Below are positions 1 through 64,000 of a stretch of 64,000 nt of DNA, piece after piece. Position numbers and translations under genes: made by a program. The notes under the pieces were generated by a model. It worked only from the letters and a program-made list of their open reading frames with translations, was not told where the DNA came from and searched no databases. This DNA is from Acidimicrobiaceae bacterium (lineage in GTDB: Bacteria > Actinomycetota > Acidimicrobiia > Acidimicrobiales > RAAP-2): positions 1-64,000 of the forward strand of contig PKYK01000023.1 in the NCBI GenBank assembly GCA_003133665.1, in the 5' to 3' direction. Position 1 is the first letter of the stretch, and each line of letters begins with the position of its first letter.

Positions 1-16
1 TATTGGCTGAGTACAC

Positions 17-859
17 CTAGGCGACGCGCCGGGCGACGGCCCGCGCGAGAGTGGTCGCGGCCTCGGGCCGGTAGGTCAGGAACAGCGACGGCTCCACGAG
101 TTCGAGCTCCATCACGGCCCACCGGCCGTCCAGGCGAACGACGTCGACGCGCCCGTAGAGCAGCCCGCCGAAGCCTCCGTCCTCGAGCACGTTCGACGCG
201 AAGGCGACGGCGTCGGGCTCGCCCGTCGCCACCGACATCTGTTCGCGACGAAAGAGCGCGTTGCGATCGAGCGACGCGACGTTCAGCATCGCTGCCTTGG
301 TCATGGCGTGGGAGAACGAACCGTCCACGAAGACCAGCGCACGCTCGCCGACCTCGTCGACCGACGCCACGTAGGGCTGGATCAGCGCGTCGCGGCCGAT
401 CGCGTGCAGGCGCGCTACGTGGGCGGCCGCGCGCTCGTGCTCGTCGAAGCGGTAGCGCTCGGCGTCGAGTGAACCGGCCCCGACGCAGGGCTTCACGACG
501 AAGTCGCCGCTCGGAAAGGCCGGTGACGCGCCCACGTCGCAGAACAACGACGGCACGGTCGCGTGGCCGCGCGCGGCGAGGTCGGCGAGGTAGTGCTTGT
601 CCGAGGAGTACTCCAGCACCCGATAGGGATTCGCGATGCGCGCGACCGATCGGGCCCACGCGAGGAACTCCGCCCGGCGTGGCGCGTAGTCCCACGTCGA
701 GCGAACGACGACCAGGTCGAACCGGCTCCAGTCCACGGCCGGGTCGTCCCAGACGCAGAGCTCGCCCTCGAGGCCCTCGCTGGCCAGCGCGTCGAGCAGC
801 GGCCCCGAGTCCGGATCGACGTCGTCACCGGCGCACGTGGCGACGGCCACTGAACTCAC
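17..859 (-). CDS. ATP-grasp domain protein (RimK/glutathione-synthetase-like fold)
   Basis: C-terminal ~280 aa of the 17..2359 ORF (VSSVAVATCAGDDVDPDSG...); motifs DFVVKPCVGAGS, ALIQPYV, GRVDVVRLDG look like ATP-grasp. The upstream part of the ORF is an out-of-frame read through nuoN. Confidence 0.65.
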   Translation of the reverse strand: MSSVAVATCAGDDVDPDSGPLLDALASEGLEGELCVWDDPAVDWSRFDLVVVRSTWDYAPRRAEFLAWARSVARIANPYRVLEYSSDKHYLADLAARGHATVPSLFCDVGASPAFPSGDFVVKPCVGAGSLDAERYRFDEHERAAAHVARLHAIGRDALIQPYVASVDEVGERALVFVDGSFSHAMTKAAMLNVASLDRNALFRREQMSVATGEPDAVAFASNVLEDGGFGGLLYGRVDVVRLDGRWAVMELELVEPSLFLTYRPEAATTLARAVARRVA

Positions 860-2328
860 GGGTTGAACAGTACGGTCGCGTGCTGGGCGAGGGCCGCGAG
901 GGGGCCCGGCCACAGGCCGAAGAGCAGCGTCGCGCCGACGCCGAGGGCGATGGCGGCGCCGGTGGCGCGCGGAACGACGATGCGCGCGGCCTCGAGGTCG
1001 TCGTCGGCGTAGAGCGCGAGCACCCAGCGCAGGTAGAAGAACGCGGCGATCGCCGCGGCGAGCAGGGCGATCAGCGCGAGCACGCCCGCGCCGGTGTCGA
1101 CGGCGGCCGCCAGGACGGCGAACTTCGCGTAGAAGCCCGTCGTGAGCGGCGCCCCGAGCTGGCTCAGCAGCAGCACCGCCAGCGCGCCACCCAGCCACGG
1201 CTGGCGGCGCGCCAGGCCCCGGTAGTTCTCGATGGCGTGGTTCTCGTCGCCCGGTCCGCCGACCAGCGTCACGACCGCGAAGGTCGCCACCACGATCGGG
1301 GCGTAGGTCATCACGTAGAAGAGGGTGGCCGCCGTGCCGCGGGTGGTGCCGGCCCAGATGCCGAGCAGCATGAAGCCGGCGTGGTTGATCGACGAGTAGG
1401 CCAGCATGCGCTTGGCGTTGCGCTGGACGAGCGCCAGGCTGGCGCCGACCAGGGTCGTCAGCGCCACGAGGACCCAGAGGATCGGCCGCCACGTGGCGAG
1501 TTGGGTGCCGAGCGACGAGATGAGCACGCGCACGAGCGCGGCGAAGGCGCCGACCTTCACGATCGACGCCATGAAGCCGGTGACCGGGGTCGGGGCGCCC
1601 TCGTAGACGTCGGGCGACCAGAGGTGGAACGGCACGGCCGCCACCTTGAAGGCGAAGCCCACGAGCAGCAGCGCCCCGCCGGCGTACAGCAGGCCCGGAC
1701 GCAGCAGGACGTTCGAGCCCAGGAAGTACGAGACGGACGTCAGGTTGGTCGAGCCGGTGGCGCCGTAGACGAGCGCGGCGCCGTAGGCGAAGATCGCCGA
1801 GGCGAAGCCGCCGAGCAGGAAGTACTTCAGCGCCGCCTCGGCCGACGTCGAACGGTGGCGGTCGAAGGCGACGAGCACGTAGAGACCGATGGAGAGGATC
1901 TCGAGCCCGAGGAACACGACGATGAGGTCGTTGGCCTGGGTCATCATGACCGCACCCGCGGCTGACGCGAGGGCCAGGATCTGGTACTCGGCCCCCACCA
2001 CGCGCTCGCGCAACGACCAGTCGTGGGCGACGAGGGTCGCGAGGAACAGACTGACGGCCACGACCGCCGTCGCCACGACCGAGAAGCCGTCGAGCACGAT
2101 CGCGTGGGCGATGGTGGTCGTGGCCCCGTGCTGGGCGACGTACGACCACTGCGCGAAGGTCGCGGCGAAGGCCGCCAGCGAGGCCAGCGTCGTCACCGAT
2201 GTGGCGACCCGGGCGGTGACCTTCGAGCCCAGCAGGGCCGTCAGCAAGAGCAGCGCCAGCGAGGCGCCGAAGAGGATCACGACGGGCAGGATCGCCAGGT
2301 AGTGGATGCTGGGCACGTGCAGGGTCAC
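856..2328 (-). CDS. nuoN: NADH-quinone oxidoreductase subunit N
   Basis: 490 aa multi-TM antiporter-like protein (KRMLAYSSINHAGFMLLG) at the distal end of the nuo operon. Confidence 0.95.
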   Translation of the reverse strand: MTLHVPSIHYLAILPVVILFGASLALLLLTALLGSKVTARVATSVTTLASLAAFAATFAQWSYVAQHGATTTIAHAIVLDGFSVVATAVVAVSLFLATLVAHDWSLRERVVGAEYQILALASAAGAVMMTQANDLIVVFLGLEILSIGLYVLVAFDRHRSTSAEAALKYFLLGGFASAIFAYGAALVYGATGSTNLTSVSYFLGSNVLLRPGLLYAGGALLLVGFAFKVAAVPFHLWSPDVYEGAPTPVTGFMASIVKVGAFAALVRVLISSLGTQLATWRPILWVLVALTTLVGASLALVQRNAKRMLAYSSINHAGFMLLGIWAGTTRGTAATLFYVMTYAPIVVATFAVVTLVGGPGDENHAIENYRGLARRQPWLGGALAVLLLSQLGAPLTTGFYAKFAVLAAAVDTGAGVLALIALLAAAIAAFFYLRWVLALYADDDLEAARIVVPRATGAAIALGVGATLLFGLWPGPLAALAQHATVLFNP

Positions 2329-3824
2329 TTGTTGACCCCCGCCGGCGTGACGTGCTCAATGAGCTGCTGCACCGAAGGAGTGATGCGGTCGAGCACCGGG
2401 CGCGGGAAGACGCCCAGCACGACGATCAAGACCACGATCGGCGCGAGCACCCATCGTTCGCCCGTCGAGGCGTCGGTCATGGCGGCGTCATCGCCTTCGG
2501 CGCGCCCGTGGAAGACCCGCTGGTAGGCCCAGAGCAGATAGAGCGCCGCGAGCACGACACCGAGCGTGCCGAGCACGCCCCACCAGACGTGCGTGGCGAA
2601 CGCGCCGATCAGGATCAGGTACTCGCTGACGAATCCCGAGAGGCCCGGCAGGCCAATGGACGCGAGCATCACCACCGTGAAGAGCGCGGCCATCACCGGG
2701 GCCGGTCCCTGCAGGCCGGTCAGGTCGCGGATCGTGGCGCTGCCGCGGCGGCGTTCGATGAACCCGATGATGAGAAAGAAGCCGGCGGTGATGACGCCGT
2801 GGTTGAACATCAGCAACACCGCGCCGACCATGGCGATCTTCGAACCGGTGACGATACCGAGCGTGATGAAGCCCATCTGGGCGAGCGACGAGTAGGCGAC
2901 GAGGCGCTTGAGGTCCGGGGTCACGCACGCGATCGCCGATCCGTAGATGATGCCGATGACCGCGAGGGTCAGCAGCACCGGACGCATCGTCGGCAGCGCC
3001 AGCGGGAGCAGGCCCACCGCGAAACGCAAGAGGCCGTACGAACCGAGCTTGGCGAGCAGCGCCGACAGCTCGATCGAACCCGCCGTCGGCGCCTCGGCGT
3101 AGGTCAGCGGCGACCAGGTGTGCAGGGGCCAGATCGGTGACTTCACCGCGAAGGCGATGGCGAACGCGCTGAACAGCCACACCGCGGTGCCGTGGGTCAT
3201 CGTCGTCGCCGAGAGCGCCCCGTAGGCGAAGGTCAGCGCACCCTGGGTCTGGTGCTGGTGGGCGAAGCCCAGGTAGAGCGCGCCGACGAAGAGGAAGGCC
3301 GACCCGGCGAAGGTGTAGATGAAGAACTTCAGCGCCGCCCTGGAGCGCTGCGCCGCGCCCCACTGCGAGATGATGAAGTAGCACGGGATCAGCGTCAACT
3401 CGAAGAAGATGAAGAACTCGAGCAGGTCGTGGGCGACGAAACTGCCCATCGTGAACGAGGTCAGCAGCAAGAGCCAGGCGACGAAGGCCGGCTCGCGTCG
3501 CCGGTCACGCGCCCCGAGCAGGGCGAGCAGCACCACGAGCGACGTCAGCGCCACCATCAGCAGCGAGATGCCGTCGAGCGCCACGTCGTAGGCGAGCCCG
3601 AACGGCGCCGCGAGCACGAAGCGGCCGGCGAAGTCGAACGTCTGGGCGCCGGCCACGTGGTTGTTGTAGAGCACCATCACGACCAGGGTGAGCGCCATCT
3701 CGACGCTGGCCGTCACCACCGCGACGACGTACGAACGGCCCTCGCGCTTGGCGACCAGGGCCGCGACGAGGGCGCCCGCGACGGGCACGAGCAGCAAGAG
3801 CGTGAGCCACAGCGACGAGTGCAT
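2325..3824 (-). CDS. nuoM: NADH-quinone oxidoreductase subunit M
   Basis: 499 aa; DLKRLVAYSSLAQMGFITLGI, FFELTLIPCYFII; 4-bp overlap with nuoN. Confidence 0.96.
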   Translation of the reverse strand: MHSSLWLTLLLLVPVAGALVAALVAKREGRSYVVAVVTASVEMALTLVVMVLYNNHVAGAQTFDFAGRFVLAAPFGLAYDVALDGISLLMVALTSLVVLLALLGARDRRREPAFVAWLLLLTSFTMGSFVAHDLLEFFIFFELTLIPCYFIISQWGAAQRSRAALKFFIYTFAGSAFLFVGALYLGFAHQHQTQGALTFAYGALSATTMTHGTAVWLFSAFAIAFAVKSPIWPLHTWSPLTYAEAPTAGSIELSALLAKLGSYGLLRFAVGLLPLALPTMRPVLLTLAVIGIIYGSAIACVTPDLKRLVAYSSLAQMGFITLGIVTGSKIAMVGAVLLMFNHGVITAGFFLIIGFIERRRGSATIRDLTGLQGPAPVMAALFTVVMLASIGLPGLSGFVSEYLILIGAFATHVWWGVLGTLGVVLAALYLLWAYQRVFHGRAEGDDAAMTDASTGERWVLAPIVVLIVVLGVFPRPVLDRITPSVQQLIEHVTPAGVNK

Positions 3825-3826
3825 GA

Positions 3827-5698
3827 CTAACCGACCCTCGCGACCAGGTAGACGACGATCACGGCCAGCCCCAGCACGGTCGCCAGGGCGTAGTGGCGAA
3901 CGAAGCCCGACTGGACCTTGCGCACGCCCTGGGCGCTGCGGCGCACCGCGACGGCGATGCCCGTGACCGCGCCGTCGATGACCTTGGGCTCGATGACGTC
4001 ATCGGCGAACCGCGAGGCGACGGTCAACGGACGGCCGATGGTCTCGTCGTAGAAGTCGTCCCAGTGCCAGACGTGCTCGAGGAACGAGGGTTCGTAGCGC
4101 GGCGACTCGACCGTCGAGCGCCAGATCGAGAAGGCGGCCAGGAGACCGACGACGGCCGCGACCACGTCCACCGCCGCGAGACCGGTCTGAGCGAGTCCGC
4201 TGGCGTGACCCACCGCCGGGATGAACCCGAAGGTGGGGTCGAGGAACCCGGCCAGAGAGTTGTGGTGCACCCAGGGCAGGTCGAGCACGCCGCCGAGCAC
4301 CGAGAGCACGGCGAGCACCACGAGCGGCGTGGTCATGACCCACGGCGACTCGTGGGGGTCGTGACCCGAGGTCACCTCACGGAACCGTTCGGTGCCCCGA
4401 AAGGTCAGCACGAAGAGCCGGCTCATGTAGTACGCGGTCAGCATCGCGGTCAGGACGCCGAGCACCCAGAGGATCTTGGAGTACGCGAAGACGTTGGTGA
4501 GGACTTCGCCCTTGGACCAGAACCCGGCGAACGGGGGTATCCCCGAGATGGTCAACCAACCGATCAGGAAGGTCGGGAACGTGAGGGGCAGGTACTTCTG
4601 AAGCCCACCCATCTTGCGCAGGTCCTGCTCGCCGTTGAGCGAGTGAATCACCGAGCCCGAACCGAGGAACAGCAGCGCCTTGAAGAAGGCGTGGCTGATC
4701 ATGAGGAATATCGCCGCGGAGTAGGCCCCGGCGCCGACGGCCAGCACCATGTAGCCGATCTGGGACACCGTCGAGAACGCCAGGACCTTCTTGATGTCCT
4801 TCTGCGAGGTCGCGATCGTCGCCGCGACGAACGCCGTCACCCCGCCGACGATCGCGATCGTCGTGCGACCGGGCACCGAGAGCGCGAGAACCGGCGCCAT
4901 GCGACAGAGCAGGTAGACGCCGGCGGTCACCATGGTGGCGGCGTGGATCAGCGCCGACACGGGCGTCGGGCCCTCCATGGCGTCGGGCAGCCAGTTGAAG
5001 AGCGGGATCTGCGCGCTCTTGCCCGTCGCCGCGAGCAGCAGCGCGAGCACGGTCAGCGTCGCGATCAGCGGCGAGAGGGTGCCGGACTTCGCGAAGACCT
5101 GCAGGTACGTCAGGGTGCCGGTGTGCGAGAAGATCAGGAACATCGCGACCAGCAGCCCCACGTCGCCGACGCGGTTGTAGATGAAGGCCTTCTTGCCGGC
5201 CGACGCCGCCGAGTCCCGGTCGAAGTAGAAACTCACCAGCCAGTAGGAACAGAGGCCGACGCCCTCCCACCCGACGAAGGTGAGCACCAGGTTGTTGGCG
5301 AGCACCAGGGTCAGCATGGAGAAGACGAAGAGGTTGAGGTACAGGAAGAACTTACGGTAGTCCCTCTCGCCGTGCATGTAGCCGATCGAGTACAGGTGGA
5401 TCAACGTCGAGATCCCCGTGACGAACAGACACATCGTGACCGAGAGCGGATCGACCAGGAGCGCGGCGGGGACGTGCAGCGTGCCGACGCTGATCCACGA
5501 GAAGAGGTTGACCGTCACCTCGCGCGCCGACTGGTGCAGCAGCACCACGAACGAGAGGACGCTGAAGACGAAGCTGACGCCCACGGCGCCAGTGGCGACG
5601 GCGCCCACCTGGGCCTCGCTCAGACGGCTCCCGTTGAGCAGCACGAAGAGGAAACCGGCGAGCGGCAGCAGCAGAATCAGCGTGGCGTAGTGTGCCAT
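3827..5698 (-). CDS. nuoL: NADH-quinone oxidoreductase subunit L
   Basis: 623 aa; GWEGVGLCSYWLVSFYF, DAMEGPTPVSALIHAATMVTAGVYL. Confidence 0.97.
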   Translation of the reverse strand: MAHYATLILLLPLAGFLFVLLNGSRLSEAQVGAVATGAVGVSFVFSVLSFVVLLHQSAREVTVNLFSWISVGTLHVPAALLVDPLSVTMCLFVTGISTLIHLYSIGYMHGERDYRKFFLYLNLFVFSMLTLVLANNLVLTFVGWEGVGLCSYWLVSFYFDRDSAASAGKKAFIYNRVGDVGLLVAMFLIFSHTGTLTYLQVFAKSGTLSPLIATLTVLALLLAATGKSAQIPLFNWLPDAMEGPTPVSALIHAATMVTAGVYLLCRMAPVLALSVPGRTTIAIVGGVTAFVAATIATSQKDIKKVLAFSTVSQIGYMVLAVGAGAYSAAIFLMISHAFFKALLFLGSGSVIHSLNGEQDLRKMGGLQKYLPLTFPTFLIGWLTISGIPPFAGFWSKGEVLTNVFAYSKILWVLGVLTAMLTAYYMSRLFVLTFRGTERFREVTSGHDPHESPWVMTTPLVVLAVLSVLGGVLDLPWVHHNSLAGFLDPTFGFIPAVGHASGLAQTGLAAVDVVAAVVGLLAAFSIWRSTVESPRYEPSFLEHVWHWDDFYDETIGRPLTVASRFADDVIEPKVIDGAVTGIAVAVRRSAQGVRKVQSGFVRHYALATVLGLAVIVVYLVARVG

Positions 5699-5699
5699 C

Positions 5700-6005
5700 T
5701 CAGCCCCTCAACTCCGACAGCTCATCGACCGACGTCGACGAGCGCCGTCGAAACACCGCGACCACGATGCCCAGGCCCACCGTCACCTCGGCCGCCGCGA
5801 CGACCATGACGAAGAAGACGATGGCCTGTCCGCCGATGTCGCCCAGCGTTCGAGAGAACGTCACGAACGTGAGGTTCACCGCGTTCAGCATGAGCTCGAT
5901 GCACATGAACATGATCAGCGCGCTGCGACGGGTCAGCAGCCCGAACGCCCCGACGCCAAAGAGCAGGGCGGCGAGCACCAGGTACCACGCGGCGGGAACG
6001 TTCAT
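5700..6005 (-). CDS. nuoK: NADH-quinone oxidoreductase subunit K
   Basis: 101 aa; [14 protein letters not shown] motif. Confidence 0.95.
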
Positions 6006-6574
6006 GCGTCGCTGCCCTCGTTCTCGACGACGCGTTCGCGTCGCGCCAGCAGCACCGCGCCGACGACCGCGATGATCAAGAGGGCCGCCGTCGCCTCGAA
6101 GGCGAAGAGGTACGTCGTGAAGACCGCCGTGCCGAGCTGCTTCACGTTGCCCTGGCCCGTGGCGAGCGCCGTCCCCCCGGACGACACCGAGATGGCGCCG
6201 CTCACCCAGTGCGACCGGGCCATCAGGGTGATGAGACCGGCGACGGTGATGAGCACCCCGACCGCGGCGAAGGCCCGCTGGCCCACGAGCGGCTCCACGC
6301 GCACCGGGTCGCGCCGGTCGACGCCGAGGAACATGATGACGAAGAGGAAGAGCACCACGATCGCCCCGGCGTAGACGATGATCTGCACCGCGGCGAGGAA
6401 GTCGGCGGACTGGGCGACGAACGCCACGGCCACGCCGAAGAGCGTCATGATCAGGCTGAGCGCGGAGTGCACGGGGTTCTGGGCCGCGATGACGCCGACC
6501 GCTCCGACGAGCACCAGCAGTGCCGAGGTCGCGAAGACCACGATGCTGGGCAGGGCGTACGCGCCAGCGATCAT
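6002..6574 (-). CDS. nuoJ: NADH-quinone oxidoreductase subunit J
   Basis: 190 aa; [39 protein letters not shown]. Confidence 0.94.
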
Positions 6575-7329
6575 GAACGTTCTCCCCGGGGCCGACGTCG
6601 CGGCATCCTCGCCCGAGCGTTCTTCATCAATCCTTGCAGACCACGCTGATCGAGCGGCACGTCCTCGGGCTGGAGGTGCTTGGGAAAGACGTTGCGCAAC
6701 TGCTTCGAGCCGGTCGCCTGGTCGTCGCGGTTCTCGGACTGGCCGGCCTCGGGCGCGCGAACGCCGACGCCCAGATCAGCGGTCCACTGCACGACGCCCT
6801 CGAACGACGCGTCGCCCGACGGCGAGGTGGCGCGCATCCAGCCACCGGTCATGTCGGACTCGCCTTCGCGCCAGTCCTCCCACGGGAGACGTTGCGGGTA
6901 ACCCTGGTCGTCCACGACGAGCTCGGCCTTGGTGTAGATCGCGTCGGCGCGGTTGGTGAACGAGAACTCGAACATCTTGGACTCGGTGATGGCCTGGGTC
7001 GGGCAGGCCTCCACGCAGAGGTCGCAGTGGATGCAGCGCAGGTAGTTGATCTCGTAGACGTAGCCGTAGCGTTCACCGGGGCTCACGGGGTGGTCGGGCG
7101 GGTTGTCGAGACCACGCACGTAGATGCAGTTGACCGGGCAGACGCCCGCGCACAACTCGCAGCCGATGCACTTCTCCATGCCGTCTTCGTAACGGTTGAG
7201 CACGTGGCGTCCGTGTTGGCGCGGCTGCTTGGGCCGCTTGGCCTGGGGATAGCTGGTCGTCACCCTCGGGCGCGTCAGGTGCTGGAACGTGAGTTTGAAG
7301 CCGCCAAAGAAGTTCGATTGACTCGCCAC
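6571..7329 (-). CDS. nuoI: NADH-quinone oxidoreductase subunit I (2x[4Fe-4S])
   Basis: 252 aa; [18 protein letters not shown] and [16 protein letters not shown]. Confidence 0.96.
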
Positions 7330-8564
7330 TAGCCCTCCTCCTCGTCGGTGCGCGCCCGCAGGACCTCGCCGGGCAGCGGCCGCTCACCCACCGGCGCCAG
7401 GACCGACGACGCGCCGCGTTCGCGCCGGTGGCCGAGTTCGAAGGCCCGGGTGAGAAGGAGCCACGCGAGGAGCACGACGCCGGCCATCGCGAATCCCCAG
7501 GCCCGGTTGACGATGAAGCCCGCCACGATCAACATCCAGCCCAGGCTCAGCGGGATGAGGCGCTTCCAACCCAGGTCCATCAACTGGTCGTAGCGCAGGC
7601 GCGGCAGCGAGGCGCGGAACCAGACGTAGCAGAAGGCGAACACCACCGTCTTGACGAGGAACCAGAGGATGGGAAAGACCCAGCGCAGGTGCGCGACGTT
7701 GGGAATCCACCCGGCGGGTCCGCCGAAGAAGAGGGTGACCATGATCGCCGACATCGTGATGGTGTTCATGTACTCGGCGAGGAAGAAGATGGCGAACCGG
7801 AATGACGAGTACTCGGTGTGAAATCCCCCGACGAGCTCACTCTCGGCCTCCACCACGTCGAACGGCGGCCGGTTCAGCTCGGCGGTGATCGCGATCAGAA
7901 AGACGACGAAGGGCACGACGCCGAGGCGGATGAGGTTCCAATGCAGGATGCCGTGCCCCTGAGCGGTCACGATGTCGTGCGTGGAGAGCGATCCCGTGGC
8001 CAGCACGATCGTCACGATCGTCATGCCGAGTGCGGCCTCGTAGCTGATCATCTGCGCACTGGCGCGCACCGACGAGAGCAGCGGGTACTTCGAGCCCGAC
8101 GACCAGCCGGCCAGCATCACGCCGTAGACCGAGATCCCCGACATCGCGAGCATCAGCAGGATGCCCATCGGAGGGTTGGCCGCCTGCAACTGCACCGAGT
8201 GTCCGGCGATGGTGAGCGTGCCGCCCACCGGGACGATGGCGAAGGTGATGACGGCCGGCAGCACGACGAGGTAGGGCGCCAACTTGAAGACGAAGCGGTC
8301 GGCCTCGGAGGGTATCAGGTCCTCCTTGAGGATCAACTTGATGCCGTCGGCCAGCGTCTGGAACAGCCCGAAGGGGCCCCACCGCTGAGGGCCGATCCGA
8401 CTCTGCATGTCCGAGATGGTCTTGCGCTCGAACCAGATCATCACGATGACCGCGCCCATCAGGACCGAGAAGGCCGCGACGAGCCTGATCACCACGATTG
8501 CGAACACCGCGAAGGTCACCCCGTGCGCGTAGAGCGGATCGACCGAGCCCAGCCACGCACTCAT
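7329..8564 (-). CDS. nuoH: NADH-quinone oxidoreductase subunit H
   Basis: MSAWLGSVDPLYAHG... start inside the 7329..9245 ORF; RIGPQRWGPFGLFQTLADGIKL, ELNRPPFDVVEAESELVGGFHTEYSS. Confidence 0.95.
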   Translation of the reverse strand: MSAWLGSVDPLYAHGVTFAVFAIVVIRLVAAFSVLMGAVIVMIWFERKTISDMQSRIGPQRWGPFGLFQTLADGIKLILKEDLIPSEADRFVFKLAPYLVVLPAVITFAIVPVGGTLTIAGHSVQLQAANPPMGILLMLAMSGISVYGVMLAGWSSGSKYPLLSSVRASAQMISYEAALGMTIVTIVLATGSLSTHDIVTAQGHGILHWNLIRLGVVPFVVFLIAITAELNRPPFDVVEAESELVGGFHTEYSSFRFAIFFLAEYMNTITMSAIMVTLFFGGPAGWIPNVAHLRWVFPILWFLVKTVVFAFCYVWFRASLPRLRYDQLMDLGWKRLIPLSLGWMLIVAGFIVNRAWGFAMAGVVLLAWLLLTRAFELGHRRERGASSVLAPVGERPLPGEVLRARTDEEEG

Positions 8565-11167
8565 CGGGTCTCCAGTCGAACCTGGGTCACGACGCTGGCG
8601 TGGTCGATCAGCATCCGCACCGCGTCGTCGCCGGCCTCGCTCAGCGTGCCAAAGGCGATCTCGCCGACGCCTCGGGCCAGTGCGTCGTCGAGGGTGACCG
8701 GCAGCTGCATCGTGCCCCGCGCCCCCGTCACCGACACCACGTCGCCACTGCTGACGCCGAGCCGGTCGAGGTCCAGGTGATTCAGCCGCAGCGTGGTCGC
8801 GCCGACGAGCCCGAGCAGCGCCGGGGAACCCTGCATGGCGGTGCCGCGGTCGTAGAGGCGTCGACTGACGAGGAGGCGCCACGAGTAGTTGTCCGCGAGC
8901 GGAACGGTCACGCCCCGGCCGGCCGACACCTGCGCCAGCGAAGCGCCCACCCGCAACGGTGTCGGCGCGACGTTGAACGCCTCGGTGGTCCCGCTTCGCG
9001 AGCCGAGGCCGACCATGTCGATCGAACGGATGCCGGGGAAGGCCATCGGGTCGAGTGGCCGCCTCGAGGCCGAACTGGCGGGCCGGCCTACGACGGCGCC
9101 ATCTGACGAACTGTCCTGCAGCACCGACAGCGCCGGGTACCCGGTCGTCTCCTCGATGGCCTTGGCCGCGTCTTCCACCGACGCCAGACCCAGGTTCTGG
9201 CCAAACTCCTCGGCCAGTTCGGCGGCAATCGCCACGTCGGGCCACGCCGAACCGGGGGCCGACAGTTTCGCGTTCACCGCGCTCACGCGGCCTTCGATAT
9301 TGGTCACCGTGCCGGTGCGCTCGTGCTGGACAACGGCCGGCAGGACGACGTCGGCGTAGGCCAACGTGGCCCCGCCGTGGCCGGTCACGACGACGACGTC
9401 ACTCGCATCGAGCGCGGCCTTGGCCTGCTCGATGTCGGCCACGTTGCCGAGCAGGCATCCGCCGAGCAACAGCACGGCCTTCTGCTCGCCCGAGACGAGC
9501 GCGTCGAGCTGGGCCAGCGTGCCTCGTCCGTTCAGCGAGGCGTCGAAGCCCCGACCGGGGGCGAGGCTCGGGGCCAGTCCCATGTCGAGCGCACCGATCA
9601 CGTTCGAACGACGAAGGGCCGGAAGGAACTTGGCCTGCGGGTAGCGCTCGGCGAGGATCCGGACGGCCGACTCCACCACGGCGGCGTCTTCGGCGAGATT
9701 GGGGCGGCCGACCACGAAGACCACGCCCTCGCCGTCCTCGCCGACCAGGCGGCAGGCCTCGGCGAGCTCCGAATCGGCGAAGGCCGGAACCTGGAGCGCG
9801 CCGGCGTTGGCGGTGGCCAATGCCTGGGCGACGAGGTGCGCTTCGCCGGGGCGAACCGACAACGACACGCTCGCCACCGATCGCAGCGCGCTCGGGCCGA
9901 ACGACAGCTCCACCAGGGAGTTACCCCTCTGCACGGCGCTCTCGCGCAGGCGCAGGAAGAGAATCGGGAGTTCTTCACGAAGATCGCCCGCCAGCGTCAC
10001 GACCGTGCGCGCACTCGCGGCTTCGTCGATGGTCGCCTTGGGTAGCGCCTGCAGGAGCGCGGCGTCGAGCCCGTCACCGTACTGGGCGTCGAGGTTCTCG
10101 CTCCCGAGCACCCCGCGCACGAAACGCTCCCAGGCGAACGCGCCCTCGTTGGTGAGTGCCGCGCCGCCGATGGCGCCCACGCCGTTCGGGGTCGACGAGG
10201 CGCCGCGCAGCAGTGTCGCCGCGGTCGCCAGCGCCTCGCCCCAACTCACGGGCGTCAGCGTCCCGTTGCGTCGAACCAGCGGCTCGGTGATGCGGGTGCT
10301 GGCCTCGAGAACGTCGACGGCGGCCTCATTCCCGTCGATGGCGTCGAGGGTGAAACGCCCCTTGTCACAGAGCCAGCCGTGGTTGACGGGGTCGCTGTCG
10401 ATCCCGAGCACGCGGGTCAGACGGTTGCCCGACGACTGCACCGCGACGCGGCATCCCACCGCGCAGGTCGTGCACGTGCTCTCGACCTGTTCGAGGTCCC
10501 AGGGGCGGGCGGTGAACCGGTAGGGCTTCGCGGTCAGTGCGCCGACGGGACAGATCTGGACCGTGTTGCCCGAGAAGACCGAGTCGAACGGCTGGGTCGG
10601 CGACGACGCCACCTCGATGAGGTCGCCGCGACCGGCGAAGGCGATCTGCGCGTCGCCCGCCACTTCACTGGCGAAACGGGTGCAGCGCGAGCACTGGATG
10701 CAGCGCTCGCGGTCGAGCAGCACCAGCTCGCCGATCTCGACGGGCTTGACGAAGTGGCGCTTCTCCTCGATGAACCGCGTCTCGCCCGAGCCGTGGGCCA
10801 GGGTCTGATCCTGCAGCGGACACTCGCCACCCTTGTCGCAGACCGGGCAGTCGAGCGGGTGGTTCGCGAGCAGGAACTCGAGCACTCCGTCCTGGGCCTT
10901 CTTGACCTTCTCCGATTCGGTGTCGACGTTCATTCCGTCGTTCACCTTGAGGTAGCACGCGGGCTGCAACGTCGCGCCGCGCGGCCCTTCCACTTCCACG
11001 AGGCACATGCGGCAGTTCCCCACCGATTCCATCCGGGGGTGGTAGCAGAACCGTGGGATGAAGGTGCCAGCGCGCTCGGCGGCCTCGATCAGCAGTTCAC
11101 CGGGCCGGGCTTCAATGACCCGTCCGTTGACCGTGATCGAGACGGTGGTTCGCGTGACGTCAGTCAT
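8561..11167 (-). CDS. nuoG: NADH-quinone oxidoreductase subunit G
   Basis: MTDVTRTTVSITVNG... with N-terminal [2Fe-2S] and CIQCSRCTRF Fe-S motifs and a molybdopterin oxidoreductase-like domain. Confidence 0.93.
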   Translation of the reverse strand: MTDVTRTTVSITVNGRVIEARPGELLIEAAERAGTFIPRFCYHPRMESVGNCRMCLVEVEGPRGATLQPACYLKVNDGMNVDTESEKVKKAQDGVLEFLLANHPLDCPVCDKGGECPLQDQTLAHGSGETRFIEEKRHFVKPVEIGELVLLDRERCIQCSRCTRFASEVAGDAQIAFAGRGDLIEVASSPTQPFDSVFSGNTVQICPVGALTAKPYRFTARPWDLEQVESTCTTCAVGCRVAVQSSGNRLTRVLGIDSDPVNHGWLCDKGRFTLDAIDGNEAAVDVLEASTRITEPLVRRNGTLTPVSWGEALATAATLLRGASSTPNGVGAIGGAALTNEGAFAWERFVRGVLGSENLDAQYGDGLDAALLQALPKATIDEAASARTVVTLAGDLREELPILFLRLRESAVQRGNSLVELSFGPSALRSVASVSLSVRPGEAHLVAQALATANAGALQVPAFADSELAEACRLVGEDGEGVVFVVGRPNLAEDAAVVESAVRILAERYPQAKFLPALRRSNVIGALDMGLAPSLAPGRGFDASLNGRGTLAQLDALVSGEQKAVLLLGGCLLGNVADIEQAKAALDASDVVVVTGHGGATLAYADVVLPAVVQHERTGTVTNIEGRVSAVNAKLSAPGSAWPDVAIAAELAEEFGQNLGLASVEDAAKAIEETTGYPALSVLQDSSSDGAVVGRPASSASRRPLDPMAFPGIRSIDMVGLGSRSGTTEAFNVAPTPLRVGASLAQVSAGRGVTVPLADNYSWRLLVSRRLYDRGTAMQGSPALLGLVGATTLRLNHLDLDRLGVSSGDVVSVTGARGTMQLPVTLDDALARGVGEIAFGTLSEAGDDAVRMLIDHASVVTQVRLETR

Positions 11168-12464
11168 GAGGACATCCCCCGTGTTGGACGTGGGCGACGA
11201 AGTCGTCGCGGAACATCGAGATCGCCGAGTGAATGGACGAGGGGATGGAGGGTCCGAGCACGCAGATCGTGGTCTGCTGGGGGGGCCAGGTGAGACCGGG
11301 CGCGATGTTGTCCGAGAGGTCGAGCAGCAGGTCGATGTCCTCCGCGCGCCCGCCCCCGTGCTCGAGTCGGTACAGCACCCGTTCGAGCCAGCCCGAGCCC
11401 TCGCGGCACGGCGTGCACTGGCCGCACGACTCGCGCGAGAAGAACTTGGTGATGCGCCACGTCGCTCGCACCACGCACGTGGTCTCATCCATCACGACGA
11501 TGGATCCCGAGCCCAGCATCGAGCCCTTCTCGGCGACCTCGTCCTGACCCAGCGGCAGGTCGAGCAGATCGGGACCGAACCACGGAGCCGACACGCCGCC
11601 GGGGATGATCGCCTTCAGCTCCTTGTCGTCGATGATGCCCCCGCCGAGGGCGGGATCGTAGATCAGGTCACGGAAGGTGTTCTTCACCATCTCGATTTCG
11701 TAGACGCCGGGGTTCTTCACCCGACCGGCGAGCGCGAAGAGCCGGGTGCCCGTGGAACGCCCTCCGCCTAGGGCGGCGAACGCCGCACCGCCGTTGCTGA
11801 TGATCCACGGCAGGTTCGCCATGGTCTCGACGTTGTTGACGACCGTTGGTTCGCCGTAGAGACCGGTGACCGCGGGAAAGAATGGCGGCTTGATCCGCGG
11901 GAAACCCCGCTTGCCCTCGAGGGCCTCGATCAGCGCGGTCTCCTCGCCACAGATATAGGCGCCCGCGCCCGGGTGCACGACGATGTCGAGCGAGAACGAC
12001 GAACCGAAGATCTTCCGACCCAGGGCGCCGTGTTCGTAGGCGTCGTTGACCGCCTGCTGCACGCGCTCGAGGCCCAGGGCGAACTCGCCGCGCAGGAAGA
12101 GGAAGGCCTGGCTCACCTGCAGCGCGTAGGCCGCGATGATGATGCCTTCGACCAGCTGGTGCGGATCGCGCTCGACGAGGAAGTGGTCCTTGAACGTGGC
12201 CGGCTCGGACTCGTCGCCGTTCACCACGAGGTAGGACACCGGTGACTTGCGCAGCATCGACCACTTGCGACCGGCCGGGAAACCCGCGCCCCCGCGGCCC
12301 AGCAGCGAGGCCTCGTCCACTTCGGCCGCGACGTCCTCGGGGAACATCGACAGCGCCTTGCGCAGCGCGTCGTAACCACCGGTCGCGAGGTAGCGCGTCA
12401 AGGTGTGCGAGTCCTCGAACGACGCGCGCGACGAGACGATGCGGGGGGCGTCGAGCGTGGCCAC
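11160..12464 (-). CDS. nuoF: NADH-quinone oxidoreductase subunit F
   Basis: GTG start at 12464; GRGGAGFPAGRKWSML, GAYICGEETALIEALEG, ESCGQCTPCREG. Confidence 0.95.
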   Translation of the reverse strand: MATLDAPRIVSSRASFEDSHTLTRYLATGGYDALRKALSMFPEDVAAEVDEASLLGRGGAGFPAGRKWSMLRKSPVSYLVVNGDESEPATFKDHFLVERDPHQLVEGIIIAAYALQVSQAFLFLRGEFALGLERVQQAVNDAYEHGALGRKIFGSSFSLDIVVHPGAGAYICGEETALIEALEGKRGFPRIKPPFFPAVTGLYGEPTVVNNVETMANLPWIISNGGAAFAALGGGRSTGTRLFALAGRVKNPGVYEIEMVKNTFRDLIYDPALGGGIIDDKELKAIIPGGVSAPWFGPDLLDLPLGQDEVAEKGSMLGSGSIVVMDETTCVVRATWRITKFFSRESCGQCTPCREGSGWLERVLYRLEHGGGRAEDIDLLLDLSDNIAPGLTWPPQQTTICVLGPSIPSSIHSAISMFRDDFVAHVQHGGCPHD

Positions 12465-13084
12465 TACTTGGTCTCCTTGGCGGCGCGGGCCTCGCGGGCG
12501 GCCTGGGCCTCGGCCCGCTCGGCGACGACCTCGCCGCGATCGGCGCGCAGGCCCCCGCTTCGACGGACGCGGATGAGGGTGCCGTGCGACGGCACGTCGT
12601 GGTCGAGGCGACCACCGCGCAGGTCCTCGATCATCCCGTCGAAGGCTTCCGGCGTCGTCGTTCGCACGTAGCGGTGATTCACCTGCACGCACGGCGCCAG
12701 GTTGCAGTCGGCGAGGCACTCGGTCTCTTCGAGCGTGAACAGGCCGTCGGCGGACGTCGAACCGACCGCGCAGCCCAGGGTGGCGCTGGCGTGATCGAGC
12801 ATCTCCTCACCGCCGGCGAGCAGGCAGGCGATGTTCGTACAGATGCCCACGACGTACTTTCCGACGGGCTCGAGGTGGAACATGTCGTAGAACGACGCCG
12901 TGCCGCGCACGTCGGCGGGCGTGGTGCCGGTGAGTGCGGCCACTTCGGCGATTCCCTCGTCGCTCAGGTAGCCGTCCTGCTCCTGGGCGAGGTGCAACAG
13001 GGGCAACATGGCCGAGCGCTTGCGCGGGTAGAGCGCGACGAGCTCCTCGGCGCGCTGGCGCAGTTCGGTGCGAAAGTGACTCAT
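12464..13084 (-). CDS. nuoE: NADH-quinone oxidoreductase subunit E
   Basis: 206 aa; thioredoxin-like [2Fe-2S] subunit (GICTNIACLLAGG, ETECLADCNLAPCVQVN). Confidence 0.94.
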   Translation of the reverse strand: MSHFRTELRQRAEELVALYPRKRSAMLPLLHLAQEQDGYLSDEGIAEVAALTGTTPADVRGTASFYDMFHLEPVGKYVVGICTNIACLLAGGEEMLDHASATLGCAVGSTSADGLFTLEETECLADCNLAPCVQVNHRYVRTTTPEAFDGMIEDLRGGRLDHDVPSHGTLIRVRRSGGLRADRGEVVAERAEAQAAREARAAKETK

Positions 13085-14433
13085 CGGTCGACCTCACCCA
13101 TGACGGGGTCGATGGTGGAGATCACCGTGATGGTGTCCGACATCGCGCCGCCGCGCATCAGGAGCGACACCGCCTGCAGATTGACGAAGCTGGGACCGCG
13201 CACGTGGATCCGGTACGGCTTGGGTCCGCCGTCGGCCACGATGTAGCAGCCCAACTCGCCGCGCGGCGACTCGACGGCCGAGTAGACCTCGCCGGCCGGC
13301 ACGTGGAAACCCTCGGTGAACAGCTTGAAGTGGTGGATCAACGCCTCCATCGACTCGCCGATTCGCGCGCGAGGTGGCGGCGTGACCTTGGGGTCCTGGC
13401 TTCGATAGTCGCCGCCCGGCATCATGTCGATGCACTGGCGCACGATGCGGATGGACTCGCGAATCTCGTTGAGACGGATGGCGTAGCGGTCGAAGTTGTC
13501 GCCGTAGGTGCCCACGATGACGTCGAAGTCGACCTGGTCGTACGCGAGGTAGGGCATCGAGCGGCGCAGGTCCCAGGGAACGCCGGTCGAGCGCAGCAGC
13601 GGTCCGGTGACGCTGAGCGCGAGCGCCTCCTCCGCGGTCATCGGCGCGACGCCCACCATGCGCGCGCGAAAGATCGGCTGGCCGGTCAGGAGCTGGTCGT
13701 ACTCGTACGTCCGCTCGTTGATCGTGTCACAGATCACCAGCACGTCGTCCTGCCAGCCGTCGGGCAGGTCGGCCGCGACGCCGCCGGGGCGGACGTAGTT
13801 CAGGTTCATCCGGAGTCCCGCGGTCTTCTCGAAGAAGGCCAGGATCAACTCGCGTTCGCGCAGTCCGTAGATCATCATCGACGACGCGCCCAGGTCCATG
13901 CCGTTGGTCGCCATCCACACGAGGTGCGAGGAGATGCGGTTGAGCTCGCTCATCATCATTCGAATCCACACCGCGCGTTCGGGCACCTCGATGCCGAGCA
14001 ACGTCTCGACGGCCATGGAGTACGAGAGCTCGTTGATGACGGGACTGAGGTAGTCCATCCGCGTCACGTTGGTCCCGCCCTGGACGTAACTCAGCTCCTC
14101 GCCGGTCTTCTCCATGCCCGTGTGCAGGTACCCGATGACCGGCTTGGTGCGCAGCACGAACTCGCCGTCGAGCTCGAGCATCAGTCGCAGCACCCCGTGG
14201 GTCGAGGGGTGCGACGGGCCCATGTTGATGATCATGGTCTCGTCGTCGCGCCGATCGAAGTCGACCGAGTTCGGATCGAAGCTGCGACCGTCGAGGCGAA
14301 GGACCGCGCCGACCTCCCGGCTGAGTTCGCCCGGCGTCGTGACGTCGCGGCGCTGGAGTTCCTGGACCCCTTCGGACGTCTCGGCGGTCAACAGGTCGAG
14401 ACGCTCGGCGGTGCGGATGACGGGTTCGCTCAC
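13081..14433 (-). CDS. nuoD: NADH-quinone oxidoreductase subunit D
   Basis: GTG start ([13 protein letters not shown]); INMGPSHPSTHGVLRLMLELDGE, GYLHTGMEK. Confidence 0.95.
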   Translation of the reverse strand: MSEPVIRTAERLDLLTAETSEGVQELQRRDVTTPGELSREVGAVLRLDGRSFDPNSVDFDRRDDETMIINMGPSHPSTHGVLRLMLELDGEFVLRTKPVIGYLHTGMEKTGEELSYVQGGTNVTRMDYLSPVINELSYSMAVETLLGIEVPERAVWIRMMMSELNRISSHLVWMATNGMDLGASSMMIYGLRERELILAFFEKTAGLRMNLNYVRPGGVAADLPDGWQDDVLVICDTINERTYEYDQLLTGQPIFRARMVGVAPMTAEEALALSVTGPLLRSTGVPWDLRRSMPYLAYDQVDFDVIVGTYGDNFDRYAIRLNEIRESIRIVRQCIDMMPGGDYRSQDPKVTPPPRARIGESMEALIHHFKLFTEGFHVPAGEVYSAVESPRGELGCYIVADGGPKPYRIHVRGPSFVNLQAVSLLMRGGAMSDTITVISTIDPVMGEVDR

Positions 14434-14924
14434 CGGGGACCTGGCGCTTCCTTGAACTGCACGGGCACCCGACCACTGCCGTAGTCCTTGCGCAGCGGGT
14501 GCCCCTCCCACTCCTCGGGCATCAAGATCCGCGTCAGGTCGGGGTGGCCCTGGAACAACACGCCGAACATGTCGAACGCCTCGCGCTCCATGGCCTCGCT
14601 GCCCGGGTAGAGCATGAAGAGCGAATCGACTTGCGGCTCGTCGCTTCCGGCCTGGACGCGCACGCGCACGCGCAGGCGCTTCGAGAGGCTGAGCAGATTC
14701 ACGACGACTTCGAATCGGGTGGCCACGACGCCCTCGGGCAGGGCTCGATCGGCGAAGTCGAGATAGTCGACGCCGCACAGGTCGACGCACATCTCGAAGC
14801 CGTCGCTCTTGAACGCGTCGATCAAGGCGTGGTACTGCTCACGGGTCGGATGGCAGCACAGGTCGCAGGCGAGACCCTCGCTGGTCACGACTCCTGGGGG
14901 GGCCAAGGGGGGAAGGGTGATCAC
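14430..14924 (-). CDS. nuoC: NADH-quinone oxidoreductase subunit C
   Basis: GTG start overlapping the nuoB stop (GTGA); [36 protein letters not shown]. Confidence 0.92.
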
Positions 14925-15484
14925 TTCGGCGTTCCCACCCTTACCGCCACTGGCACGTCCGGCGTCCAGGGGCTCTGCGCGCTCTCCACCGTGGTGGGGC
15001 GGCCTTCGCCACGACGCTTCATGATCTCGCCCGTGCGAATCTGCTCGTGCAACGTCAGGATCGCGTGCATCAGCGTCTCGGGGCTCGGGGGACAGCCCGG
15101 CGCGTACACGTCGACGGGGACGATCTGGTCGACGCCCTGCACGATGGCGTAGTTGTTGAACAGACCGCCGGTCGACGCGCAGACGCCCATGGAGATGACC
15201 CACTTGGGCTCCATCATCTGGTCGTAGACCTGGCGCAGCACCGGAGCCATCTTCTGCGAGACGCGCCCCGCCACGATCATCAGGTCGGCCTGGCGAGGCG
15301 AGTTGCGAAAGACCTCCATGCCAAAACGCGAGAGGTCGAAGTCGGCGCCGCCCGTGGCCATCATCTCGATCGCGCAGCAGGCCAGGCCGAACGACGCGGG
15401 CCACACCGACGCCCTACGCGCCCAGCGCGCGAGGTCCTCGATCTGACCGGTCAGGAAGTTGTGCTGCAGGTCTTCGAGCGCCAC
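14921..15484 (-). CDS. nuoB: NADH-quinone oxidoreductase subunit B
   Basis: 187 aa; [36 protein letters not shown]. Confidence 0.96.
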
Positions 15485-15937
15485 TCACGCCGCCTTTTCG
15501 GGGTCGACGCCGATGCGCAGAATCGTTGACGAGCTCGTGCGCGAGGGCATGCCCGGCGTGAGGTGCTTGACCGGTCCCCAGGACAGGGCGCCCTCGCTTA
15601 CGAGGAAGAGCAGCGCGGCGAAGACCGTGAGGGAGAACGCCAGCACTTCGATGAGACCGAACAGGCCGAGTTGACGGAACACCACCGCGAACGGGTACAT
15701 GAAGACGATCTCGATGTCGAAGATCACGAAGATCATCGCGACGAGATAGAAGCGCACCGGAAACCGTTGTGGGGGTTCGACTTCCGGGACAATCCCGCAC
15801 TCGTAGGGCGCCAGCTTCGCATCCGAAGGTCGCTTGCGCGGGGCCGCCAGGGCCGACATCACGAGCGATCCCGATGCGAACAGCACTCCGAGAATCAGGA
15901 GTCCCAGTATTGGTAGGTACTGGTTCACGACCTTCAT
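15485..15937 (-). CDS. nuoA: NADH-quinone oxidoreductase subunit A
   Basis: MKVVNQYLPILGLLILG...; YECGIVPEVEPPQRFPVRFYLVAMIFVIFDIEIVF; start chosen inside the 15485..16009 ORF. Confidence 0.93.
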   Translation of the reverse strand: MKVVNQYLPILGLLILGVLFASGSLVMSALAAPRKRPSDAKLAPYECGIVPEVEPPQRFPVRFYLVAMIFVIFDIEIVFMYPFAVVFRQLGLFGLIEVLAFSLTVFAALLFLVSEGALSWGPVKHLTPGMPSRTSSSTILRIGVDPEKAA

Positions 15938-15991
15938 TTCTACCAGACCGCACGGGGCCCACTGCGCAGTTGCGCCCAGAGTCGAAAGGCC

Positions 15992-16006
15992 TAGGCTGAC
16001 TCGGTG
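15992..16006 (+). promoter_or_regulatory. Candidate leaderless promoter -10 (TAGGCT-N6-GTG)
   Basis: TAGGCT 15992-15997, 6 nt before GTG 16004; TTGCGC at 15970-15975 as possible -35. Confidence 0.5.
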
Positions 16007-17341
16007 CAAAGTCTCACCGAATTGAATTCACAAACGGCGACCTTCGACGTCGTCATTGTGGGCGCGGGCCCCAGTGGCTCGGCCTGCGCGTACTGGCTCG
16101 CCCAGGCCGGCTGGTCGGTCTGTCTCATCGAGAAGAAACAGTTCCCGCGCGAAAAGACCTGCGGCGACGGACTGACCCCGCGCTCGGTGCACCAACTCGC
16201 CCAAATGGGTCTCGAGCCGGCGCTGGTGGCCGGCGGACATCGCTACAACGGCCTGCGGGCCTTTGGCTTCGGGGCGACGCTCGAGATGAACTGGCCCGAT
16301 CACCCCGTCTTTCCGAACTACGGCTACACGATCACGCGTTTCAACCTCGACGGGCTGGTGGCCGATCGGGCGGTGAGCCACGGCGCGGTGTTGTTGAGCG
16401 GCGTGGAGGCCGTTGGCCTGCTGGAGCCGACCGAGTCGACGACCGGCGGCCTGAAGGGTGCGGCCGGCTTCCTGGTCAAGGAGAAGGAGACCGGGCTCAC
16501 GGCGGAGATCCGCGGCCGCTACCTCGTCGCGGGCGACGGGCAGAACTCGCGGCTCGGTCGCGAGCTCGGCACCGCGCGCAACCGTTCGTGGCCCATGGGC
16601 ATGGCCCTGCGCGGCTACTACACGAGCGATCGTCACGACGAGCCCTGGATCGACTCGCACCTCGACATTCGCGACCCCAAGGGCGACGTCGTGCCGGGCT
16701 ACGGCTGGATCTTCCCGCTCGGCGACGGCCGCGTGAACGTCGGCGTGGGCCTGCTCTCCACCGGCGGCGCGTGGAAGGGCGTCAACACGACGAAACTCCA
16801 GGAGTACTTCGTCGCCCAGACGTCCGACGCCTGGGGCCTCACCGACGAGACCTGTTGCGGCCCGGCGACCGGCGGGCGGCTCCCGATGGGCCTCGCCCTC
16901 GGACCACGCGTCGGCGCGAACACGATGATCATCGGCGACGCCGCCGGCACGGTCAATCCCTTCAACGGCGAGGGCATCGCCTACGCCTACGAGACCGGGC
17001 GGCTCGCGGCGGGGGTCCTCGCCGAGGCGCTGCTCGCGAATGACCCCAGTGCGCTTCGCCTCTACGACGAGCGCCTCGAGTCGGCCTACGGCGACTACTA
17101 CAAGGTGGCGCGCGCCTTCGTCCGCATCATCTCCGAGCCCAAGATCCTGGCGGCCTGCGTGGGCGTGGGACTGCGGGTCGAGCCGCTGATGCGCGAGCTC
17201 TTGAGCATGATGGCGAACCTGATGCGAAACGACTCCCAGGGGCCGGCCGAGCTCGGTTACCGTGCGCTCGTGCGCCTGGCCGACGTGATCCCCGAGCGGG
17301 CCTACGAACTCTTGTTGGGTAATCAACAGTCCGACGACTGA
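16004..17341 (+). CDS. Geranylgeranyl reductase family FAD-dependent oxidoreductase (menaquinone reductase-like)
   Basis: GAGPSGSACAYWLA N-terminal dinucleotide fold, CGDGLTPRSV, GDAAGTVNPFNGEGIAYAYETG. Confidence 0.85.
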   Translation: MQSLTELNSQTATFDVVIVGAGPSGSACAYWLAQAGWSVCLIEKKQFPREKTCGDGLTPRSVHQLAQMGLEPALVAGGHRYNGLRAFGFGATLEMNWPDHPVFPNYGYTITRFNLDGLVADRAVSHGAVLLSGVEAVGLLEPTESTTGGLKGAAGFLVKEKETGLTAEIRGRYLVAGDGQNSRLGRELGTARNRSWPMGMALRGYYTSDRHDEPWIDSHLDIRDPKGDVVPGYGWIFPLGDGRVNVGVGLLSTGGAWKGVNTTKLQEYFVAQTSDAWGLTDETCCGPATGGRLPMGLALGPRVGANTMIIGDAAGTVNPFNGEGIAYAYETGRLAAGVLAEALLANDPSALRLYDERLESAYGDYYKVARAFVRIISEPKILAACVGVGLRVEPLMRELLSMMANLMRNDSQGPAELGYRALVRLADVIPERAYELLLGNQQSDD

Positions 17342-17396
17342 AACGACGATGGGAAGTCCGTTGGCGTGACTACCGCAGAAAGCTAGGGAGGATTGA

Positions 17397-18212
17397 ATGT
17401 CGCTCACGAAGACCCTGATCCTGGGCTTCATCGCGGGCGCCACCATCGTCCTGGGGCTGCCGATCGGACGGATGCGCGCGCCCGCCCCGCGGATGCGCAC
17501 CATGCTCAACGCCCTCGCCGTCGGCGTGCTGTTCTTCCTCGTCATCGACGTCTTCTCCAACGCCTACCAGCCAATCCAGGCCCAACTGCACGCCCTGCAC
17601 CTGCACCGCGGCGGCTCGGGCGCACGCGCCGTGCTCGACGTCGCGCTGCTGCTGGGGGGCGCGGCCGTCGGGTTGCTGAGCCTCGCCGGCTACCAGAAGT
17701 GGTCGCGTAGTCGGCGGGCTTCGTCGTCCACCGCCTCGTCATCGAACGAGCACACCTCGCCGGCCCAGATCAGCATGATGATCGCCCTCGGCATCGGGCT
17801 GCACAACTTCGGCGAAGGTCTCGCCATCGGCTCGTCGTCGCACCTGGGCGCCATCGGGCTCTCCACGGTGCTGGTCATCGGCTTCGGGCTGCACAACGCG
17901 ACCGAGGGCTTCGGGATCGTCTCGCCGCTCGCGGGCGCGGCCCATCGACCGTCGTGGGGCTTCCTGGGGCTCGTCGCGTTGATCGGGGGCGGGCCCACCA
18001 CGCTGGGCACGCTGGTCGGGTGGCTGTGGTCGAGCACGACGCTGTCGATCGTCTTTCTGTCGTTGGCCGGCGGATCGATCATCTTCGTGATCTGCCAGCT
18101 GCTCTACGTCGCCGCCAAGAGCGCGAACCCCACGACCGTCTACCTCGGCGTCACGGCCGGTCTGCTCGCGGGATTCCTCACCGACATCATCGTGATGTCA
18201 GCCGGCGGTTGA
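17397..18212 (+). CDS. ZIP family metal transporter
   Basis: 271 aa; GLHNFGEGLAIGSS and GFGLHNATEGFGI motifs; AGGGAGG RBS. Confidence 0.88.
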   Translation: MSLTKTLILGFIAGATIVLGLPIGRMRAPAPRMRTMLNALAVGVLFFLVIDVFSNAYQPIQAQLHALHLHRGGSGARAVLDVALLLGGAAVGLLSLAGYQKWSRSRRASSSTASSSNEHTSPAQISMMIALGIGLHNFGEGLAIGSSSHLGAIGLSTVLVIGFGLHNATEGFGIVSPLAGAAHRPSWGFLGLVALIGGGPTTLGTLVGWLWSSTTLSIVFLSLAGGSIIFVICQLLYVAAKSANPTTVYLGVTAGLLAGFLTDIIVMSAGG

Positions 18213-19316
18213 TCAGACCGCGGTCGACGTCGTCGAAGTGATTCGCGACAGCAGCGTGTTCACCAGATTGGCGAGGAACGACTCGCTCTGGGGCCACGAG
18301 GTCACGAGTGCGCCGAGGGTCACCTCGAAGTGCCCGGCCGCCGCCTCGACCATGACGAGGTGCACCGGAACCGTCGCGCCGAGCTGGGTCAGGGTGACGA
18401 CCCCGCCGCGCGACCAGCCGCGGGTGAAGGTCTGGGGCTGCCAATTGGTCCCCGGTGACCCGATGGTCGCGGCCCCGCTGTTGCCCGAGAGGATGAGGCT
18501 GGCGTTCGACGCCGCGAAGCAGGCGCCGAAGTCCTTCTTCGACATCTCGGCGACGTCGCGCTTCACCATCGTGGTGGTGGCGTAGTACTGGGTGATCGAC
18601 GCCACCTGGAGGAAGTTCGAGGTGGCGCTGAGGACTCTTGACGAGACCTGGTAGTCGGGCATCTGCCCGGCCGCGCCGTAGACGCGGTCGCGCTTCGCGG
18701 TGACGCCCATGCACGTCTGGAACTGCGCCGAGACACGGCTCCACACCGAGGTCGCCGACGTCGTGGTGGTGGAGGCGGGGGTGGTCGTCGAGGTCACGAC
18801 TTGGTTGCTGGGCGGGAAGAGATACCCCAGCGCCGACGACGTCGTCGTGGTCCAGCCGGCCGGCAGGTCCTTCAGCGTCACGTTGACCGCCCGCGCGGCC
18901 GACAACTCGTGACCGTTCGAGCTTCCCTTCGAGAAGAACGCGGCGATGCCCCCGGCAAACGACGCGAGCAGGACGACGGCGATGACGGCGAAGACCCCGG
19001 CACGACGCTGGCGACGCGTGACCTCTCCCCCGTGTTCCAGCACGACCTCCCGCCAGGCTTCGAAGTCGTCCAGTCGCTTCGTGCGCCAGCAGTAGCGAAC
19101 GCCCGCCGCGGTGGCGAAGAGGGCCATACCCCTGGAGAATCGCGCCAACTGCAGGCTGGAGAGCTCGGACCAGGGCGTCTGCCAGGCCACGTCGGGTATG
19201 CCCGCGAGCTGGGTGAGGCCGCGGTCGTCGGCCAGCAGCGTCACCGGCGACGTGGGACCGTGGGGCACGAAACTCGGCCGGACGCTCCAGCCGCCGCTGC
19301 GCAGCGGTTCACTCAC
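18213..19316 (-). CDS. Uncharacterised membrane-anchored protein with Ser/Thr-rich linker
   Basis: GTG start overlapping the hemL stop; single TM (VFAVIAVVLLASFAGGIAAFF) then TTTPASTTTTSATS linker. Confidence 0.6.
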   Translation of the reverse strand: MSEPLRSGGWSVRPSFVPHGPTSPVTLLADDRGLTQLAGIPDVAWQTPWSELSSLQLARFSRGMALFATAAGVRYCWRTKRLDDFEAWREVVLEHGGEVTRRQRRAGVFAVIAVVLLASFAGGIAAFFSKGSSNGHELSAARAVNVTLKDLPAGWTTTTSSALGYLFPPSNQVVTSTTTPASTTTTSATSVWSRVSAQFQTCMGVTAKRDRVYGAAGQMPDYQVSSRVLSATSNFLQVASITQYYATTTMVKRDVAEMSKKDFGACFAASNASLILSGNSGAATIGSPGTNWQPQTFTRGWSRGGVVTLTQLGATVPVHLVMVEAAAGHFEVTLGALVTSWPQSESFLANLVNTLLSRITSTTSTAV

Positions 19317-20590
19317 GAGCTCGCCGCGACTCTGGCGGCCTGCGCCGCCGCTTCCACGGCGCGGGTGAGATCCCGTTCGCTGTGGGCCAGCGAGACGAAG
19401 AGGATCTCGTAGGCCCCGGGCGCCAGCGCCACGCCTCGCTCGAGCATGGCGTGAAAGAACGATCGGTAGAGCCCGTTGTCGCAGAGCACCTTGGCCTCGT
19501 CGAAGTTCGCCGGTGCGACGACCGGCTCGCGCGCCAGGTAGAGACCCATGAGCGGTCCCTGCACCGGGGTCGCCGCGTAGAGACCGGACGAAGCAACGGC
19601 GTCGCCCAACTGCTCGGCGAACCGGGCCACGCGCGCGCTCAGCTCGTCGAGGTCGCTCGGGCTCACGAGTTCGAGCACCTTGGTCCCCGCGGCGGTGGCC
19701 AGCGGATTGCCCGACAGCGTGCCCGCCTGGTAGACCGGCCCGAGCGGGGCCAGCGACGAGAGAATCCGTCGTGATCCGCCGAACGCGCCGACCGGGAGTC
19801 CCCCGCCGATGACCTTGCCGAAACACCACAGGTCGGGCGTGACGCCGAAGTACTGCTCGGCGCCGGCGTAGGCCAGCCGAAAGCCGGTGATGACCTCGTC
19901 GAAGATCAGCAGCGCGCCCACCCGGTCGCACTCGGCGCGCAGTCCCGCGAGGAAGCCGGGCGTCGGGGCCACCAGGTTCATGTTGGCCGCGACGGGTTCG
20001 ACGAGCACGGCCGCGATCGACTCATCGAGGGTGGGCACCTCGTTGTACGGGGCCACGATCGTGTCGCCGACCGCGCCCGCGGTGACTCCCGCCGAGCCCG
20101 GCAGACCCATCTGCGCGACGCCGCTGCCACCGGCCACGAGCAGCGCGTCGGAGTGGCCGTGGTAGCAGCCGTCGAACTTCACGATCTTGTCGCGACCGGT
20201 CGCCCCGCGCGCGAGACGCACCGCGCTCATCACCGCTTCGGTGCCCGACGAGACGAGCCGAACCTGCTCGAGGCCGGCCACGCGGCTGGTCATCGCTTCG
20301 CCGAGCAACACCTCGCCGGGCGTCGGGGCCCCGAACGTGGTGCCGCGGGTGACGGCTTCGCGCAGCACCGCCACGACCTCCGGGTGGGCGTGGCCGAGCA
20401 GTGAGGCGCCGTAGGACTGGACGAAGTCGAGGTACCTCTTCCCCTCGACGTCCTCGACGTAGGCGCCCTGGCCGCGCACGACCGTGTACGGCGTCCCGCC
20501 CACCGATCGAAAGGAGCGCACCGGCGAGTCGACGCCGCCGGGGATTACCCGCTGTGCGCGATCAAACCACGCCTGATTGGTGTTCGTCAA
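19313..20590 (-). CDS. hemL: Glutamate-1-semialdehyde 2,1-aminomutase
   Basis: 425 aa; IPGGVDSPVRSFRSVGG, LLIFDEVITGFR, FGKVIGGGLPVGAFGG. Confidence 0.96.
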   Translation of the reverse strand: MTNTNQAWFDRAQRVIPGGVDSPVRSFRSVGGTPYTVVRGQGAYVEDVEGKRYLDFVQSYGASLLGHAHPEVVAVLREAVTRGTTFGAPTPGEVLLGEAMTSRVAGLEQVRLVSSGTEAVMSAVRLARGATGRDKIVKFDGCYHGHSDALLVAGGSGVAQMGLPGSAGVTAGAVGDTIVAPYNEVPTLDESIAAVLVEPVAANMNLVAPTPGFLAGLRAECDRVGALLIFDEVITGFRLAYAGAEQYFGVTPDLWCFGKVIGGGLPVGAFGGSRRILSSLAPLGPVYQAGTLSGNPLATAAGTKVLELVSPSDLDELSARVARFAEQLGDAVASSGLYAATPVQGPLMGLYLAREPVVAPANFDEAKVLCDNGLYRSFFHAMLERGVALAPGAYEILFVSLAHSERDLTRAVEAAAQAARVAASS

Positions 20591-21567
20591 CGGCCGAGCT
20601 CCTCGGCCACTTCTCGGGCGAAGTACGTGAGCACGAAGTCGGCGCCGGCGCGGCGAACGGCCGTGAGCTGCTCGAGCGCGACGACCGTTCCGTCGATCCA
20701 GCCGTTGGCCGCCGCGGCCTTCACCATGGCGTACTCGCCGCTCACGTGATACGCGCTGATCGGCACGTCGAGTTCACGGCGCAGATCGGCCACGATGTCG
20801 AGGTAGGTCATGGCCGGCTTGACCATGACGATGTCGGCCCCCTGTTCAACGTCGGCGCGCGCCTCGCGCAGCGCTTCGCGGCGGTTGCGGGGGTCCTGCT
20901 GGTAGCCGCGGCGGTCACCGCCGTCGGCGATCTCCACCTCGACCGCGTCGCGGAACGGTCCGTAGAGGCCGCTCGCGTACTTGGCGGCGTAGGCGAGGAT
21001 CACCGTCTCGAAGAACCCGGCGCCATCGAGGGCGCTGCGGATGGCGCCGACCTGGCCGTCCATCATGCCGCTCGGCGCCACGACCGTGGCCCCCGCCTGC
21101 GCCTGGGCCACGGCGATGCGACCGTAGAGCTCGAGCGTCGCGTCGTTGTCGACGGTGCCGTCGGGGCGAACGACGCCGCAGTGTCCGTGCGACGTGTACT
21201 CGTCCAGACAGAGGTCGGCCATGAGGACCAGGTCGTCGGCGAACTCGTCGCGCAGCGATCCCAGCGCCGCCTGGACGATGCCCTTCGGGTCGTAGGCCCC
21301 GCTGCCGTATTCGTCCTTCTTCGTCGGCACGCCGAAGAGGATGACGCCGCCGACGCCGGCTCGGTGCAGGGCGCGAACCTCCTCGTGCAACGACTGAAGC
21401 GTGTGCTGGAACTGGCCCGGCAGCGAGTGGATGGGACGCGGTTCGCTCAGCGGCTCGGCGACGAAGAGCGGGGCGACCAGATCGTCGGGTGACAGCGTGG
21501 TCTCAGCGACCAGACGACGAAGGGCTGCCGTGCGTCGAAGTCGGCGAGGTCGTTCGGCGGGAAACAC
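20587..21567 (-). CDS. hemB: Delta-aminolevulinic acid dehydratase (porphobilinogen synthase)
   Basis: 326 aa; VLMADLCLDEYTSHGHCG, VAPSGMMDGQVGAIR, ADIVMVKPAMTYLD. Confidence 0.96.
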   Translation of the reverse strand: MFPAERPRRLRRTAALRRLVAETTLSPDDLVAPLFVAEPLSEPRPIHSLPGQFQHTLQSLHEEVRALHRAGVGGVILFGVPTKKDEYGSGAYDPKGIVQAALGSLRDEFADDLVLMADLCLDEYTSHGHCGVVRPDGTVDNDATLELYGRIAVAQAQAGATVVAPSGMMDGQVGAIRSALDGAGFFETVILAYAAKYASGLYGPFRDAVEVEIADGGDRRGYQQDPRNRREALREARADVEQGADIVMVKPAMTYLDIVADLRRELDVPISAYHVSGEYAMVKAAAANGWIDGTVVALEQLTAVRRAGADFVLTYFAREVAEELGR

Positions 21568-21579
21568 TTCGCCAGCCTA
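21565..21579 (-). promoter_or_regulatory. Candidate leaderless promoter -10 (TAGGCT-N6-GTG), hemB
   Basis: AGCCTA at 21574-21579 on +, 6 nt from the hemB start codon. Confidence 0.45.
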
Positions 21580-21609
21580 TTACCCTCGCCGGGCGGGCCT
21601 CCGGTCGAT

Positions 21610-22287
21610 TCAGAGGGTCAGCGACGAAAGAACGCCGCCGATCAATGGTCCCCAGCCCTCGACGACACGCTCGTGGTCACGCCGCACGGCGTCGCCCGTC
21701 GTGGCCCCGGGCACCACGACCCACGTTTGGGGTCCAACGAACGCGGCGGCGACCGACCAGGCGGAGGGCGCGCCGACAAAGACGACGTCAGCGCTGCGCA
21801 GGAGGGCAATCTCATCATCACGTGGCGCCACCGGCCGCGTCTCGTAACAGGCCACGTGCACCACGTCGAGCCCCCGGTCGTTGAGGTCGTCGGCGAGCTC
21901 ACTGCGCATCTGCGAGGCCCCGAGCAACAGCACCGGGCCCCTCGTGATCCTCGCCGCGAGGTCCCGCGCGCGCGACGTCGCCTCACCCGTCACCGCGAAA
22001 CCTCGCTCGACGAGGGCCCTGGTCGACGCGGGACCCACGCTGAAGACGTCGGCGTCAGGCGCCAGTGCTTCACGCGCGAGGTCCAGGTAGTCCTTCGCTC
22101 GGGTGCTCGTCACGACGAGCGTCTCGTACTTCCCGACGTGCCCGCCGTCGGCGATCTCGCGAGCGACGTCGTCGATGGCGAGGTAGTGGGTGGTGGTGAG
22201 CGGAACGTCGTTCACCGTGAAGTCGTTGGGCAGCCACGTCCGCAGTTCGTCGTTCTTGCCGGCCTCGCGGGTCAGGACGACGTTCAT
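21610..22287 (-). CDS. hemD: Uroporphyrinogen-III synthase
   Basis: 225 aa; fold-like pattern (VSVGPASTRALVERGF, FVGAPSAWSVAAAFV) and position in the hem operon. Confidence 0.8.
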   Translation of the reverse strand: MNVVLTREAGKNDELRTWLPNDFTVNDVPLTTTHYLAIDDVAREIADGGHVGKYETLVVTSTRAKDYLDLAREALAPDADVFSVGPASTRALVERGFAVTGEATSRARDLAARITRGPVLLLGASQMRSELADDLNDRGLDVVHVACYETRPVAPRDDEIALLRSADVVFVGAPSAWSVAAAFVGPQTWVVVPGATTGDAVRRDHERVVEGWGPLIGGVLSSLTL

Positions 22288-22293
22288 CGTGCG

Positions 22294-23193
22294 CTATCGA
22301 TTCCAGCCCGGCAACGAGCCGCCACCCTCGTCGTCGTGCAGGAAACGAGCCAGTTCCGTTCCCAGGTCGACGGGATCGGTGCCTTGCGCGGACGAACGGA
22401 CACTGCGGCTTCCGTCGATGGCGATCATCACCGCGTGCAGCGAGACCATCCCGTCGAAGACCGAGGCGTGCGCGCCGGCCGGTATCGAACAGCCCGTGCC
22501 CAGCTCGCGCAGGAACGCCCGTTCAGCCGCCACCGCCGTCATGGCGGCGTGGTCGGAGATCTTCTCCACGAGCTCGCACGTCGCCCAATCGTCCGCGCGG
22601 ACCTCGAGGGCCAGCGCCCCCTGACCGACCTGGGGAACGAACCACGAGGGATCGAGTCGCTCCGCGATGCGATCGCTCTCACCCATCCGCTCGAGCGCCG
22701 CGGCGGCGGTGATGATGGCGTCGACCCCGTCGCGACCGGCGGTGCCGAGCCGGGTCGCCATGTTGCCCCGCAGCGCCACGACGCGAATGTCGGGTCGCCG
22801 CTCGAGCAGCAGGGCGCGGCGCCGCGGTGATCCGGTGGCGACGGTGGCACCCGGGCCCAGCCCGGCCAGTGACCGGCCGACGAGGACATCGGCCGGATCG
22901 CGTCGGTCGGGCACGCTCATCAATTCGAGACCGTCGGGGGTGACGCTCGGCACGTCCTTGGCGCTGTGCACGGCCACGTCGGCGTCGCCGTCGAGGACCG
23001 CCCGCTGGATCTCGATGGCGAAGACCCCTTGTCCCCCGAGGGTCGCCAGCGACACGTCGCGGTGTCGGTCACCGCTCGTCTCGACGTGGACGAGTTCGCA
23101 CTCGACCCCGTAGGCGGCCAATTTGGCACACACGAATTCGGCCTGCAGCAGCGCGAGGGGCGAGCGGCGGGTCGCCAGGCGAAGCACGCTCAT
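22294..23193 (-). CDS. hemC: Porphobilinogen deaminase (hydroxymethylbilane synthase)
   Basis: RLATRRSPLALLQAEFV, AVHSAKDVPS, RALLLERRPDIRVVALRGNMATRL, QVGQGALALEVR. Confidence 0.95.
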   Translation of the reverse strand: MSVLRLATRRSPLALLQAEFVCAKLAAYGVECELVHVETSGDRHRDVSLATLGGQGVFAIEIQRAVLDGDADVAVHSAKDVPSVTPDGLELMSVPDRRDPADVLVGRSLAGLGPGATVATGSPRRRALLLERRPDIRVVALRGNMATRLGTAGRDGVDAIITAAAALERMGESDRIAERLDPSWFVPQVGQGALALEVRADDWATCELVEKISDHAAMTAVAAERAFLRELGTGCSIPAGAHASVFDGMVSLHAVMIAIDGSRSVRSSAQGTDPVDLGTELARFLHDDEGGGSLPGWNR

Positions 23194-24452
23194 AGGTCGA
23201 AGAGACTGCGCGTGGCCTCGGTGAGCCGAACACCCTGGTCGGTCCCGGCCGCTTCCTTCAGCGCCACCGTCGGCCGGTGCGCGATCTTCGCGACCACCGA
23301 GTGCACGACGGAGAGGATCTTCTTGCGCTGCTCGGGCGTGAAGTCGTCGAGGTCACGATCACGTCGCGCCATCTCCGCGGCGACGATCTCGTCGAAGCGT
23401 TCGCGCAGTTCACTGACGATGGCCGCGGCACCGCGGGCGCGCTGGTCGGCCAGGAACCTCTCGACGTCGAGGAGTACCAGTTCCCTCGCGTGGTCGAGCG
23501 CCCCGTGACGCCCATCCAGGGCGCGCTCCACGCGGTCGCGCAGATCACCAATATCGACGCGTTGGATATTGGTGAGGTCCGCGACGTCGTGAGCGACCGC
23601 CCTGGGTATGCCCAGGTCGACGACGAAGAGCGGCTGGCGGCACTGCTCGAGGTGGCGACGGGTGAGAATCGGCGTCGGCACCTCGACCGCGACGACGGCG
23701 AGGCGGGCCGATGGCAGGTGCGCCTCGATGTCGGCCAGTGATCCGATGGAGAATCGCTCGTCGTCCACCTCGCGCGCCAGCGCCTCGGCCCGCGGGGAGC
23801 CCCGGTTGAGGAGGGTCAGATGACCGAGCCGCTGCGGCCCGCCCAGCAGGCTCTTGACGACGCCGGCGGCCAGCTGGCCCGCGCCGATGACGACCACGTC
23901 CGCACCTCGGAGCTCGTCGCCCAGGGCTTCGGTCGCCATCGACACCGAGGCCTGGGCGAAACTCGTCGTGCCCCGGCTGATCGCGGTCTCGTTTCGCACG
24001 CGCCGTCCCGTGGCCAGCGCACGGTGGAACAGTTCATCGAGTTCGGCTCCCGCGGTCTGTTCCTCGACGGCGAGCTCGAGTGCGCGGCGCAACTGACCCA
24101 AGACCTCGAACTCGCCGGGCACGACCGACTTGAGACCGGCCGCGACGGCAAAGAGGTGGTTCGCCACGCCGCGATCGAAGTGCACGGTCAGGAGATCCTG
24201 GAACTCGCTCGGGGCGAGACCGGTCGCCTCGGCGAGGGTGAACGTGATGTCGTCGATGGCGCCGTGGAAACGGTCGATCACCGCCACGACCTCCGTGCGA
24301 AGGCAGGTCGAGACGAAGACGGCTTCGTGGATGTTGCGGTGGCTGACGAGCGTGCGAAGGACCTTGCTCCACTCGTGTTCGGCCACGGTGGCGCGTTCCA
24401 GGAAATCCAGCGAGGCGTGCTCGTGATCAATACCTACAGATATCAGTGCCAC
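23190..24452 (-). CDS. hemA: Glutamyl-tRNA reductase
   Basis: SVGIDHEHASLDFLER, VFVSTCLRTEV, GRRVRNETAISRGTTSFAQASV; GGAGG RBS. Confidence 0.94.
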   Translation of the reverse strand: MALISVGIDHEHASLDFLERATVAEHEWSKVLRTLVSHRNIHEAVFVSTCLRTEVVAVIDRFHGAIDDITFTLAEATGLAPSEFQDLLTVHFDRGVANHLFAVAAGLKSVVPGEFEVLGQLRRALELAVEEQTAGAELDELFHRALATGRRVRNETAISRGTTSFAQASVSMATEALGDELRGADVVVIGAGQLAAGVVKSLLGGPQRLGHLTLLNRGSPRAEALAREVDDERFSIGSLADIEAHLPSARLAVVAVEVPTPILTRRHLEQCRQPLFVVDLGIPRAVAHDVADLTNIQRVDIGDLRDRVERALDGRHGALDHARELVLLDVERFLADQRARGAAAIVSELRERFDEIVAAEMARRDRDLDDFTPEQRKKILSVVHSVVAKIAHRPTVALKEAAGTDQGVRLTEATRSLFDL

Positions 24453-24476
24453 TGCGCCTCCGCGACCTGGGTCATG

Positions 24477-25172
24477 TTACGACCCGCGTGAGTGGTTCGC
24501 GGTGGCGATGCCGAGTGAGTGCAGGACGCCCCCGCCCAAGGGGCCCGTCCCGTTGTTGAGGTGGTACATCAGAATCTGCAACTCGATGGAGAAATCCACG
24601 TAGTGCACGGCCGTGCCGAGCGGTACGGTCAGCACCTGGGGCGCAAAGTTCAGCAGCGCGTGGATGTCGGCGGCCACCAGGCGCTCGGCGACGCCCTGGG
24701 CCGCACTCGCCGGCACGCACAGCACCCCCACGGTCGCCGGGATGATCGGCTCGTCCAGTGATTTGACGACGTGCCCGGCGACGGTGGTGCCGACCACGTT
24801 GGGATCGATGTCGTACAGCGCCGCCAACTGGGCGCCGCGAATCAGGAAGTTCGAGGAGTTCACGAGCGCGCGACCGAGGTTCCCGATGCCAACGACCACC
24901 ACGTCGTAGCTGCGGTCGTGACCGAGGGCCTCGCCGATCCGTTCGTTGAGCACGCTGACGTCGTAGCCGGCGCCGCGGGTCCCCAACGTGCCGAGCCCCG
25001 CCAGGTCGCGGCGCACCGTCGTCGCGGTCACCCCGGCCAATTCGCCGATGCGCTGGGAGTCGATTCGCCGCAGCCCCCGCGCGAGCCAGCCTTCGGCGAT
25101 CCGCTGGTAGACCGGCAGACGCCCGATCGTCGGTTCGGACAGTTTCCTCGTTCGCAGACGCGGGGTCGCCAT
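24477..25172 (-). CDS. rex: Redox-sensing transcriptional repressor Rex
   Basis: TIGRLPVYQRIAEGW, GELAGVTATTVRRDLAGLGTLGTRGAGYDV, GIGNLGRALVNSSNF. Confidence 0.94.
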   Translation of the reverse strand: MATPRLRTRKLSEPTIGRLPVYQRIAEGWLARGLRRIDSQRIGELAGVTATTVRRDLAGLGTLGTRGAGYDVSVLNERIGEALGHDRSYDVVVVGIGNLGRALVNSSNFLIRGAQLAALYDIDPNVVGTTVAGHVVKSLDEPIIPATVGVLCVPASAAQGVAERLVAADIHALLNFAPQVLTVPLGTAVHYVDFSIELQILMYHLNNGTGPLGGGVLHSLGIATANHSRGS

Positions 25173-25184
25173 GGCCCCACGTTA
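25170..25184 (-). promoter_or_regulatory. Candidate leaderless promoter -10 (TAACGT-N6-ATG), rex
   Basis: ACGTTA at 25179-25184 on +, 6 nt from the rex start codon. Confidence 0.5.
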
Positions 25185-25195
25185 GTAGAGGGTCC

Positions 25196-26002
25196 CTAGC
25201 GGCCCAATTGGCGGCTGCGCTCGGCGGCGGCGGCGACCGCTTCGAGGAACGCCGCGCGGACGGCCCGACCTTCGAGCATCCGCAGTCCGGCCGCCGTGGT
25301 GCCTCCGGGGGACGTCACCTGGGCGCGCAGCTCCTCGGGCGACTCACCCGTCTGGGCGAGCAACGCCGCCGATCCCTCGAAGGTTCCGATGACGAGCTTG
25401 CGCGATACCTCGCGCGACAGCCCCTGGTGCACCCCCGCATCGATGAGTGCTTCGACCACCAGATACAGATAGGCCGGCATCGGTCCCGACAGTCCGGTCA
25501 CCGCGTCGATGTTGCGTTCCGTGACCCGCACCACCGTACCCACGGCCCCGAGGATGGATTCGGCCCAGTCGAGATCATCCTTGGTGACGTGCGCCCCTCC
25601 GGCGATGGCGCTCACGCCCTTGCGAACGAGCACCGGGGTATTGGGCATCGAGCGGATGACGGCGACCGGTCCCGGGAACGCGGCCTCGATGCGCGCGGTC
25701 GAGAGCCCGGCGACGACCGACAAGAGCCTCGTCACGCCGCAGAGTCCGGCGACCCGCGCGGCACCTTCGGCGTGATCGGGCTTCACGCAGAGCACCACAC
25801 CCGTCTGGGGGCCCACGTGCCCGAGCTCCAACGAGGCGAGCACGCTGACCCCGGTGAAGCGCTCGGTCAACGCGGCGCGCTGTTCCTCGGAGTTCTCGAC
25901 AATGGCCAGTTGTTCGGGCGCGCACCACTCGGCCGCGAGCAGTCCCTCGGCCAGTGCCGAGCCCATGCGCCCACCGCCGACGATGATCAGTTCAAATGCC
26001 AT
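25196..26002 (-). CDS. proC: Pyrroline-5-carboxylate reductase
   Basis: IVGGGRMGSALAEGLL, IRSMPNTPVLVRKGVSAI, GLSGPMPAYLYLVVEALIDAGVHQGL, QVTSPGGTTAAGLRMLE. Confidence 0.95.
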   Translation of the reverse strand: MAFELIIVGGGRMGSALAEGLLAAEWCAPEQLAIVENSEEQRAALTERFTGVSVLASLELGHVGPQTGVVLCVKPDHAEGAARVAGLCGVTRLLSVVAGLSTARIEAAFPGPVAVIRSMPNTPVLVRKGVSAIAGGAHVTKDDLDWAESILGAVGTVVRVTERNIDAVTGLSGPMPAYLYLVVEALIDAGVHQGLSREVSRKLVIGTFEGSAALLAQTGESPEELRAQVTSPGGTTAAGLRMLEGRAVRAAFLEAVAAAAERSRQLGR

Positions 26003-26014
26003 ACTCGCACGCTA
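26000..26014 (-). promoter_or_regulatory. Candidate leaderless promoter -10 (TAGCGT-N6-ATG), proC
   Basis: ACGCTA at 26009-26014 on +, 6 nt from the proC start codon. Confidence 0.5.
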
Positions 26015-26031
26015 CAAGGTCGCCGAAACGC

Positions 26032-26517
26032 CTAGCGGGCTCGACGGCGGTGGAGCGCGGGCAGTCCCATCGCCATGGCGGTCGGGAATATTTCCTCGAC
26101 GTACGTCACGCTGGCCCCCACCAGTTCGTCGAGGCGATCCACGCTGAGTTCGCCCGTCGGGATGGATGTCACGAGATAGATCCCGTCTTCGGGCCCGATC
26201 GCCAGGTGAAGTCCCTTCAGGCCGGCGTTCTTCACCAAGAGGTAGCGGTAGAGCACCTCGCGGTGCTCCTCGGGGGCCGGCATCACCTCGGTCTCGACGT
26301 ACACGGTTCGCTGGCGCAACGAGAGCCAGATCGTGATCACGTCCTTCTCCTCACCGCGCAGGCGAAGCAACCAGTGGAAGTGGCCCCGGTCGTCTGGGAG
26401 TTCGCGGTGCTCGATCTCGCCGAGCATCCCTCCCGCGCGCCACTGCTCCCCCCATTGGCGCACGACCGCGTCGAGTCGCTCGACGTCGTTCCCGTCTCCG
26501 AGCGGTGCGCTCGTCAT
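26032..26517 (-). CDS. YbjN-domain / type III chaperone-like protein
   Basis: MTSAPLGDGNDVERLDAVV...; acidic protein between proC and mshA with NAGLKGLHLAIGPEDGIYLVTSIP. Confidence 0.6.
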   Translation of the reverse strand: MTSAPLGDGNDVERLDAVVRQWGEQWRAGGMLGEIEHRELPDDRGHFHWLLRLRGEEKDVITIWLSLRQRTVYVETEVMPAPEEHREVLYRYLLVKNAGLKGLHLAIGPEDGIYLVTSIPTGELSVDRLDELVGASVTYVEEIFPTAMAMGLPALHRRRAR

Positions 26518-26519
26518 CG

Positions 26520-27737
26520 TCAGCAGCGAACGAGACCCGAGAGCGCCAGTTGTTCGGTCAGTTCCGCGAGGGATTCGGCCGCTGAACGCCAGGTGTAGCG
26601 CCGCGCGAGCAACACCGCGCCCGTCGACATGGCGGTCGCGTGCTCGGGGTCGACCACGACGTCGACCGCGTCCGCCCACGCCACGGGGTCGCGTTCGAAG
26701 ATCAAGAAACCGTTCACGCCTGGCTCGATCAGCGTCATCAGGCCTCCGACCTCACTGGCCACCACCGGCGTGCCGCAGGCCGATGATTCGAGCGCGACGA
26801 GACCGAAGCTCTCGGAACGTGACGGCACGAGCGTGACGTCGGCCGCGCGCATCCACGTCGAGAGCAACTGATGCGCCTGGGGGGCGACGAAACTGACGTA
26901 CTCGATGACGCCGGCGTCGCGTACGCGTTCGTGCAGTCCGGCCAACGTGGCGCGACCGTCGGACCCCGACGGGCCGCCGACGATGGCGAGAAGTGCGTTG
27001 CGTCCGCGCGAGCGCATCTCGATCAACGTCTCGAGCGCCAGGTCGACGCCCTTCAGAGCCTGCAGACGTCCGACGAAGAGGAGCATCGTGGCTTGCGGAT
27101 CGATGCCCAGGGCCCGGCGCGCCTGGGGGCGATGACCCGGTGCGAAGAACGCGTGCTGTACTCCCAGCGGCACGATATGCACCCGCGACGGCGTGGCGTC
27201 GTAGAAGCGGACGAACTGTTCGGCCTCCACCTCGCAACTCGCCAGCACGGCGTCCGCACAGGCGAAGATGGCGGCCTCCTGGTGGGCCCGCTCCTCGGAC
27301 TCCGCCTCGAACGTCTCGGCCTTCACCCTCTCGAGGGTGTGGAACGTCATGATGAGCGGAATGTTGAGTTCGTGCTTCAACCGGTGCCCGGCCAGGCCGC
27401 TCAACCAGTAGTTGGCGTGAATCGCGTCCGGAGTGCCCGTGCAGCGAAACGCCGTCGCGACCGAATCGGTGAACTCCCGTACGTAGAGCGGCAGCTCGCT
27501 GCGCTCGAGAGGAGCGGCGGGGCCAGCGGTCACGTGATGAACGCGAAACCCCGGCTCGACCAGGACGGCATCGCGCACCTGAAGGTTGTCGCGCCGGGTG
27601 TAGACGTCGACGTCGTGGCCCAGGCGGGCCAGTGCGCTGGAGAGTTCGCGCACGTAGACGTTCATGCCCCCACCGTCGCCCGTGCCGGGCTGGGCCAGGG
27701 GCGAGGTGTGATAGGAGATAACGGCTAGACGGGCCAC
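26520..27737 (-). CDS. mshA: D-inositol-3-phosphate glycosyltransferase (mycothiol biosynthesis)
   Basis: ISYHTSPLAQPGTGDGGGMNVYVRELSSALARLGHDVDVYTRR and GT4 C-terminal domain (SRSESFGLVALESSACGTPVVASEVGGL). Confidence 0.92.
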   Translation of the reverse strand: MARLAVISYHTSPLAQPGTGDGGGMNVYVRELSSALARLGHDVDVYTRRDNLQVRDAVLVEPGFRVHHVTAGPAAPLERSELPLYVREFTDSVATAFRCTGTPDAIHANYWLSGLAGHRLKHELNIPLIMTFHTLERVKAETFEAESEERAHQEAAIFACADAVLASCEVEAEQFVRFYDATPSRVHIVPLGVQHAFFAPGHRPQARRALGIDPQATMLLFVGRLQALKGVDLALETLIEMRSRGRNALLAIVGGPSGSDGRATLAGLHERVRDAGVIEYVSFVAPQAHQLLSTWMRAADVTLVPSRSESFGLVALESSACGTPVVASEVGGLMTLIEPGVNGFLIFERDPVAWADAVDVVVDPEHATAMSTGAVLLARRYTWRSAAESLAELTEQLALSGLVRC

Positions 27738-27749
27738 GGATGGAGCCTA
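27735..27749 (-). promoter_or_regulatory. Candidate leaderless promoter -10 (TAGGCT-N6-GTG), mshA
   Basis: AGCCTA at 27744-27749 on +, 6 nt from the mshA start codon. Confidence 0.5.
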
Positions 27750-27787
27750 CCGGCGTTCCGCGAAATTACGCGGGGCGACGGCAGCGT

Positions 27788-28159
27788 CTACGAGTGCTGT
27801 TTCGAGAGGACTATCCACGCCACGTAGCGGGCCGGGACGAGGCCGAAGTCGCGCGAATCCGTTGAGGCGTCGACATTGTCACCTCGCAGGTCAAGTTGAC
27901 TTCCGACGCGACCGACGCAACGCTTGATCAACCACCGACCCGGATTGCGCGGATCTCGAACGACCACGACGTCGCCCGGACGAACCCGGCGCCACCGTCG
28001 CAGCGCCGTCAACCGCTCTCCGGGTACGTAGGTGGGCACCATCGACGATCCCTCCACGGCGACGCGCCGGACGAAGAACTCCACGAGTCGAGCCACGAGG
28101 ATGAACGCTACCGGAGGACTCTGACTAACCTGCGAGGTGTAAGGAAAGACCTGCGCCAC
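27788..28159 (-). CDS. sodX: S26 family signal peptidase, nickel-type superoxide dismutase maturation protease
   Basis: VEGSSMVPTYVPGERL, IKRCVGRVGSQLDLRGDNVDASTDSRDFG; divergent from sodN. Confidence 0.85.
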   Translation of the reverse strand: MAQVFPYTSQVSQSPPVAFILVARLVEFFVRRVAVEGSSMVPTYVPGERLTALRRWRRVRPGDVVVVRDPRNPGRWLIKRCVGRVGSQLDLRGDNVDASTDSRDFGLVPARYVAWIVLSKQHS

Positions 28160-28191
28160 GGCGCAGGTCGCACTAGTCGAAAGGCGAAGCT

Positions 28192-28608
28192 ATGACGCTT
28201 CTTTCACGAATCAATGCATTGCTGGATATCACCACGACCCCGCTCGTCGCCTCGGCGCACTGCGACCTACCCTGCGGCGTCTACGACCCCGCGCAGGCGA
28301 AGATCGAAGCGCAGTCCGTGAAGGCGTGCATGGAGAAGTACAACGCGTCGAGCGACTCCGACTTCAAGGTCCGCGCCACGATCATCAAGGAGGAGCGCTG
28401 CGAACTGGTCAAGCACCACCTCTGGGTTCTGTGGACCGACTACTTCAAGGTTGACCACCTGAAGGCCTTCCCCAACCTGCACGACCTCTTCTGGATGGCC
28501 ACGAAGTCAGCGGGCGACGCCAAGAAGTCCAACGACCCGGTGGTGGCCGACCGTCTCCTCAGCGAGATCGATGCCATTGCCGAACTCTTCTGGGCGACCA
28601 AGAAGTAG
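28192..28608 (+). CDS. sodN: Nickel superoxide dismutase
   Basis: 138 aa; nickel-hook HCDLPCGVYDP after a short leader. Confidence 0.96.
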   Translation: MTLLSRINALLDITTTPLVASAHCDLPCGVYDPAQAKIEAQSVKACMEKYNASSDSDFKVRATIIKEERCELVKHHLWVLWTDYFKVDHLKAFPNLHDLFWMATKSAGDAKKSNDPVVADRLLSEIDAIAELFWATKK

Positions 28609-28620
28609 ATCCGCACACAC

Positions 28621-28660
28621 AGAACCCCCGGTGGCCCAGCGCCGCCGGGGGTTCTGCTTT
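28621..28660 (+). terminator. Rho-independent terminator of sodN
   Basis: Perfect 11-bp stem AGAACCCCCGG (28621-28631) / CCGGGGGTTCT (28645-28655), then GCTTT. Confidence 0.88.
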
Positions 28661-28673
28661 GGAGTGACGAGGA

Positions 28674-28862
28674 CTAGGCGAGCTCCGGATGCGCCGGGCA
28701 GTTCGCCAGCAGCGGATTCGCCACCAAATCGGCGTCGACAATTGGTGTGCTGCAGACCTGGCACGTGCGATAGGTTCCGGAGCGAAGCCGCTCGAGCGCC
28801 TGATCGATCGAGTTCAACGTGGCCTCAATGGCCGAAACGCTCTCGTTGCTGAACTCAGACAC
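28674..28862 (-). CDS. TraR/DksA-like zinc-finger protein
   Basis: VSEFSNESVSAIEATLNSIDQALERLRSGTYRTCQVCSTPIVDADLVANPLLANCPAH; GTG start at 28862 (alternative ATG 28874). Confidence 0.7.
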   Translation of the reverse strand: MSEFSNESVSAIEATLNSIDQALERLRSGTYRTCQVCSTPIVDADLVANPLLANCPAHPELA

Positions 28863-29135
28863 GGCTAAGAACATACTCGGGAACGCGCAGCGCGCAGGCG
28901 GCCGCGGCCGCGCGCCAACCGGGGACTGAGGTCGATTCCGATTCTCCAGCATCATGGCGGTTCCCCGTGGCAGGGCCACGCCAGGCGCCATTCACTTCGT
29001 GGGACCCTGCACCGGTCCCAGCGCATGAACAGGGTGCCCAAGTTGGGCCAAACGTCCCGCATTTTCCACCGTTCGGCCACTCCGTTCCTGACAGGATGTC
29101 GACGGGTCATGATCTCAACGAAGCGAGGTCGGATC

Positions 29136-30269
29136 ATGGTGACATTGCCCGACGCGCCGGATTCGAAATCGCCAGCGACGTCCAGTGACGAGGCGACCGG
29201 TCCCGGCCGTGTCTGGCGCGCAACGGGAGGGACTGGCCGGCGGCTGCGAGCCCTCACCCGCAAAGAGTTCGTGCAGTTGCGACGTGATCGTCGCACCGTC
29301 CTGCTCATGATCGGCATGCCCCTGGTACTGCTGCTCATCTTCGGCTACGGAATCCGCCTCAGCGTCAACGGCATTGGCGCCGAACTGGTCGGCCACGACT
29401 CTTCCTTCGTCCGCCAGGCACTGACGCAGCACGACCGGTTCAAGGTGACGTCCGGGATTGCGCCAACCGAGTCCGCCGCTCGTGACGACCTGCTCCACGG
29501 CCGAGTGTCGGTGGCGGTCATGGTGGGGCCGTCCGGCCTGCCGACCTCGGTATTGGTCGACGGCAGCGACGCCTTCGTCGCCCAGAATTCGCTCGAGTAC
29601 CTGCGGTCGCTGGTCGCTTCACCCGGGGCGAACCCGGTGCGGACCAACGTGCTCTACAACCCCACCTTGCGATCGGCCGACTTCATGGTGCCGGCCGAAG
29701 TCGGCATGATCATGCTTTGGGTGGGCACCGTCGCCACCGCCATCGGCGTCGTTCGCGAACGTGAGCAGGGGACGCTCGAGCAACTTATGATGACGCCGAT
29801 CCGAAAGATCGAGTTAATGATCGGCAAGATCCTTCCCTACAGCGTGCTCACCCTGCTCGACGCCGTGCTGATCACCACGCTCGGCCTCTGGCTGTTCCGC
29901 GTGCCGATGCGGGGGAATCCTTTCGAGTTGCTCCTGTTCGCCGTCCCGTACCTGATCGCGGCACTGTCGATCGGCCTGCTCGTCTCGACGGTCGCTCAGA
30001 ACCAACGCCAGGCAATGCAGACGGCCGCGTTCATCCTCCTGCCCCAGGTCCTGTTGTCGGGAGCCATGTTCCCCCTGGCGGCCATCCCCTGGGGGATTCG
30101 CTGGGTCAGTCAACTGCTGCCGCTCACGTACTTCACTCCCATATCGCGCGGGGTGTTCCTGAAGGGGCTCGGCTTCGCCGACCTGTGGCCCCAGGTTGCC
30201 GTGCTCAGCGCGATGGCGGTCATCTTCACCGGTCTCGCCGCCATCTTCTTCAAGAGCCGGCTCGACTGA
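29136..30269 (+). CDS. ABC-2 type transporter permease
   Basis: FVQLRRDRRTVLLMIGMPLVLLLIFGYGI, VVREREQGTLEQLMMTPIR; start at 29136 preferred over 29025. Confidence 0.85.
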   Translation: MVTLPDAPDSKSPATSSDEATGPGRVWRATGGTGRRLRALTRKEFVQLRRDRRTVLLMIGMPLVLLLIFGYGIRLSVNGIGAELVGHDSSFVRQALTQHDRFKVTSGIAPTESAARDDLLHGRVSVAVMVGPSGLPTSVLVDGSDAFVAQNSLEYLRSLVASPGANPVRTNVLYNPTLRSADFMVPAEVGMIMLWVGTVATAIGVVREREQGTLEQLMMTPIRKIELMIGKILPYSVLTLLDAVLITTLGLWLFRVPMRGNPFELLLFAVPYLIAALSIGLLVSTVAQNQRQAMQTAAFILLPQVLLSGAMFPLAAIPWGIRWVSQLLPLTYFTPISRGVFLKGLGFADLWPQVAVLSAMAVIFTGLAAIFFKSRLD

Positions 30270-30276
30270 GGTGGCG

Positions 30277-31002
30277 ATGGACTTCGAAATCGAGGCTCGT
30301 GGACTGGTCAAGCGCTTTCGCGGTGCGATGGCGCTGGACGGCGTCGACATTGCGGTGGCGAGCGGGGAGATCTGCGGAGTCCTGGGGGCCGACGGGGCCG
30401 GCAAGACGACCCTGCTTCGCTGCATCGCCGGTCTCTACCGCCCCGACGCCGGTGCGGTGCGACCGGGCCGGGCCGGGCGCGACCGGGTGGGTTTCTCTCC
30501 GCAGGGCTTTCATATGTACGAAGACCTGACCGTCGCGGAGAACGTTCAGTTCTTCGGTTCGGTCTACGGTCTCGACCGGGCGACCCTTCAACAGCGGGCC
30601 GACGAACTCCTCGAATTCGCGGGACTCTCACAGTTTCGAAGTCGCCTCGCCGGCCAGCTGTCCGGCGGAATGCAGCAAAAGCTCACGCTGGCGTGTTCGG
30701 TGCTGCACCGCCCGCCAATCCTCCTGCTGGACGAGCCGACCACCGGCGTTGATCCGCTTTCGCGAAGGGAGTTCTGGCAACTCATCGAGGCATTGCGCGC
30801 TGACGGATCGACCATCTTGATGGCCAGCGCCTACTTCGACGAAGTCGAGCGTTGCGAGAAGGTGGTCTTTCTTCACGAGGGCCGAGTGCTGGCCGCCGGC
30901 ACGGTGGACGATCTGGCACCGGCGGGTGCGAGCCTCGAGGCTGCGTTTCGCGAACGAATGGCGTTGGCCTCGAGCGGAACACCAAACGGGGACCTCGGGT
31001 GA
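30277..31002 (+). CDS. ABC transporter ATP-binding protein
   Basis: Walker A GADGAGKTT, signature LSGGMQQK, LLLDEPTTGVD. Confidence 0.88.
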   Translation: MDFEIEARGLVKRFRGAMALDGVDIAVASGEICGVLGADGAGKTTLLRCIAGLYRPDAGAVRPGRAGRDRVGFSPQGFHMYEDLTVAENVQFFGSVYGLDRATLQQRADELLEFAGLSQFRSRLAGQLSGGMQQKLTLACSVLHRPPILLLDEPTTGVDPLSRREFWQLIEALRADGSTILMASAYFDEVERCEKVVFLHEGRVLAAGTVDDLAPAGASLEAAFRERMALASSGTPNGDLG

Positions 31003-31922
31003 CAGCGGCGGTCGCGACCATGGAGCTGTCCAAGCGCTTCGGCGACGTGACGGTGGTGGACGACCTCACCTTCGACGTGGCCGAGGGCGAGGTGTTCGGC
31101 CTCATCGGTCCCAATGGCGCCGGCAAGACCACGCTGATCCGAATGCTCTGCGGGCTCTTCACCCCGAGCGGAGGTCGGGCCACGGTGCTCGGCTTCGACG
31201 TCGCCCACGACCAGCGTCGCATCCGAGAACGGGTTGGTTACATGTCCCAAGGCTTCGGACTCTACGGTGACCTCTCCGTCGACGAGAACCTGCGGTTCTA
31301 CGCCGACGTCTACGGCGTGCGCGACAGTGCGTACGTCGATGCGGTGCGCGCGCGGCTCGGTTTGGTAGAGGTGCGTCATCTGGTGGTCGACGATCTGCCG
31401 ACCGGCGTTCGCCAACGCAGCGCCCTCGCCGCCGTCCTCGTCCACCAGCCCCAACTCATCGTTCTCGACGAGCCGACGAGCGGTGTCGATCCGGTGGCCC
31501 GTGACGGCATGTGGCGACTGGTGCGCGAACTGGCGAGAGAGGGAGTAACCGCCCTCGTCACGACCCACGTCATGCCCGAGGCCGCGCAGTGCGATCGGCT
31601 GGCCCTCCTCGCCGGTGGTCGACTTGTGGCCGCGGGCACGCCCGAGGACTTGATCGACCGGAGCCAATTGACGGTTGCCGAGATCAGCGTCAGTTCATGG
31701 AAGGAGGCGTTCGCCCGGTTGCAGATGCGTTGGCCCAGTGCCGCGCTGCACGGAACCCGAATCCATATCCCCGTGGCCGACCACAGCATCGACGAGCGCG
31801 ATATCCGTCACACCCTCGAGGGCCTCGAAGTGCGTTCGCTCATTTGGCAGAGCCCCACCATGGAGGATGCCTTCATTGCCCTGGTGGATGCCAACGAACT
31901 CGCGGTCGAACATCAAGAGTAG
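30999..31922 (+). CDS. ABC transporter ATP-binding protein
   Basis: GTG start overlapping the previous stop (GTGA); GPNGAGKTT, LDEPTSGVDP. Confidence 0.88.
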   Translation: MTAAVATMELSKRFGDVTVVDDLTFDVAEGEVFGLIGPNGAGKTTLIRMLCGLFTPSGGRATVLGFDVAHDQRRIRERVGYMSQGFGLYGDLSVDENLRFYADVYGVRDSAYVDAVRARLGLVEVRHLVVDDLPTGVRQRSALAAVLVHQPQLIVLDEPTSGVDPVARDGMWRLVRELAREGVTALVTTHVMPEAAQCDRLALLAGGRLVAAGTPEDLIDRSQLTVAEISVSSWKEAFARLQMRWPSAALHGTRIHIPVADHSIDERDIRHTLEGLEVRSLIWQSPTMEDAFIALVDANELAVEHQE

Positions 31923-32059
31923 GGCCCGCTCCGACCGAAAACGTGCCGCGTCTCAGCCACAAGTTCTCGAACTCCCGGCGAGCCAAGAGCGTGACCCTGC
32001 AAGGAAGCCGATCCCCAATTGGCGTTGCTCGAAAGGCGGCCAGGCTGGCGCACTGGTGT

Positions 32060-32192
32060 GGCTCTTCGGTGGCTGAGAGTTTCGCAATGCAAATGGCCGT
32101 CCATCGGGCCGCTGGCGTATGGACAAATGGCTCTGTGATTGGCCACTAGCAGCTCGCCTGGAACGCCAATCCCACAATCTGGAACAGATCCC
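32060..32192. repeat. Diverged copy (C) of the repeat family seen at 37631-37750
   Basis: Colinear blocks CAATGCAAAT, CGGGCCGCTGGCG, ATGGA.AAATGGCTC, TGGAAC, ATCCCAC..AATCTGGAAC at nearly identical spacing. Confidence 0.75.
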
Positions 32193-32349
32193 TGCTCGTG
32201 TTCGTGATGTTGGCCGGCAGCGCTGGGATTCCGATGGCGACCAGCACTGGAAATGATACGAGGGTGCCGCCACCGGCCAGAGCGTTGACCGCCCCTGCCG
32301 CAAAGGCCGCAATACCGGCTGCAGTCAGATCAAAGGCACTGAGCGTCAC
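32149..32349 (-). pseudogene. TauE/SafE-family permease, N-terminal fragment
   Basis: VTLSAFDLTAAGIAAFAAGAVNALAGGGTLVSFPVLVAIGIPALPANITNT, then divergent sequence and a stop inside repeat copy C. Confidence 0.65.
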
Positions 32350-32395
32350 CGCACGGCCCAGGTTCGTCGGGCGTTCATGATCGTGGGGTCGGATG

Positions 32396-34012
32396 TCACT
32401 CGGAGACTTCCGCCGTCTCGCCCCGGCCGTCGCTTCGTGGATCTGACGCGGCGACGAGAGTGCCGTCGTCGAGGACCGCGACCGCTTGAGCGTGACCGGT
32501 GGTCTCGTCATGGCGAGGCAGGTCGACCATCGGCAGTCTCGCTCGGATGCCTTGACGCGCCGAGGCCACGACCGGAGACTCGACATACGCGATCTCGTCG
32601 ACCTGGTCGACCTCGAGACCGCCGACAACCCATCGAGGCGCCGCCACCGCCTCACGCGGTGTCTGCCCCGCGAAGAGCCGGAGGAGAACCTGCGCGAGGA
32701 TCTGCGGTTGTGCCTTGCCGCCCATCGTGCCCACGACCCAGGCAAGATTCGGTCCCCTGGTGACCATCACGGGCATCAAGGTGTGGGCCGGTCGCCGATC
32801 GGGCGCGAGTTGATTCACCGATTCAGGCGACAGCGAGAAGAAGCTGCCGCGGTTGTGCATGACGAATCCCGTCGCGGGCTCGAGAATCGCCGCCCCAAAT
32901 GCGTGAAAGACGCTCTGGATCAGACACACCGCGCGCCCCTCACTGTCGGCGGTCACCACGGCAACGGTGTCGCCCTTGGGCCGACCCGACCCGAGGAGGA
33001 GATTCGTCGCCGGCGACTCGGTGCGCTGAACGGCGTCACGGGCAAGCTCCAAGAGGCGTTCGCTTGCCAGGAGATCAGTTGCGCGAAACTTCATGAACGC
33101 CGGGTCGGCGAGGAAACGATCCCGATCAGCGGTGGCAAGACGAAACAGTTCGCTGAGGACGCCCGCGTCGCGGCCCAGTGGCTGGCAGTCGGGGCCGAGG
33201 GTCTCGAGCGCGCCCAGGATTTCGAGGAGCAGGAATCCCTGGCTATTGGGGCCGCTCGTCCACACGTCCCACTGTCCGACACTTCCGCGCAGCGGTTCCT
33301 CGAGGCGTGGAGAGAACCGAGCCAGGTCTTCGATGTCGAGTTGACCGCCCAGTGCGGCGAGTCCGGTGATGAGAGTGCGCCCGAGTTGCCCGCCGTAGAG
33401 AGTAGAGGGCCCATCCTCGGCCAGTGTTCGTAGACTGCGAGCGAGCGCCGGCTGGACTAGCTGGTCACCCGTGCGCAGTGGCTCTCCACCCGGAGCCAAG
33501 AGGGTGGCGAGGCCCGGATCCCCGAGCACGAGGGTGAGCTGTTCTCGGATGGCCGCGGCCAAACTGGATGCCACCGGCGCTCCAGCTGCCGCGAGATCGT
33601 AGGCAGCCGTGAGATGTTCTGACCAGGCGCGTGACGCACCGAGATCGTGAATCGCGGACAGTCCGGCGACCGCTCCGGGGATGGTGATGGTGTCGACCCC
33701 CGTCACGGGCATCGTCTCTCCGTAGCGAGAGCGATAGTCCGCAAGGTCAACGTGTCGACCGGCCGGACCGGAAGAATTGACACTGGTGATCGTGCCATCT
33801 GGCTGTCGGACGAGCGCAATGAGGTCACCGCCGAGAGCCGTGTTGTGGGGGTACACGACCGTGAGGACGAACGCCGCCGTCAGGGCGGCGTCGATGGCGT
33901 TGCCGCCACTGCGGATCACGTCGGCCGCAGCTTCAGTGGCGAGCGTGTGCGGTGTGGCGATGGCGCAGCGCCGACGCGGCGAAGCGCCCGAAGCCTTCGG
34001 CACCGGCATCAC
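32396..34012 (-). CDS. Gamma-glutamyltransferase family protein
   Basis: [84 protein letters not shown]. Confidence 0.9.
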
Positions 34013-34788
34013 AGAACCTTGGAAAGGAACGCCTTGGTACGTGCCTGCGTCGGATTGTCGAAAACCTGCCGAGGGGTTCCGATCTCGACGATCTGACCGT
34101 CATCGAACATGGCGACTCGGTCGGCGACCTCACGAGCGAAGCCAATCTCGTGGCTCACGACGATCATCGTCATGCCATCGTTGGCGAGATCACGAATCAC
34201 GGTGAGGACTTCCCCGATCACCTCCGGGTCAAGGGCACTCGTGGGCTCGTCGAAGAGCATCAGGGCCGGGCTCATTGCCAGCGACCGGGCGATGGCGACC
34301 CGCTGCTTTTGGCCGCCCGAGAGTTGGGCGGGGTAGGTGTCTATCTTGTTACTCAACCCGACCTTGGTCAGTTGATCAATCGCCAGCGTACGGGCCTTGT
34401 CCTTGGACATCTTCTGCACCTTGACCGGGCCCAGCATCACGTTCTCGAGAGCGGTGCGGTTGGGAAAGAGATTGAAGTGCTGAAATACGAAGCCAATCTC
34501 GGCCCGTTGTTTTGCTATCTCGCGAGCGGAGGCGTCGACGCGCCGTCCGTTGCGGTCCAGTTTGGAACCGATGAGGTGGCCGTTAACCTGGACCACACCC
34601 GAGTTGGGCTTCTCGAAATGATTGATGCAGCGCAAGAAGGTCGTCTTCCCGGATCCGGACGGTCCAATCAGCACCACCACCTCGCCGCGGGTGACCTCGA
34701 GTGATACGCCCTTCAGCACCTCCTGGGTGCCGAATGACTTCCTTACCTCAGTGGCTTGCACGATCAAAGTCGCACCACCACCTTCCAT
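34009..34788 (-). CDS. Polar amino-acid ABC transporter ATP-binding protein
   Basis: [52 protein letters not shown]; start at 34788 assumed. Confidence 0.9.
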
Positions 34789-34817
34789 CCTCGTTCCCCG
34801 TGAGTCTGAAGAGGTCA

Positions 34818-35624
34818 CTATGCCCTCCGGCTGAGTCCGAGGGTCCGCGGATCCTGGAATCGCTCCCGAACAGAGGACAGCAGTGAGCGCTTGGTTCGAA
34901 CGATGCCCCAACTTCGATCAACCTTGGCTTCCAGCCACGCCTGGATGAAGGTCCAGATGGTGGTCAGTGCGAGGTAGTAGAGAGCCGCGTCCAGGAAGAT
35001 CTCAAACGTGTGAAACGTACTGGAGCTGATCTCTTGGGTAATGAGGAACATCTCAGGGACACCGATGACGCTAAGCACCGACGTGCTCTTCATCATGGCG
35101 TTGAAGTCGTTCCCCAGTGGCGGTATCACGAATCGAATTGCCTGCGGAACGACCACGTGACGCATGGACTGCGCCGGCGTCATGCCGATAGAGAGCGCAG
35201 CTTCATTCTGACCCACGTCGACTGCCGCGAGCCCAGCCCGGATGATCTCGGACATGTACGCACTCTCGTTCAGGGCCAGGGTCACGATTGCGGCCTGAAC
35301 ACTAGCGAGGATGCTGATGCCGAGCAGAGTCATGTCCCGGAACCTGTAGATGTCAGTAGCGGCCAAGCCGTCGTAGACGATGACGAGTTGAACGAGCAGG
35401 GGTGTTCCGCGTAGTACCCACACGTAGAGGCCGGCCACGCTCCGCAATATGCGGAGCGTGGACCGGCGCGCCAGGGCGACCGCCAAACCAATGATCACTG
35501 CAATCACTTGAGCTATGACCGAGATGTAGACGGTCCGCCCGAGCCCACCGAGAAATCCACTCGATGGCCTCAGCAGTTCATGCCAGAAGAAGGACGTGTT
35601 GAACTGGAGAGCGCCTGTCAGCAT
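34818..35624 (-). CDS. Amino-acid ABC transporter permease
   Basis: [49 protein letters not shown]. Confidence 0.9.
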
Positions 35625-35658
35625 CGCGGCAACCCTGATCTACTGAGTCGCTGACTTA

Positions 35659-36534
35659 CTACAGCTCGTCCCTGTGAAGTCCCCACTGGTTCATGATCCT
35701 GTTGTAGGTGCCGTCAAGCTGCATTTGGGCAAAGGCGCGCCTAATCGCGGCAAGGAGCTTTGGGTTGCCCTTGTTGACGGCGATCCCCGTCAGGATCTGG
35801 CCGAACGGATCGCCCGCAAACTTGATCGTGCCCTTGTTGGCCCTCATGAAGTACGCGGCAGTCTCAGACGTTGACGTGTAGGCGGTCGAGAGCCCCGACA
35901 TCATGCTCTGCAAGGCATCGGGATCACTGGTGTAGAGGACGACCCCGATGGCCGGCTTGCCCGCCGCAGTGCAGGCGTCGCTGACGGTCGATAGTTCCGT
36001 CTGAGCGGTGGTGCCCGTTACCGTGGCGACCTTCTGTCCACACAAACTGAGGTCCAGTCCGGTGATGTTTCCAGGGTTGGCGGTGGGTACGGTGACTGAC
36101 TCGGACGACCACATGTAGGGAACGAAGTTAACCACCGCCTGTCGAGCCGGCTTGATGTAGAGCTGCGAAAGGATCGCGTCGCAGTGGCCGGCCTGCAAGG
36201 CGGGGATGATGCCACTGAACGAAGTCTGCTGCCACACGGGCTTCAAGTGCAGTTTGCCAGCGATAGCGTTGCCGATCCCGATATCCGAGCCGACCGGCTT
36301 CTGATTCGAGTTGAGGAATTCGATCGGTGGCGACGAGATGTCGGAGCAGAACTGCAGCTTCCCCGCCGAGACGATCGCTGGTGGCTTCAGCGCGGGCTTC
36401 TTGCTCTTAGAAACCGATGCACCGACCCCAGATGCGACGAAGGCGGCGCCGAGGGGAAAGACCAGGGACACCGCAAGGGCAGTTCGGGCAAACCGTCGCC
36501 GATTTCCCATACTTCTACGCGTACGCAAAGTCAT
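35659..36534 (-). CDS. Extracellular solute-binding protein family 3
   Basis: Signal peptide and SBP_bac_3 pattern (LQFCSDISSPPIEFLNSNQKPVGSDIGIGNAIAGKL); GGGGGAG RBS. Confidence 0.88.
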   Translation of the reverse strand: MTLRTRRSMGNRRRFARTALAVSLVFPLGAAFVASGVGASVSKSKKPALKPPAIVSAGKLQFCSDISSPPIEFLNSNQKPVGSDIGIGNAIAGKLHLKPVWQQTSFSGIIPALQAGHCDAILSQLYIKPARQAVVNFVPYMWSSESVTVPTANPGNITGLDLSLCGQKVATVTGTTAQTELSTVSDACTAAGKPAIGVVLYTSDPDALQSMMSGLSTAYTSTSETAAYFMRANKGTIKFAGDPFGQILTGIAVNKGNPKLLAAIRRAFAQMQLDGTYNRIMNQWGLHRDEL

Positions 36535-36699
36535 GATTCTCCCCCTGAATAAGTCAATGTCGCCAGGCCTACTTGGTCCGACCATCTGACCAACGCGAAA
36601 GTAGCAGATGGCTAACATGCTTGCAAGTCATGATGCAAACAAGTTGCCTACACATACAGTGTTGGCGATGGACTGGGTCTCATCCGAACGATTCGAAAG

Positions 36700-37455
36700 G
36701 TGTCTATGTTCGCCGAACCTTCCGACTGGGTGGACATTCACCGCTCCCAGCTCTCGGTGCCTGACAATCTGGCCGTAGAGATTGAGAGGCTGATCCTCTC
36801 TGGACTATTGCCAGTGGGAGGGCGGATCCCCCCGGAACGCGAACTTGCAGAACTGTGGGGCCTATCTCGGTCTTCGGTCAGAGACGCGCTCAAGCAACTC
36901 GCGCTTCGGGGTCTCATCGAACGACGGCCCGGGCGAGGAACAATCGTCGTCGAGAAAGTCAACCAACTTGGTGGCACGCTCATGGATCTCCTCAACGACG
37001 GCCAGCACGAACTTCTACAGGTCATGGAGGTCAGAACGGTCATCGAACCCTCGGTGGCCGCCAGGGCGGCCCTGCGGGCCCGGCCCGTCGACCTCGAAGA
37101 ACTCGCTCAACTCCTACGTGAGATGTCCGAGAAGGTGACCGTCAAGCGTTTTGCCCAGCTTGATCGAACCTTCCACCTCTCGATTGCCCGTGCAACGGGT
37201 AATCCACTGCTGTTGTCACTTCTGGAACGCGTCGGAGAGATCGTCGACCAGTCACCGCACGAGTTGCTCCAGAGTCGCAGTGAACACCTCACGACTCTCA
37301 GCGAACACGCCGCAATCTTCCAGGCGCTGTGTGACAAGGATCCCGAGGCCGCAGAGGCCGCGGCGCTGGCCCACCTGGAGTCCGTCCAGCAGCAAATCCT
37401 CAGCGGAGCGAAGACTCGTTTGCCAAGTCCTCGTCGAAGGTCGACCAAACGCTAG
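36700..37455 (+). CDS. GntR/FadR-family transcriptional regulator
   Basis: LAELWGLSRSSVRDALKQLALRGLIERRPGRGTIV wHTH plus FCD-like effector domain; divergent from the SBP gene. Confidence 0.9.
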   Translation: MSMFAEPSDWVDIHRSQLSVPDNLAVEIERLILSGLLPVGGRIPPERELAELWGLSRSSVRDALKQLALRGLIERRPGRGTIVVEKVNQLGGTLMDLLNDGQHELLQVMEVRTVIEPSVAARAALRARPVDLEELAQLLREMSEKVTVKRFAQLDRTFHLSIARATGNPLLLSLLERVGEIVDQSPHELLQSRSEHLTTLSEHAAIFQALCDKDPEAAEAAALAHLESVQQQILSGAKTRLPSPRRRSTKR

Positions 37456-37596
37456 AGCCACAATTGTCAGCCACGTCGATTGCCGTTCCGTTTCACGACG
37501 GTGATTTCCTAATCCTTGTTCGCAAGTATCGAGCACAGTTTGAGATCGACACCCGGAGGGACTGCCGAAGATCGAACCGCTTGAGGCAGAATTCAA

Positions 37597-37672
37597 GGCA
37601 ATCCGATGAACTACTCTTGAGGGTCCGGGGATTGAGCATTTCTCAATGCAAATCTCCATCCACCGGGCCGCT
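37597..37672. repeat. 76-bp direct repeat, left copy (A)
   Basis: GGCAATCCGATGAACTACTCTTGAGGGTCCGGGG...CACCGGGCCGCT; 75/76 matches with 60933-61008. Confidence 0.93.
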
Positions 37673-37894
37673 GGCGGATGGAGAAATGGCTCGCCGCTTG
37701 GGCTTCACGAGCACCCATGGAACGTGATCCCACGGAATCTGGAACGGATTCTGGCAATGTGGCGCTTCACATGAATTTCGACCCAACTACTAAGGCGAAT
37801 GGGTCCCTTCGACGTTGACTCAGAATTCCAGGAAACCGGGGGCATACCATTCGAGTTTGAGTAACCCGGTGGGCCTGACGGCAACTTTCCCCTT

Positions 37895-39001
37895 CTAAGC
37901 CACGTCGGTGAGGCCGGTCAGGCCAAACGAGTCCACGAAGATCCGCTCGACGGATACTCCCCGACGGTGCAGGGCTGCGGTGCTCGTCGTAATAGACTCT
38001 CGGGGGCCCGCGACGTACGCGTCGTAGCCCGAAAGGTCGATCTCGCTTGCGTCGATGGCGTCGGCGACGAAGCCGGTCGCCGTCGTAGCCCGCGTCGGAA
38101 CGTTGACCCCGGGCGGCCACGACGTGGCGGCGAGCAGGCAATCAAAGTTCGGCGAGCGCTCGAGCCAGGTGCCGATGACGTCGAGCTCGTAGAAGTCTGT
38201 GGCATTGGTCACGCCCCAGGCGAGCAGCATGCGGCGATCGGGGAAGCCGTCGAGTTGCTGTTCGACGAGCGCCTTGATCGGGGCGAAGCCCGTTCCGCCG
38301 GCGACCAGTGCGATCGGGCGCTCGGCCGGGGAACGCATGGTGAACGCACCGGCCGGACCGCGTCCGGTCACGATGTCGCCGACCTGGGCGCTCTCAAAGA
38401 TCCAACTCGACAACCTGCCGCCGTCGACTCGGCGAATCTGCAACTCCACGGAACTGTCCGACCGTGGGGCGTTGGCGACCGAGTACGCCCGGGCGAGCCA
38501 TGACGTACCGGGCACCTGCACTTCGAGGTACTGACCCGGTATGAACTGGCAGAGGCAGTCTTCAGCCCGGTGGGGAGCGAGGGTCACCAGCCGTGTCGTC
38601 GGTGTGGCGTCGACGATGCTGGTCACCTCGAGTTCCACGACGCGGTCGGGATGGGGCAGCAGGTCAGGGACCTGCAGTTGCTCGCGACGAGTCGTGAGAT
38701 CATCCTCGATGGCGTGATGCACCAGCACTCGCTTTTCGAGATCGAGCACATCCTGCAATGGGGGGAATCCGATGGCGTTCGTCGGACAGGTGTTGGCGCA
38801 GGTGGTGCAACCGACCATGCAGTTGATCGGGTCGAACACCACCGCCTTCATCTGCTCGTAGTCGAAGCGGTAGACGAGACGACTGCAGCCGGTGACGCAC
38901 GTCCCACAGCCAATGCAGGCCTCCACGTTCACACGAGGATGCCAGTCAATCTCCTCACGGGGCACCCCGTGCCACGGGGTCATGAATTTCGGGTTAGGCA
39001 T
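37895..39001 (-). CDS. Ferredoxin-domain / FAD-NAD(P)-dependent reductase
   Basis: CIGCGTCVTGC and CMVGCTTCANTCPTNAI clusters followed by an FNR-like module (ARAYSVANAP, LVAGGTGFAPIKAL). Confidence 0.85.
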   Translation of the reverse strand: MPNPKFMTPWHGVPREEIDWHPRVNVEACIGCGTCVTGCSRLVYRFDYEQMKAVVFDPINCMVGCTTCANTCPTNAIGFPPLQDVLDLEKRVLVHHAIEDDLTTRREQLQVPDLLPHPDRVVELEVTSIVDATPTTRLVTLAPHRAEDCLCQFIPGQYLEVQVPGTSWLARAYSVANAPRSDSSVELQIRRVDGGRLSSWIFESAQVGDIVTGRGPAGAFTMRSPAERPIALVAGGTGFAPIKALVEQQLDGFPDRRMLLAWGVTNATDFYELDVIGTWLERSPNFDCLLAATSWPPGVNVPTRATTATGFVADAIDASEIDLSGYDAYVAGPRESITTSTAALHRRGVSVERIFVDSFGLTGLTDVA

Positions 39002-39058
39002 ATGAAGCCTCTCTTCATCACGAACTTCACTTGTTGACAACCAATCTCTCTGACGAGC

Positions 39059-40351
39059 TCATGTCGCACCACCCGCCGCGAGATACACGCCCCAGACGAT
39101 GAGCCCGGCGGCGAAGACCACGATCGTGCTCCACTTCAATGTCCGCACGGCGACGAAGGCGGCCGCCGCGAGCACGATCGCCGCCGACACGGGCAACACC
39201 GGACGGGCCAGCACCAGCACCATGTACGCGAGCAGGCCGGTGAAGGCCGCCATCACCCCCTTGATCGCCCCACGCACGAATCGGAGTCGGCGCACCAGCG
39301 GATAGATCTCAGCGACGACCATCGTCATCGCGACACTGGGGGCGTAGATCGCCACGCCCGCGGCGATGCCGCCCCACCAACCCGACGCGGCGAAACCAAC
39401 GAAAGCGGCGGTACTAAGGAATGGTCCGGGGGTCACCTGCCCGAAGCCAACTCCCGCACTGAACTGCGAAACGGTCAACCAGTGGTGCGCCACCGAGTCC
39501 TGCTGGAGAATCGGCATGATGGCCGTCCCGTTACCGAACGCGACCGCCCCGATCTTGGACATATCGGCCGTCACCGCAGCGAGAGCACCGCTCTCGAACG
39601 CCGCGATCATCGCTATGGCGAGCACGATCAGCCCAGGCACCGAAGCCCAAGCCAGGCGTCGCCACGAGAACCGCCAGGCAGCGTCGAGTTCGGCGGCGCT
39701 CGTGTCAACCGGATTGGGCGAAACCGACACCTTTGACTCGAGTGAGCCAATGGAGGCCGGGGTCGGTTGACGCCAGGCGAGAGCGCCAACTGCGAAGCCG
39801 CCGAGCACGGCCCACAGCACGTTCGCGCCAGCGACCGCGAGCGCGAAGGCCCCGATGGCCACGATCGATGCGATCGCGTCGCGCGCGTGTTGAGACCCGA
39901 AATCGGCCGCCACGTTGATGAGCACGCCGACGACGAGGGCGTCGAGGCCCACCAATAGATTGCGCACTTCTGGGTGAGCCCCGTAGGTGAAGTACGCCCA
40001 CGACAGTCCGAGGAGCAGGACAAGAGATGGTGTTACGAATCCCGCGACGGCGGCGAGCGCCCCACGGACGCGCCGCATCCGATAGCCAATGTAGGCCACG
40101 AGGTCGACCATGAGCGCCCCGGGATAGAGCTGAACGAGGCCGAACCCCTCGTCGATCTCTTCGCGGGACAGCCAACCCCGTTTCACCGGGATAGACCGAA
40201 TCGACTGCATGATTGCCATGCCGAAGGCCGAAGCACCGATCACGAGGAACGTGACGAATAGTTCAGCCGTGGTAGGCCCGGCCACGATGCCTACCGGGGA
40301 AACCGCCGCCGATCCCGACCCACCTCTGGCGACCCTGGCGTCGTCACTCAT
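39059..40351 (-). CDS. Chromate transporter family protein (two-domain ChrA-type)
   Basis: KRGWLSREEIDEGFGLVQLYPGALMVDLVAYIGYRMR and the C-terminal half FGQVTPGPFLSTAAFVGF. Confidence 0.85.
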   Translation of the reverse strand: MSDDARVARGGSGSAAVSPVGIVAGPTTAELFVTFLVIGASAFGMAIMQSIRSIPVKRGWLSREEIDEGFGLVQLYPGALMVDLVAYIGYRMRRVRGALAAVAGFVTPSLVLLLGLSWAYFTYGAHPEVRNLLVGLDALVVGVLINVAADFGSQHARDAIASIVAIGAFALAVAGANVLWAVLGGFAVGALAWRQPTPASIGSLESKVSVSPNPVDTSAAELDAAWRFSWRRLAWASVPGLIVLAIAMIAAFESGALAAVTADMSKIGAVAFGNGTAIMPILQQDSVAHHWLTVSQFSAGVGFGQVTPGPFLSTAAFVGFAASGWWGGIAAGVAIYAPSVAMTMVVAEIYPLVRRLRFVRGAIKGVMAAFTGLLAYMVLVLARPVLPVSAAIVLAAAAFVAVRTLKWSTIVVFAAGLIVWGVYLAAGGAT

Positions 40352-41111
40352 GGCGGCGACCCAGCGCGCGAGCGAGAAGATACCCCACCGCGGCGCCCAC
40401 TGGTCCGCAGGGTGTAAGGACCCGCTCCACTCGGGGTATTTAATCGCCCATCGTCGATGAACTTCGGAGTCACGCTACGAGTCTCGTGGCTCGATCCCCC
40501 TCTGGCTAGGGTCGTTGGTCCTTTTAGTTTCAAAGGAGCATCCAGTCCCAGTAGGTCATCAATACATTGATTGGACTCACCGTCGCACTTGACCGTGACT
40601 TGGTGGCGGCAGTCTGTTGACGGTGTAGCCCACTGGACCGCCCATGTTGGTCGAACCAGCTCGCTGCGCCATGGGCGCCAACGGGACGAACAGGTGGCGC
40701 GTCACAGCCTAGAGCCGCGTGAAGAACCTTCTTCATCCGGACGGGGAGCCGACGAGCAGGGCTTCGCCGGCGAGTGTCAATTGCTACCGGTCCCGTACTT
40801 TCCTCGAGCAATCGTGAATCGCGATACCTGCGGCATCGCCACGATCGTGGCCGCTCGAGCGCCGGGACGGTTCCTCGCCGAAAGAGCGAGTGACTCGATT
40901 CTCGCCGCGGTCTACGCCACGGATGTCGACGTCATCGTTGAGCAACTTGCCAGTGCGTGGACGTCGTATCTCACGATGTCCGAAGCCACCACGCTCACCG
41001 CACACTTGTTCACTCGTGACGTCACCTTGCTGTCGTGTTGTGCCTCTCAGAGAAGGGGGCTGCTGAAGAATTGCTTGTCATCTAACTCGTGAGGATTCAC
41101 CTCACAGAAGG

Positions 41112-41360
41112 ATGATGATTATGACTCGGGCCTACCCACCCGAGTTTCGAGATGACGTGGTTCGCGTCGCTCGAAAACATGAGGCACCGATCTACCCGAG
41201 CGGGACGGGGCGGACGTTGGCGGTTCCGCGGAAATTCGTCAATGAGGCGATTGTCGGACATGAGGTGCCCGAATCGAGGCCCGAATGTCCCACCAAGAAG
41301 CCAACCATTGAAGGGCCGGTGTCTCATAGGAACTCATTTCGAGGGAACTGGCTAGTTTGA
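41112..41360 (+). pseudogene. IS3-family OrfA-like transposase remnant
   Basis: MTRAYPPEFRDDVVRVARKHEAP resembles IS3 OrfA N-termini; the helix-turn-helix continuation is lost. Confidence 0.5.
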
Positions 41361-41495
41361 TGGCATCCTCGACTCGATGGCGGTCGTCTCGTATTCAGTT
41401 AGCGCCCTCGTGCCAATTTCCGTTCAACCCGCGTCGACTCCCAGCACGGAGCGCATTCGGATGATTTGAATGTAGGTTCAAGCCAGGAGGTGACA

Positions 41496-41939
41496 GTGGC
41501 AACAACGCGCAATCTGCTCAGTCGCTTCCGCCTGATGGCCGTGCCCGGCGCTGCGGGGATCGCCGGCGTGCCCGTGGACCGCGAAGCCGCCCTGCGCGAG
41601 GAGTTGGCGCCGGTCTTCGCAGTGCTGCGCGAAGCCGATCACGACGCGAGCGACACCGTGGCGCGGGCTCGGGCCGAAGGCGAGGCTCGACGCGCCCGGA
41701 CGAATCAGGACGCTCGTCGGATCCTCGATGAGGCGCGCGAAGCAGCGCCCGCGGCGCGCGAAGCAGCCGCGGCGGCCGAGACGGCGTCAGCCGAGTCCGA
41801 CGCTGCCATGCTCCGCGAAGCCGCCCACGAAGAAGCCGGGAGAATCAGGCGCGACGCAACTGGGCGAATCCCGACCGTGGTGGATGAACTCGTCAGACGG
41901 GTGATATCGGCCGGCAGTTCATCGGGAACGCTGCCATGA
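41496..41939 (+). CDS. V/A-type ATPase stalk-like coiled-coil protein (subunit G/H-like)
   Basis: Ala/Glu-rich coiled coil (ARARAEGEARRARTNQDARRILDEAREAAPAAREAA); GGAGG RBS before GTG; first gene of the operon. Confidence 0.65.
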   Translation: MATTRNLLSRFRLMAVPGAAGIAGVPVDREAALREELAPVFAVLREADHDASDTVARARAEGEARRARTNQDARRILDEAREAAPAAREAAAAAETASAESDAAMLREAAHEEAGRIRRDATGRIPTVVDELVRRVISAGSSSGTLP

Positions 41940-42845
41940 GCGCTGGCTGGGTCGCCGCGCAAGTGCGCAGCCGGGGCCTCGTCGCCCATTGCATCGGCGC
42001 CGCCGGGGCGCGCGAAGTCGCCAATGCGGGCTCGCTCGATGGGGCACTCGCCTTCCTCGCTACCACCGGTTACGGCGATCGACTCCACCCGGGATTGGAT
42101 CTTGCCGCCAGTGAGCGAGCGGTCTTCGCTACCGTGCTCTGGTACCTTCGCGTCCTGGCCGGCTGGAGCCCCCCACTCGGGGCTTCGCGCCTGCACGTCC
42201 TCGCGGGCACTTTCGAACTGGCGAACCTTCGCGCCGAACTCGCCCGTCTCGAGGGCCGCGACGCACCAGAGCCCTACGAGTTGGGCTCGCTTGGAAGCGT
42301 GGCGCGCCACCGTGCACCGTCGAGCTCGGGCGAGTTGCGCGAGGCGCTGAAGCGCACCCCCTGGGGCGATCCCGGTACCGCCGATGCCGGCGAACAGAGC
42401 GTCGCGCTGCAGTTCTCGCTCATTCGTCGGATCGTCGAGAACGTGCCCGAGGCCCGCGGGTGGGCCGAGACCTACGCCGCGCTCGCCATGGCCAGGGTCG
42501 TCATGGCGAATGTGTCAATCGAACCAGATTCGGTGGCGGGCACGAACGTCCGGGCGGTCCTCGGTTCGCGAGCGCTCGCTGCCAAATCTCTCGCCGACCT
42601 CGCGCGGGCGTTGCCCTCTGACGTCAGCCCGGCCCTCGACGGCGTCACGGGACCGCTGGACCTTTGGGCCGGCGAGGCTCGCTGGTGGGGTCGGCTGTGG
42701 TGCGAGGCGCTGGAAAAGGTCCGGCGGGGACGTGCCGAACCGGCAACGGTCGTCGCCGCCGTCGCCGCCCAGGGGGCGGACGCGTGGCGCGCGCGCGTGG
42801 CCCTGGAAGTCGCAGCCCGCGGCGGCCAGGGGATCGAGGTGCTCG

Positions 42846-42859
<14 letters not shown>
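41936..42859 (+). CDS. V/A-type ATPase subunit C-like
   Basis: Position and AtpC/V0d-like helical pattern (LWYLRVLAGWSPPLGASRLHVLAGTFELANLRAELARLEG); 4-bp overlaps. Confidence 0.6.
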
Positions 42860-44899
<2,040 letters not shown>

Positions 44900-44903
<4 letters not shown>

Positions 44904-45454
44904 CGACCGAGCCGACCACGCCGGGCAACGGGCGAACGAAGACGGCAGGAGACGACGATGTGCGTCCGGTGATCGACGCCTTCGCGAGCGAGGCGCAGCG
45001 CCACGCCGAGCGAATCCTCGCCGACGCCGACGCCAACGCCGACACGGTGCTCGAGGAGGCCCGGCGCCAAGCTGAGAGACTCCTCGCGGCGAGTCGGGCC
45101 GATGGTGCGGCGGCGGCCCGACGCCTCGCGGCGGCCATCGTCGCCGACGCCCGGCGTGAAGCCCGAAGAGAGGTGCTGAGTGCGCAGCGTCTGGTCTACG
45201 AGGACGTACGCGCCCAGGCGAAAGCCCACCTCGACGCCCTCGCCCATTCGACCGAGGCCGCGTCGCTCGCCGAGCGCCTCGGCGTGGTCGCGCGTCGGCG
45301 ACTGGGCGACGACGCCGTGGTGGAGCCGCCCGAGGGCGGGGGGCTCGGCGTCGTCGCGCGACGCGGCGCGCGACGGCTCGACCTCAGCGCCAACGCGCTG
45401 CTCGAGCACCAGATCGCGTCCATGGGCAGTGAGATCACGGCGTTGTGGTCATGA
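44900..45454 (+). CDS. V/A-type ATPase subunit E
   Basis: GTG start (GTGA overlap); coiled-coil stalk EAQRHAERILADADANADTVLEEARRQAERLL. Confidence 0.72.
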
Positions 45455-47184
45455 GTCACGCCACCGAAGCCGGTCGCGTGACGCGCGTGAATGGCCCGCT
45501 CGTGGAGGTGGCCGGTCTGCGCGGGGTGGCCGCCCTCGACCTGATCGAAGTCGGTCCCCAGGCGATCTCGGCCGAGGTGGTCTCAATACGAGACGACCTG
45601 CTCACCGCCGAAGCTTTCGAGTACACGGGGGGGCTGTGCGTCGGCGACACGGCCACCACGCTTGGTCGGCCGCTCTCCGCGCGCCTCGGCCCGGGTCTGC
45701 TCGGCGGCGTCTTCGACGGCCTCCTGCGGCCCCTCGACGATGGTCCGACCTGGCTCGATCCCGGGGCGCTCACCGACCGTCGGGCCGAGGCGAGATGGCC
45801 CTTTCGTCCGGCGCCCGTCGACCTCGGGACGCCACTCGCTGCGGGGGCCCTGCTCGGCACGGTGGCGACCGCCGGCGGCTTCATCCACCGAATTCTGGTC
45901 CCGCCTCGCGTGACGGGGCCTCTCGCCTGGCTTGCCGCTGCGGGCCCGATCGGCGAGGACGACGCCGTGGCCATCGTCGGCGACCACACAGTGAACCTGT
46001 ACGAGGAGTGGCCGGTGCGCCGCGCCCGCCCGGTGCTGGCTCGGCTCCGTCCCTACGCGCCCCTCGTCACCGGCCAACGGGTGGTCGACCTCTTGTTCCC
46101 CATCGCTCACGGTGCGACGGCAGCCGTGCCGGGGGGCTTCGGAACCGGTAAGACGATGCTACTCCAGCAGATCGTCAAGTGGGCCGACGTCGAGGTCGTG
46201 GTCTTCGTCGGCTGCGGCGAACGGGGCAACGAGCTCGCCGACGCCATGGCCGACCTCAGCGTCCTGCGTGACCCGACTTCGGGCGCCAGCCTGCGAGAGC
46301 GCACGGTGGTCATCGCCAACACCTCCAACATGCCGGTGATGGCGAGAGTGGCCAGCGTCTACACCGGCATGACGGTCGCCGAGTACTTCCGCGACATGGG
46401 CTATCGCGTGGTGGTCCTCGCCGACTCGACGTCGCGCTGGGCCGAGGCGCTGCGCGAGTTCTCCTCGCGCAGCGGAGAGCTGCCCGCCGAGGAGGGCTAC
46501 CCCGCCAGCCTGTCGTCCTCGCTGGCCGCCTTCTACGAGCGCGCCGCCCGGGTCACCACCCTGGGCGGAGCGGAGGGCTCCGTGACCTTGATCGGCGCGG
46601 TCTCGCCCGCCGGAGGCGACATGACCGAGCCCGTGACCGTCCAGACCGTGCGCTACGTGCGCTGCCTGTGGTCACTCGACCGCGACCTCGCGTACGCCCG
46701 CCACTACCCGGCGGTGAGCTGGCGCCACTCCTTCAGTTTCGATGGCGCCACCATCGCCAACTGGCACGCAACCGAAGGTCGGCTCGGCTGGGCGGAGGCC
46801 CGTGCCCGGGCGCTCTCGCTCCTGGCCGAAACCGACCGACTCTCGTCGATCGTCGAGCTCGTTGGACTGGGCGCGCTGCCCGCGCATGAGCGAATCGTGC
46901 TGTTGACGGGGCGGCTGCTGCGCGAGGGCGTCCTCCAGCAGAGCGCGATGAGTGAGAACGACGCCTACTGCAGTTCGGCCAAGCAGTCCGCGCTGCTCGA
47001 GATGGTGCTGGCCGTGCACGACCGGTGCCTCTCGCTCGTCGAGGGTGGCCTGCCCGCGTCAGCGGTGGAGGAGTTCGATCTCACCGCGGTCACCCGCGCG
47101 CGCGACGAGACCGGACCTGACGACGCCGACGGCGTGACCCGCGCTCGCGACGAGCTGCTGGCGCGAATCGCGGGTGAGCCGTGA
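45451..47184 (+). CDS. V/A-type ATPase catalytic subunit A
   Basis: GRVTRVNGPLVEVAGLRG, PGGFGTGKTMLLQQIVKWADVEVVVFVGCGERGNELADAM. Confidence 0.95.
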   Translation: MSHATEAGRVTRVNGPLVEVAGLRGVAALDLIEVGPQAISAEVVSIRDDLLTAEAFEYTGGLCVGDTATTLGRPLSARLGPGLLGGVFDGLLRPLDDGPTWLDPGALTDRRAEARWPFRPAPVDLGTPLAAGALLGTVATAGGFIHRILVPPRVTGPLAWLAAAGPIGEDDAVAIVGDHTVNLYEEWPVRRARPVLARLRPYAPLVTGQRVVDLLFPIAHGATAAVPGGFGTGKTMLLQQIVKWADVEVVVFVGCGERGNELADAMADLSVLRDPTSGASLRERTVVIANTSNMPVMARVASVYTGMTVAEYFRDMGYRVVVLADSTSRWAEALREFSSRSGELPAEEGYPASLSSSLAAFYERAARVTTLGGAEGSVTLIGAVSPAGGDMTEPVTVQTVRYVRCLWSLDRDLAYARHYPAVSWRHSFSFDGATIANWHATEGRLGWAEARARALSLLAETDRLSSIVELVGLGALPAHERIVLLTGRLLREGVLQQSAMSENDAYCSSAKQSALLEMVLAVHDRCLSLVEGGLPASAVEEFDLTAVTRARDETGPDDADGVTRARDELLARIAGEP

Positions 47185-48647
47185 AGCCCGGACCCTCCGG
47201 TTCCCCGGCGCCACCCGAGCTGCTCGCACCCGTTGAGTTCTCCGGCGCGACCCAGGTCGGTGGCCCCCTGCTCGCGATCCGCGGCGTCGAGGGCGTGGGC
47301 TGGGACGAGATCGCCCTGGTGCGCCTGCCCTCGGGCGAGGTGCGTCACGGGCTCGTCCTTGAAGTCGATGGCGACGTCGCCATTATTGAAGTGCTCGAAG
47401 GCACGAGTGGCATTGACCCCGACCTCGTGGCCGTCGCCTTCGAGGGCCGACCCTTCGACATCCCGGTCGGGGACGGCTGGCTCGGCCGCATTTGGAACGG
47501 GATGGGCGAGCCCCTCGACGGCGGTCCGCCGATGCTCGCTCCGCGGCGCCGCGCGGTCAGCGGATCGCCACTCAACCCGAGTCGGCGCGACGTGCCCAGC
47601 GACCCGGTCTTCACCGGCGTTTCCGTGATCGATGCGCTGGCGACCCTCGTGCGGGGTCAGAAGCTCCCGATATTCTCCTCGGCGGGCCTCCCTCACCTCG
47701 ACCTCGCCGCCCAGATTGCGGCACAAGCCAGCGTCGCCGGCGAGAACTTCAAGGTTGTCGTCGTCGGGATGGGCCTGACGCACGCCGACGCGGCCACGAT
47801 GCGCGAGGTACTCGAGACGCGCGCCGCGTCGGGCGACCTCGTGCTCGTGCTCGACACCGCCGACGACCCAGTCGTCCAGCGCGTCCTCACGCCACGCGTG
47901 GCGCTCACCATCGCCGAGTACCTGGCCTTCGAGCGCGACCAACACGTGCTGGTCGTGATGGCCGACGTGACCAGCTACTGCGAAGCGGTGCGCGAGGTGT
48001 CGGCCGCGCGCGGCGAAGTCCCCGGGCGACGAGCCTACCCCGGTTACCTCTACAGCGACCTCGCCTCCCTCTACGAGCGCTGCGGGCGCATCCGCGGGCG
48101 ATCCGGCTCAGTCACTCTGATGCCAGTGCTCACCATGCCCGGGGGCGACGTCACGCATCCGGTCCCCGACCTGACCGGCTACATCACCGAGGGCCAGATC
48201 GTCCTGTCGGCTGACGTCCACGCCGACGGCATCTACCCACCCGTCGACGTGCTCTCGACGCTCTCACGACTCATGCGAAAGGGGGTGGGTGAAGGGCGCA
48301 CGCGCGCGGACCACATGGCCGTGGCCAATCAGATCATCGCCTCGCTCGCGCGAGCGCGCGTCGCGCGCGAACTGGCCGACCTGATCGGCGCGGAGGCCCT
48401 CACCGAGACCGACCGGCTCCACCTCGACTTCGAGGACGCCTTCTATCGAGACCTGGTCCACCAGTCCGCCGACGAGTCTCGCTCGATGGAGGACACCTTC
48501 GCGCGTGCCTGGGGCGTCATCTCGACCCTGCCCGAGCGCGAACTCACCATGATGCCCGCCGAGAGCATCGCCGCCCACTATCACGGCAGTCTGCGCGAGG
48601 GGAACGAACCTCCTCGCTCCGCGCCCGACAACAACGACCGTGGCTGA
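47181..48647 (+). CDS. V/A-type ATPase subunit B
   Basis: EGTSGIDPDLVAVAFEGRPFDIPVGDGWLGRIWNGMGEPLDGGP; RRAYPGYLYSDLASLYERCGRIRGRSGSVTLMPVLTMPGGDVTHP. Confidence 0.94.
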   Translation: MKPGPSGSPAPPELLAPVEFSGATQVGGPLLAIRGVEGVGWDEIALVRLPSGEVRHGLVLEVDGDVAIIEVLEGTSGIDPDLVAVAFEGRPFDIPVGDGWLGRIWNGMGEPLDGGPPMLAPRRRAVSGSPLNPSRRDVPSDPVFTGVSVIDALATLVRGQKLPIFSSAGLPHLDLAAQIAAQASVAGENFKVVVVGMGLTHADAATMREVLETRAASGDLVLVLDTADDPVVQRVLTPRVALTIAEYLAFERDQHVLVVMADVTSYCEAVREVSAARGEVPGRRAYPGYLYSDLASLYERCGRIRGRSGSVTLMPVLTMPGGDVTHPVPDLTGYITEGQIVLSADVHADGIYPPVDVLSTLSRLMRKGVGEGRTRADHMAVANQIIASLARARVARELADLIGAEALTETDRLHLDFEDAFYRDLVHQSADESRSMEDTFARAWGVISTLPERELTMMPAESIAAHYHGSLREGNEPPRSAPDNNDRG

Positions 48648-49269
48648 GCAGGTCCCCCCCGGTCGGGCCGGACGACCCTGGCTGCTCAAACGCATCGCCA
48701 CCGCCACCCACGGGGCCGACCTGCTCCGCGAGAAGCAGCAGCTGCTTTCTCGCGAGTGGCACCGGCTGGTCCAGTACCGCGAACAGACGGCTCGCGAATG
48801 GGCTATGACGACGACCGAGGTTGAACGATGGGCGACCCGTGCCGACGCCCTCGGCGGGACGATGGCGACCAGGCTCACGGGTGCGGCCGTGGCGGGACGG
48901 GCCGAGGTGTCGATCGCGTGGCGTTCCACCATGGGCGTCCTTCACCCCGACGAAGCCCGTGTCACTACCCCGTCGCTTGACGGCTGGGACGTCGCCGCCG
49001 CCAATGGCGCCGTCCGTCCCGCGGCCGAGGCCGCGAGGAGCGCCCTCGGGGCCGCCGCGCGCCACGCCGTCGCCGAGAGCGCGCTGCGAGCGGTCGAGTC
49101 CGAACTGACCTCGACACGACGGCGTCTGCGCGCCATCGAACGCCACCGACTCCCCCGGCTCGAGGGTGAACTGCACACGCTGGTACTCGCGCTCGACGAA
49201 GTCGAGCGCGAGGAGCGCCTCGTCACGCGCTGGGCCGCCCAGCGCCTCGTGGAAGGGACGCAATCATGA
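48640..49269 (+). CDS. V/A-type ATPase subunit D
   Basis: ATATHGADLLREKQQLLSREW, C-terminal RRLRAIERHRLPRLEGELHTL. Confidence 0.85.
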   Translation: MAEQVPPGRAGRPWLLKRIATATHGADLLREKQQLLSREWHRLVQYREQTAREWAMTTTEVERWATRADALGGTMATRLTGAAVAGRAEVSIAWRSTMGVLHPDEARVTTPSLDGWDVAAANGAVRPAAEAARSALGAAARHAVAESALRAVESELTSTRRRLRAIERHRLPRLEGELHTLVLALDEVEREERLVTRWAAQRLVEGTQS

Positions 49270-49709
49270 CCCGTCGGATGCTCATAGCGGTGGACGACTC
49301 GCGCGAGAGCCTCGGGGCGGCGCGCACCGCGGCGCGTCTCGCGCTCGACCTGCGAGCCGATGTGCGAATCTTCGTCGTGGTCGAGGACGACGCCGTCGGC
49401 GAGGAGGTCGAGCGGGTCGCGGGACCCGACTCGCGCGAGCGGCGGCGCCAAGCGGCGACCAATCTTCTGGAGTACGTGCGCCAGCAGGTCTGCGCCGAAG
49501 GGGTACCTCCACTCCAGGTCGACGTCGAACTGGCCGTCGGCAACCCGTTTCGCCAGATCATTGGGGAAGCGCGGACCTGGCGGGCCGACATGATCGTGAT
49601 GGCCGTTTCTGATCAGCGCGGCGTGCGCTCGAACTACGTAGGCAGCGTGACCCAGCAGGTCATCGAATTCGCCAACTGTCCCGTGCTGGTCGTACCCGCG
49701 TCGTCGTAA
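49266..49709 (+). CDS. Universal stress protein (UspA family)
   Basis: MLIAVDDSRESLGAARTAARLA...; ADMIVMAVSDQRGVRSNYVGSVTQQVIEFANCPVLVVP. Confidence 0.88.
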   Translation: MTRRMLIAVDDSRESLGAARTAARLALDLRADVRIFVVVEDDAVGEEVERVAGPDSRERRRQAATNLLEYVRQQVCAEGVPPLQVDVELAVGNPFRQIIGEARTWRADMIVMAVSDQRGVRSNYVGSVTQQVIEFANCPVLVVPASS

Positions 49710-49906
49710 GGTCGACGGGCTACGCGATGCGAAACGACAGCGCCATCGCGGTCACCAGAAGGGCATCAACGATCTTGACATAACTGGAACAGGGGCCTGC
49801 GCCCGCACCAACCCAAGAACGAACAATCGACATGAACGCCGCAACATCGCTAGCCGCGGCTCTTCCCATCGGCTATGAAGTGACAGCTACTCGAAAGTGA
49901 ACAATC

Positions 49907-50098
49907 CTATGGCGGGAGTCGGCGCAATCGGACGACGAGAGCATTGATGACTGATCGAGCCCGTTGCAGTTCCACAATTTGTTGGTCAATCTCGTCGCTT
50001 CGACGACGAAGTAACTCGAGGACGTGGGCTCGGGGCGAACTACCCCGATCACGATACGCAATTATTCCCCTGATTTCGCCCAGACTGGATCCCGAGAC
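49907..50098 (-). pseudogene. C-terminal fragment of a MerR-family regulator
   Basis: Reading through the arsC TAG in the same frame: VSGSSLGEIRGIIAYRDRGSSPRAHVLELLRRRSDEIDQQIVELQRARSVINALVVRLRRLPP*; no start codon, absent from the ORF track. Confidence 0.65.
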
Positions 50099-50563
50099 CT
50101 AGGAAACCAGAGGAATCGTCACGCCCAGTTCGAACAGCAACTCTCGGACCCGCGCATCAATATCGTTGACGATGCGCCGCACAGTCTCTCGGTCCTGACC
50201 GGCTGGATCGTCGACTACCCAATCGAGGTAGTGCTTGCCTGGAAAGAAGGGGCAGGTCTCGCCGCAGCCCATCGTGACCACCACGTCGGCGACCTCCACC
50301 AGATCCGACGTGAGCACAGTGGGTGCTTCGTCGACGGTACTAAGACCCCGTTCAGCGAGCACCGCGGCGACCTCTCGGTTGATGCCCGACCCCGGCTCGG
50401 ACCCCGCCGAACGAACCTCCACCCGTCCCGCGGCGTAGTGCTCAGTCAGGATCTTGGCGGCGACTGACCGACCGGAGTTGTGGATGCACGCGAACAGCAC
50501 CACCGGGACCTGACCCGAAGACTCGACGTCAAGGGTGACGGACGAATTGCTCGATGTGCTCAT
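50099..50563 (-). CDS. arsC: Arsenate reductase, low-MW phosphatase fold
   Basis: VLFACIHNSGRSVAAKILTEHYA P-loop (CX5R), MGCGETCPFFPGKHYLDW. Confidence 0.88.
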   Translation of the reverse strand: MSTSSNSSVTLDVESSGQVPVVLFACIHNSGRSVAAKILTEHYAAGRVEVRSAGSEPGSGINREVAAVLAERGLSTVDEAPTVLTSDLVEVADVVVTMGCGETCPFFPGKHYLDWVVDDPAGQDRETVRRIVNDIDARVRELLFELGVTIPLVS

Positions 50564-51678
50564 GTGGATGATTCCCCTTCTGTTTGGTAGAAACGCCGAC
50601 GAGCCCAGAGCGACACATAGACCAGAGCGACGAGGGCGGGCACTTCGATCAGGGGTCCCACGACGCCGGCGAGTGCCTGGCCCGACGTGACCCCGAAAGT
50701 GCCGATGGCGACCGCGATTGCGAGTTCGAAGTTATTGCCTGCTGCCGTGAAGGCCAGGGTCGCGGTGCGGGGGTAGGAAAGGTGAAGCGCCCGGCCCAGG
50801 CCGAAGGACACGCTCCACATGATGGCGAAGTAGCACAGCAGGGGCAAGGCGATGCGCGCGACGTCGAACGGATGGCGGGTAATGGCGTTGCCCTGGAGCG
50901 CGAAGAGGATCACGATGGTGAACAACAGACCGTAGAGCGCGAACGGCCCGATGCGCGGAAGGAAACGGCTCTCGTACCAGACCCGCCCCCGGGCTTTCTC
51001 ACCGAGGGTGCGCGTAAGATAACCGGCCGCCAGGGGAATGCCGAGAAAGATGAGCACACTGCGCGCAATCGACCACACTGACACCTGCACCGTCGTCGTC
51101 GAAAGGCCCAGCCACGCCGGAAAGATCTTGAGATAGAAGTAGCCGAGACCGGCAAAGGCCACGATCTGAAAAAGCGAGTTGACGGCCACGAGCACGGCCG
51201 CCGCGGTGGCATCACCACGGGCCAGATCGTTCCAGATAAGAACCATGGCGATGCAGCGGGCCAGTCCGACCAGAATGAGCCCCGTGCGATACGCGGGCAG
51301 ATCCGGTAGCAGCAGCCAAGCCAGCGTGAACATCACCGCCGGGCCGATGACCCAGTTGAGCACCAGCGAGGGCACGATAAGACGCCGGTCACCCGTCACG
51401 CGATTGATCTCGCCGTAGCGAACCTTGGCGAGCACTGGGTACATCATCACGAGCAACCCGAGGGCGATGGGCAAGCTGGTCCCGGCGACCTGGACGTGGT
51501 CCAGCGTCCGATTGAGACTGGGAACGAGTCGCCCCAGCCCGATGCCAGCCAGCATCGCGATCCCGATCCACACGGGTAGGAACCGGTTGAGCACCGACAT
51601 GCGGGCGACAACCGGAGCGTGCCCGTCAACTTCCTGCAATGTCGTCATCTTTGGCTCACTCGTCGTCACATCGACCAT
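50560..51678 (-). CDS. acr3: Arsenite efflux transporter, ACR3 family
   Basis: Start MVDVTTSEPKMTTLQEVDG inside the longer ORF; VLVGLARCIAMVLIWNDLARGDATAAAVLVAVNSLFQ. Confidence 0.9.
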   Translation of the reverse strand: MVDVTTSEPKMTTLQEVDGHAPVVARMSVLNRFLPVWIGIAMLAGIGLGRLVPSLNRTLDHVQVAGTSLPIALGLLVMMYPVLAKVRYGEINRVTGDRRLIVPSLVLNWVIGPAVMFTLAWLLLPDLPAYRTGLILVGLARCIAMVLIWNDLARGDATAAAVLVAVNSLFQIVAFAGLGYFYLKIFPAWLGLSTTTVQVSVWSIARSVLIFLGIPLAAGYLTRTLGEKARGRVWYESRFLPRIGPFALYGLLFTIVILFALQGNAITRHPFDVARIALPLLCYFAIMWSVSFGLGRALHLSYPRTATLAFTAAGNNFELAIAVAIGTFGVTSGQALAGVVGPLIEVPALVALVYVSLWARRRFYQTEGESST

Positions 51679-51881
51679 CCTTAGAAGACGAGGTGAGTGA
51701 AAGGACAACGCCCACTCGGTCCGGGAGATTGGAGTGGCCGTGCCAGAGGTCCGAATGTGCACAAGGACATGCAGAATGCGTGCGAGGCGCTCGTAACACC
51801 AACCATCTCCATTGCTAGATTGACAATGATGAATATAGCAGTCTCTGTCTATTGCATCGACATCTATGAATGGGAGAAGAG

Positions 51882-52241
51882 ATGGTGAAAAGCCGATCGG
51901 CGAAGACCACCATGGGCGTAGGCGTGACGAAGGCCGTCGCATGCTCGACGTCTACTATCGCGGCGCCGCTCAGCACCAATGACGCCGTTAACTTGGCACG
52001 AACGCTCGCGGCTCTCGCCGATCCAGTTCGAATCCGACTCGTGTCACTCGTGGCGGCCCAGGGCGAGGTCTGCTCGTGTGATTTGGAAGTCCCCCTCGCC
52101 AAGAGCCAGCCCACGATCAGCCACCACACGACGATACTGGCTCGAGCGGGAATCCTCGTTGGCGAGAAACGCGGCCGTTGGACCTGGTGGCGCGTCGATA
52201 CGGAATCCCTCGCCGAGTTGCGTCGGGCGCTGGGGGGCTGA
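51882..52241 (+). CDS. ArsR-family regulator 1 (CxC in alpha-3)
   Basis: TLAALADPVRIRLVSLVAAQGEVCSCDLEVPLAKSQPTISHHTTILARAG. Confidence 0.9.
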   Translation: MVKSRSAKTTMGVGVTKAVACSTSTIAAPLSTNDAVNLARTLAALADPVRIRLVSLVAAQGEVCSCDLEVPLAKSQPTISHHTTILARAGILVGEKRGRWTWWRVDTESLAELRRALGG

Positions 52242-52309
52242 GGCCGGCGATATCCCCATTCGGCATCGACGCGAGAATACGGCGAACACTCCGATACGCT
52301 GCAGTTGCG

Positions 52310-52672
52310 ATGAAAAAGTTGCCCGAGACCCCCAGCGCCAAATTCGACGTGTGCTGCGTCGACGACGAGGTAATTTCGCCGAGCGACGCTCTCGAGGCAC
52401 GGGCGCTCGATAATGAGACTCTGGGCGTTATGGCCAAGGCGCTGGGGCATCCAACCCGAATTCGGATTCTGCAACTGTTGGCTGAACGCCATACGTGCGT
52501 GACTGGCGATCTCGTCGCCGAACTGCCACTCGCCCAATCGACCATCTCGGAGCACCTGCGGATACTTCGCGAGGCTGGATTGATCCAGGGGGAGATCGAA
52601 GGACCTCGGACGTCCTACTGCCTGAATCGAGCGGGGCTCAACGCGTTGAAGGTTGCCGTCAACTCACTCTGA
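52310..52672 (+). CDS. ArsR-family regulator 2 (N-terminal vicinal Cys)
   Basis: MKKLPETPSAKFDVCCVDDE...MAKALGHPTRIRILQLLAERHTCVTGDLVAELPLAQSTISEHLRILREAGL. Confidence 0.9.
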   Translation: MKKLPETPSAKFDVCCVDDEVISPSDALEARALDNETLGVMAKALGHPTRIRILQLLAERHTCVTGDLVAELPLAQSTISEHLRILREAGLIQGEIEGPRTSYCLNRAGLNALKVAVNSL

Positions 52673-52770
52673 GTTGAGGCCCGTCAGTTTCTCTCACCGG
52701 ACGTTGCAATCGGGGTCAACGGGTAGTATCATCGTTATTCGACGATTAGCGATGAACTTTGGAGGTTCTG

Positions 52771-53517
52771 ATGTCCACAATTGAAGTCTTTGACCCGCCA
52801 ATGTGCTGTTCGACCGGAGTCTGCGGTCCCAGCGTCGATCCCGCCCTCGCCAAGTTTGCGGCCGATCTCACCCAGTTGACTGAGCAGGGCATCACCGTCA
52901 CGCGCCACAATCTCTCCCAGGAACCCAAGGCGTTCGTCGACGACAATCTCATTCGCGACTTGCTCAACGAGCGCGGCGAGGACGTCTTGCCGGTGATACT
53001 TGTAAATGGCGAGTTGCGATCCTCGGGCCGTTACCCGGCGCGTGACGAGCTCGACGTCTGGGTCCTCACCGGTGAGCGGGTCAGCGAGCTTGACGCGGCC
53101 ACCGCCGAACTCGTGGCCCTCGGTGCGGCCGTTGGTGCGAACTGTGAATCATGTCTCAAGTTCCACTACAACGAGGCGCGCCGGCTCGGTGTGAGCACCG
53201 CGACAATGGTCGCAGCCGTTCGCATCGCCCAGACCGTGAAGGATTCACCGGCCCGCTCGATGCTGGAGTTGACGGCGAAGTTGCTCGCGACCACTCCCGA
53301 GACGCTGCGGTCGCCCTCAACCGCCACCGACGCGACGCCAGCGACTTCGGTCAGCCCCGATTCAGCGAATGGCCACGACGCCGCGCCCTGCTGTGAGCCG
53401 AGCACGTCCAGCGGAGCAGCGACGCAAGCGGCCACCTCGTCATGCTGCGGCGATACCGACGCTGACGCCCAGGTCCTCATCACTGCGAAGGACCAGGGAT
53501 CGAGTTGCTGTGGTTAA
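52771..53517 (+). CDS. ArsD fused to an AhpD-like domain and a Cys-rich C-terminal tail
   Basis: N-term MSTIEVFDPPMCCSTGVCGPSVDP (ArsD); middle AAVGANCESCLKFHYNEARRLGVSTATMVAAV (AhpD CxxC...H); tail PCCEP / SSCCGD / SSCCG. Confidence 0.85.
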   Translation: MSTIEVFDPPMCCSTGVCGPSVDPALAKFAADLTQLTEQGITVTRHNLSQEPKAFVDDNLIRDLLNERGEDVLPVILVNGELRSSGRYPARDELDVWVLTGERVSELDAATAELVALGAAVGANCESCLKFHYNEARRLGVSTATMVAAVRIAQTVKDSPARSMLELTAKLLATTPETLRSPSTATDATPATSVSPDSANGHDAAPCCEPSTSSGAATQAATSSCCGDTDADAQVLITAKDQGSSCCG

Positions 53518-55312
53518 TGGCGAGTCGGTGCTTGACGGCCTCGTAGAGACCGCTCCTCGGTTCTTGTTCTTCACCGGCAAGGGCGGAGTGGGCAAGACGT
53601 CGGTCGCCTCCGCCAGCGCAATCGCGCTGGCGGACCGGGGGCGTCGCGTGCTGCTGGTTTCGACCGACCCGGCGTCGAATCTCGACGAAGTCCTCGGCAT
53701 CGAGCTCGAGTCGAAGCCCCGCCCGGTGCCGGGCGTCGCCGGGCTGGATGCGTCGAACCTCGACCCCCTCGCCGCCGCCGCTGCCTACCGCGAACGAGTC
53801 GTCGCCCCCTACCGCGGTCTCTTGCCGGACTCGGCGATCGCCAGCATCGAAGAGCAGTTGTCCGGCGCCTGCACGGTCGAGGTTGCGGCCTTCGACGAGT
53901 TCACCGCCCTATTGGCGGATCCCTCGGCGACCGCCGGTTACGACCACGTGCTCTTTGACACTGCGCCGACCGGGCACACCTTGCGACTGCTCTCGCTGCC
54001 CGGTGCCTGGTCGGAGTTCATCGACGCGAGCACCCTCGGTGTCTCGTGCATCGGGCCACTGGCGGGCCTCACCAACCAGCACGAGAGTTACCGCGCCGCG
54101 ATTGTGACCCTCGCCGACACGTCGCGTACCGTATTGATTCTGGTGGCTCGCGCCGACCCGATGGCGCTCGATGAAGCGGCCCGGGCCGCTCGCGAACTCG
54201 CGGATCTCGGTATCACCAATCAACGTCTGGTCATCAATGGCGTGTTTCGCACCAGAGAATCCGGTGACCCCCTCGCTCAGGCCATCATGAACCGAAACGC
54301 TGCGGCGTTGGCGTCGATCCCGGCGGCATTGGACCAACTGCCCCGCGACGAAGTGCCGCTGCTGGCCTGGACCCCCGTTGGGCGCGAAGGACTTCGCGCC
54401 CTCGTCTCGGGCGTCGCACCGACCGGGCTACGCGCAACACCCGCGCCGGTGCGTGCGACCACTTCCCTCGCCGAAATTCTCGACGACCTGAGCGCACGCG
54501 GCCGCGGCCTCGTCATGACAATGGGAAAGGGCGGTGTCGGAAAGACGACACTGGCGGTCACGGTCGCTCTGGAACTCGCCCGGCGCGGTCACGCGGTCCA
54601 ACTCTCAACGACGGATCCCGCCGCTCATCTCAGTGCCGTGCTCGGTACCGAATCGGCTGACGCATTCGCCAATCTCGTCGTCCACCGGATCGACCCCGAC
54701 GAGGTGACTGCCGCCTACACCGCCGAAGTGCTGGCGGAGGCCGGTGCCGGCCTCGAGCCCTCGGCTCGCGCCGTGCTCGAAGAGGACCTGCGGTCGCCCT
54801 GCACCGCGGAGATCGCCGTCTTTCGAGCCTTCGCCCACACGGTGGCCGCCGCCACTGATCAGATCGTGGTGCTCGACACCGCTCCGACGGGACACACCCT
54901 GCTTCTGCTCGACGCGGCGCGCGCGTATCACCGTGAGGTCAATCGCCAAGGCGGAGCGGTACCCCCCGAAGTGGAGGCCCTGCTCGACCGGCTCACTGAC
55001 CCCGACTTCACCCACGTGCTGGTCGTGACCCTGCCCGAGGCAACTCCGGTCCATGAAGCCGCGGCGCTGCAGGCCGATCTGCGCCGGGCGGGGATCGACC
55101 CGGCGGCGTGGATCATCAACCAGAGTTTGTTCGCCGCCTCGGTCACGGATCCGGTGCTGGCCGCCCGGGCCGATGCCGAAACGCACGTCATCGAAGAGGT
55201 GCTCAGCCGCTTCGCCACGAGAGTGGTTCTGCTGCCGATGCTCCCCGATTCCCCCACCGGACCCGCGGGAATCGAAGCGCTGGTGTCGGCAACTCTGGGT
55301 GTCGACGCATGA
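53510..55312 (+). CDS. arsA: Arsenite-transporting ATPase (tandem P-loop ArsA)
   Basis: Two P-loops FFTGKGGVGKTSVA and MGKGGVGKTTLAV, plus DTAPTGHTLRLL / DTAPTGHTLLLL. Confidence 0.93.
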   Translation: MVNGESVLDGLVETAPRFLFFTGKGGVGKTSVASASAIALADRGRRVLLVSTDPASNLDEVLGIELESKPRPVPGVAGLDASNLDPLAAAAAYRERVVAPYRGLLPDSAIASIEEQLSGACTVEVAAFDEFTALLADPSATAGYDHVLFDTAPTGHTLRLLSLPGAWSEFIDASTLGVSCIGPLAGLTNQHESYRAAIVTLADTSRTVLILVARADPMALDEAARAARELADLGITNQRLVINGVFRTRESGDPLAQAIMNRNAAALASIPAALDQLPRDEVPLLAWTPVGREGLRALVSGVAPTGLRATPAPVRATTSLAEILDDLSARGRGLVMTMGKGGVGKTTLAVTVALELARRGHAVQLSTTDPAAHLSAVLGTESADAFANLVVHRIDPDEVTAAYTAEVLAEAGAGLEPSARAVLEEDLRSPCTAEIAVFRAFAHTVAAATDQIVVLDTAPTGHTLLLLDAARAYHREVNRQGGAVPPEVEALLDRLTDPDFTHVLVVTLPEATPVHEAAALQADLRRAGIDPAAWIINQSLFAASVTDPVLAARADAETHVIEEVLSRFATRVVLLPMLPDSPTGPAGIEALVSATLGVDA

Positions 55313-55395
55313 GGATCAGTCGATTGAATGGCACCTCCGCCAGAGCAACGCAACCATTTCACCACCAGCCAATCACAGCTTAGGAGAAGAACACC

Positions 55396-55752
55396 ATGGC
55401 TACATCCGTCATCCACTTATTCCACGGCGACGAGGACTCCTTGTCAGCGGGTTCGCACGTCGCCGAGCGAATCCGTCAAGTTGCGGCCGAACAGGGCGTG
55501 ACGCTCGAAGTATTCTGCTTCGGTCCCGCCCAGAAAGCTCTCAGCGCCGCCGGCGACTCGGTCGTGCTGAGAGAGTACAACCAGCAAATTGACGAACTGG
55601 TGGAAGCAGGGATTCCGGTCGGCGCCTGTCTGAACGCCGCCCACGCCGCGGGCACCGAGGAGTCCCTCACCGCCCGGGGCATCACCCTGCAGTTCGCACG
55701 CGACGCCTTCGTCCGCTATGCACTCGACGGTGCCACCGTTCTCACCTTCTGA
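55396..55752 (+). CDS. DsrE-like small protein
   Basis: 118 aa; QVAAEQGVTLEVFCFGPAQKAL...ELVEAGIPVGACLNAAHAAG pattern. Confidence 0.6.
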   Translation: MATSVIHLFHGDEDSLSAGSHVAERIRQVAAEQGVTLEVFCFGPAQKALSAAGDSVVLREYNQQIDELVEAGIPVGACLNAAHAAGTEESLTARGITLQFARDAFVRYALDGATVLTF

Positions 55753-55756
55753 TTCC

Positions 55757-56551
55757 GTGGCACCCAACGAAACCCCGAGGGCCGACATCGGCGCCACGCC
55801 GCCCAATCGGCTGATGTGGTCGATTGCCGAGTGGCTCGACGACGCCCCACTTCCGACTTTCGAGGTTCTCGACACCCGCTCCGCCCAGGGCCGGCTCGAT
55901 ACCCGGGTGAAGACCGTCAAGGTTGCCGATCTCGTATTGGCGCACGGTCACGCGTGTGATGGACTGCTCCGCGGGGTCTGGGCCATGCGCGCACTCGCCG
56001 ACGTCGCCTTCGGCGACACGCCGATCGATCGAAGTGACCTGCTCGTCGTATCGAAGAACTCACCGTGTCTCGGCGACGTCGCCGCGTATCTCACCGGGGG
56101 ACGCGCCCGTTTTGGCACGCACCGCCTCGACGACACCCTCGGCGTCGGATTCCAACTCCAGCAACTGTCGACGGGCCGGGCGTGGGAGGTGCGCGAAGAG
56201 CCAGGATTCTTCCCCGCAACGATCATCGCCTGGGAAGCGGCGTTGTTGCGAGGCGAGCTCAGCGAGTCCGACATGCGCGAACTGCTCGCGGTGCACGAGG
56301 CGGCGCAGTGGGACTGGGTGCGCGACGTGCTGTTGCCGAGTGCGCCGAGCGACCACTACCGGGCCCGAAAACTCGATTACCTCAAGCTTCCAGCACCACT
56401 GCACGAAGCACGACGTACCGATACCGTGAACCGATTGGTGCCCCCGCCCATTGGCCTGCCAAGTCCCGACGACCCCACCCTCGAGAACGAACCGATCAAT
56501 CAATCGACGTTGGAACTCTGGCAGCAACGTTACGATGCCGGACCGAGTTAG
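55757..56551 (+). CDS. FmdE-like (formylmethanofuran dehydrogenase subunit E family) protein
   Basis: GHACDGLLRGVWAMRALADVAFG and DLLVVSKNSPCLGDVAAYLTGGRARFGTHRL; GTG start 55757 chosen over the upstream overlapping start. Confidence 0.6.
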   Translation: MAPNETPRADIGATPPNRLMWSIAEWLDDAPLPTFEVLDTRSAQGRLDTRVKTVKVADLVLAHGHACDGLLRGVWAMRALADVAFGDTPIDRSDLLVVSKNSPCLGDVAAYLTGGRARFGTHRLDDTLGVGFQLQQLSTGRAWEVREEPGFFPATIIAWEAALLRGELSESDMRELLAVHEAAQWDWVRDVLLPSAPSDHYRARKLDYLKLPAPLHEARRTDTVNRLVPPPIGLPSPDDPTLENEPINQSTLELWQQRYDAGPS

Positions 56552-56861
56552 TCGGTTAGGTCCCCGGATCTTGGCCAGATGGAGGCTATTGAACCCTTCT
56601 ACCAACTAGGGAATTGAAGTTCTTAATAGCGTGCCATTCTGGCAGAAGGCGACATCGTCCGATCAACATGACCTTCATGATTCGATCATTGGCCCTTGCC
56701 AGTCAGTTCCTGACAGCGTAACCTTGCCGTATGGATGCAGGTGCGACTTCGCGTCGTCCGCCCTTTGCTTGGTACGCCGCCCAAATGTCGATGCGGTGGG
56801 TGGCTCGCTCCCCAAAGTGCTGTTCCACCCCTGTCGTGCAGGCCCGTCTGCGGTATCGGCA

Positions 56862-57302
56862 GTGAGCACCGGACCACCAAGCAGTTACGCCATTCAGGCA
56901 CGCACTACTGCACCCGGCCGCGCTGAAGTCGTCGCTGGCCAGGAAACGATCGTCTTCGACGCCAGTTGGGGCGCCGAACCAGTCGGTCTGCCGGGGCCGG
57001 CCGAACTGCTTGCAGCCGCGTTCGCCGCGTGTCTGCTCAAGAATCTGGCGCGTGCAGGGCAACTCCTCGAGTTCCGCTACTCCTACGCCGAAGTTGACGT
57101 CACAGCCCGCCGCCAGGACAGTCCTCCGAAATTCGTTGAGGTTGCCTACGAACTGCGGGTCACCACCGAAGAGACTGAACATCGGGTCGATCTCGTGCAC
57201 CTGAACCTTCGCAAGTACGGCACCGTCTTCAACACCCTCGGCGCGGCCTGCGACGTACACGGCCAGGTCGTGGTGGTGCGGCCGGTGCCTCGCCAACCCT
57301 GA
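56862..57302 (+). CDS. OsmC-family protein
   Basis: GPAELLAAAFAACLLKNLARAGQLL, NTLGAACDVHGQVVV; GTG at 56862 is the plausible start. Confidence 0.75.
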   Translation: MSTGPPSSYAIQARTTAPGRAEVVAGQETIVFDASWGAEPVGLPGPAELLAAAFAACLLKNLARAGQLLEFRYSYAEVDVTARRQDSPPKFVEVAYELRVTTEETEHRVDLVHLNLRKYGTVFNTLGAACDVHGQVVVVRPVPRQP

Positions 57303-57682
57303 CTCGATGCCCGGCTCATCGGTGCGGTGAGTACCAGCACGCCCCAGCCCCCTGGACCAGATCGGTCGAGTTCCAGGCTGTGAGCATTCACGCCACTTGC
57401 TGATCGCCCCGTGTGGGTGTCTCGTCTCCTCGATCATGCGCTTGTCTCGTCGGGGAGCCGGCCGGCCGCTCCTGGCGGGCGGACTCCTCTTCGAGGAATG
57501 TGTCACACCGCAATCCAAGCCATACCGACCACCTTGCCACTGATGGACTGCAGACTGATCAAACAGAAACCCTCTGCGTGCCACCTGATGAAGCCCCTGG
57601 CGCTCAATATTGATTTCCATCCGCGACGTAAGTGCCAGATGATCCAAACGTTGCAGCGCTAGGTAGATTCCTGGCGTCTCGT

Positions 57683-57976
57683 CTAACGCTCGTTGCTATC
57701 GCCCTTTGTAGCCTTCCGGCCAGCAACTCTGGCCCTTGGATTCACGCGGATGTACGGCTCGACCCCGTCGAGGAGCTCAAGCACGGACATGCCCAACCCC
57801 CCGGCAAGTCGGTCAAGCACCTCGAGTGATGGCAGCTTCCTCCCCCGTTCGACCTCGGAGATGTAGGCGAGAGAGACATCGGACATCTGGGCCAACGCGC
57901 CCAACTTCAGATGGCGCTCGCTCCGCAAGGAACGAAGTCGCGCGCCTAGGGCCGGGTTGCCGCTCGATGTTGCCAC
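57683..57976 (-). CDS. XRE-family HTH regulator
   Basis: LGARLRSLRSERHLKLGALAQMSDVSLAYISEVERGRKLPSLEVLDRLAGGLGMSVLELL. Confidence 0.92.
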   Translation of the reverse strand: MATSSGNPALGARLRSLRSERHLKLGALAQMSDVSLAYISEVERGRKLPSLEVLDRLAGGLGMSVLELLDGVEPYIRVNPRARVAGRKATKGDSNER

Positions 57977-57988
57977 GCCGCAAAACTA
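57974..57988 (-). promoter_or_regulatory. Candidate leaderless promoter -10 (TAGTTT-N6-GTG), XRE gene
   Basis: AAACTA at 57983-57988 on +, 6 nt from the XRE start codon. Confidence 0.45.
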
Positions 57989-58013
57989 GGACCGTGGTGG
58001 GTTGATTTCGCTC

Positions 58014-58028
58014 ATAGCAGAATGCTAT
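58014..58028. promoter_or_regulatory. Candidate XRE operator (ATAGCA-gaa-TGCTAT)
   Basis: Perfect 6-3-6 inverted repeat in the divergent intergenic region. Confidence 0.45.
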
Positions 58029-58147
58029 TATTATGCTTGAAGCAGAACTACCAGATCAGAGGCGGTGTTCTTCATCGAAATTCTTCGTGCACTTTTCGTA
58101 TCACTCCGGACCGTCCATTGGGCAACTTCACAAACGAAAGGCACCCA

Positions 58148-59185
58148 ATGGACATCACCAACGATAACTTCCTCGAGGATCTCGAGGCCTACGGCACCGC
58201 CCTGCGCGACATGGCAGAAGAGCAGGAGGACATCTCCTGCCTCTTGCCCTTCACCACTCGGAGCGTCGTGATGGCGGCGTACGGACTCAAGAACGCGCCG
58301 ACCCTTGCCGAGGGCTTCGCCATCATCACGAGTTACTGGCACGCAATGGACGAGCTCGCTCCCGCGACCCAGACACGCTTCGCTGAGGTGCTCGCCCAGG
58401 CCACGCGCCGCGCCGAGCGCCTCGGGATAACCCACTGGGGGGTCGAGTTCGACGTCGTCGTCTGCGAGGCCTTCATCAATTCGAGGACCAGCAATGCCGC
58501 GGCTCCGGCGACGAGCACCCTGCACCTTCGCCGGTCGGCCCTGCGAGCGGGTTTCTCGACGCTGCGTCACATTGGCCTCGCCACGGTGGATCCCACCCGC
58601 GGGATTCTCTTGCCTGCACGGTCGCAACTCGCCACTCGATCCGCAACTGACGACGAGGTCGCCCTGCTCGAGATGCACGCTGTCGCATCTCGAACCAGCC
58701 GACAGCCGCTCATTCTTGCCTTGGCGGAGGCGTCGGGGCTGACATCGGAGATCCCGTTCGTCACCTTCGAGCACCTCGATGACCTCGACAACCCCAGCGA
58801 GGTGGAGTTCCTCGGTGGTACGTGGACCAAAGCACGCGTCGCTAAGTTGTCAAACTTTGGGCAACGGGTCCTGCGGGGCCGGATCAAGGTGTTGCGTCGC
58901 GATGGGACCCTCAGGATGGGTGAGTCAATCGTCTACGCCGGCGCGAAGAAGCACGGAGACGTCAGCCCCACTGCGTCAATGTGCCAATCAATCTCCGAGG
59001 TCTTCCGTCGCGCTGGTCTCAACCAGGAGACCGACCTTCGCCCTATTTCGATCACCTTCTGGGCCGGGCGTCAGGCCTTCGAAGCCGCCGAGGACCACAA
59101 GCTCGAGGCAGCGGCGAAGGCCATGGGGCTCAAGAGCCTCGACATGACGGCCCAGAAGATCGACTACACCTGGGACCAGCAATGA
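58148..59185 (+). CDS. Degenerate tyrosine-recombinase-like protein
   Basis: SAM-like region TLHLRRSALRAGFSTLRHIGL; box-I-like LILALAEASGLTSEIPFVTFEHLD; beta-hairpin Lys WTKARVAKLS; box-II-like DLRPISITFWAGRQ...AMGLKSLDMTAQKIDYTW. Confidence 0.5.
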   Translation: MDITNDNFLEDLEAYGTALRDMAEEQEDISCLLPFTTRSVVMAAYGLKNAPTLAEGFAIITSYWHAMDELAPATQTRFAEVLAQATRRAERLGITHWGVEFDVVVCEAFINSRTSNAAAPATSTLHLRRSALRAGFSTLRHIGLATVDPTRGILLPARSQLATRSATDDEVALLEMHAVASRTSRQPLILALAEASGLTSEIPFVTFEHLDDLDNPSEVEFLGGTWTKARVAKLSNFGQRVLRGRIKVLRRDGTLRMGESIVYAGAKKHGDVSPTASMCQSISEVFRRAGLNQETDLRPISITFWAGRQAFEAAEDHKLEAAAKAMGLKSLDMTAQKIDYTWDQQ

Positions 59186-60822
59186 GTCGCTACAGTGCCC
59201 GTCCGCTACTCGGCGCCCGGACGGCGACCCTCAGCGACCTCGAGATGGCGATCATCTTGCTCTACCAGCCCCAGTTCCACGCCATCGCCGACTCTCTCTC
59301 CTACGCGAAAGACGACTCGACCGTCATCGGTCACCGCAACAGCGACTACCCGAAAGCGATCGTGCTCCTCATCGGCGCCCTGTCTCGGGTCTGTCGCAGT
59401 CTGCCAAAGGCCGAGGCAATGCTGCGGACACCCGACACCTGGGCGGCGATTCGCAAGCATTGGCGCTTGGCCAAGCAACTTGGCGTGATCGGAGACAACG
59501 AACCCGACGAACTACCCTCTAGCCCGATCAGCACTCCGCAGTGGCGCTACATGGTGGACCGATTCAAAGCTCAGCCAGGGAAGTTCGACGAGTTCTGCCA
59601 GGTCTTCACAGACGCATCCGTTGGCCTGGCGCTCGAGCTTGGCTACTTCGAAGATGGCTCAACGTCCAAGCCGGCGCTCAGTTCCTCGCTGTTTGCCGAC
59701 GGGACCGAAATCCGCTCGCAGTACCGCTCCTACATTGACGAAGTTGTCGATCCCGTCACTGATGAAGTCCGCCTGGCCGCCGTCGACCCTGGCCGAGGCG
59801 GATGTGTGCGCGCGTGGCTCGTCGAGATTGACGGCCAATGGACAGGCGTCAATCCGGAGACCGGTGTAGTGCTGAAGAAGATTCCCATTGACGTTGAAGC
59901 ACTCGCAAGTGGCAAGTACGGTCCGACCCAAGCCGCTTACAATGTGGTGCCCCTCAGCGTCCGCAGCGGCGTGCCCAACAGTCGCGTCACTCTGGGAATT
60001 GACATGGACTTCAAGGACAGCCAAGAAGCGAAGACGATTCTGCGACTCACGAAGCGAGTGGTGGGCGAGGTCCTCGAAGGAAAGGTCCAGTGCATGATCA
60101 CCGACCTGATCCTGCGAGGTGTTCACCAGACACGGCTCTTTCAAGACCACGGCATCATCACCGTGAACAAGGTCGCCGCGGCGCCTCCGTCAAAGGACGA
60201 CGGCTTTCATGAAGTGCTTAACCAGAACGGCAAACGCGTCAAGACACTCCCGCTCGATCTGGTCAGCCACAAGCGAGCGAACGGAGTGAAGTGCAAACAC
60301 ATGCTGGAGACGATAGACGGGGTCCTTGTCGAGGTCGACTACGACCAAGACGCGGCCAACCTCGTAGTCGTCAGCACTCCAGTGCGCAGGCAGGTGAAGC
60401 GCGCCAAGGAGACGACGACCGGAGGGCACCAGTATCGGTTCAATATTCGTTACACGATCGAGTGTCGACATGGCGCCTTCGACGTGTGGATCTGCCCGCA
60501 TAGGGAGATTGGTGGTGACGATGGTCGGAAAGTCGCCGAGAACTACCGCGTCTTCCCCGAAGGCGATCCCGCTTACAAGGAACTCTACGGTGCTGGTCGC
60601 AATACCTCCGAAGGTGGAAACGCGCACCACAAGAACACGTATCCTCACAAGCGTGCCCAAGGCGTCGGTCGAATTCCCATCCTTCTCGACGTGCACCTGT
60701 ACTTCATCTACGACAACGCCAAGTCCTGGTACTTCCAGAAGGGTTGGCGCATCGTCGATCCCTTACTCCACGGCACCGGCGTTGAAGAGGAGGACGTGCT
60801 CGCCCTAGAACTCGCGAGCTGA
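59182..60822 (+). CDS. DDE/RNase H-like transposase-like protein
   Basis: ATGA overlap with the upstream gene; SSSLFADGTEIRSQYRSYIDE, TLGIDMDFKDSQEAKTILRL, MITDLILRGVHQTRLFQDHGIITVNKV, GRNTSEGGNAHHKNTYPHKRAQGVGR (R-x3-E-like). Confidence 0.55.
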   Translation: MSRYSARPLLGARTATLSDLEMAIILLYQPQFHAIADSLSYAKDDSTVIGHRNSDYPKAIVLLIGALSRVCRSLPKAEAMLRTPDTWAAIRKHWRLAKQLGVIGDNEPDELPSSPISTPQWRYMVDRFKAQPGKFDEFCQVFTDASVGLALELGYFEDGSTSKPALSSSLFADGTEIRSQYRSYIDEVVDPVTDEVRLAAVDPGRGGCVRAWLVEIDGQWTGVNPETGVVLKKIPIDVEALASGKYGPTQAAYNVVPLSVRSGVPNSRVTLGIDMDFKDSQEAKTILRLTKRVVGEVLEGKVQCMITDLILRGVHQTRLFQDHGIITVNKVAAAPPSKDDGFHEVLNQNGKRVKTLPLDLVSHKRANGVKCKHMLETIDGVLVEVDYDQDAANLVVVSTPVRRQVKRAKETTTGGHQYRFNIRYTIECRHGAFDVWICPHREIGGDDGRKVAENYRVFPEGDPAYKELYGAGRNTSEGGNAHHKNTYPHKRAQGVGRIPILLDVHLYFIYDNAKSWYFQKGWRIVDPLLHGTGVEEEDVLALELAS

Positions 60823-60932
60823 GTCCGTGCATCGTCAACACCAGCGGAGAACTTGTCGAAGTTTTAATGCGCCTGCTTCTTCACCGAACCGGTGGAGAGG
60901 CAGGCGCTTCGATCGATTGTGGGGTAATACCG

Positions 60933-61008
60933 GGCAATCCGATGAACTACTCTTGTGGGTCCGGGGATTGAGCATTTCTCAATGCAAATCTCCATCCACC
61001 GGGCCGCT
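60933..61008. repeat. 76-bp direct repeat, right copy (B), ends with the first 8 nt of tRNA-Lys
   Basis: 75/76 identical to 37597-37672. Confidence 0.93.
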
Positions 61009-61076
61009 AGCTCATCGGGAAGAGCAGGGGACTTTTAATCCCAAGGTGCCGGGATCGAGACCCGGGCGGCCCACCA
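61001..61076 (+). tRNA. tRNA-Lys(TTT)
   Basis: GGGCCGC acceptor / GCGGCCC-A-CCA, D-arm GCTC/GAGC, anticodon loop CTTTTAA, T-arm CCGGG/CCCGG. Confidence 0.9.
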
Positions 61077-61449
61077 GTAGAACAAAGGGCCTTGGATCGA
61101 TCTAGTGATCATGTCTCGAAAAAGATCTCACGGTCTATCCCATGCTTCGCGCCAAGAGTTGGTCGTTCCCCACTGGCATGAGGTGATTCGGCCCGACCGA
61201 TCGACCGCCATTCCCAATTGACTTGAATTCCATGCTCCTCAGACCTCCTCGTGAGCCGCAACGGTCGCAGCATTAGGGACTGAACAAGGATTCTGAAGCG
61301 ATTATGTCGAATTCATAGGTCACCACTGTCCGATGACCCCCCACGGCTCTCGATCACCTCATAATTGGCAGCAAGAATCGAACCATGCAAATCATCCGTG
61401 GGTCGCGCCTCCGCTTGCAACGCTTCGGGACCACCTCCGCAGGTCGCTG

Positions 61450-62862
61450 CTAGTCGATATGACGAAAGGCGACAACATTTGGTTCGGAACTCTCCTCCTC
61501 GCTACATGGGAGAATCACGCTCACGCGGGTGCCGGTCACCGAGTCCGACTGTAGGGTGACGTCGCCAGCATGAGCCACGACGATGCTGCGCACGATGGGA
61601 AGCCCGAGCCCCGTACCGGACCGAGATCGACTGGCGTCAGCTCGCCAAAACCTGTCGAAGGCGTGACCCGCTTCCTCATGCGTCATGCCGGGTCCTGAAT
61701 CTTCAACCTCGAGCATCACCGTGTCTCCCTTGACGGACAGGCGGACCTCGACGGCTGCGTCGTGTGGCGTGTACCGAAGAGAGTTATTGACCAGGTTGGC
61801 CACGACGCGACGGAGCCCAGAGGGGTCGCCCTGAACGATAGCGGAGCCAGGGGCCTTGACCTTGATTGTCCGATGAGGGTCAGTGGTCGAGGCGTCATCC
61901 ACTACCTCCTGGATCAGCCGCGCGAGGTCGATGGGAGCGCGGTCCATGAGTCGGCCCTCGTCAAGACGAGCCAAGAGGAGGAGTTCTTCAACGAGTCTGC
62001 CCATCTGGTTGCCGGAGACTCCGATGCGGTGGATAGCCTCGTCGCGCTCCTCGCCATTCCTCAACTCGCCCTGGCGCCACAACTCGGTGATGCCGAGGAT
62101 GACCGAGACGGGGGTGCGAAGTTCGTGCGACGCGTCCGCTACGAACTGGCGAAGTTGAGCTTCGAGCGAGAGTTGCTCGTCGAGCATCACGTTGAACGCC
62201 TGCGCCAACTTGCCTGCCTCTGTCCTTCTTCGCACCATCGTTACTCGACGCGTCCGGTCACCCGCGGTGATGGCGTCGGCCACCTCCGTGACCTCGGCAA
62301 TCGGGCGCAGACCAAGTCGGGCGATCCAGAAGCCCGTGGCGGCGACAACCGCGAGGACCACGAGCCCGGCCAGAAGGAATGCGAGTCGGAAGAAACTCAT
62401 CGTCGCGTCAATCTGCGCGAGCGAGACGGCTACGAGCATGTCAGTGTGCGAGTGCGGTAGTGCGAAGAGGACAGCGCGCCAGCGAAGGGAGTCGGAGATT
62501 GAGCCAACTGAGAAGATCTTGATATCACGCACTGACGTGGACGCGGCGCGAGGAATCTGTGGGGACGCTCGCCCCGCGTCGAGCGGTCTTGAGATGACGT
62601 TACGTTGTCCGTTAGTAATGGCAGCGATGTAGTACGCGCTGATCTTGTTGGTGTTGAACGTCTGCGGCAAGGAGCCGACCGGATGAAACGAAAAGGGAGC
62701 TGGGGCACCAATTGTCCGGGCAATCGGCAACGCGCTCTTCAACTGCTGGTCGACCTGCTGGAGTTCTGAACTTCCGACTGAGTGAACCAGAAGAACGCCA
62801 AGGAGCGAGATAAGCGCGAGAAGGAGTGTCGCCGCGAATGTGAGTCTGAGACGAAGGCTCAC
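61450..62862 (-). CDS. Sensor histidine kinase (HAMP-HisKA-HATPase)
   Basis: FVADASHELRTPVSVILG H-box, NLVNNSLRYTPHDAAVEV N-box, DSGPGM, GTGLGLPIV. Confidence 0.93.
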   Translation of the reverse strand: MSLRLRLTFAATLLLALISLLGVLLVHSVGSSELQQVDQQLKSALPIARTIGAPAPFSFHPVGSLPQTFNTNKISAYYIAAITNGQRNVISRPLDAGRASPQIPRAASTSVRDIKIFSVGSISDSLRWRAVLFALPHSHTDMLVAVSLAQIDATMSFFRLAFLLAGLVVLAVVAATGFWIARLGLRPIAEVTEVADAITAGDRTRRVTMVRRRTEAGKLAQAFNVMLDEQLSLEAQLRQFVADASHELRTPVSVILGITELWRQGELRNGEERDEAIHRIGVSGNQMGRLVEELLLLARLDEGRLMDRAPIDLARLIQEVVDDASTTDPHRTIKVKAPGSAIVQGDPSGLRRVVANLVNNSLRYTPHDAAVEVRLSVKGDTVMLEVEDSGPGMTHEEAGHAFDRFWRADASRSRSGTGLGLPIVRSIVVAHAGDVTLQSDSVTGTRVSVILPCSEEESSEPNVVAFRHID

Positions 62863-62869
62863 CGGGACG

Positions 62870-63550
62870 TTACTGTCGCTCGAGTCGGTAGCCGACGCTT
62901 CGGACTGTTCGGATCATCGTTGGCGGTGACGTGTCGATCTTTCTTCGCAGCTGAGAAACGTACGATTCAACGATGGTCGGTTCGCCATCGAAGCTGTAGT
63001 CCCAGACGTGGTCGAGTATCTGCCAGCGAGTCAGGACCTTTCCGGCATTCTTCATCAGGAAGAGTAGGAGACGATATTCTGTCGGCGACAATTCGACGGG
63101 AGTGCCGTTCTTGGCGACCGTGTGGGCGTCTTCGTCAATGATGACACCGCCACACGAGGTCAGCTCACGTTCGGAGACCTTGCCGGTGCGTCGCAAGAGG
63201 GCCCTCACTCGGGCCACGAGTTCTTCGACGCTGAACGGTTTGGCGAGGTAGTCGTCGCCACCGATTATCAATCCTCTGACCTTGTCGCCAACGGAGTCAG
63301 CCGCAGTGAGGAATATCACTGGGATATTGGCGCCAGCCTCTCTCAGCCGTTGGCAGACTTCGAAGCCGTTGAGATCTGGGAGCATCACGTCGAGGATGAT
63401 CAGGTCGGGTCGGTTGCCTTCGAGGGCCAGTCGAAGACCCTCGTGACCGTTCTTCGCACGCGTCACGCTGAACCCCCTCAGTTGAAGGGTCGTCGTGATG
63501 ACGTACGCGACGTTGTCGTCGTCTTCAACCGACAGAATCTCGATGCTCAC
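62870..63550 (-). CDS. OmpR-family response regulator
   Basis: LIILDVMLPDLNGFEVC receiver, wHTH ELSPTEYRLLLFLMKNAGKVLTRWQILDHVWDYSFDGEPTIVESYVSQLRRKID. Confidence 0.95.
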   Translation of the reverse strand: MSIEILSVEDDDNVAYVITTTLQLRGFSVTRAKNGHEGLRLALEGNRPDLIILDVMLPDLNGFEVCQRLREAGANIPVIFLTAADSVGDKVRGLIIGGDDYLAKPFSVEELVARVRALLRRTGKVSERELTSCGGVIIDEDAHTVAKNGTPVELSPTEYRLLLFLMKNAGKVLTRWQILDHVWDYSFDGEPTIVESYVSQLRRKIDTSPPTMIRTVRSVGYRLERQ

Positions 63551-63757
63551 CGACCAAGTGTGCCATCACATCATAAGAATTCCCTGAGGGTCCACTGACT
63601 GAATTAATAAGGTTGTCATCGCCGAGCCATACGAATGCCTGCGTAAGACCATGGAGTCCCCGTGTTGCCTTGGGTGGCGTCGTCGTGTCGGCCAGCGTCC
63701 ATAAAAGATTTACTTCGTCCTCATCTGTTGTCCAGATTCGCTCTCCATACTGTCGCT

Positions 63758-64000
63758 GTGACCAAAAAATCAGACTCAATTAGGCAATGCGCCAGATACC
63801 GCTCCACCTCTGGAGTGTTGCTCGCTCTGGCCCTCTCGGGAGGGGTGTTGGCGGCGGGCGGGGGTGTTGCCTCGGCGTCGTCCAAATCCCCTACTAAGAA
63901 ATCGACGACGTCGTCAATCAAGAAGTTCGACAGTTGTCTGAAGAAGCACGGCGTGGCCGTCTCCACCTTCGGACTAGGAGCACCGCCGAAGGGAAGTCCG
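63758..64000 (+). CDS. Secreted hypothetical protein, truncated by the window end
   Basis: GTG start; signal peptide TSGVLLALALSGGVLAAGGGVASASS; open to 64000. Confidence 0.6.
   Translation, partial: MTKKSDSIRQCARYRSTSGVLLALALSGGVLAAGGGVASASSKSPTKKSTTSSIKKFDSCLKKHGVAVSTFGLGAPPKGSP

Follow-up and report, generated by a model that had tools for sequence, protein, structure and literature searches.

The window considered here is a stretch of 64,000 nucleotides from an Acidimicrobiaceae bacterium (contig PKYK01000023.1, positions 1 to 64,000), in which three genes lie immediately upstream of a tRNA gene. An XRE-family regulator gene (HTH_31/HTH_3; positions 57683 to 57976, minus strand; Pfam HTH_31 match at 2.9e-13) is divergent from a gene for a 345-amino acid protein with a tyrosine-recombinase fold whose catalytic residues have been lost, called the Int-like protein herein (58148 to 59185, plus strand). 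An ATGA overlap at 59182 to 59185 joins this second gene to one encoding a 546-amino acid DDE transposase of the Tn5/IS4 type (59182 to 60822, plus strand), with D173, D308, and E477 as its triad and Y469-R473-E477-K484 as a signature-like set. The three genes and their overlap are as described in a first-pass annotation of this DNA. On the 3′ side of the DDE stop codon, a perfect 8-bp inverted repeat (GCGCCTGC/GCAGGCGC; 60869 to 60907, plus strand) can be read from the sequence as a probable terminator, and a similar hairpin occupies the same position in genome G406.

A tRNA-Lys(TTT) gene was identified by ARAGORN at positions 61001 to 61076, on the same strand as the DDE gene and 178 bp past its stop codon. 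The 76-bp direct repeat reported by the first-pass annotation does exist, and extends to 79 bp at 97% identity (37597 to 37675 versus 60936 to 61014). Its right copy, which begins some 114 bp beyond the DDE stop, takes in the 5′ flank of the tRNA gene and about the first 11 nucleotides of the tRNA. The tRNA gene beneath this copy was absent from that annotation.

When examined alone, neither the Int-like nor the DDE protein from the window yields a significant match to Pfam, NCBIfam, PHROGs, or PADLOC profiles, or to PDB sequences. The Int-like profile, however, matches XerA (5.6e-10) and XerD (8.7e-10), and Phage_integrase and SAM-like Pfam domains are seen in 16 of 40 Int-like homologues. 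An AlphaFold model of the Int-like protein (pLDDT 89.5) is matched by Foldseek to XerA, integron integrase, lambda Int, Tn1549 Int, and Cre, with probability 1.00. The protein thus has the core-binding and catalytic-domain fold of the tyrosine recombinase superfamily, as originally proposed.

The catalytic residues that accompany this fold are missing. At the aligned catalytic positions, none of the 40 homologues carries His, Lys, or Tyr, the two arginines lack conservation (Arg I in 11/40, Arg II in 12/40), and the R-K-H-R-H-Y set of active tyrosine recombinases is not met by the family as represented by these 40 proteins. Positions were transferred through an alignment with XerD, using what we take to be its catalytic residue numbers, and the Tyr falls slightly past the printed end of the alignment. 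Two assignments made in the first reading of this protein do not hold. Its “C-terminal Tyr” is Y340, which is misaligned with the catalytic Tyr and is Y in 11 of 40 homologues (W, H, L, F, or other residues elsewhere), and the position of the “box I” Arg is occupied by L198.

The reverse is true for the DDE protein, in which D173 (FADGTE), D308 (MITDLIL), and E477 (NTSEGG) are invariant among all 44 homologues, as is R473. Measured against the Y-(2)-R-(3)-E-(6)-K signature of Tn5/IS4-type transposases, Y469 is found in 38 of these proteins, and position 484 holds K in 14 of them and D in another 28; the window protein has Y-(3)-R spacing. Pfam DDE_Tnp_1 matches with E below 1 were obtained for 15 of the 44 homologues, are weak (best 3.2e-4), and do not include the window protein. 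Its AlphaFold model (pLDDT 87.4) has Tn5 transposase (1mm8) as its best and only significant Foldseek match (9.5e-6, probability 1.00), and the D-D-E triad with a beta-rich insertion between the second D and the E is as expected for a Tn5/IS4-type enzyme. The DDE/RNase H-like blocks noted earlier in this protein are therefore borne out by both fold and triad. TM-scores for the significant Foldseek matches of both proteins are moderate (0.29 to 0.58 by query length), and our claim of homology consequently relies on profile, motif, and fold evidence jointly. Because the catalytic residues are unconserved in one protein and invariant in the other, the Int-like protein is most likely a DNA-binding partner and the DDE protein the enzyme, roles that we infer from conservation patterns alone.

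A genome scan with a single sequence returned no match, whereas an alignment-based scan recovered 48 named loci, nearly all from Actinomycetota. Among 398 genomes from the phylum, 21 carry relatives. Distant relatives in Streptomyces and Mycobacterium plasmids preserve the same order, with an HTH gene on the minus strand followed by int-like and dde-like genes, and in mycobacterial plasmids the module forms a compact unit of about 5.4 kb. Pairwise distances among Int-like proteins correlate with those among DDE proteins (r = 0.83, 36 pairs; permutation maximum 0.18), which indicates that the two travel together. The pair is co-inherited across Actinomycetota, judging from these distances, and its occurrence in distant genomes answers a check that the first-pass annotation had suggested. 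Most loci are contigs of metagenome-assembled genomes, and their titles may be mistaken. L072, for instance, bears the title Bifidobacterium breve and L117 is labeled Acidobacteriota, yet both hold an otherwise actinobacterial module.

The regulator gene is less uniform. The close relatives L117 and L112 carry the same XRE gene in the same place as the window, a different XRE type is present in the plasmids, L094, and L111, and many Acidimicrobiia loci have a protein of about 70 amino acids resembling AlpA/HTH_17 (weak Pfam scores) at this position. A divergent XRE gene is thus a correct description of the window, but does not serve as a rule for the family. We infer a regulatory or accessory role for the small divergent HTH protein; control by the XRE protein has not been demonstrated.

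Adjacency to a tRNA gene extends well beyond the window. With duplicates from the same genome taken once, 28 distinct loci have a tRNA gene on the same strand directly 3′ of the DDE gene end, and in 21 of these the gap between the DDE stop and the tRNA is 150 to 200 bp. By our own estimate (about 46 tRNA genes per 3 Mb), the chance of such adjacency is ~0.5% per locus. Five tRNA identities are represented: Arg (CCT, CCG, TCT), Lys (TTT), Phe (GAA), Thr (CGT, TGT), and Ala (TGC). Beyond these 28, the start of a tRNA that was not called by the tRNA finder is visible by eye in L073 and L074. About 20 further loci have no tRNA beside the module, including part of those from Streptomyces, Blastococcus, Nocardioides, Amycolatopsis, and mycobacterial plasmids, and so some branches may use other targets. 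A search of the mycobacterial plasmids for inverted repeats revealed no end repeats above the GC-rich background.

The DNA between the DDE stop and the tRNA has a recurring layout: a hairpin (in the window), a TAnnnT box, a leader, and a pair of 12-bp repeats reaching up to tRNA nucleotide 1. In the window, the box is a −10-like TACTCT (60948 to 60953, plus strand) located 53 nucleotides upstream of the tRNA, where it is a putative replacement promoter. A TAnnnT motif is found between −80 and −40 in 21 of 21 right ends (shuffled mean 4.1, maximum 9). The two 12-bp direct repeats (GCATTTCTCAAT GCAAATCTCCAT; 60972 to 60995, plus strand) are candidate binding sites, for which there are no binding data, and the right ends of relatives share the 12-bp periodicity (e.g., GTTTTCTACCAC CTTTTCTACCGG in L083).

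On the left side, 1.8 to 30 kb upstream, a copy of tRNA nucleotides 1 to 8 is followed by the right-end sequence in inverted orientation. In the window, the left junction reads GGGCCGCT followed by GGCGGATGGAGAAATGG, which pairs with the right terminal inverted repeat read inward, GGTGGATGGAGATTTGC (60984 to 61000, minus strand). The copies of GGGCCGCT are located at 37665 to 37672 on the left and at 61001 to 61008 on the right (both plus strand), the latter being tRNA nucleotides 1 to 8, and the left terminal inverted repeat (GGCGGATGGAGAAATGGCT) spans 37673 to 37691 on the plus strand. Both ends were located for 14 elements in nine genomes. When the element is taken to end at tRNA nucleotide 1 with an 8-bp duplication, inverted-repeat identity averages 0.66 over 14 nucleotides, compared with 0.20 to 0.43 for frames off the symmetry axis. 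The duplication copies match at 8 of 8 positions in ten elements and at 7 of 8 in the other four. In seven loci (the window, L085, G420C91, G418, G423, G136, and G422), the best junction surpasses that of every shuffle in a search that made no use of right-end flank similarity. These inverted repeats and duplications place the gene pair at element ends, as had been anticipated.

Several features of the data limit how precisely these ends can be defined. Inverted-repeat symmetry cannot distinguish duplication lengths that share a center (10 and 12 bp score nearly equally), and the choice of 8 bp therefore draws on the endpoint of the direct duplication as well. A shift of 1 to 2 nucleotides is needed to align the inverted repeats of G092 and G417C23, and G424 departs from the 8-bp scheme. 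The majority of left junctions were initially located by their similarity to right ends, which biases the set toward stacked cases. In G418, the flank beyond the outermost left junction resembles the promoter of a native tRNA gene, with TACGAT followed by GGGTGGCCCC and the 8-bp copy. One search for an unoccupied counterpart of the G418 site turned up no informative relative, and flanks of Streptomyces tRNA-Arg(CCT) genes are too variable for empty sites to be identified. No transposition event, circle, or same-species empty site has been seen.

These boundaries define a 23.3-kb island, element C (37673 to 61000, plus strand), with both ends located and with the three-gene module at its right end. 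Pfam assignments indicate that its cargo includes a ferredoxin/FAD oxidoreductase, ChrA, a V/A-ATPase operon, OsmC, and arsenic genes for an ArsC-like LMWPc protein, an Acr3-like SBF protein, ArsR, ArsD, and ArsA. To its left is element B (32114 to 37664, plus strand), an older island of 5.6 kb without the int-like and dde genes, which has its duplication at 32106 to 32113, a left terminal inverted repeat GGCGTATGGACAAATGG, and a right end at 37634 to 37664. Directly before the element B duplication, positions 32075 to 32105 (plus strand) match the right-end sequence at 24 of 31 nucleotides and represent the right end of an even older, third element (element A), whose left end was not found within the window. 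With right ends at 32105, 37664, and 61000 and left ends at 32114 and 37673, the window must contain a stack of no fewer than two elements, together with the right end of another. Head-to-tail junctions are found in the window, L077, G092, and G418; L077 has a right end, then GCCCCCGT, then a left end, and G092 has several right ends with transposase remnants. We considered the 76-bp repeat as a classical attL/attR pair and rejected this assignment, since the inverted ends define an 8-bp duplication corresponding to tRNA nucleotides 1 to 8. The repeat is instead explained by stacking: its two copies are the right ends of neighboring elements, and outside the 8 bp it corresponds to the right end of an older neighbor.

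The same boundaries bear on whether the module might simply be a small IS-like element that lies beside a tRNA by chance, with the 23-kb cargo assembled separately. The module alone spans only about 3.3 kb and the mycobacterial plasmid unit is also compact, which is compatible with this idea. However, the left repeat and duplication are found 1.8 to 30 kb from the right end in all 14 elements, and no left end is present near the XRE gene in the window. We give this explanation little credence.

Another explanation is that the islands are conventional tyrosine-integrase islands, in which the Int-like protein is active, the shared 8 bp are the crossover (overlap) region between inverted half-sites, and the DDE protein is an accessory or passenger. 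The joined ends of an excised circle would then read CTCCATCCACC-GGGCCGCT-GGCGGATGGAG, and the 11-bp inverted arms around 8 bp are arranged as in the core site of a tyrosine recombinase. That the target is a tRNA gene also favors this view. Integrative islands with tyrosine integrases resemble the present family in using a tRNA gene as their site, in leaving the gene intact, and in becoming stacked. As a rule, tyrosine-integrase islands rebuild the tRNA 3′ end and carry an active integrase. In contrast, the family described herein rebuilds the 5′ end and has a degenerate recombinase, whose lack of aligned catalytic residues is set against the invariance of the DDE triad. No canonical Phage_integrase was detected on the 129-kb contig, and with the duplicated part being the tRNA 5′ end, the criteria for a classical 3′-end genomic island are not met. 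We therefore regard an active tyrosine integrase as improbable.

We consider it likely that the three genes constitute the transposition module of a family of site-specific DDE transposons. Sequence evidence establishes the folds of the two proteins, the conservation or loss of their catalytic residues, the co-inheritance of the pair, its position at tRNA 5′ ends, and the inverted repeats, 8-bp duplication, and stacking of the elements. The chemistry, the roles of the proteins, and current mobility are inferred. The Tn5/IS4-like DDE protein would cut and join the DNA, and its catalytically inert Int-like partner would probably recognize the 12-bp end repeats, the 5′ region of the tRNA, or both. 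On insertion, the right end of the element would come to abut tRNA nucleotide 1, with duplication of the first 8 nucleotides of the tRNA. The element is predicted to bring an outward promoter-like sequence and a leader, such that the intact tRNA gene could still be transcribed. Later elements would enter at this same position, separating the tRNA from the preceding element, and repetition of this process would generate stacked islands. The first-pass annotation had inferred a poorly described system in which a DDE enzyme is helped by a recombinase-like protein that binds DNA, and the core of this inference is supported by the folds, co-inheritance, and ends. A match to a described IS/Tn family, unrelated folds, or a lack of co-occurrence elsewhere would have refuted it, and none of these was encountered.

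The nearest concept to this arrangement is, by analogy, TnsF of the Tn7-like transposon Tn6022, a protein with an inactivated tyrosine recombinase that selects comM as the target (PMC10293859). TnsF/Tn6022 and Tsy (Faure et al. 2023, PMC10293859) resemble the window family in placing an inactivated tyrosine-recombinase domain beside transposition machinery and in targeting one conserved gene. The differences are considerable. Tn6022 uses TnsA, TnsB, TnsC, and TniQ, whereas the window family has one DDE protein of the Tn5/IS4 type. TnsF combines zinc fingers with two core-binding domains and a catalytic domain that is truncated, whereas the Int-like protein has an almost complete Xer-like fold. 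The target of the window family is a tRNA 5′ end rather than comM. No zinc-finger family was found in the 345-amino acid Int-like protein, which does not meet the N-terminus and truncation criterion for TnsF. Tn7-like elements and CASTs likewise carry out site-specific DDE transposition at conserved genes, which for CASTs include tRNA genes, but they depend on TnsABC/TniQ machinery. TnsA, TnsB, TnsC, and TniQ were not seen in element C: the right-end module holds only the XRE, Int-like, and DDE genes, and no Tns protein was among the ten cargo proteins that were scanned. The DDE protein itself shares with IS4/Tn5 the DDE core, the beta-rich insertion before the Glu, and, in the loosened form Y-(2/3)-R-(3)-E-(6)-K/D, a resemblance to the signature. 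However, the family is set apart from IS4/Tn5 by its partner gene, fixed target, 8-bp duplication, 2 to 30 kb of cargo, and weak DDE_Tnp_1 scores.

It is less clear which of the two proteins selects the site. Within the same transposon family, the Int-like protein might be only an end-binding architectural factor or a repressor, with the DDE protein choosing the target. The 12-bp periodic repeats belong to the element’s own right end, as would be expected for such a factor. The IS1202 family (ISAjo2), which inserts at dif/pdif sites in one orientation and at a fixed distance from a tyrosine-recombinase binding site, appears to achieve target specificity without a recombinase-like partner, none being described in the abstract (PMC10132070). 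These elements differ from the present family in being 1.5 kb in length and in their target. Co-inheritance of the pair speaks against a DDE-chosen target without deciding the point, and the TnsF precedent, wherein a recombinase fold lacking catalysis chooses the target (PMC10293859), is also not decisive. Target choice by the DDE protein is accordingly a possibility that we view as doubtful without dismissing it. We lean, with some reservation, toward the proposal that a catalytically dead tyrosine recombinase guides a lone Tn5/IS4-like DDE transposase to one conserved gene feature, the opening 8 bp of tRNA genes, and that the element provides its target with a new promoter. This would be the first such transposon family outside Tn7.

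The actinobacterial island family carrying the Int-like/DDE pair is apparently undescribed so far. We found no description of the pair, or of a DDE element at tRNA 5′ ends, in the literature searched, which did not cover most subscription papers or any bioRxiv preprints. The findings add an unannotated class of actinobacterial island whose ends can be defined and which has a precise target and mobile cargo; this cargo in element C comprises arsenic and chromate resistance and a V/A-ATPase. Being compact and made up of two proteins, the pair is also a candidate for exploring how a recombinase fold can be repurposed to guide a DDE transposase, and it might provide a simpler tool for site-specific insertion than Tn7-type systems. 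The tRNA 5′ end would join the classical 3′ end as an integration niche, and if a dead recombinase indeed directs the transposase to this site, then the 5′-end niche would mirror the 3′-end niche known for tyrosine integrases.

The V/A-type ATPase operon (41466-49269), flanked in the window's island by chromate and arsenic genes, forms part of the cargo. Such an operon seems unusual as the cargo of an island.

In a congener (genome G406), a right end is found at tRNA-Lys, at position 5837 of contig C49 (locus L059), where no DDE gene was detected. A left end matching this right end lies on a separate contig, near position 19868 of C42 (locus L060). The two ends may belong to an element that has decayed or is non-autonomous.

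A series of repeats lies 3′ of the window's tRNA-Lys gene. To the right of the window on the same contig (C8), the last ~40 nt of this tRNA recur as nine tandemly arranged copies spaced 1.6-12 kb apart, at positions 73714, 76064, 81927, 93596, 95202, 97037, 99452, 103675, and 105624 (loci L062-L064). Comparable series are present in further members of the genus. On the contig bearing the tRNA-Lys series, no canonical Phage_integrase was detected.

The module is also found on Mycobacterium plasmids (L003, 3167-8540; L004; and L005, in which the int-like gene is broken), where three extra conserved hypothetical genes lie past the regulator. On the plasmids the right end reads GGTTTTnGTCAGGTATTCnAAGACGTCCC and shares the two-repeat appearance of the right ends that adjoin tRNAs, but in these three plasmids no tRNA follows it.

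At six loci from Blastococcus, Nocardioides, Actinotalea, and metagenome-assembled genomes (L093, L097, L100, L103, L106, and L107), a second, more distant pair, called DDE2/INT2, lies near the first int-like/dde-like pair, in either the opposite or the same direction; only DDE2 was seen at L097.

Two-repeat sequences resembling the right end also occur immediately upstream of several Streptomyces tRNA-Arg(CCT) genes (L182, L175, and L173). Members of the transposon family may be common in Streptomyces.
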